From positions 1 to 33,741 of the forward strand of contig JANYGT010000098.1 in assembly GCA_025362355.1 (NCBI GenBank): a stretch of DNA of 33,741 bases, in the 5' to 3' direction. Origin of the DNA: Lacisediminihabitans sp. (GTDB lineage Bacteria; Actinomycetota; Actinomycetes; Actinomycetales; Microbacteriaceae). The translations under genes were made by a program, and so were the position numbers. Under the pieces are notes generated by a model. That model searched no databases. It worked only from the letters and a program-made list of their open reading frames with translations, and was not told where the DNA came from. This document shows positions 1-33,741 of this stretch, piece by piece. Within the stretch, counting starts at the first letter, position 1. Each line of letters opens with the position of its first letter.

Positions 1-68
1 CGACCATCACCCGCACCCGAACCCGGACCCCGGCGGCCAAGCCACGGCTCGATCGCTCTGGCGACCTC

Positions 69-911
69 GTGAAGGGGATCGGCGACCGTACGAGCTACCT
101 CTCTACAGCGCTTCTGCTTCTCGGAGCGCTGTACTGCCTGCTGCCGCTCGCCTGGGTGCTCATCGCCTCCACCAAATCGGGCGGCGAGCTCTTCAACACG
201 AATACCTTCGTGCCGAGCGGCCACCTCTTCGACAACATCGCGCAGCTGACCGCCTACCGGGGCGGACTCTACTGGCGATGGATGCTCAACACGGCACTCT
301 ATGCCGGTGTCGGCGCGCTCCTGTCGACGGTGGTCTCCTCGCTCGCCGGGTATGCGCTCGCGAAATACTCCTTCGCCGGCAAGGGAGCCACCTTCACGAT
401 CCTGCTCGCCGGCGTGCTCGTTCCCGGCGTGATCCTCGCCATCCCGCAGTACTTCCTTCTCGCCCAGTTCGGGCTCACCAACAGCTACTGGGCGGTGCTG
501 CTCCCGCAGATCATCAGCCCCTACGGCATCTACCTCGCCCGCATCTACGCCGCGGCATCCGTGCCGAACGACGTGATCGAAGCCGCGCGCACCGACGGCG
601 CCGGGGACTTCTACATCTTCTATCGCATCGCGACGCCGATGATGATGCCGGGGCTCGTGACGATCTTCCTTTTCCAGTTCGTCGGCATCTGGAACAACTT
701 CATATTGCCGTACATCATGCTCGGCGACGACAGGCTCTTCCCCATCACGGTCGGCCTGAGCGGGCTGCTCAACCAGGGGTCGACCGTTCCGGCGCTCTAC
801 TCGCTGGTGATCACCGGTGCGCTGCTGTCGATCATCCCGCTCATCGTGCTCTTCCTCGGTCTTCAGCGATTCTGGAAGGTCGATCTCGGTGCCGGAGCGG
901 TCAAGGCCTGA
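69..911 (+). CDS. Carbohydrate ABC transporter permease (MalG-like, binding-protein-dependent inner membrane component)
   Basis: 280 aa ORF with multiple hydrophobic segments and the EAA-type loop 'EAARTDGAGDFYIFYRIATPMMMPGL'; upstream part of the operon is outside the window. Confidence 0.93.
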   Translation: MKGIGDRTSYLSTALLLLGALYCLLPLAWVLIASTKSGGELFNTNTFVPSGHLFDNIAQLTAYRGGLYWRWMLNTALYAGVGALLSTVVSSLAGYALAKYSFAGKGATFTILLAGVLVPGVILAIPQYFLLAQFGLTNSYWAVLLPQIISPYGIYLARIYAAASVPNDVIEAARTDGAGDFYIFYRIATPMMMPGLVTIFLFQFVGIWNNFILPYIMLGDDRLFPITVGLSGLLNQGSTVPALYSLVITGALLSIIPLIVLFLGLQRFWKVDLGAGAVKA

Positions 912-953
912 CGACTCGCAGCCCGGTACGTCCCGGGCAATAGAATTCTGCAA

Positions 954-1967
954 ATGAGCACCCCCGACGCGAAGCGACCCACGATCCGGGATGTCGCACT
1001 GGTCGCCGGAGTCTCGCGAGGCACCGTCTCCCGGGTGCTCACCGGTGCGAAGTGGGTGAGCCCGGCGTCCCGGGCCGCGGTCGAGGCCGCCATCAAGAAG
1101 ACACGCTACCGGGTCAATCCGCACGCCCGAAACCTGGCGACCAGCCGCTCGAATTCGGTCGCGTTCCTGCTCACCGAATCGCAGCAGCTGCTGTTCGAGG
1201 ATCCGAACTTCTCGATGCTCGTCAGAGGCACGGCTCAGGCGCTCGCCGCGAAAGACATCTCGCTCGTGCTCATCATCGCCGGAAGCCCGGCCGAGCAGGC
1301 CCGCGCGACCGACTACATCACCGCCGGGCACGTCGACGGGGTGCTGCTGGCGTTCTCATCGCACTACGGAAACACGCTGATCGAGAGCCTGCTGACGGCC
1401 GGGATCCCGATGGTCGCCTGCGGGCAGCCGCTCGGCTTCGAGGGTCGCCTCGGCTGCGTCTCTGCGGACGACGTCGCGGGCGCCCGCAAAATGGTCGAGT
1501 ACCTGCAGAAGAAGGGTCGGAAGAAGATCGCGATCATCGCCGGCCCGGAAGACACCCCCGGCGGCGTCGGTCGCCTGGCCGGGTATCGGGCGGCACTCGG
1601 TGCCGCGTTCGACCCCGGGATGGTCGTGCACGGCGACTACAGCCGCGCCAGCGGGGTGAACGGTATGACCGCGCTGCTCGCAGCGCATCCGGAGCTCGAC
1701 GCCGTGTTCGCCGCCAATGACGTGATGGCCGCCGGCGCCATCAGCGTGCTGCAGGCTTCTGGGCGACGGGTTCCGGAGGACGTGGCCGTCGGCGGATTCG
1801 ATGACTCGGCGATCGCGTCATCCACCACTCCGACGCTCACGACGATGCGGCAGCCCTTCGACCGGATCAGCTCCGAGATGGTGCGGATGCTGCTCGAGTC
1901 GATCGGCGGCGAGCAACCGGCGACGATCACCCTGCCGACGAAGCTCATCGAGCGCGAGTCGACGTAG
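954..1967 (+). CDS. LacI family transcriptional regulator
   Basis: N-terminal HTH 'TIRDVALVAGVSRGTVSRVLTG' and C-terminal 'AAGAISVLQASGRRVPEDVAVGGFDDS' typical of LacI/GalR. Confidence 0.95.
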   Translation: MSTPDAKRPTIRDVALVAGVSRGTVSRVLTGAKWVSPASRAAVEAAIKKTRYRVNPHARNLATSRSNSVAFLLTESQQLLFEDPNFSMLVRGTAQALAAKDISLVLIIAGSPAEQARATDYITAGHVDGVLLAFSSHYGNTLIESLLTAGIPMVACGQPLGFEGRLGCVSADDVAGARKMVEYLQKKGRKKIAIIAGPEDTPGGVGRLAGYRAALGAAFDPGMVVHGDYSRASGVNGMTALLAAHPELDAVFAANDVMAAGAISVLQASGRRVPEDVAVGGFDDSAIASSTTPTLTTMRQPFDRISSEMVRMLLESIGGEQPATITLPTKLIEREST

Positions 1968-2006
1968 CGGACATCGGTCCGCAGCAACCATCGCGGTGGT
2001 CGAGGC

Positions 2007-3248
2007 TCAGCCCGGCCCGATCGCCTCCACGATCGGGCGGAACTTCATCCGCGTCTCGAGCAGTTCGCGCTGGGGCACCGACTCGGCGACGATCCCGGCG
2101 CCGGCGAAGGCCGTGATGACGGGCGGTGAGAGGTGTGGCGTCCGCACCTGGGCGCTGCGGAGTGCGACCGCCCACTCGCCGTCGCCATCCGCTCCGAGCC
2201 AGCCGACGGGGCCCGCGTAGCGACCACGGTCGAAGGGCTCGAGTTCGGCGATCACCTCGAGCGCCTTCGCGGTGGGGGTGCCGGCGACGGCGGCGGTCGG
2301 ATGCAGCGCCCGCACGAGATCGAGGGAGGTCGAGCCATCCGTCAGCTCTCCCTCTATATCGCTCGCGAGGTGCCAGAGGTTCGGCAGCTTGAGGGTGAAC
2401 GGCATCTCGCTCGCGGTGACATCCGCGCTGTGGAGCCGCAGGGATGCGAGCACGTTCTGCACGGCGAACTGGTGCTCGTCCTGGTCTTTGGCCGAGGTGG
2501 CGAGGGCCGTCGCCGCGGCCTGGTCGGACTCGGCGTCCGTTCCGCGGGCGGCACTCCCGGCGAGAACGCGGGCGGTGACCGAACCGCGGTCGACGGTCAC
2601 GAGGGTCTCCGGACTCGCGCCGAGGAAGCCGTCGACGCAGAAGGTCCAGCAGTCCGGGTACCGGGTCGCGAGGCTGTCGATGATGCGACGGATGTCGGCT
2701 CCCGCCGGCAGCGTCGCCGTCGCGTCGCGGGCGAGCACGACCTTGCTCAGCTCGTGGTGCTGGATGCGGGAGACCGCCGTCGCGACCGCGGCGACGTACC
2801 CCGCCCGGTCGAGACTTCCCTGGTCGAGCACCACCGAGAACGGCTCGCCGAGCGGCGTGGCCGGGGGCAGCCCGGCGAAGGTGCTGTCGACGGTCGTCAC
2901 CCAGCAGCGGTCGTGATCCCGTCCGATGATCACGGAGGGCACGATGAGCACGCTCTTCTCCGCCGAGTGGTCGCTGAACGCGAAGCTGCCGAGGGCGATG
3001 AGGCCGGTTCCGGTGCGGGCAAGCGGGTCGGTGATCGTGGCAGCCGATACGACCGACAGCCAGGTCGCCGCGGCATCCGCGAACCGATCGGGTCCGGTGA
3101 ACTCGAGCCTCAGCGCCTCGCCGAGTCCGACGAGTCCGAAGCCGCGCCGTGACCACAGAAGCGGATGCTCCCGGTCGAGCAACGGCACCAGCGCGCCGGG
3201 GTCCGCCGTCTCGGTCGTCACGACTTTCAGCGCGGGAAATTCTGGCAC
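2007..3248 (-). CDS. menF: Isochorismate synthase (chorismate-binding enzyme)
   Basis: 'ELSKVVLARDATA', 'GASPETLVTV', 'LAGSAARGTDAESD', 'LHPTAAVAGTPTAKAL', 'GRYAGPVGWLGADGDGEWAVALRSAQV' chorismate-binding motifs; next to menG. Confidence 0.9.
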   Translation of the reverse strand: MPEFPALKVVTTETADPGALVPLLDREHPLLWSRRGFGLVGLGEALRLEFTGPDRFADAAATWLSVVSAATITDPLARTGTGLIALGSFAFSDHSAEKSVLIVPSVIIGRDHDRCWVTTVDSTFAGLPPATPLGEPFSVVLDQGSLDRAGYVAAVATAVSRIQHHELSKVVLARDATATLPAGADIRRIIDSLATRYPDCWTFCVDGFLGASPETLVTVDRGSVTARVLAGSAARGTDAESDQAAATALATSAKDQDEHQFAVQNVLASLRLHSADVTASEMPFTLKLPNLWHLASDIEGELTDGSTSLDLVRALHPTAAVAGTPTAKALEVIAELEPFDRGRYAGPVGWLGADGDGEWAVALRSAQVRTPHLSPPVITAFAGAGIVAESVPQRELLETRMKFRPIVEAIGPG

Positions 3249-3316
3249 TCATCCAGACTATCCGTGCCGCCGTCAAGGCCCGTCGGCATACAGCAACGCT
3301 CAACTAGACTTGTCGG

Positions 3317-4114
3317 GTGGCGACAGCAGACCTGGAAAAGCAACCCGATGAGGTTGCGGCGATGTTCGACGAGGTCGCAAAGCACTACGACCGCACGAAC
3401 GGTGTGCTGTCGATGGGTAACTCGCTCATCTGGCGCATCGCGACGGTGAAGGCCGTCGCCCCGAAAGCCGGCGAGAAGATCCTCGACCTCGCCGCCGGCA
3501 CCGGCACGAGTTCCGTCGCACTCGCCAAGACCGGAGCGGATGTCACGGCCGCCGACTTCTCCGCCGGAATGATCGCGGTGGGCCGCCGTAAGCATCCCGG
3601 ATTCACCTTCGTCGAGGCCGACGCGATGGCACTCCCCTTCGCCGACGACGAGTTCGACGCGGTGACCATCTCGTTCGGCCTCCGCAACGTCGAAGACCCG
3701 AAGAAGGCGCTGTCCGAGATGTTCCGGGTGCTGAAGCCCGGCGGTCGGCTGGTCGTCTGCGAGTTCTCCAAGCCGCCGCGGGCGCTCTTCCGAGCCGGCT
3801 ACAACGCTTACATGCGCTACATCATGCCGGCGGTCGTAGACGCCACAAGCTCGAACCCCGAGGCGTACACCTACCTCGCCGACTCCATCCGCGAATGGCC
3901 CGACCAGGTGACCCTCAGCCAGTGGATCCGCGGGGCCGGGTTCACCCGCGTCGCCTACCGCAACCTCACCGTCGGGGTCGTCGCGCTGCACCGCGGCCAC
4001 AAGCCGGCACGCCTGTCGGCCAAGCGCGCAGCCCGCAAGCGCGTCGTGACGGAGACCATCGAACGGGATTCCGTCGACATCCCTCCCACTGAGCCCGAGG
4101 CTACGAAGTCCTAG
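3317..4114 (+). CDS. menG: Demethylmenaquinone methyltransferase (UbiE/MenG)
   Basis: 'VAAMFDEVAKHYDRTNGVLSMG', 'ILDLAAGTGTSSVALAKTGADVTAADFS', 'FGLRNVEDPKKALSEMFRVLKPGGRLVVCEFSKP' motifs; GTG start. Confidence 0.95.
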   Translation: MATADLEKQPDEVAAMFDEVAKHYDRTNGVLSMGNSLIWRIATVKAVAPKAGEKILDLAAGTGTSSVALAKTGADVTAADFSAGMIAVGRRKHPGFTFVEADAMALPFADDEFDAVTISFGLRNVEDPKKALSEMFRVLKPGGRLVVCEFSKPPRALFRAGYNAYMRYIMPAVVDATSSNPEAYTYLADSIREWPDQVTLSQWIRGAGFTRVAYRNLTVGVVALHRGHKPARLSAKRAARKRVVTETIERDSVDIPPTEPEATKS

Positions 4115-4126
4115 TACTTCGTCACA

Positions 4127-5251
4127 GTGCGAATCGATACGAGCGAACGGTTAGGTGAGACAGTGACCCCGAGCATGCCGCTCGCTCGCCGCAGCACCCT
4201 GAACTCGGCTCTCGGTCTCGGCGACAAGCTCTTCTCAACCCCGAGCGAGCGCCGTTTCGCCGCCGCGATCGAGGCCGGACTCGATGCGGTCGAGGTCGGC
4301 CTGTTCAACGAGATGACCTTCGCCGACCAGCTCGCCGACGTGACGACACGCTACCTGCTGCAGGCGGGCGGAAAGCGCATCCGCCCGACGCTCGCACTCC
4401 TCACCGCACAGCTGGGCGACGGCGGGAACGACGCGGTCGTGAAGGCCGCGGAATCCCTCGAGATCACCCATCTCGCCTCCCTCTACCACGACGACGTGAT
4501 GGACGAGGCGAGCATGCGCCGCGGGGTTCCCACCGCGCAGAACGTCTGGGGCAACTCGGTCGCGATCCTCACCGGCGACCTGCTCTTCGCCCGGGCTTCC
4601 AAGCTGATGGCGAGCCTCGGCGAGGGTGCGATCCAGCTGCAGGCCGACACCTTCGAGCGACTGTGCCTCGGCCAGCTGCGCGAGACGATGGGACCACGGG
4701 ACGACGAGGATCCGATCGCGCACTACATCCAGGTGCTCGCCGACAAGACCGGGTCGCTGATCGCGGCCGCCGGCCAGATGGGGATCATCTTCAGCAACGC
4801 GCCGGCCGAATACCGCGCACCGGTCATGGTCTTCGGCGAGAAGGTCGGTATCGCCTTCCAGCTCATTGACGACGTCATCGACCTCGCCGCTCAACAGGAG
4901 CAGACGGGCAAAACCCCCGGCACCGACCTGCGCTCGGGAGTCTCGACGCTTCCGCTGCTCTATCTGCGCGATCTCGCGAAGACGGATCCGGATGCCGCCG
5001 ACCTGCTCACCCGCATCGAACGGGACGTGAACGCCGCGCACTACGGCGACGCCGAGAACGGCGCTACCGACGAAGAGGATCTCGCCGCGGCCATCGCGGA
5101 GCTCCGCGACCACGAGGTAACGAAGCGCACGCTCGACGAGGCGCGCCAGTGGGCCCGCGAAGCGGTCGAAGCGCTCGCCCCCCTACCCGACGGCCCGGTC
5201 AAGAAGGCCATGACCCGCTTCGCCGAATCGATCGTCGAACGAAGCGCCTGA
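4127..5251 (+). CDS. Polyprenyl diphosphate synthase (trans-isoprenyl; probably the menaquinone side-chain enzyme). The true start may be GTG at 4163
   Basis: Both Asp-rich motifs: 'YHDDVMDEASMRRG' (FARM) and 'QLIDDVIDLAAQ' (SARM); 'GGKRIRPTLALL'. Confidence 0.95.
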   Translation: MRIDTSERLGETVTPSMPLARRSTLNSALGLGDKLFSTPSERRFAAAIEAGLDAVEVGLFNEMTFADQLADVTTRYLLQAGGKRIRPTLALLTAQLGDGGNDAVVKAAESLEITHLASLYHDDVMDEASMRRGVPTAQNVWGNSVAILTGDLLFARASKLMASLGEGAIQLQADTFERLCLGQLRETMGPRDDEDPIAHYIQVLADKTGSLIAAAGQMGIIFSNAPAEYRAPVMVFGEKVGIAFQLIDDVIDLAAQQEQTGKTPGTDLRSGVSTLPLLYLRDLAKTDPDAADLLTRIERDVNAAHYGDAENGATDEEDLAAAIAELRDHEVTKRTLDEARQWAREAVEALAPLPDGPVKKAMTRFAESIVERSA

Positions 5252-5299
5252 AGCACTGAGCGGGTCGGAGAAGCTCCGGCCTCACCTGGAGGAATCACT

Positions 5300-6655
5300 G
5301 TGTCGAAATTGAGACTGGCCATCGTCGGGGCGGGTCCTGCGGGAATCTACGCCGCAGACATCCTGCTGAAGGCGGAGAAGCACTTCGACGTCTCGATCGA
5401 CCTCTTCGAGCAGCTCCCCGCTCCCTACGGTCTCGTGCGCTACGGTGTCGCGCCCGATCATCCGCGCATCAAGGGCATCATCACGGCGCTGCGTGACGTG
5501 CTCGACTCCGGCCAGATCCGCTTCTTCGGCAACGTGCTCTATGGTCGCGACATCACCCTCGACGACCTGAAGACGCACTACAACGCCGTGATCTTCTCGA
5601 CCGGGGCGATCCGGGATGCAGCACTCGACATCCCCGGCATCCACCTCGACGGCAGCTACGGCGCCGCAGACTTCGTCAGCTGGTACGACGGACACCCCGA
5701 TGTGCCGCGCGAGTGGCCGCTGACTGCCGAGAGCGTCGCCGTCATCGGCAACGGGAACGTCGCGCTCGACGTCGCCCGCATCCTCTCCAAGCACGCGGAT
5801 GACCTGCTGCCGACCGAGATCCCCGACAACGTCTACAGCGCGCTCGCGGCGTCACCGGTGACCGACGTGCACGTCTTCGGGCGACGCGGACCGGCGCAGG
5901 TGAAGTTCTCCCCGCTGGAGCTGCGAGAGCTCGGCGAGCTTCGCGACGTCGACATGATCCTCTACGAGGAGGACTTCGACTACGACGAGGCGTCGAAGGC
6001 GGCGATCGCCGCGAACAAACAGGTCATGGTCATCGACAAGGTGCTCACCCAGTGGCGCACGCGGGAGACCGGCTCGGCCTCACGGCGGCTGCACCTGCAC
6101 TTCTACGCGAATCCGATCGAGGTCGTCGGAAGCGGCGGTTCCGTCTCGGCGCTCCGCTACGAGCGGATGGTCCCGGATGCCGCGGGTGGCGTCACCGGCA
6201 CCGGCGAGATCCGCGAGGTCCCCATCCAAGCGATCTACCGCGCGGTCGGCTACTTCGGTTCGCCGCTCGACGAGATCCCGTTCGACGACCGCCGCGGCGT
6301 CATCCCGAACCGCGAGGGCCAGGTGCTGAGCGACGCGGGATCCGAGCAGCTGCACGGCGTGTACGCGACCGGCTGGATCAAGCGTGGCCCGGTCGGGCTC
6401 ATCGGCCACACCAAGAGCGACGCGATGGAGACCATCCGCAACCTGATGAACGACGAGGCGAGCTGGTGGATGCCGTCATCCCCCGACGAGGCGTCCATCG
6501 TCGAGCTTCTCGACTCGCGCAACGTGAAGTACACGAACCTCGACGGCTGGCACCGTCTCGACGAGCACGAGCTCTCGCTCGGCGCGCCGGTCGGACGCAC
6601 CCGCATCAAGGTCGTTCCACGCGACGAGATGGTCAGGGTGTCGCGGGCGGAGTGA
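5300..6655 (+). CDS. FAD-dependent ferredoxin-NADP(+) reductase, FprA-like
   Basis: 'RLAIVGAGPAGIYAADILL', 'VAVIGNGNVALDVARIL', 'GVYATGWIKRGPVGLIGHTKSDAMETI' typical of FprA/adrenodoxin-reductase-like proteins. Confidence 0.93.
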   Translation: MSKLRLAIVGAGPAGIYAADILLKAEKHFDVSIDLFEQLPAPYGLVRYGVAPDHPRIKGIITALRDVLDSGQIRFFGNVLYGRDITLDDLKTHYNAVIFSTGAIRDAALDIPGIHLDGSYGAADFVSWYDGHPDVPREWPLTAESVAVIGNGNVALDVARILSKHADDLLPTEIPDNVYSALAASPVTDVHVFGRRGPAQVKFSPLELRELGELRDVDMILYEEDFDYDEASKAAIAANKQVMVIDKVLTQWRTRETGSASRRLHLHFYANPIEVVGSGGSVSALRYERMVPDAAGGVTGTGEIREVPIQAIYRAVGYFGSPLDEIPFDDRRGVIPNREGQVLSDAGSEQLHGVYATGWIKRGPVGLIGHTKSDAMETIRNLMNDEASWWMPSSPDEASIVELLDSRNVKYTNLDGWHRLDEHELSLGAPVGRTRIKVVPRDEMVRVSRAE

Positions 6656-7208
6656 CACCGGGTCGGATGGCGGAGTTCCATTCGCCGCGCAGCACCCCAT
6701 AGACGACGCTGTCGAAGCGCTCGCCCCGCACAGACCTTGCTTGGCGATAGCGGGCCTCCTCCGTGAAGCCGAGCTTCTGACCGATGCGGCACATGCCGAC
6801 GTTGCCCGACCAGGTCGAGAAATCCAGTCGCACCACGTCGGTGGTGGCGAACAGGTAGTCGGTCCAGAGCGCGAGGGCCTCGGTGCCGAGGCCACCCGAC
6901 CAGCTGGCCGGGTCGTAGAGCACGATGCCCATGCGACGCCAGTCGCTCTCCTCGGACTCGAAGTACCAGGAGACCGTGCCGAGCAGCGCATCGCTGTGGC
7001 CCGCGGCGATGACCAGTTGGCGGCGGGGCGTCGGCCAGTCGCCGCGGGCGACGCGCTGGGTGAGGCGGGCGGCCGCGACATCCGATTCCGTCTCGGTCGG
7101 TCTGCGAAAATAGGGGCCGTCCCAGTTTTGCCACTCGTGCCCTGGGTCGAGCCACCGACGGTAGATCGGGATGTCGTCGAGCCGCCAGTCGCGGAGGGTG
7201 ACGGTCAC
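6633..7208 (-). CDS. GNAT family N-acetyltransferase; likely GTG start at 7208, since the longer ORF-track start at 7280 overlaps the cls 3' end
   Basis: 'WSGGLGTEALALWTDYLFATTDVVRLDFSTWSGNVGMCRIGQKLGFTEEARYRQARSV' is a GNAT fold C-terminal region. Confidence 0.85.
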   Translation of the reverse strand: MTVTLRDWRLDDIPIYRRWLDPGHEWQNWDGPYFRRPTETESDVAAARLTQRVARGDWPTPRRQLVIAAGHSDALLGTVSWYFESEESDWRRMGIVLYDPASWSGGLGTEALALWTDYLFATTDVVRLDFSTWSGNVGMCRIGQKLGFTEEARYRQARSVRGERFDSVVYGVLRGEWNSAIRPGVTPPATP

Positions 7209-7210
7209 GG

Positions 7211-8674
7211 CTACTGAAGGGCGGCGGTCAGGCGCGCGATGTTGTCGAGCACCTTCGAGCGGAGTGGGCGTTTCAGCCATTCCTCGAGGAAGAGCTCGCG
7301 GCTGTCTTCACGGTTGGACTGCTCGACCTCGCGCATCCGTTCGACGGCATCCCGTCCGCGCATCATGATCGAGATCTCGTAGTCGAGGCTGAAGGAGCGC
7401 ATGTCCATGTTGCTCGAGCCGATCACCGCGACCTCGTCGTCGATGGTGATGTGCTTCGCGTGCAGGATCGTCGGAGATTCGTAAAGCCAGATTCGCACCC
7501 CGGCTCGCAAGAGCGCCTCGTAGTAGCTGCGCTGAGCGTGGTAGACGACGGCCTGGTCGGCCACGGCCGAGACGAACAGCTGAACGTCGAGCCCGCGATA
7601 GGCCGCCGTCGTGATGGCGTAGAGCATCGAATCGTCGGGCACGAAATACGGGGTCGTGATGATGACCTTCCGCTCCGCGCTGTACACAAGGGCGTTGAAG
7701 AGGCGCAGGTTGTTCTCGAGATCGAAACCGGGGCCGCTCGGCACCACCTGGGCATCCAGGGCGTGACGCAGCTTCGGACGCGTGTCGACGTAGGCCTCGC
7801 GCAGCAGCAGCTCGTTCGTCTCGCTGTACCAGTCGGTCACGAAGAGGGCGTTGATTCCGGCGACGACAGGGCCCTCGAAGCGCACCATGAAGTCTTTCCA
7901 CTCGAGCCCGCGGCGGATGTTTCCCCGTTTGTTGTAGCTGCGGTCGATCACGTTCTGCGACCCGGTGAACGCCTCTTCGCCATCGATCACGAGGATCTTG
8001 CGATGGTTGCGCAGATCTGGTCGCTGCATCTTCCCGCGCAGCGGCTGGATGGGGAGCATCACCTGCCACTTCGCGCCCATCTGGGTCAGCCGTCGCTTGG
8101 TGCGCCCGAAGTGCGGGGAGCGGAGACACGCGATGTGATCCATCAGCACCCGCACCGTCACCCCGCGCTTGATCGCCGCCTCGAGCGCGTCGAAGAACGG
8201 GGCCGTCGTGTCGTCGAGGGCGATGATGTAGAACTCGACGTGCACGTAGTGGGTTGCGGTGCCGATCGCGTCGGCCATCGCGGCGAGCGACTCGTCGTAT
8301 TCCGTGTAGAGCTCCGCCGTATTGCCGCCGGCGAGCGGCATCGACCCGAGGGTGCGGTTGAGCTCGACGATCGGGTTCAGCCAGGTCGGGAAGGTCGCGT
8401 CTTTGGTGACGAGATCCATCCCCTCCGTCGTCTCGAGGATGTACTCGTTGATCTCCCGCTGCTTCTCCCGCCGGCTCTTCGGCAGCCGCGTGCTGCCGAT
8501 CAGCAGGAACAGGATGATGCCGAGATACGGAATGAGGAAGATCGCGAGCAGCCAGGCGGTCGCCGTCTGCGGCTTTCGATTCTGCGGCACGTACACGACG
8601 GCCAGCACCCGGATGATCACGTCGACGACGATGACCGTCACCGCATAGACGGCACCGAGCGTGTTCGGATTCAC
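7211..8674 (-). CDS. cls: Cardiolipin synthase (phospholipase D superfamily)
   Basis: Two HKD motifs 'HRKILVIDGEEAFTGSQN' and 'HAKHITIDDEVAVIGSSNMD' plus N-terminal TM pair. Confidence 0.95.
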   Translation of the reverse strand: MNPNTLGAVYAVTVIVVDVIIRVLAVVYVPQNRKPQTATAWLLAIFLIPYLGIILFLLIGSTRLPKSRREKQREINEYILETTEGMDLVTKDATFPTWLNPIVELNRTLGSMPLAGGNTAELYTEYDESLAAMADAIGTATHYVHVEFYIIALDDTTAPFFDALEAAIKRGVTVRVLMDHIACLRSPHFGRTKRRLTQMGAKWQVMLPIQPLRGKMQRPDLRNHRKILVIDGEEAFTGSQNVIDRSYNKRGNIRRGLEWKDFMVRFEGPVVAGINALFVTDWYSETNELLLREAYVDTRPKLRHALDAQVVPSGPGFDLENNLRLFNALVYSAERKVIITTPYFVPDDSMLYAITTAAYRGLDVQLFVSAVADQAVVYHAQRSYYEALLRAGVRIWLYESPTILHAKHITIDDEVAVIGSSNMDMRSFSLDYEISIMMRGRDAVERMREVEQSNREDSRELFLEEWLKRPLRSKVLDNIARLTAALQ

Positions 8675-9162
8675 CGGAAGTTGACGAACTGCAGGTCGAC
8701 TTCGATCGAGTCGGACCCCTTGAGAAGCGTCATCGTTGCCTGGAGGTCATCGCGGCTCTTCGACGTCACGCGGAGTTCGTCGCCCTGGATCTGGGACTTG
8801 ACACTCTTCGGCCCCTCGTCGCGGATGATCTTCGAGATCTTCTTGGCGTCCTCAGACGAGATGCCGTTCTTCAGCGAGATGTCGATGCGGTATTCCTTGC
8901 CCGAGGCATAGGGCTCTCCGGCGTCGAGACTGCGCAGACTGATGCCGCGCTTGATGAACTTGGCTTCGAGCACCTCGAGAACGGCCTTCACCCGGTCTTC
9001 GGATGACGCCTTCAACAGCAGCTTCTCACCGCTCCAGTCCACCTCGGCGCCGACGTTCTTGAAGTCATACCGCTGGGCAATCTCCTTCTGAGCCTGATGG
9101 AGTGCGTTGTCGGCCTCCATCTTGTCGACCTTGCTCACGATGTCAAAGGTTGGATCTGCCAT
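8671..9162 (-). CDS. YajQ family (UPF0234) nucleotide-binding protein
   Basis: 'PTFDIVSKVDKMEADNALHQAQKEIAQRYDFK' N-terminus and 'KSVKSQIQGDELRVTSKSRDDLQATM' are diagnostic of YajQ. Confidence 0.96.
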   Translation of the reverse strand: MADPTFDIVSKVDKMEADNALHQAQKEIAQRYDFKNVGAEVDWSGEKLLLKASSEDRVKAVLEVLEAKFIKRGISLRSLDAGEPYASGKEYRIDISLKNGISSEDAKKISKIIRDEGPKSVKSQIQGDELRVTSKSRDDLQATMTLLKGSDSIEVDLQFVNFR

Positions 9163-9203
9163 GCCAGCAGTTTAACGGGCCGTTCGCGGCATGATGGATG
9201 CAC

Positions 9204-9957
9204 GATGCGAATCCTTCGGCGGGTGGTGCTCATCGTGGTGGCGAGTGTCGGTGGCCTCGCGCTCCTCGCGGCGATCATCGTGCTCGCGGTGCCGGATGCG
9301 CAGAGGTACGTTCCGGGGCTGCAGGCGACGACGGCGCGGTATGCGAGGGCCGCGCCCGTGACGGCCGCCGAGCATCCATCCGGAGTGGGCATCGCCGTGG
9401 TCGCTGATCCGGCCTGGATCGCCAGGACTGCCGCGGCGACCGGCATCCCGCCGCGGGCACTCGCAGCGTACGCAGGGGCCGCAATCACCCAGGACGCCGA
9501 CTCGACCTGCGGAATGGGGTGGAACACGCTCGCCGGCATCGGGGAGGTCGAGTCGAGGCACGGCACGATCTTCGGCGGGGCTCTCGCAGCGGATGGTGCC
9601 GCCACCCCGCCGATCTTCGGTGTGACGCTCGACGGCGCCTCGACCGCCCACGTGCCCGACTCCGACAAGGGTGCGATCGACGGAGACCCGACCGGTGATC
9701 GCGCCGTCGGGCCGATGCAGCTCATCCCGGAGGCCTGGCGAAACTGGCATACCGACGGCTCAGCCGACGGGAGGGAAGATCCGCAGAACATCGACGACGC
9801 GACGCTGGCGGCGAGCCACTACCTGTGCCGGGCCGGCGGGAATCTCTCAACCGAGGCCGGCTGGCGCAAGGCGGTGCTCGCCTACAACCGTTCCGATCAG
9901 TACCTGACCGATGTGATCCGTTACGCCACGCTGTATGCCGAAGAGGCAGCCGGTTGA
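9204..9957 (+). CDS. Lytic transglycosylase-like secreted/membrane-anchored protein; start taken as ATG 9204
   Basis: Single N-terminal TM, 'GIGEVESRHGTIFGG', 'AVGPMQLIPEAWRNW', 'NIDDATLAASHYLCRAGG' SLT-like motifs. Confidence 0.85.
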
Positions 9958-10008
9958 GTGCGACGGCCGTCGACCCTGTATTCTTGACGAGCGCGTTTAA
10001 CGTGCACT

Positions 10009-10090
10009 GGCAAGTTACCCAAGTGGCCAAAGGGATCTGACTGTAAATCAGCCGTCTACGACTTCGTGAGTTCGAATCTCGCACTTGCCA
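10009..10090 (+). tRNA. tRNA-Tyr (anticodon GTA)
   Basis: Acceptor GGCAAGT/ACTTGCC closes; anticodon stem-loop CTGACTGTAAATCAG; long variable arm; TTCGAAT T-loop. Confidence 0.93.
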
Positions 10091-10097
10091 CACAGCA

Positions 10098-10130
10098 GGG
10101 CCCGGTTTTCGACCGGGCCCTTTCTGTTTT
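10098..10130 (+). terminator. Rho-independent terminator downstream of tRNA-Tyr
   Basis: Perfect 9-bp stem GGGCCCGGT / ACCGGGCCC followed by TTTCTGTTTT. Confidence 0.88.
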
Positions 10131-10198
10131 ACGGGAGCAGCCCGACCCCGTGAGCTCCCGACCCAGTGAGTCGGGCGTGACCGGCTAGGGTCGGCAGC

Positions 10199-11080
10199 AT
10201 GGAGACCGCCCCGACCGACCGGCTGACGAACGATGAACTGCTCGCGATCGCCGTATCCATCGCCCTCGAGGCCGGGGAGCTTGCCAGCCGGCGGCTCCGC
10301 GAGGGCGTCGAGGTGGCCGCGAGCAAATCGTCGAAGGAGGACATCGTCACGTACGCCGACCGCGAGACGGAGGCGCTCATCCGTCGTCGCCTCAGCGAGG
10401 AGCGACCGCACGACGGATTCCTCGGCGAGGAGAGCGGCGCCGAGACGGGGACCAGCGGACTCACCTGGGTCGTCGATCCGATCGATGGCACCGTCAACTT
10501 CCTCTACGGGATCCCGCAGTGGGCGATCAGTATCGCGGTGGTCGACGGTGATCCCGACCCGGCGACCTGGAGGGCACTCGCCGGCGTGGTCGTCAACCCG
10601 TCGAACGGCGAGGTCTTCACCGCGACGGCCGGCGGCGGAGCATTCCTCGACGGCGTCGCGATTGCCGTCGCAGCACCTGCAGAATTGTCGCAGTGCCTCG
10701 TCGGAACCGGATTCTCCTATCGCGCCGCGGTGCGAAGCGAGCAGCTCGCGGTCGTGACCGGTCTGATTGCGCGGGTGCGCGACATCCGCCGGATGGGATC
10801 CGCCGCCCTCGACCTCTGCGCCGTCGCGTGTGGTCGCCTTAACGCCTATTTCGAACGCGAACTGAACCCGTGGGATTTCGCCGCCGGCGCCCTCATCGCG
10901 ACGGAAGCAGGCGCCCGTGTGAGCGGGCTGGGCGGGGCAAGGGCGGGAAAGAAGTTCGTGCTCGCTGGTGAGGCATCCATTGCGGAATCGCTTGAGAAAG
11001 TGCTCAGACAGGCCGGTGCCGGGGGTCGACGGCTTGAGGGAACGGTGCGTTATGGCATAGCCTTTACGGATTCGTTATAA
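10199..11080 (+). CDS. Inositol monophosphatase family protein
   Basis: 'EESGAETGTSGLTWVVDPIDGTVNFLYGIPQWAISIAV' and 'NPWDFAAGALIATEAGARVSGL' IMPase motifs. Confidence 0.94.
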   Translation: METAPTDRLTNDELLAIAVSIALEAGELASRRLREGVEVAASKSSKEDIVTYADRETEALIRRRLSEERPHDGFLGEESGAETGTSGLTWVVDPIDGTVNFLYGIPQWAISIAVVDGDPDPATWRALAGVVVNPSNGEVFTATAGGGAFLDGVAIAVAAPAELSQCLVGTGFSYRAAVRSEQLAVVTGLIARVRDIRRMGSAALDLCAVACGRLNAYFERELNPWDFAAGALIATEAGARVSGLGGARAGKKFVLAGEASIAESLEKVLRQAGAGGRRLEGTVRYGIAFTDSL

Positions 11081-11110
11081 ACGCTGACCCCGATAGACCG
11101 CACAGCACTG

Positions 11111-11139
11111 CGAAGCGCCACCACCCGCTAGGCGCTTCG
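11111..11139. other. Perfect 9-bp hairpin between the IMPase gene and the M23 peptidase gene (possible terminator or 5' UTR structure)
   Basis: CGAAGCGCC(acccaccgcta-type 11-nt loop)GGCGCTTCG; no downstream T-run. Confidence 0.55.
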
Positions 11140-11221
11140 AATGCCAAAGGAAAACTGTGTACCTCTCGCTTACAACCTGCAGTACTTCGCGCTTGTCGAC
11201 CCTTGATGAGGCACTTCAGGC

Positions 11222-12307
11222 ATGAGCTTCTCGTGGAATCTCGGTGCTGAGGATGACGCACCGGGCAAGGTAGACAACGGCCGGTCAGTGCCAACAGGAC
11301 TCGAATTCCTCGGGCTCGACACCCACTCTGCGAACCGTGGGGAGGGGCGCTCCGAAAGTTTCGCCACCCGACGCGAACTGCGGGCGGCCGAGCTCGTCAA
11401 GCCCACCCGAACGAAGAAGACCGCGCGCACCAGGAAGCCGGCCCCAGTGGCCGTCCGCGAGCGCAAGCCGAAGGCGACGGATCGCCCGTCCAAGGCCCTC
11501 GCCCGCTCGGCGAAGCCGACCGGTCGTTCGACCAAGCCGGTTGCCCGCTCGGCGAAGCAGCAGCCCCGCTCCACGGACCCTTCGTCAGCGTCGCCGCGGA
11601 AGCGCTCGTTCCGCCGTCACGTTCTGCCGAAAATCGTCAGCATCGGCGCGATGCTCGGCGTCGGCGCGTTCCTCGTTGCGACGTCGGTGCCGGCGAACGC
11701 GCTCATGAACGGCTCGGTCGCGGCAGCGACATCCACCTCCCGTGTCGAGTCCCAGTCGCTTGCGGCAGTGAACAAGAACGTCGTCGTCTCGACGGGCGCC
11801 CGCGATGGGTACACCGTCGCGACCATCATCGACCTGGCGCGCGCGGCGAACGTACCGAGCAAATGGCTCTACACCAACGACCCGAACGGCACGATCCAGT
11901 GGCCCTTCCAGGTGCAGGTGCCGATCGCCCAGGGCTTCGGTCCGAAGACGAGCAGCTGCTTCTACTGCAATGCCTTCCACCAGGGTGTCGACTTCGACGG
12001 AGGAAACGGATCTCCCATCGGAGCGATCGCCGCCGGAGTCGTCAGCAACGTCACCCTCGGCCACTCCGGCCTCGGAAATAACATCACCATCGATCATGTG
12101 ATCAACGGCCAGAACGTGCAGAGCGTCTACGCCCACATGATGGACGGAACGGTGAAGGTCACCGTCGGCGAGACGGTCAAAGTCGCCCAGGTGATCGGCC
12201 AGGTCGGCGCGACCGGGGAAGCGACCGGACCGCACCTCCACCTCGAGGTGCACCTGAACGGTGTGCCGATCGACCCGTTCGCGTGGCTGAAGGCGAACGC
12301 GAACTAA
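11222..12307 (+). CDS. M23 family metallopeptidase (LytM/LasA-type) with basic cytoplasmic N-terminal tail and TM anchor
   Basis: 'HQGVDFDGGNGSPIGAIAAGVVS', 'SVYAHMMDG', 'GPHLHLEVHLNGVPIDPFAWL' Zn-peptidase motifs; TM 'IVSIGAMLGVGAFLVATSV'. Confidence 0.93.
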   Translation: MSFSWNLGAEDDAPGKVDNGRSVPTGLEFLGLDTHSANRGEGRSESFATRRELRAAELVKPTRTKKTARTRKPAPVAVRERKPKATDRPSKALARSAKPTGRSTKPVARSAKQQPRSTDPSSASPRKRSFRRHVLPKIVSIGAMLGVGAFLVATSVPANALMNGSVAAATSTSRVESQSLAAVNKNVVVSTGARDGYTVATIIDLARAANVPSKWLYTNDPNGTIQWPFQVQVPIAQGFGPKTSSCFYCNAFHQGVDFDGGNGSPIGAIAAGVVSNVTLGHSGLGNNITIDHVINGQNVQSVYAHMMDGTVKVTVGETVKVAQVIGQVGATGEATGPHLHLEVHLNGVPIDPFAWLKANAN

Positions 12308-12397
12308 CCTCCGCGTTTGAACGACCACCTACAGTTTTTCCAACCACTGACGTGTGCGCACGGGCACGTGGTTGCAAATACGGGAAGTGGATGCGCC

Positions 12398-14086
12398 TCA
12401 GCTGCGCAGCCAGGCCGTCGTGTCCGGCGGCAGCTGCAGAGCGGCGGAGGCGTCCGACGCGATGAGCAGCTCGAGCCCCGGCAGCGTGACCGACGATGTG
12501 CCGGTGTTGGCGATCACGGTGACCGCACCGTTGCGGAACGCGACTACGTCATCCGGGTAACCGTCCAGCCACTCGATGCCGCCGAGACCGAGGGCGCTCG
12601 CCGCCCGCTCATGAAGGGCAGCCCGATAGAGCTCGAGGGTGGATCCGGCCACACCTAGCTGCGCATCCCGCGAGTACTCGCGCCAGTATGCCGGCTGGGG
12701 GAGCCAGCTCTTCGTGCCGCCCGCGCCGGTGCTGAAGCCGAACGACGGCGCGTCAGCCTCCCAGGGGATCGGCACGCGGCATCCATCCCGTCCGTAGCGC
12801 TCGTGCTTCGTGCGAAACCAGGTGGGATCCTGGCGGGCGGCATCCGGAAGGTCGATGACCTCCGGAAGGCCGAGCTCCTCGCCCTGGTAGAGGTACGCGC
12901 TGCCGGGGAGGGTGAGCATGAGCAGCGTCGCGGCGCGGGCGCGATGCAGGCCGAACGCGCGATCCGGGATGCCGGTGCTGAGTGGTCCGACACCGGCGCC
13001 CTGTGGGTGGTCGCCGGTGAGCGCGAGGCGGGTCGCGTGCCGAACCACGTCGTGATTCGAGAGCACCCAGGTGCTCGGCGCGCCGACCCCGGCGAAGGCG
13101 GCGATCGAGTCGTCGATGATCGTGCGAAGGGCCGCGCCATCCCACGGCGTCTCGAGGTAGGAGAAGTTGAATGCCTGGTGCATCTCGTCGGGACGCACCC
13201 AGCGCGCGAGCTTCGGCAGCGGCTCGACCCAGGCCTCGGCGCAGAGCACGCGCTCTCCGGGGTAGGAGGCGAGGATCTCGTTCCATTCGCGGTAGACCTC
13301 GTGCACGCTGTCCTGTGCCCAGTAGGGCGGGGTGGGCGGGTCGGCATCATCCACCGCGGGCCCGACCGCGCCCATGCTGCCGGCCGTCGTACCGTCCGCG
13401 AGAACCGGCGGGGTGTAGTCGGGAAGCCCTGGCGCCTTCTTCAGGCCGTGTGCGACATCCACCCGGAAGCCGTCGACTCCGCGGTCGAGCCAGAAGCGCA
13501 GGATTTCGTGGAAGCGCTGATGCACCCACGGGTCCTCCCAGTTGAGATCGGGCTGAGAGGTGTCGAAGAGGTGCAGATACCACTGGCCGGGAGAGCCGTC
13601 GGTGTCGTGGATGCGCGTCCAGGCCGGGCCGCCGAAGACTGACTCCCAATTGTTCGGCGGAAGCTCGCCCGCCGAACCCTTGCCGTCTCGGAACATGTAA
13701 TGGTGGCGCTCGACGCTGCCCTCGGGAGAGGCGAGTGCCGCACGGAACCACTCGTGCTGATCGGAGGTGTGATTCGGCACGAGGTCGACGATGAGCTTCA
13801 GCCCGAGCTCGTGTATCCGTCGTTCCAGTGCATCGAAGTCATCGAGGGTCCCGAACAGCGGGTCGACGTCGCAGTAGTCGGCGACGTCGTAGCCGGCGTC
13901 TTTCTGCGGCGAGGTGAAGAACGGCGAGAGCCAGACCGCATCGACGCCGAGCTGCACGAGGGAGGGGAGCCGTGACGTGATACCGGGCAGATCGCCGATG
14001 CCATCGGCGCGCAGGCCGTCAGCGAACGATCGCGGATAGATCTGGTAGATGACGGCGGAGCGCCACCATTCGCTGCCGAGTGTCAT
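12398..14086 (-). CDS. Alpha-glucosidase / oligo-1,6-glucosidase-like GH13
   Basis: 'WWRSAVIYQIYPRSFADGLRADGIGDLPGI', 'DLVPNHTSDQHEWF', 'GVDGFRVDVAHGL', 'LSNHDVVRH' GH13 conserved regions. Confidence 0.95.
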   Translation of the reverse strand: MTLGSEWWRSAVIYQIYPRSFADGLRADGIGDLPGITSRLPSLVQLGVDAVWLSPFFTSPQKDAGYDVADYCDVDPLFGTLDDFDALERRIHELGLKLIVDLVPNHTSDQHEWFRAALASPEGSVERHHYMFRDGKGSAGELPPNNWESVFGGPAWTRIHDTDGSPGQWYLHLFDTSQPDLNWEDPWVHQRFHEILRFWLDRGVDGFRVDVAHGLKKAPGLPDYTPPVLADGTTAGSMGAVGPAVDDADPPTPPYWAQDSVHEVYREWNEILASYPGERVLCAEAWVEPLPKLARWVRPDEMHQAFNFSYLETPWDGAALRTIIDDSIAAFAGVGAPSTWVLSNHDVVRHATRLALTGDHPQGAGVGPLSTGIPDRAFGLHRARAATLLMLTLPGSAYLYQGEELGLPEVIDLPDAARQDPTWFRTKHERYGRDGCRVPIPWEADAPSFGFSTGAGGTKSWLPQPAYWREYSRDAQLGVAGSTLELYRAALHERAASALGLGGIEWLDGYPDDVVAFRNGAVTVIANTGTSSVTLPGLELLIASDASAALQLPPDTTAWLRS

Positions 14087-14195
14087 CCGAAAACCCTAGA
14101 GCATGGGTGGTCGGCGAAGGGCCTGTCGGCAGTACGCTCGGAACAGAATGGACAGGGCCGTCCCGAACCGATCCCGGCATAAAGGAGACAGGCGG

Positions 14196-16088
14196 ATGCC
14201 GCCCCACCACCTCATCCCTCATCACGATGGTTCGCCGCTCTACGTCTCGGAGGCGGCACCGGCGCTCGGCGACCGCGTGCGGGTTCGCGTGCGTATCCCG
14301 GAGAGCTTCGGTGCGGTGCTCGACGTGCACACCCGCTCGAACCCCGACCACGAGCCGCGCTACACGGTGGCGTCCCATGTCGCCAACCTCGACGGCTGGG
14401 ACTGGTGGGAGGCGGAGATCGAGATCGAGAATCCGGTGCACCGCTACCGTTTCCTCTTCAGCCTCGACGACGGACGCGGGCTGTGGCTGAACGCGACCGG
14501 GTTGCATTCGATCGAGACCCTCGACTCCGAGGATTTCCGCCTGGTGACCTGGCCGGCTGCCCCGGAGTGGGCGACCAGCACCGTGATGTACCAGATCTTC
14601 CCCGACCGGTTCGCGCGTTCGGCGGCAGCGGATGCCCGTGCTTTGCCGGCGTGGGCGGAGCCGGCGAAGTGGGACGACGAGGTCATCTTCGTCGGCCCCG
14701 ACACCCCGCGGCAGTTCTTCGGCGGCGACCTGCAGGGCGTGGAGGAGCACCTCGACCACCTCGAACGCCTCGGCGTGACGATGATCTACCTGACACCGGT
14801 GTTCCCCGCGCAGTCGAACCACCGCTACGACGCGCTCTCGTTCGATGAGGTCGACCCGCTGCTCGGTGGCAACAACGCCCTCGTCAGCCTCGTGACGGCA
14901 GCGCATCACCGCGGCCTCAGGGTGATCGGCGACCTGACGTCGAACCACAGCGGCGACGCGCACGAGTGGTTCACGGCATCACATCTGCAGCCGGGCGCTC
15001 CCGAGAGCGAGTTCTACTACTGGCTCGACTCGGAGCAGCGGCGCTACGTGTCGTGGCTCGGGGTGCCGAGCCTGCCCAAGTTCAACTGGAACTCGTATGA
15101 GCTGCGGCGCCGATTCATCCACGGTGTCGACTCGGTGGTCTCGAAGTGGCTGAGGCCGCCATACTCCCTCGACGGCTGGCGCATCGACGTGTCGAACATG
15201 ACCGGGCGCTACCTCGATCAGGATCTCAACCAGCAGGTGCGCCGCGTCATCAGGGACACGATGGTGGATGCCAACCCCGACACGATCCTCCTCGGCGAAT
15301 CGACGAACGATGCCGCCCCCGATTTCGACGGGGACTCGTGGCACGGAGCGATGACCTACGCGAACTTCACCCGGCCGATCTGGGCCTGGTTGTCGAAGCC
15401 GGGTAGCCCGGCCGCCGGCGGCATCGGAATGGCGCTCGGGAAAGTGCCGACCTACACCGGCGAGGAGGTCTTCCAGGCTCACCAGCGGTTCACCGCGGCC
15501 TTCCCGTGGCGGGTGCGGCTGCACAACATGAACGCCCTCGACACGCACGACACCCCGCGCTTTCTCACGCACGCGCTGCCCGGAACTGTGCCGGTGGCCT
15601 TCGGTCTCGCGGTGACGCTGCCCGGCATTCCGGTGATCTTCGCCGGTGTCGAGTTCGGACTCACCGGAGTGGATGGCGAGCACTCCCGCACCCCGCTGCC
15701 GTGGCACGCCATCGCGGATGCGGCCCCGACCATCGCGCTGTACTCGGAGCTGATCCATCTGCGTACCGGGCATCCGGCGCTGAATGGGGGAGGTATCCGC
15801 TGGCTCCATGTCGGCAAGGAGGTGCTGGTTTTCGTACGGGAGAGCGAGGCGGAGTGCGTGCTGGTGGTCGCCGCGCGCAGCGGGTTCTCGCTGGTTCTCC
15901 CGCCGGATGCCGTGGCCGGCGCGCCCGTGCGGCTCTATGGAGCGGTCACCCAGACGGTGAACGCTGACGGGGTCAGGCTGAGCGCATCCGGTCCGGCGTT
16001 CGGTGCGTTCGCGCTCCCCGGTATCGAGCTGCCCGACTTCGCGGACGTGGGTACCGTGCTGGCGCTCGACCCCCCGACCGACGACTGA
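14196..16088 (+). CDS. GH13 alpha-amylase family glycosidase (maltogenic amylase/neopullulanase-like); ATG at 14196 preferred over the ORF-track start 14103
   Basis: 'STVMYQIFPDRFA', 'GDLTSNHSGDAHEWF', 'LDGWRIDVSNMTG', 'ILLGES', 'NALDTHDTPRFL' GH13 motifs. Confidence 0.93.
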   Translation: MPPHHLIPHHDGSPLYVSEAAPALGDRVRVRVRIPESFGAVLDVHTRSNPDHEPRYTVASHVANLDGWDWWEAEIEIENPVHRYRFLFSLDDGRGLWLNATGLHSIETLDSEDFRLVTWPAAPEWATSTVMYQIFPDRFARSAAADARALPAWAEPAKWDDEVIFVGPDTPRQFFGGDLQGVEEHLDHLERLGVTMIYLTPVFPAQSNHRYDALSFDEVDPLLGGNNALVSLVTAAHHRGLRVIGDLTSNHSGDAHEWFTASHLQPGAPESEFYYWLDSEQRRYVSWLGVPSLPKFNWNSYELRRRFIHGVDSVVSKWLRPPYSLDGWRIDVSNMTGRYLDQDLNQQVRRVIRDTMVDANPDTILLGESTNDAAPDFDGDSWHGAMTYANFTRPIWAWLSKPGSPAAGGIGMALGKVPTYTGEEVFQAHQRFTAAFPWRVRLHNMNALDTHDTPRFLTHALPGTVPVAFGLAVTLPGIPVIFAGVEFGLTGVDGEHSRTPLPWHAIADAAPTIALYSELIHLRTGHPALNGGGIRWLHVGKEVLVFVRESEAECVLVVAARSGFSLVLPPDAVAGAPVRLYGAVTQTVNADGVRLSASGPAFGAFALPGIELPDFADVGTVLALDPPTDD

Positions 16089-16248
16089 GGCGCGTGCCGC
16101 CCAGCGCGCGTCGAGCCTGTACTTCGGTGGTCGACCCTGCACTTCGGGGCCCAAGCTCACCCGCCGTAACGCGTGCGGAGCCGTGAGCGCCGGATGCTAT
16201 TCTCTAACGGTGCCAAATTGGCTGTGGGGAGACCCGCGTGCCGATTTC

Positions 16249-16320
<72 letters not shown>

Positions 16321-16346
16321 CACGCATCCTTCACTCGGATGCACCC

Positions 16347-16420
16347 GGCGGGGTAGCTCAGGTGGTTAGAGCACACGGCTCATAATCGTGGTGTCGCGGG
16401 TTCGAGTCCCGCCCTCGCTA
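16347..16420 (+). tRNA. tRNA-Met (elongator; anticodon CAT)
   Basis: GGCGGGGTAGCTCAGGTGGTTAGAGCACACGGCTCATAATCGTGGTGTCGCGGGTTCGAGTCCCGCCCTCGCTA folds as a cloverleaf (acceptor includes G-T wobbles). Confidence 0.92.
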
Positions 16421-16529
16421 CAAAGTTGCAATGAAGAGTTGATTTATTGCCTTTGGATCGCCCGTGTCGGGGTCTGACCCTGCACAAAACCCGCACTTTC
16501 AATTCTCACTTGCGGCGGACCTGATCGTA

Positions 16530-16868
16530 AGAACGTCACTTTGCCGACATTTGATGTTCCCGGACGCCCTGCTCACGCAGGATGACTCGACTCCGTGGCC
16601 TTCAGCCCTCATCTCATCGATGAATTGGCAGATCAGTGGCGGTGAGAGTCGAGTTCCCAAACTCCGCGCACGAAGGACCCGACTTCGTTCCGGCATCGAC
16701 CTGAGCCTGGACGACCTACTTGCGCAACGTCTCGACCCCAACATTCAACTTCGGGGCCAGCGCCGTGCAGGCGGCGAACACCGTCGGGTAATCGCTCAGA
16801 CGGTCCAAGTCCATCCGCACGGCCCGATCATGAACCTCGGCAGGGAATTTCTTAAGCACAAACCGCAT
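16530..16868 (-). pseudogene. Decayed IS3-family transposase (orfA N-terminus plus orfB fragment)
   Basis: Minus-strand translation 'MRFVLKKFPAEVHDRAVRMDLDRLSDYPTVFAACTALAPKLNVGVETLRK*VVQAQVDAGTKSG' with an in-frame TAG at 16716-16718, followed by an orfB-like stretch 'PLICQFIDEMRAEGHGVES'; most of orfB and the catalytic core are absent. Confidence 0.8.
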
Positions 16869-17047
16869 CCTTTCACCAGAAAGAAAGCGGCACGAAACCC
16901 GGGACGGTTCAACCTGCATGAAATCCGGACGGTTCACATTCACCGTCGCAATTACCGGGGGCCTCACGAACCAGAGGGGTTTCGTGCTCCGCGATGGCAG
17001 AATCCTGCGGACCATCCCTTTGCGCCCTCGCGCTCCGCAGGACCACA

Positions 17048-17854
17048 ATGGGCACAAGGAGTGCGATGCCGCAGCAGATCGTGAGCAACGAGGCCACCAG
17101 CCACAGCGTGACGTCCCGCGCGCTCGCCGTGTTTGCCGCGTTCGAAAACACCACCGGGCCATTGACCGTCGCGAGAATCGCCCAGCGTGCGCAACTCCCC
17201 CTTTCGACGGCCTATCGCCTGATCCACGAGCTCGAGGCGTGGGGTGGGGTGGATCGTCTCACCGACGGCACCTATCAAGTAGGGATGCGCATCTGGGAGC
17301 TCGGTCAGCTTGCGGGTCGCCGACTTCGTGACCGTGCGCATCCGTTTTTGCAGGATTTGTTCGATCTGACCCACGAGAACGTACATCTTGCTGTGCGGGA
17401 GGGGACCCAAGTGCTGTACATCGACAAAATCTATGGCTCCCGCAAGGTGCCGATGGTCTCGCGGGTCGGTGGGAGGTTACCTCTTCATACGACTGCCGTC
17501 GGACGGGTATTGCTTGCGGCGGAGCCCCAGTGGTTCGTCGATGCTTACGTTCAGCGCGAGTTGGAAGCGCCAACCGAGCGAACCCTCATCGACCCGGAAG
17601 GGCTCAGGGCCGTGATCTCAAGTGCCGCCACAGATGGCTACTCGATCACGGTAAATCAAATGCGAGTCGGTTCATGCTCGATTGCGGTGCCCGTTGTCGT
17701 CGAGGGTAACTGCGTCGCCGCCGCGGGTGTCGTCATCGAAGCCGCGCGATCGGGCGAGGCGCGCCGATTCCTCCCCCTTCTTATGTCGACTGCTGAGCGC
17801 GTGCAATCGGCCGTGCTTTCACAACCGCTGCGTCATACCCTCCAGCGACGCTGA
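17048..17854 (+). CDS. IclR family transcriptional regulator (start ATG 17048 or 17066)
   Basis: HTH 'LTVARIAQRAQLPLSTAYRLIHELEAWGGVDRLTDGTYQVGMRIWELG' and effector domain 'LPLHTTAVGRVLLA', 'CSIAVPVVVEGNCVAAAGVVI'. Confidence 0.94.
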   Translation: MGTRSAMPQQIVSNEATSHSVTSRALAVFAAFENTTGPLTVARIAQRAQLPLSTAYRLIHELEAWGGVDRLTDGTYQVGMRIWELGQLAGRRLRDRAHPFLQDLFDLTHENVHLAVREGTQVLYIDKIYGSRKVPMVSRVGGRLPLHTTAVGRVLLAAEPQWFVDAYVQRELEAPTERTLIDPEGLRAVISSAATDGYSITVNQMRVGSCSIAVPVVVEGNCVAAAGVVIEAARSGEARRFLPLLMSTAERVQSAVLSQPLRHTLQRR

Positions 17855-17859
17855 GCAGC

Positions 17860-17880
17860 GATTCTCACTGGATGGGAATC
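17860..17880. promoter_or_regulatory. Imperfect palindrome between iclR and the P450 operon; candidate IclR operator
   Basis: GATTCTCACTGGATGGGAATC: arms GATTCTCA/TGGGAATC match 7 of 8; lies about 65 bp upstream of the P450 start. Confidence 0.4.
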
Positions 17881-17944
17881 ACCGCTAGGTGACTGTCGTT
17901 TCGGGGCGCACGATGAATCATCACAAGGTTCGAGGAGGAACGTG

Positions 17945-19186
17945 ATGAGCGTTGATGTTGCGGTGCATGAGCACCACGGGTTCGAAGCATTCGCCATGGG
18001 CGATCCGTTCCCCGTGTATGAGGAACTTCGTCGCGAAGAGCCCGTGATGTTCGACGAGAATATCGGCTACTTCGTGATAACCCGCTACGACGACATCAAG
18101 GCTGTGTTCGCCGACTGGGAGCACTTCTCCTCGGAGAACGCACAAGCACCAATCCGCCCCGCGGGTGAGCCCGCCAAGCGGGTCATGGCTGAGGGCGGCT
18201 TCACCGCGTACTCCGGCCTCTCCGCCCGTGTGCCCCCGGAGCACACGCGCATCAGGAATGTCGCCACCAAGGCCTTCACGCCCCGACGCTACAAGGTGCT
18301 CGAACCGCTCGTGCGCGAGAACGTCGATCGTCTCATCGACCGCATGCTCGCCGCCGGGCCCCCGGCCGATATCGTCGCCGGCCTCGCGTGGGATGTCCCG
18401 ACCATCACGATCCTCACCCTGTTGGGTGTCTCGACCGACATGATCCCGCTGGTCAAGGAATGGGCGGGAAGCCGTGCGGCGATGACCTGGGGTGACCTCA
18501 CTGACGAGGAACAGGTGCCACACGCTCACAACCTCGTCGCGTACTGGAATTTCTGCCAGAAGCTCGTCGCTGACTCGAAGCGCGACCCGCAAGACGATCT
18601 CGTGGGGGACATGGTGCGCCTGCAGGCCGACGGCAACGAGATCAGCGATCACGAGATCGCCTCGTTCCTCTACAGTCTGTTGTTCGCCGGACACGAGACC
18701 ACGACGACTCTCATCTCCAACGCGCTGCGTGTTCTGCTCGGTCATCCCGACCAGTACCGCGAGCTCGGCGCTAGTCCAACAGCCATCCCCGCCGCGATCG
18801 ACGAGGTTCTCAGGTTCAGTCCGAGCATTGTCGCGTGGCGGCGCAAGGCGCTCGCCGACTCCGAGATCGGTGGAGTGACGATCCCCAGGGGGTCGAACGT
18901 GCTCCTGGTCATGGGTTCGGCGAACCGTGACGAAACGGTGTTTGACGAGCCAGACCTGTTCGACATCGCCCGGAAGAACGCTCGCAGCCACCTGTCGTTC
19001 GGTTTCGGCATCCACTACTGCCTGGGTAACCTGCTCGCCAAGCTCCAGGTGAAGGTTGTGCTCGAAGAGATCACCGCGAAGATTCCCGGTTTGAGGCTCA
19101 TCGAAGACCAGCAGATCGTGTTCGGCGACAACCTGTCCTTCCGGGCGCCGACCGCCGTCGCCGTGACCTGGGGCGAGGGCAACTGA
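17945..19186 (+). CDS. creJ: Cytochrome P450, CreJ-like (symbol inferred from operon content and order)
   Basis: I-helix 'LLFAGHETTTTL', ExxR region 'IDEVLRFSPSIVAWRRKAL', heme motif 'FGFGIHYCLG'; RBS GAGGAGG just upstream of ATG 17945. Confidence 0.95.
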   Translation: MSVDVAVHEHHGFEAFAMGDPFPVYEELRREEPVMFDENIGYFVITRYDDIKAVFADWEHFSSENAQAPIRPAGEPAKRVMAEGGFTAYSGLSARVPPEHTRIRNVATKAFTPRRYKVLEPLVRENVDRLIDRMLAAGPPADIVAGLAWDVPTITILTLLGVSTDMIPLVKEWAGSRAAMTWGDLTDEEQVPHAHNLVAYWNFCQKLVADSKRDPQDDLVGDMVRLQADGNEISDHEIASFLYSLLFAGHETTTTLISNALRVLLGHPDQYRELGASPTAIPAAIDEVLRFSPSIVAWRRKALADSEIGGVTIPRGSNVLLVMGSANRDETVFDEPDLFDIARKNARSHLSFGFGIHYCLGNLLAKLQVKVVLEEITAKIPGLRLIEDQQIVFGDNLSFRAPTAVAVTWGEGN

Positions 19187-19188
19187 TC

Positions 19189-20259
19189 ATGGGCATCTAC
19201 ACCTTCCCCTTCGACAGCACCGAGACTCCCGTTCACGAGCGCCTCGGCGGCAAGTGCACGAGCCTCGCGATCATGACGTCGGTCGGTGCGCCGGTTCCGC
19301 CCGGGTTTGCGATCACGACCGATGCCTTCGACGCGGTCATGAATCAGACGACTCTGCGCGAGCACATACTGCGCGTGCTCGACGGACTCGACGTGGATGA
19401 CACTGCCGAGGTCGAGCGTCGCGCCGCCCACGTCCGCGAACTCATCCTCACCCAAACGGTTCCGGACGATGTGCGCCACGAAACGATTGCCGCGTACGAC
19501 GCGCTGATGCAGCTGTGCGGTGGAGAGGTCCCCGTGGCGGTGCGCTCGAGCGCGACCGCCGAGGACTTGCCGGATGCGAGCTTTGCCGGCCAGCAAGACA
19601 CCTACCTGTGGATTACGGGACAGAAGGATGTCCTGCAGAAGGTCCGCGAATGCTGGGCGAGCCTCTACACTGCGAGGGCGATCACCTACCGTGCCGCCAA
19701 CAAGATCCCGGACGAGGGCTTGTCGATGGCGGTTGCAGTACAAAAGATGGTCAACTCGCGCACCTCCGGTGTCGCGATGACGATCGATCCCAAGAACGGT
19801 GACCGCTCGAAGATCGTCATCGACTCCAGCTGGGGGCTCGGCGAGCTCGTTGTCTCGGGTGAAGTAACGCCCGACAACTACCTCATCGACAAGGTTCTGC
19901 TGCAGGTGATCGATCGCATCATCAGCGATAAGCATGAAGAACTCGTCCCGACCGGACACGGCACCGTCGCACGACGTGAAGTGGATGCCGAGCGCCGCAA
20001 CTCCCCGAGCCTCAGCGACGAAGAAATCGTCGCCGTCGCTCGCCTGGCCAAAAGCGCCGAGAGGCACTACGGAAGCGTCCAGGACGTGGAATGGGCGATC
20101 GACGCTGACCTGCCCGCGGGGCAGAACGTGCTTCTGCTCCAGTCCCGGCCCGAAACCGTCTGGTCGCAAAAAGCGAAGCCCGTACATCACACGTCGAGCG
20201 GCTCCGGCATCGAGGCGATCACCAAGTCGCTGCTCGCCCAAATGGGCAGTCGAGCCTAG
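19189..20259 (+). CDS. creI: PEP/pyruvate-binding (PPDK_N, ATP-grasp) subunit of a split PEP-synthase-like phosphotransferase; comparable to phenylphosphate synthase PpsB / cre-type kinase subunit (creI vs creH assignment from gene order only)
   Basis: 'GGKCTSLAIMTSVGAPVPPGFAITTDAFDAV', 'VAVRSSATAEDLPDASFAGQQDTYLWITG', 'LLLQSRPETVW'; lacks the swivelling His domain. Confidence 0.9.
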   Translation: MGIYTFPFDSTETPVHERLGGKCTSLAIMTSVGAPVPPGFAITTDAFDAVMNQTTLREHILRVLDGLDVDDTAEVERRAAHVRELILTQTVPDDVRHETIAAYDALMQLCGGEVPVAVRSSATAEDLPDASFAGQQDTYLWITGQKDVLQKVRECWASLYTARAITYRAANKIPDEGLSMAVAVQKMVNSRTSGVAMTIDPKNGDRSKIVIDSSWGLGELVVSGEVTPDNYLIDKVLLQVIDRIISDKHEELVPTGHGTVARREVDAERRNSPSLSDEEIVAVARLAKSAERHYGSVQDVEWAIDADLPAGQNVLLLQSRPETVWSQKAKPVHHTSSGSGIEAITKSLLAQMGSRA

Positions 20260-20351
20260 AACACGACCGAATACTTCAGGGCCACCGCCGATGGCTCAGG
20301 ACACCCCTGTCTTCACCCGAGTACGACGAACACCGAGAAGGGCACAACGCA

Positions 20352-22175
20352 ATGACGCACACCGCCGCCCGTAAGAGTTTTGATTCTCCCTATGACCTCG
20401 AAGCGCCGCCCGGCGCCGAGGGCTGGAGAGATCTCTACCCCTATAACTTGATTTTCCAAGAGAATCTGCGCGACAAGGAAAACGCCAAGTTCTGGTTCTG
20501 TGACAGCCAGCACTGGCCGAATGTCTTCAAGCCGTTCGAGACTGTCGGCGTTGAGTTCGCGGTTCGGTGCCTCGGCGCATTCAACACCCGCCACTACATC
20601 ATCCCGCCGGCCAACGGCATCGAGTTCCGCATCCACAACGGCTTCTGCTACATGAGCCCGGTTGCCGTCGCACCCGAACTCATCGGCGACCGCGTTCCTC
20701 ACTTCATGGAGCGCGCCGGTCACTACTTCGCAAATTGGGATTCCCTGCTCGAGAACTGGAAGAAGAAGGTGCTCGGCACCATCTCGGAGATGGACGCGAT
20801 CAACTTCGAAGCGCTTCCCGAAATGGTCGACCTTGACGTCATCACCGGCGGGCTCGGTATCGACCCGTCCGCGAAGATGATGGCCGACTACGACCGGCTG
20901 ATCCAGCTCGCCTACCAGAACTGGGAGTACCACTTCGAGTTCCTCAACCTTGGCTATGTGGCGTATCTCGACTTCTTCGGCTTCTGCAAGGAGTCGTTCC
21001 CGTCGATACCCGACCTCGCGATCGCGCGCATGGTTCAGGGCGTCGACTCGGTACTCTTCCGCCCGGATGACGAGCTCAAGGGACTCGCAGAACTGGCGGT
21101 GCGGCTCGGGCTGGTCGAGATCTTCGCCTTGCACGATGGGTCGGAGCAGGTGCTCGCGGTGCTCGCGGGCTCCCCGAATGGCACGGAGTGGATCGCAGCG
21201 TGGGAAGCCGCCAAAGAACCGTGGTTCAACTACACCTCGGGTAACGGGTTTTACGGTTCTGACGTCTACTGGCGCGACAACCTCGACCTCCCGATGGGCT
21301 ACGTAAAGGACTACGTCGAGCGCGCGGCGCGCGGTGACGTTCTCAAGCGCCCCACGACCGAGCTCATTGCCGAGCGTGACCGGATCGTCGGAGAGTACGG
21401 AGAGTTCCTCAGTGGTGAGGCCCTTGAGACCTTCCACGGCAAGCTCGGTCTCGCCCGCACGGTGTACCCGTATGTCGAAGACCACAACTTCTACATCGAG
21501 CACTGGACGATGGGCGTGTTCTGGCGGAAGGTTCGTCAGCTCTCCCGGCTGTTCCAGAGCTACGGTTTTTGGGAGAACCCCGACGACATGCTCTACCTGA
21601 CGCGCGACGAGGTGCGCCCGGTCATCTTCGACCTCGCGACCGGCTGGGGCGTAGGAGCCGATCCGATCGGCCCGACGTACTGGCCGACCGAGATCGAGCG
21701 TCGCCGCGGCATTGTCGCTGCGCTTTCGACAGCGCGACCGGAGCCCGCTTTCAATACACCGCCCGAGACGATCAACGAGCCATTCACGATCATGCTCTGG
21801 GGGATCACGACCGAGCAGGTTCAACAGTGGCTCGCCGGTGACGATGCGGAGAGTCCCGGGCTCAAAGGTATGGCAGCCTCTCCGGGAGTCGTCGAGGGCA
21901 TCGCTCGAGTCATCAGTGGTCCGGAGCAGCTCGGTGAGTTGCAACAGGGTGAGATCCTCGTTGCTCCGACGACGGCACCGAGCTGGGGTCCGATCTTCGG
22001 CAAGATCACGGCGACCGTCACCGACATCGGGGGCATGATGAGCCACGCGGCGATCGTCTGCCGTGAGTATGGCTTGCCCGCCGTGACCGGCACCGGGAGC
22101 GCATCCACGAAGATCAAGACGGGGATGCACATTCGGGTCGACGGCTCGCAGGGCATCGTCACGATTCTCGACTGA
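20352..22175 (+). CDS. creH: PEP-utilising-enzyme mobile-domain subunit with large substrate-binding region; partner of the upstream ATP-grasp subunit; comparable to phenylphosphate synthase PpsA (creH vs creI assignment from gene order only)
   Basis: C-terminal 'GMAASPGVVEGIARVI...EILVAPTTAPSWGPIF...GGMMSHAAIVCREYGLPAVTGTG' with predicted phospho-His in GGMMSH; no ATP-grasp motif. Confidence 0.9.
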   Translation: MTHTAARKSFDSPYDLEAPPGAEGWRDLYPYNLIFQENLRDKENAKFWFCDSQHWPNVFKPFETVGVEFAVRCLGAFNTRHYIIPPANGIEFRIHNGFCYMSPVAVAPELIGDRVPHFMERAGHYFANWDSLLENWKKKVLGTISEMDAINFEALPEMVDLDVITGGLGIDPSAKMMADYDRLIQLAYQNWEYHFEFLNLGYVAYLDFFGFCKESFPSIPDLAIARMVQGVDSVLFRPDDELKGLAELAVRLGLVEIFALHDGSEQVLAVLAGSPNGTEWIAAWEAAKEPWFNYTSGNGFYGSDVYWRDNLDLPMGYVKDYVERAARGDVLKRPTTELIAERDRIVGEYGEFLSGEALETFHGKLGLARTVYPYVEDHNFYIEHWTMGVFWRKVRQLSRLFQSYGFWENPDDMLYLTRDEVRPVIFDLATGWGVGADPIGPTYWPTEIERRRGIVAALSTARPEPAFNTPPETINEPFTIMLWGITTEQVQQWLAGDDAESPGLKGMAASPGVVEGIARVISGPEQLGELQQGEILVAPTTAPSWGPIFGKITATVTDIGGMMSHAAIVCREYGLPAVTGTGSASTKIKTGMHIRVDGSQGIVTILD

Positions 22176-22191
22176 GCAGGAAGGACACGCC

Positions 22192-22896
22192 ATGACTGCC
22201 TGGTCCCGCCCTCGGATCAACCATCTCGGACGAGATGTGAGCGCGCGTATTCCCCCGCGCGACACTGTTCCCGGTATGGTCTGGCTCGGCGAGCGGGACG
22301 AGGCGATCTGGCGGCTTGCCGCGTCGTACCTCACTGTTCGTGACAATGACGCCCACTCGCTTTATTCCTATGGGATCGCGCGGGCGCTGCTATCGCAGGT
22401 TCCCGAGGCCGACGAGCGGATCGTGCTTCCCGCCATACTTCTCCATGACACGGGGTGGTCAACGGTCGATGAGCAGGACGCGCTCGAGGCGATCGCTCCC
22501 GGTGGCGGCCGTCCGGACCTTGTCTTGCAGCACGAGCGCGAGGGCGCACGAATCGCGCGCGAAATCCTTAATGCCGTGGATGTACCCACGGCGGACATCG
22601 ACATCATCGTCGAGATCATCGACGGACACGACAGTCGAACAACGTCGCTGAGCATCAACGACTCCGTTGTCAAGGATGCCGACAAGCTCTGGCGGGTGAG
22701 CCCGCACGGCAGGGCCGTCGTGTGTGACTGGTTTGGCCTCGACGACGACGAGGCCCTTCGCCTGTGTGCGTACCGCGCCTATGACGAACTTTTCACCGAC
22801 GCGGGTCGGGCCATGTCCCGCGCACTCGTTGCGCTCGGTTCGATGCAATTGAGCCCGCAGATGGCTTCGGTCTACCGACGAGAGGAAAGCCAATGA
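22192..22896 (+). CDS. HD-domain protein (first paralogue); candidate phosphohydrolase
   Basis: Ordered metal-ligand pattern 'NDAHSLYSY', 'ILLHDTGWSTVD', 'LQHEREGARIAREIL', 'EIIDGHDSRT', 'VKDADKLWR'. Confidence 0.87.
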   Translation: MTAWSRPRINHLGRDVSARIPPRDTVPGMVWLGERDEAIWRLAASYLTVRDNDAHSLYSYGIARALLSQVPEADERIVLPAILLHDTGWSTVDEQDALEAIAPGGGRPDLVLQHEREGARIAREILNAVDVPTADIDIIVEIIDGHDSRTTSLSINDSVVKDADKLWRVSPHGRAVVCDWFGLDDDEALRLCAYRAYDELFTDAGRAMSRALVALGSMQLSPQMASVYRREESQ

Positions 22897-23645
22897 CTCA
22901 TGCGGACGGTCGTGTTGTTCTCATCACGGGAGCTGGGGGAGGGCTCGGGCGCGCTTTTGCGGTCGGCTTCGCCGCGGCAGGCGATCGAATCGTCGTCGCT
23001 GATATTGACGCGGCGGGAGCCCATCGCACGGTTGAGCTGCTCGCCGCCGAAGGTGCTGATGCCCTCGCTGTTCGGGTCGATGTGACCAAGAAGGCATCCG
23101 TCGAGGCACTCATCGACACGGTCATCGACCGCTATGGTCGGCTCGACGTCGTCGTCAACAACGCTGCGATCTACGCGACTCTCACACGCACGCCGTTTGC
23201 TGAGATCGATCCCGACGAGTGGGACCGCGTCATGGCGGTCAACGCGAAAGGCACATGGCTGGTCTCGGCTGCGGCCTACCCCCGCATGACGAAGCCCGGC
23301 GGTCGAATCATCAACATCGCGTCGGCCACGGTAATGAGTGGGTCTCCGCTGTGGATGCATTACGTGGCATCGAAGGCGGCGGTTATCGGCATGACCCGAG
23401 TGATGGCCCGCGAGACCGGATCAGAAGGCGTGACCGTCAACGCGATCGCGCCCGGCTTCACGCTTACCGAGGCGAGCATGGGATTGATGGATGATGCCGC
23501 GACCTATGGCGTCGATCGCGGCGCGATCAAGCGCGCGAGCCAACCCGACGACATCGTCGGTACCGCCGTGTTTCTCGCCTCCGATCAGGCGAGCTACATC
23601 ACCGGCCAAACTCTCATCGTCGACGGCGGCAAACAGTTCATTTGA
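22893..23645 (+). CDS. creG: SDR family oxidoreductase, candidate aryl-alcohol dehydrogenase (CreG-like by position)
   Basis: 'VLITGAGGGLGRAFAVGFAAAGDRIVVADID' Rossmann motif, 'NNAA', catalytic 'YVASKAAV'; ATGA overlap with the upstream gene. Confidence 0.92.
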   Translation: MTHADGRVVLITGAGGGLGRAFAVGFAAAGDRIVVADIDAAGAHRTVELLAAEGADALAVRVDVTKKASVEALIDTVIDRYGRLDVVVNNAAIYATLTRTPFAEIDPDEWDRVMAVNAKGTWLVSAAAYPRMTKPGGRIINIASATVMSGSPLWMHYVASKAAVIGMTRVMARETGSEGVTVNAIAPGFTLTEASMGLMDDAATYGVDRGAIKRASQPDDIVGTAVFLASDQASYITGQTLIVDGGKQFI

Positions 23646-23675
23646 TCGGCCACCCGGCCACCCAAGGAGTCAGCA

Positions 23676-23999
23676 ATGCCCAGCATCACCTACATATCCC
23701 CGAACGGCACGTCGACCACCCTCGACGCGCGAGTCGGAGACTCCGTGATGGAGGTCGCGGTCAAGCACGGCGTCGACGGGATTGTCGCCGAATGCGGGGG
23801 CGCGTGTTCGTGTGCCACGTGTCACGTCTACGTCGACGCGGCATTTCAAGAGACCGTTGGCGGGCCGGGCGAGCTCGAAGACGACATGCTCGACGGCGCC
23901 GCATCCGAACGATTGTCGAACAGCCGACTCTCGTGCCAGATCAAAATGCGCGACGAGTTCGATGGCCTGACTGTGCACGTAGCCCCCGAGCAGCTGTAG
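23676..23999 (+). CDS. creF: [2Fe-2S] ferredoxin, putidaredoxin/adrenodoxin type (CreF-like by position)
   Basis: 'ECGGACSCATCHVYVD' plus 'LSCQIKM' cysteine ligand pattern. Confidence 0.94.
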   Translation: MPSITYISPNGTSTTLDARVGDSVMEVAVKHGVDGIVAECGGACSCATCHVYVDAAFQETVGGPGELEDDMLDGAASERLSNSRLSCQIKMRDEFDGLTVHVAPEQL

Positions 24000-24001
24000 T
24001 C

Positions 24002-25243
24002 ATGGATGACATCCTCATTATTGGCGCCGGACAGGCCGGCATGCAGGTCGCTGTGTCATTGCGCGAACATGGATTCACCGGGCCGATCACGCTCGCGGGT
24101 AGCGAACGGGCGACCCCGTATCAGCGTCCCCCGTTGTCGAAGGCATATTTGTCGGGTGAGGCCGATCTCGAGTCGCTCGAGTTGCGCGCACAGTCGTTCT
24201 ACGACGACCGCCTCATCGCCGTGCGCTGCGATGATGCGGTCGTGTCGGTCGCGTTCGAGGGGGGCGACGGGGTGGCCGTTACGGCGTCAGGTTCGCGAAT
24301 CCCGTTCGCGCAACTGGCTCTCACTCCGGGCTCGGAGCCGCGCCGGGTCTCGATTCCCGGTTGTGACCTGGCCGGTGTCCTGTATCTGCGTGACCTGGCT
24401 GATGCCGATGAACTCAAGGCTCGCTGGGGTGCTGCCGGGCGCGTCGTCGTCATCGGGGGCGGCTTCATTGGACTCGAGGTGGCCGCGGCGGCTCGCAAAG
24501 CGGGAAAGACCGTCACGGTGCTCGAGGCGGCCGATCGACTGATCGCGCGAGCGGTGTCTCCCATCACGAGTGAATTCTTCAGACAAGCACATGCCCGCCG
24601 GGGTATCGACGTCCGGGTATCCGTGCAGGTGACCGGCATCCTCGGAACCGGTGATATCGTCACCGGCGTCGAGCTTGCCGACGGGGAGGTCGTGCCCGCT
24701 GACATCGTGCTCGTCGGTATCGGGGTGATCCCCCGCTCGGCACTTGCCGAGCAACTCGGCCTCAAGCTCGTTGGTGGCGCGATCGTCGTCGACGAGTTCG
24801 CGCGGACGAGCGATCCTCGGGTCGTGGCGGCAGGGGATGCCGTGCTGATGCCGCATCCCCTTGGGCGCCCGGGGCAGGTTCGACTCGAATCCGTGCAGAA
24901 CGCCGTCGATCAGGCGAAGGTCGCGGCGGCAACCCTGATGGGCGCGCCCGAGGCGTATCGCGCTGTGCCGTGGTTTTGGTCAGACCAGGCCGATCTCAAG
25001 TTGCAGATCGCGGGTCTGTCAACCGGCTTCGATCAGACCGTCGTGCGGGGCGACCCCGACGACGACCACTTTTCGGTGCTGTACTACGCCGAGGGCAAAC
25101 TCATCGCGATCGACACCGTCAATGACGCTTCCGACTACATGGTCGTTCGTCGCGCCCTTGGTCGGGGTGCCACAATTCCGCCGGAGCTCGCATCCGACAC
25201 ATCCGTCTCGCTCAAGTCCCTCCTCGTTCCCGCTGCGGCATAG
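24002..25243 (+). CDS. creE: NAD(P)H-dependent ferredoxin reductase, putidaredoxin-reductase type (CreE-like by position); ORF-track start 23642 is an artefact
   Basis: 'DILIIGAGQAGMQVAVSLREHGFTGPITLAGSE...PYQRPPLSKAYL', 'VVVIGGGFIGLEVAAAARKAGKTVTVLE', 'VVAAGDAVLMPHPLG'; starts directly after the ferredoxin stop. Confidence 0.94.
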   Translation: MDDILIIGAGQAGMQVAVSLREHGFTGPITLAGSERATPYQRPPLSKAYLSGEADLESLELRAQSFYDDRLIAVRCDDAVVSVAFEGGDGVAVTASGSRIPFAQLALTPGSEPRRVSIPGCDLAGVLYLRDLADADELKARWGAAGRVVVIGGGFIGLEVAAAARKAGKTVTVLEAADRLIARAVSPITSEFFRQAHARRGIDVRVSVQVTGILGTGDIVTGVELADGEVVPADIVLVGIGVIPRSALAEQLGLKLVGGAIVVDEFARTSDPRVVAAGDAVLMPHPLGRPGQVRLESVQNAVDQAKVAAATLMGAPEAYRAVPWFWSDQADLKLQIAGLSTGFDQTVVRGDPDDDHFSVLYYAEGKLIAIDTVNDASDYMVVRRALGRGATIPPELASDTSVSLKSLLVPAAA

Positions 25244-25255
25244 AAAAGGCACCCC

Positions 25256-25900
25256 ATGTCAAGACCATCCGTGACCGTCGACACGCTCGCCACCGGCCAT
25301 TCACCGCGGGGAGACTGGAAGCCGCTCGACGACCTGTGGCGAGCCGCCGCGCCGTCTCTCAGGGCGCGATCAAACGACATCCACACTCCGTTGTCATTCA
25401 TGTTCGCAGAGCTCGTGCTCGAGGCGCACCCCGAAGCAGACGAACTCGTGACGCGAGTCGCCATCCTTCTACACGACAGCGGGTGGTCACGAGTGGATCC
25501 CGCGAAGATCATCTCCGAGGGATTCCGCGGGGATTGGCGCACGAGCGATGTGCGATATCTCCATGAGCAGGAGGGCTGCAATATCGCTCGTGAAATCTTG
25601 CCTGCGCTGGGATACGACGACGAGTTCATCGCGAAGGTCACGGACATCATCGACGGCCACGACACGCGGCTCGAGCACCGGAGTGTCGAGGACGCGATCA
25701 TGCGCGACGCGGACCGTCTCTGGCGATTCACCCCAACGGGCATCGGCCTCGCCTCGGGGTGGTTTGGCAAGACTCCCCGCGAATACCGTGAGCAACTAGA
25801 GACCGGTACCTATCCCGAACTCATCACCGAGCGGGCGCGTGAGATCGCGACGGCCGAACTCACTCGTTCCGTAGAGCTACTCAAACTCGATGTCCTCTAG
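25256..25900 (+). CDS. creD: HD-domain protein (second paralogue), CreD-like by position; candidate phosphohydrolase
   Basis: 'NDIHTPLSF', 'ILLHDSGWSRVD', 'LHEQEGCNIAREIL', 'DIIDGHDTRLEH', 'MRDADRLWR' parallels the protein at 22192-22896. Confidence 0.87.
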   Translation: MSRPSVTVDTLATGHSPRGDWKPLDDLWRAAAPSLRARSNDIHTPLSFMFAELVLEAHPEADELVTRVAILLHDSGWSRVDPAKIISEGFRGDWRTSDVRYLHEQEGCNIAREILPALGYDDEFIAKVTDIIDGHDTRLEHRSVEDAIMRDADRLWRFTPTGIGLASGWFGKTPREYREQLETGTYPELITERAREIATAELTRSVELLKLDVL

Positions 25901-27371
25901 GACTGACGACATGACCACGATCGGGGACCTGAACGTCTACGACGACATCTTCGTCGGCGGACGCTGGCAGCCCGCGAACTCGTCACGATTCATCGAGGTC
26001 GTCAATCCCGCAACGGAACATGTGTGGGCTCGCGTACCAGACGCGGACGCCGCCGATATCGATGCCGCAGTGAACGCGGCGCACGGGGCTTTCATCGGCG
26101 GGGGGTGGAGCGACATCGGCGCAACCGCTCGCGCCACCATCATCGAGCGGTTCGCCGACGAGCTCGCGGCCCGAGGCGAGGCAATGGCGGCGGTGATCAC
26201 GCGGGAGAACGGGACACCCTTGACCGAGACATCGGCCGCGGCATCCCACTCGGCCGGTATCTTGAGGTATTTCACCGGGCTCGCGCCTACCGTCGATGCG
26301 GAAGACACGCGGCCGTTTCCGAATGCGCCCGGGTCGTTCACGACGGTCCGCAGGCAACCGGTAGGGGTATGCGCACTCATCGCGCCGTGGAACTTTCCGC
26401 TCACGCTCGTCATGGTCAAGCTTGCGCCTGCCCTGGTCGCCGGCTGCACTGTTGTGATCAAGCCCGCGTCCGAGACGCCGCTCGACCTGCGGGTACTTGT
26501 CGAGGCCGCGGTTGCCGCCGGGATCCCCGATGGCGTGATCAATATCGTCACCGGGTCGCGCGAGGCGGGGGCACTGCTGGTGCAGCATCCGCTTGTGGCG
26601 AAGGTCGCATTCACGGGGTCGACCGAGGCGGGGCAGATCATCGCGGCGCAATGTGGAACCCTGCTGCGTCCGGTAACGCTCGAACTCGGCGGAAAGTCGG
26701 CGAGCATCGTGCTGCCTGACGCCGACCTTGACTACTTCGCGAGTGTGCTGAATCGCACGTGCCTGCGGAACACGGGACAGACCTGTTACAACTCGACACG
26801 CATCCTCGCGCCGCGGTCACGATACACGGAGGTCGTCGACCTCGTCGCTATGACGGTCGCGGCAACCAAACAGGGCGACCCCTTGGACAGAGCGACGGTG
26901 TACGGCCCCTCCGCCTCTGCCCGTCAGCGAGATCGCGTCGAGAATTACATCGCGATCGGCAAGGCGGAGGGTGCAACGGTTGCGACGGGCGGGGGTCGTC
27001 CGGTGGGATTGGACCGAGGCTTCTACGTGCAACCAACGGTATTCAGCAATGTTGCGAGCGGGATGCGGATCGCTCAGGAGGAGATCTTCGGACCTGTACT
27101 TGTCGTGATCCCGTTCGACGATGACGCCGACGCGGCACGGATCGCGAACGACTCGCGCTTCGGTCTCGGCGGGTCGATCTTCAGTACCGACGATGCCCGT
27201 GCGCTCGCTCTTGCCGACAGGATAGATACGGGAAGCATCGGGATCAACTTCTTCGGCTCGAACCATGCCGCGCCCTTCGGCGGCTGGAAGGACAGCGGAA
27301 TGGGCGTCGAGTACGGACCCGAGGGCCTTAGCGCGTACCTGCGGCTCAAGTCGATTCATCGAAAGGGCTGA
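25890..27371 (+). CDS. creC: NAD(P)-dependent aldehyde dehydrogenase (CreC-like by position); start ATG 25890 or 25911
   Basis: 'LELGGKSASIVLPDADLD', 'NTGQTCYNSTRI' catalytic Cys, 'EEIFGPVLVVIPF', 'FGGWKDSGMGVEYGPEGL'. Confidence 0.94.
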   Translation: MSSRTDDMTTIGDLNVYDDIFVGGRWQPANSSRFIEVVNPATEHVWARVPDADAADIDAAVNAAHGAFIGGGWSDIGATARATIIERFADELAARGEAMAAVITRENGTPLTETSAAASHSAGILRYFTGLAPTVDAEDTRPFPNAPGSFTTVRRQPVGVCALIAPWNFPLTLVMVKLAPALVAGCTVVIKPASETPLDLRVLVEAAVAAGIPDGVINIVTGSREAGALLVQHPLVAKVAFTGSTEAGQIIAAQCGTLLRPVTLELGGKSASIVLPDADLDYFASVLNRTCLRNTGQTCYNSTRILAPRSRYTEVVDLVAMTVAATKQGDPLDRATVYGPSASARQRDRVENYIAIGKAEGATVATGGGRPVGLDRGFYVQPTVFSNVASGMRIAQEEIFGPVLVVIPFDDDADAARIANDSRFGLGGSIFSTDDARALALADRIDTGSIGINFFGSNHAAPFGGWKDSGMGVEYGPEGLSAYLRLKSIHRKG

Positions 27372-27606
27372 ACGGTTCCTCGACTCGTTCGTCGGCGACC
27401 GATCGGCCGTTTTCTTCCCAGCTCCGATCACTGTCGCACTCGAACGGGGGAGTAGACGTCCCATCCTGCCGCTCCCTATGGTTGCGACTAGTTCTCACCT
27501 TTTGCAGAAGCTCGAGTGAGCGAATGTTTCGAGAGCGGTGCAGGCTTTGGCCTCACGCTGTCTCATCAGATGTCGAGCTGGATCTCAAAGAACTTCACGT
27601 TGAATC

Positions 27607-28125
27607 ATGAAGGAGTCAGCCGTGGCAAGCTTTTCCTGGTCCTCGATTGAATTTCAACTGGCTTTCTTGAAAAATGTATTCGAGGAACCCTTGAGCGAGG
27701 GGATACCACAGATAGCGGCCCGAATGATCGCCGGAGGGTTCTCGACTCCATCACTGGACGAATTGGCCGGGCTGCCACAAGCAACAGATCCGCAGACAGT
27801 GAGTGCGATAGTGACGCGCGCTGGCGGTGAACTCGGGTATCAGCGACTGGACGGCAGTGAGAATAGGCTCGCAGCTGGTCGCCTGTACCTGGAGCTGACG
27901 GTGGTGGGCGTATATGACCCGTACGAAGCAGCGCGATCGATCTGGAAGACTATCTATTGGCATCTCCCTGAGGAGGCTCAGTGGGACTTCTCGCGAATTG
28001 TCGCCCTGGCGAGCGAGTGGGAGGACGAACCAGGCCAACGCACTGAGCTGCGTGTGGCAATCCTTGAGGCCACAAGCGAGCTATTGGCCAATCTCAATAA
28101 ATATCCGATTGAGCGAACAATCTGA
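27607..28125 (+). CDS. Hypothetical protein (about 170 aa, acidic, no recognised domain)
   Basis: Continuous ORF with plausible GGAG just downstream of ATG (alternative start GTG 27622); protein-like composition. Confidence 0.55.
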   Translation: MKESAVASFSWSSIEFQLAFLKNVFEEPLSEGIPQIAARMIAGGFSTPSLDELAGLPQATDPQTVSAIVTRAGGELGYQRLDGSENRLAAGRLYLELTVVGVYDPYEAARSIWKTIYWHLPEEAQWDFSRIVALASEWEDEPGQRTELRVAILEATSELLANLNKYPIERTI

Positions 28126-28322
28126 ATCCGCGGGCGACGGCGCGTGCTATCGCCTCGCAGTCGCTAGCGATCAACGCGAGGCGACCGGTGGTGTCCGCGA
28201 TGGTGTCCGGATAATTTTTCACGGCATCGAGTACACGGAAGGAAATCTCATCCTTCATCCGCACTCTGAGGCATCGTTGGGGGATCGGGAATGGGGAATG
28301 GCACGAACGTGAAGTACATTCC

Positions 28323-28925
28323 GTGACCGGTCGACGATCACCGCGCCGCGGCGTCATGACCGCGCGCCAATTCATGGCGCAACTCCGTGACGACCCTGAG
28401 TATCAAGCTCGTTCGGCCGAAAAGAAGGAAGTGCTCGAACAGAAAGCGAGTGCTTGGCGGGAGGCAGCTCGGCCTATCGTTGCGGACCTCGCCGCTGCCG
28501 GCGTGGAAGTGGACTCGCCATGGGACTTAGTCAACACCTCTACCCCGTATCCAGCGGCGCTACCGGTGCTCATGAACCATCTGAAGCTCGGAGGGTACCC
28601 GGATCGCGTATTGGAGGGGCTAGCGCGCGCTTTGGCCGTCAAGCCGGCGGCCCCCTACTGGTCGGAGCTTGCCGAGCTGTATCGCAAAGCCCCGGGTCCA
28701 GACGAACGAGAGGGGCTGGCGGTGGCTTTGGCCGCCTGCGTGACTTCCGAACATATCGGAGAGCTGGCTGACCTTGTATCGGACATCGCCATCGGCCCGA
28801 CGCGCATTCATTTAATCCGACCGCTCGCTCGAATGGAAGGCAGTATCGGGCGGGATGTTCTCAGCCAACTGCGGGACGATCCCGAGATTGGACCGGAGGT
28901 TCAGCGAGTCTTGAAGAGACGGTGA
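28323..28925 (+). CDS. Hypothetical protein, helical/HEAT-like (likely start ATG 28356)
   Basis: ORF with helix-rich, HEAT-like C-terminal half 'YPDRVLEGLARALAVKPAAPYWSELAELYRKAPGPDEREGLAVALAACV...'. Confidence 0.6.
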   Translation: MTGRRSPRRGVMTARQFMAQLRDDPEYQARSAEKKEVLEQKASAWREAARPIVADLAAAGVEVDSPWDLVNTSTPYPAALPVLMNHLKLGGYPDRVLEGLARALAVKPAAPYWSELAELYRKAPGPDEREGLAVALAACVTSEHIGELADLVSDIAIGPTRIHLIRPLARMEGSIGRDVLSQLRDDPEIGPEVQRVLKRR

Positions 28926-29406
28926 CGCCGCAGTGTACGACCCGAATCGAGCTACTTTGCCTAGAGTGCTGGTCAAGAGCACTTTCTCATCAAAGCGTTC
29001 TCGACGACCCCGGTGGCTGGCACACAAATCCGCATCGCAAGATAATTGGCTGATGAGAGCCGCCTCTCTCGCCCGAGGGTGAGTGAAATCCGGCCGAAGC
29101 CCGCCCTAACCCCGAATATTCAAATGGCGCCGACCATGCAAATTTGCCGACTGACTGATTCGTCTGAGTAGGAGACGAGCGAGGCTGAAAGACCGACGGC
29201 CGGAGACGATCGAAACCCACGCACAGCGTTCACCTGTCGGTGGGCTGGACAAGTCCAGAAGCCAATCACTCGACGGTGGTGGTCTTCCTTTCCGACTCGA
29301 AAGCAAACGGCATCAAACCGGAGACGGTTCAGAGACGATGATTTTGGATGGATCGGGCGCTGCTCGGCAATTTCGTGAATGGCTCAGTTGAACGATCCGG
29401 GGTACA

Positions 29407-30462
29407 TTGCGGGCAATGATGCTGGCATTTCCCTTTTGGCTTCTGGTAAGTATTTTCTTGGCTGGTGCAGCGGTGATCTGGTTCTCCGGAATTCAGCTTT
29501 CAAAAACCACTGACGTGCTCGATCACCGATTTCACCTGGGAAGCGCGATCGGCGGACTCGTTGTTCTAGCCGTGGCTACCAACCTTCCCGAAATAGCGAT
29601 CACGGTGAGTGCTGCCCTCTCCGGGTCGATCGGGGTTGCAGCCGGCAATATTCTGGGCGGCATTGCGCTTCAAACGGTGGTGCTCGTGGTTCTCGACGTC
29701 CTCGGAAAGCGCGCCAGTGGTGCAAAACCACTCACCTACCGTGCCGCCTCGCTCCAACTAATGTCGGAAGCTCTTATCGTCGTCGCTGTGCTTTCGGTCG
29801 TCATCGCCGGGACGCAGCTGCCGCCGGCTCTTCTCATTGCGCGGGTCACGCCGAGCGGGGTGTTGATCGTGGTCGTTTGGGTCGTCGGCCTCTTGCTGGT
29901 TCGACGCGCGGGTAAGACCCTCCCTTGGCACGAAGGCGGTCGGGCGCCTGATGCGTCCCTGCGCCCGCCGAAACAAGCCCCCGCGGGCAGCACTCGCCGG
30001 GCAGCAGTCGTCTTCGGACTCGCGGCCTTAGCTACGCTCATCGCTGGAGTCGCCGTGGAGCAAGCCGGAGACGCTGCGGCACAACAGATCGGCTTTTCAG
30101 GGGTGCTTTTCGGAGCGACGGTGTTGGCTCTGGCCACTAGTCTGCCGGAAATATCGACCGGTCTTCAGGCTTTGAAACAGGGCGACGACAATCTTGCAAT
30201 GAGTGACATCTTCGGCGGAAACGCGTTTCTTCCCGTGCTTTTCTTCGTGGCAACTCTGATCTCGGGAAAAGCCATCCTCCCGCAGGCAAACCCGAGCGAT
30301 ATCTATCTCACCGCGCTTGCCATTCTCCTGACCCTCGTCTACGCGGTCGGACTTCTCTTCCGGCCACATACGCGGGTCGCCGGAATGGGGATTGATTCGC
30401 TCATTGTCCTTCTGCTGTACGTTGCCGGACTCGGTGGACTTATCGCAATCAACCTCGGATAG
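29407..30462 (+). CDS. CaCA-family sodium/calcium exchanger-like membrane protein (start may be ATG 29416)
   Basis: Two inverted-topology repeats: 'GSAIGGLVVLAVATNLPEIAITVSAAL' and 'VLFGATVLALATSLPEISTGLQAL', each followed by 'GNILGG'/'SDIFGGNAF'. Confidence 0.88.
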   Translation: MRAMMLAFPFWLLVSIFLAGAAVIWFSGIQLSKTTDVLDHRFHLGSAIGGLVVLAVATNLPEIAITVSAALSGSIGVAAGNILGGIALQTVVLVVLDVLGKRASGAKPLTYRAASLQLMSEALIVVAVLSVVIAGTQLPPALLIARVTPSGVLIVVVWVVGLLLVRRAGKTLPWHEGGRAPDASLRPPKQAPAGSTRRAAVVFGLAALATLIAGVAVEQAGDAAAQQIGFSGVLFGATVLALATSLPEISTGLQALKQGDDNLAMSDIFGGNAFLPVLFFVATLISGKAILPQANPSDIYLTALAILLTLVYAVGLLFRPHTRVAGMGIDSLIVLLLYVAGLGGLIAINLG

Positions 30463-30513
30463 TCCACTCCGACAGAATTTCATGCCCCGTTCGGGCGCAT
30501 GGGGTCGATGGAA

Positions 30514-31365
30514 TCAGTGTTCATCGGCTAGCGCCATTTGGATGTAAATGGCCGCGAGAATCATAAACACGTAGGCCTGCAGGGCGCTGACGAATATGTC
30601 CATAAGAGAGAATGCCAGGCCGAAAACGAACGACCCGACTCCCAGAAACCCGAGTGGATTTCCTCCGGCCAGGACGGAGAAGAAGAAGAACTGAGTGGCC
30701 GCGAAACAGAGCGAGAGCAGCATATGCCCGGCGATCATGTTCATCAGAAGCCGAAGCGTCAGAGTTATCGGGCGCAGCACGAACGTCGAGAATATTTCGA
30801 CTGGAGTGAGAAGGAAGTACAGCGGCCAGGGCACCCCGGGAATGAAAAGCGCGTTCTTGAAAAAACGCCACGAATGCTTGCGAACTCCTGCGTAGATGAA
30901 GAGAACATAGGCGACCAAAGCCATTATCAGAGGCAGGCCCACGACGGACGTCCCGGCCAGTTGCAGCCCGGGAACGGTCCCGGTGAGGTTCATGGCCAAA
31001 GTCAAAAAGAATATGGTCATCAACACTGGCATGAAGCGGCGACCGTCCTTCTCACCCAGCGTTTGAACCACGCTGTTTCGGACGAAAACCAGGGCAAATT
31101 CGACCGCGGCCTGCTGGCGGGTGGGCACTACCTTCATGCGGCGCGTACCAGCCCACAGGACAATCACAAGCACCACCACGACGAGCAGACGGATCATCAT
31201 GAGCCTGTTCAGTTCGAACGGCGTGCCCTTGAACAGGATGGCAGGGGGAAGAAAATCGGCGAGCGACGGGCCGACGAATCCACCGCCGGGCTCCGGCGCA
31301 GCGGCGGGCGGGAGCACCGTCTCGAGAGGTGGTATCAGTTGACTTCTCCAGCGTCGGTCGCCCAC
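30514..31365 (-). CDS. atpB: F0F1 ATP synthase subunit a (orphan copy)
   Basis: 'PPAILFKGTPFELNRLMMIRLL', 'FMPVLMTIFFLTLAMNLTGTVPGL', 'LTLRLLMNMIAGHMLL' (conserved Arg), 'FVSALQAYVFMILAAIYIQMAL'. Confidence 0.95.
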   Translation of the reverse strand: MGDRRWRSQLIPPLETVLPPAAAPEPGGGFVGPSLADFLPPAILFKGTPFELNRLMMIRLLVVVVLVIVLWAGTRRMKVVPTRQQAAVEFALVFVRNSVVQTLGEKDGRRFMPVLMTIFFLTLAMNLTGTVPGLQLAGTSVVGLPLIMALVAYVLFIYAGVRKHSWRFFKNALFIPGVPWPLYFLLTPVEIFSTFVLRPITLTLRLLMNMIAGHMLLSLCFAATQFFFFSVLAGGNPLGFLGVGSFVFGLAFSLMDIFVSALQAYVFMILAAIYIQMALADEH

Positions 31366-31409
31366 TTAAGGGTCGGTAACATATTTGATTCCACTGTAAC
31401 CCAAATTAG

Positions 31410-31423
31410 TTGCGCTTGCGCAA
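31410..31423. promoter_or_regulatory. Inverted repeat TTGCG-N4-CGCAA, copy 1, between atpB and marR; candidate MarR operator
   Basis: TTGCGCTTGCGCAA; same consensus recurs upstream of ctaD. Confidence 0.55.
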
Positions 31424-31427
31424 TCAC

Positions 31428-31937
31428 ATGGAGAATCTCGACGCGATGGCGAATCCCCAACAAGCACCAACAGGCGCGATGGTCGACGCAGTCCTGGCTG
31501 CAGCCAACGTTTTAATGCGCGTGGCCGCGCGATCGGTCGTCGAGGTTGAAGACTCCGTCTCGAGCCCTCAACTAAGGGTCCTGGTATTCGTCTCGCTACA
31601 CGGAGCGCAATCAGCGGGCGCGATAGCACGCGAGTTAGATGTCCATGCCTCCAACGCGACGCGCATTTGCGACCGATTGATACGTCTGGGTTTCCTCATT
31701 CGTAGCGAAAGCGGCGGAGATCGGCGGTTCGTCAGACTGGAGTTGACGAGTGGGGGAGCAGAGCTGGTTTCGAAGGTCTTCGAGCAGAGGCGTAACGACC
31801 TCGCTACTGTATTCGGCTCTGTTCCCGCCTCCAAGCGCGAGGCGGTCATGGATGCCTTCCGCATCTTCGCAGCGGCGGCGGACGTCGAGGGCTCGACCGA
31901 CGGACGATTCGCTTTGGGGCCTCCACAAAAGCCGTGA
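31428..31937 (+). CDS. MarR family transcriptional regulator (start ATG 31428 preferred over TTG 31410)
   Basis: wHTH 'SSPQLRVLVFVSLHGAQSAGAIARELDVHASNATRICDRLIRLGFLIRSESGGDRRFVRLELTSGGAELV'. Confidence 0.92.
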   Translation: MENLDAMANPQQAPTGAMVDAVLAAANVLMRVAARSVVEVEDSVSSPQLRVLVFVSLHGAQSAGAIARELDVHASNATRICDRLIRLGFLIRSESGGDRRFVRLELTSGGAELVSKVFEQRRNDLATVFGSVPASKREAVMDAFRIFAAAADVEGSTDGRFALGPPQKP

Positions 31938-32086
31938 CGCGCTCGCTGTCCGCCGACGGTCTGATCGAGACGACCGACATCGGAATTGCCTCGTTCGGTA
32001 GGAGATTTGGCGAAGGCTCGGCCCCGGAATCTGCTGTACCGACGATTTGACCGCACACACTCTGTACGTGTTTCTTACCTAGATGA

Positions 32087-32100
32087 TTGCGTGCGCGCAA
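32087..32100. promoter_or_regulatory. Inverted repeat TTGCG-N4-CGCAA, copy 2, upstream of ctaD
   Basis: TTGCGTGCGCGCAA; arms identical to the copy at 31410-31423. Confidence 0.5.
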
Positions 32101-32200
32101 CCACTTCCACTTGTGGGCTGAAAGCAGTTCAATAGAAAGCAATTCATGGGGAAGCGTCGAGGCGTGTCCTTCCCGCCACTGCCAAGGAAGGTACGAGCCG

Positions 32201-33741
32201 ATGTCCGATATTAAGGAAAGGCGCGGAGCTCTCCGTGGCGGCGCGAACACTGCTGGTGTCGCTGTGTCGGCTGAGCGCAAGGGCAACATCGTCGTCAAGT
32301 GGATCACCACCACTGACCACAAGACGATCGGCTCGCTGTACCTGGTCACGGCCTTCCTCTATTTCCTGCTCGGCGGGGTCATGGCGCTTGTCATCCGCGC
32401 CCAACTGTTCGAGCCCGGAAGCACCCTGCTCGCCACGAAAGACCAGTACAACCAGCTGTTCACGATGCACGGCACGATCATGCTGCTGATGTTCGCGACG
32501 CCTCTCTTCGCCGGATTCGTGAACGCCCTGATGCCGCTCCAGATCGGAGCTCCGGATGTCGCTTTCCCCCGCCTGAACGCCTTCGCATACTGGCTCTACA
32601 GTTTCGGTTCCCTGATCGCGGTCGCTGGGTTCCTCACCCCGCAGGGGGCCGCCTCCTTCGGCTGGACGGCGTATGTGCCCCTCTCGGAGACAACGTTCTC
32701 ACCTTCTCTCGGAGGAAATCTCTGGGTCTTCGGCTTGGCTCTGAGCGGGTTCGGCACCATCCTCGGTGCCGTCAACTTCATCACCACCATCATCACGATG
32801 CGTGCGCCCGGCATGACTATGTTCCGTATGCCGATCTTCACCTGGAACGCGCTCGTCACCTCGATCCTCGTGATCATGGCGTTCCCGGTGCTCGCAGCCG
32901 CGCTGTTCGCGCTCGGTTCCGACCGGGTGTTCGGCTCGCATCTCTACAACGTCAGTTCCGGTGGGGCGATCCTCTGGCAGCACCTGTTCTGGTTCTTCGG
33001 GCATCCGGAGGTCTACATCATCGCGCTGCCGTTCTTCGGCATCATCTCCGAGGTGCTGCCGGTCTTCAGCCGAAAGCCGATCTTCGGATACAAGACCCTG
33101 GTCTATGCGACGATCTCGATCGCGGCGCTGTCGATCACGGTGTGGGCGCACCACATGTACGTCACGGGGTCGGTGCTGCTGCCGTTCTTCTCGCTGATGA
33201 CGATGTTGATCGCGGTTCCGACGGGGGTGAAGATCTTCAACTGGGTCGGCACGATGTGGCGGGGCTCCGTGACTTTCGAGACGCCGATGCTGTGGGCGAT
33301 CGGATTTCTGATCACCTTCACGTTCGGTGGTCTGACCGGAGTCATCCTCGCCTCTCCTCCGCTCGACTTCCACGTCTCCGACACCTATTTCGTGGTGGCC
33401 CATTTCCACTACGTCGTGTTCGGTACGGTCGTCTTCGCCATGTTCTCCGGGTTCTATTTCTGGTGGCCGAAGTGGACGGGCAAGATGCTCAACGAGCGTC
33501 TCGGGAAGATCCATTTCTGGTTGCTGTTCGTCGGATTCCACACCACGTTCCTCATCCAGCACTGGCTGGGTGTGCTCGGTATGCCGCGTCGGTACGCGAC
33601 CTATCAGCCCGGTGACAACTTCACCTGGATGAACCAGCTCTCCACCCTCGGTGCGATGCTGCTCGGGGTGTCGATGCTGCCGTTCATCTTCAACGTCTAC
33701 ATCACCTCCCGCAGGGGCAAGGTCGTGACGGTGAACGACCC
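32201..33741 (+). CDS. ctaD: Cytochrome c oxidase subunit I (aa3-type heme-copper oxidase), partial: runs off the window end and is therefore missing from the ORF track
   Basis: ATG 32201; '[47 protein letters not shown]', '[22 protein letters not shown]', 'WAHHMYVTG', '[11 protein letters not shown]' ligand motifs; open to 33741. Confidence 0.95.

Follow-up and report, generated by a model that had tools for sequence, protein, structure and literature searches.

A MarR-family regulator with predicted operators at its own gene and at extra copies of atpB and ctaD in Lacisediminihabitans sp.

The inverted repeat TTGCG-N4-CGCAA, which has two exact matches and no others in the window (the whole stretch of Lacisediminihabitans sp. 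DNA analysed here, 33,741 nucleotides of contig JANYGT010000098.1), is well supported by comparison between genomes as the putative operator of the MarR-family regulator encoded between the two sites. The repeats are read as operators because they cluster at marR genes and recur before the same gene families in related bacteria. We suggest, with a probability of roughly 0.7, that the MarR protein binds these sites, represses its own gene together with a spare atpB and a spare ctaD, and is released by a stress signal, whereupon the spare subunits are made. The predicted control of these three genes by the MarR, the core of the original prediction, is thus well supported by comparative genomics.

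The regulator and the shared repeat

Both repeats, with identical arms, lie at the coordinates first proposed for them. Operator 1 (TTGCGCTTGCGCAA, positions 31410 to 31423, no strand assigned) is situated between the divergent atpB and marR genes, and its position before marR orthologs is conserved; operator 2 (TTGCGTGCGCGCAA, positions 32087 to 32100, likewise unstranded) precedes ctaD, and the marR-adjoining ctaD of genome G208 also has an exact site. The two are more alike than first noted, for site 1, once reverse-complemented (TGATTGCGCAAGCGCAACTA), is identical to site 2 (TGATTGCGTGCGCGCAACCA) at 16 of 20 positions. The proposed spacing to the start codons needed some revision: the distance of 100 bp to the ctaD ATG (position 32201) stands, the distance to the atpB GTG (position 31365) is 44 bp rather than 45 bp, and the marR ATG at position 31428, 5 bp from the repeat, gives way to a likelier ATG at 31446, so that the operator ends 22 nt upstream.

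The marR gene (31446 to 31937, plus strand) encodes a MarR-type winged helix-turn-helix domain, with Pfam matches to MarR_2 (1e-11) and MarR (8e-11) above the gathering scores and MarR relatives in the PDB. A longer reading frame from 31428 is possible, but translation probably starts at 31446: a GGAG lies 10 to 15 nt ahead of this codon, and the operator is found 23 nt before the start in four marR orthologs (exact in G232, G113 and the second copy of G040, with one mismatch in G134), the genes of these relatives having been called by a simple script and their start codons being uncertain. No consensus sigma-70 promoter or terminator was found around either operator, and for this reason we infer the operator-promoter geometry. 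Across the genomes, sites lie at promoter or start regions, often 2 to 6 nt before the ribosome-binding site of the gene for the small EGRYTQ protein described below, and it is this location, frequently abutting the ribosome-binding site, that points to repression as the probable mode of action.

Of 393 genomes sampled from the family, 14, distributed over five genera, carried the regulator or a close ortholog, and the 14 aligned orthologs displayed 47 to 54% identity. The 14 regulator-bearing genomes contain 53 exact sites, 25 of them within 3 kb of a marR gene against an expectation of 0.11, and an exact site was found no more than 300 bp upstream of 12 of 17 marR genes, as in the window itself, against a mean of 0.0065 in shuffles; kinship among these genomes means that the counts are not independent and that the probabilities make them look more so than they are, but the excess of sites at marR greatly exceeds anything that such a correction could remove. 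A few marR genes (that of G385 and one copy each in G232 and G271) have no clear site just upstream. The 37 sites judged to be regulon members also resemble one another beyond the bases used in the search, with approximately WYRR ahead of the arms and YYRW behind them, and the MarR dimer would recognize an extended palindrome of about WYRRTTGCGNNNNCGCAAYYRW. Some more-distant MarR homologs, from the order and the class, also have sites with at most one mismatch close to the gene start.

In the window's own genome (78.8% complete; 304 contigs, 3.19 Mb), the exact pattern occurs three times and a reversed control pattern twice, so that by number alone the 10-base pattern does not rise above the genomic background. 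Two of the three sites form the present locus, 677 bp apart (approximately 0.7 kb) and both intergenic. The third, at C58:19904, falls within the start of an open reading frame, a position that makes it an unlikely operator. The concern that the motif might be common at random is not borne out, as exact sites are rare and clustered at marR.

Among solved structures, the best match by far is Rv1404 of Mycobacterium tuberculosis (PDB 2nyx), with a profile E value of 8e-33 against 3e-18 for the next and, with the single sequence, an E value of 2e-16 over a whole-length alignment. In PMC5936775, which cites Healy et al. 2016, Rv1404 is described as a MarR regulator of acid adaptation. Both proteins are actinobacterial MarR regulators with neighbouring genes as known or, in the window, predicted targets, but the targets named for Rv1404 in that account are the methyltransferase genes rv1403c and rv1405c, whereas the window MarR neighbours atpB and ctaD; the recognition-helix residues also differ. 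Rv1404 is named here as the nearest relative on the strength of its best-match status among solved structures. AesR of Corynebacterium glutamicum (PMC13413800) is likewise an autoregulated, stress-related MarR with an inverted-repeat operator and a divergent operon linked to respiration, for cytochrome c biogenesis, but its operator is of the ACTATG-N3-CATAGT type, it has only two adjacent target operons and it responds to metal ions. MalR of the same species (PMC6536590) resembles the window MarR as an actinobacterial MarR with a multigene stress regulon and a palindromic operator, and differs in the AT-rich nature of that operator and in its cell envelope targets.

The extra atpB and ctaD genes

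The atpB gene (30514 to 31365, minus strand; Pfam ATP-synt_A, 1.5e-50) encodes F0 subunit a and is not part of an atp operon: no subunit c gene was found beside it, and a gene for a Na+/Ca2+ exchanger occupies its other side. The ctaD gene (32201 to 33741, plus strand; Pfam COX1, 2.4e-163) encodes subunit I of an aa3 oxidase and is cut by the end of the contig, although the truncated product still scores above the NCBIfam cyt_aa3_Actin cutoff. Both are extra copies, as originally proposed. The second atpB, on contig C304, belongs to the start of the usual wecA-atpI-atpB order and is 68% identical to the window copy over 127 amino acids; the second ctaD, on contig C59, follows ctaC and is 89% identical over 162 amino acids. 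The two predicted targets belong to the same protein families as the housekeeping atp-operon atpB and the ctaD of the ctaC-ctaD-ctaF order, but they stand alone, unaccompanied by the remaining subunits of their complexes, and each follows an operator not present at the housekeeping copies.

The last 141 bases of the window (33601 to 33741) are also the first 141 of contig C104, which completes ctaD and has no ctaF behind it, and C59 likewise ends inside the other ctaD, so that the assembly breaks at near-identical copies. An overlap of 141 bases has the appearance of an assembly k-mer, and the 3' portion of the window ctaD may therefore have been collapsed with the housekeeping copy. The same genome has a ctaF-like gene, for oxidase subunit IV, at L078:3648-4058 (G000:C58), apart from the ctaC-ctaD-ctaF order. 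A divergent extra ctaD (77% identity) is also found in G010, of the same genus, at L074:4607-6349, beside pilus-type secretion genes and with no operator.

A site with no more than one mismatch lies within 400 bp upstream of all five stand-alone atpB genes and of only 1 of 24 operon atpB genes, in the latter case at a distance of 316 bp; exact sites adjoin the stand-alone copies of the window, G232 and G271. For ctaD, the link to the operator comes from two genomes: among 26 ctaD genes, the site (up to one mismatch) is found upstream of two only, those of the window and G208, and both adjoin marR. The conservation of the atpB-marR-ctaD arrangement, which was named as a check on the prediction, is apparent in G208, a member of another genus, where one cluster with operators comprises atpB, a short-chain dehydrogenase gene, ctaD, marR and genes for a GH15 enzyme, carbonic anhydrase and a Na+/Ca2+ exchanger.

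A fully supported clade unites the stand-alone atpB genes of G100, G208, G232 and G271 but excludes the window copy, which branches instead with a copy from its own genus. Each of the extra ctaD genes in the window, G100 and G208 clusters with copies from the same genome or genus. An ancient atpB-ctaD pair that travelled together with marR is therefore unsupported. The window atpB and ctaD look like lineage-specific duplicates and, for that reason, appear to have been recruited to the MarR independently; the alternative is that gene conversion keeps the extra copies close to the housekeeping copies. Either reading suggests that the combination is selected.

Wider predicted targets and the possible function of the regulon

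In related genera the same regulator would also control a small protein with an EGRYTQ motif, a Na+/Ca2+ exchanger, a nitronate monooxygenase and an aquaporin. Families found beside an exact site in more than one genome include marR itself (11 genomes), the nitronate monooxygenase (G067, G306 and G360), a MIP-family aquaporin (G002 and G134) and a sigma-factor-like gene divergent from a transporter gene (G306 and G360). Members of the exchanger family follow an exact site in both G232 and G271, and a site with one mismatch in G208. In the window, the exchanger gene (29407 to 30462, plus strand; Pfam Na_Ca_ex, 2.8e-22), on the far side of atpB and facing it, is a probable neighbour of the module, and no canonical operator with up to two mismatches was found before it. 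A different and tighter palindrome, ATTGC-GG-GCAAT at 29406 to 29417, overlaps its likely start codon.

The EGRYTQ protein, which has no Pfam or NCBIfam match, is a recurrent family beside exact sites and was present in 12 of the 14 regulator-bearing genomes, as against 0 of 18 sampled genomes that lack the regulator (Fisher P, 4e-7). A site with no more than one mismatch lies in the 200 bp upstream of every one of its 15 closest copies, exact in 14, and the G002 copy has an exact site too; nine more-divergent paralogs have no site within that distance. In G385 the two exact sites are remote from marR, and each immediately precedes a copy of the gene. Examples of the gene are found at L127:8899-9135, L143:4767-5069 and L144:4502-4753.

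Taken together, the predicted targets resemble an ion, acid or energy stress regulon more than a response to an inhibitor. The releasing signal would probably be a stress that affects ion balance, pH or the proton gradient, which is a guess, and pH is a reasonable first candidate because Rv1404, the nearest solved relative, is reported to be an acid stress regulator. An alignment of 15 MarR sequences contains no invariant cysteine, and a simple thiol switch is therefore unlikely. Upon release, the spare subunits could join the housekeeping ATP synthase and oxidase or supplement them. The most ambitious form of this proposal is a tentative one: that the ATP synthase and aa3 oxidase take up spare subunit a and subunit I on demand through a conserved actinobacterial MarR switch, each lineage having independently recruited its own duplicates, so that both main proton machines are remodelled under transcriptional control.

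A general stress or stationary-phase regulon is a serious possibility, if short of an even chance. In this reading the MarR would respond to desiccation, osmotic stress or acid, and atpB and ctaD would be minor members, adding capacity without replacing any subunit. It would accommodate the aquaporin, the exchanger, the sigma factor gene and the GH15 enzyme as well as the acid stress role described for Rv1404, and it overlaps our preferred explanation, differing mainly in the part assigned to the subunits; the repeated recruitment of single spare subunits is left unexplained by it. The original prediction offered two readings, an energetic adaptation, which may still apply, and target substitution against a respiratory inhibitor. 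In the latter, the MarR would sense an inhibitor of respiration or of the ATP synthase and switch on insensitive forms of subunit a and subunit I. Small-molecule sensing is common among MarR proteins, both genes are extra copies and both products belong to known drug target complexes, but we regard target substitution as improbable: no gene for inhibitor biosynthesis or efflux was seen with the module, and the exchanger, aquaporin, small protein and nitronate monooxygenase do not fit a response to one inhibitor. In addition, the window AtpB retains the essential arginine motif, TLRLLMN, unchanged, and the stand-alone copies, that of the window included, show scattered changes with no common residue signature at the conserved arginine region.

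It is more doubtful still that the palindrome, as a real regulatory site, is bound by some regulator other than the neighbouring MarR. The 5 of 17 marR genes that lack an exact site within 300 bp upstream could be cited in favour of such a factor, but the clustering of sites about marR is seen in five genera, the small target gene is missing from the 18 sampled genomes that lack the regulator, and arms of 5 bp are in keeping with binding by a winged-helix dimer. Chance proximity of two background matches, for which the similar genome-wide counts of the repeat and its reversed control might be invoked, is rejected on the comparative counts at marR and is contradicted by the recurrence of sites before the same gene families in other genera.

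Significance and neighbouring genes

Autoregulated MarR proteins with a local regulon are familiar. What appears to be new is a regulon centred on single spare subunits of the oxidase and the ATP synthase. The literature search, which had most subscription journals outside its reach, found no MarR-controlled atpB or ctaD paralog and no second atpB of this type. Subunit a carries the proton half-channels of the ATP synthase and, to our knowledge, the conditional exchange of a single subunit such as this has hardly been documented in bacteria. That duplicates of atpB and ctaD seem to have been recruited independently to a single regulator suggests that selection has favoured changing the two proton machines together, and the module points to a real, apparently undescribed switch that meets energy or stress demands as they arise. 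The operator, the regulator and the list of targets make the idea directly testable in culturable relatives and provide a tag with which the regulon may be found elsewhere.

Further upstream, positions 16994 to 27371 of the window contain a likely cluster for the degradation of phenolic compounds, with genes for an IclR regulator, a P450, two HD-domain proteins, a short-chain dehydrogenase, a ferredoxin reductase and an aldehyde dehydrogenase, together with a split PPDK_N and PEP-utilizer pair that resembles the two-component dikinases CreHI and HpeHI.
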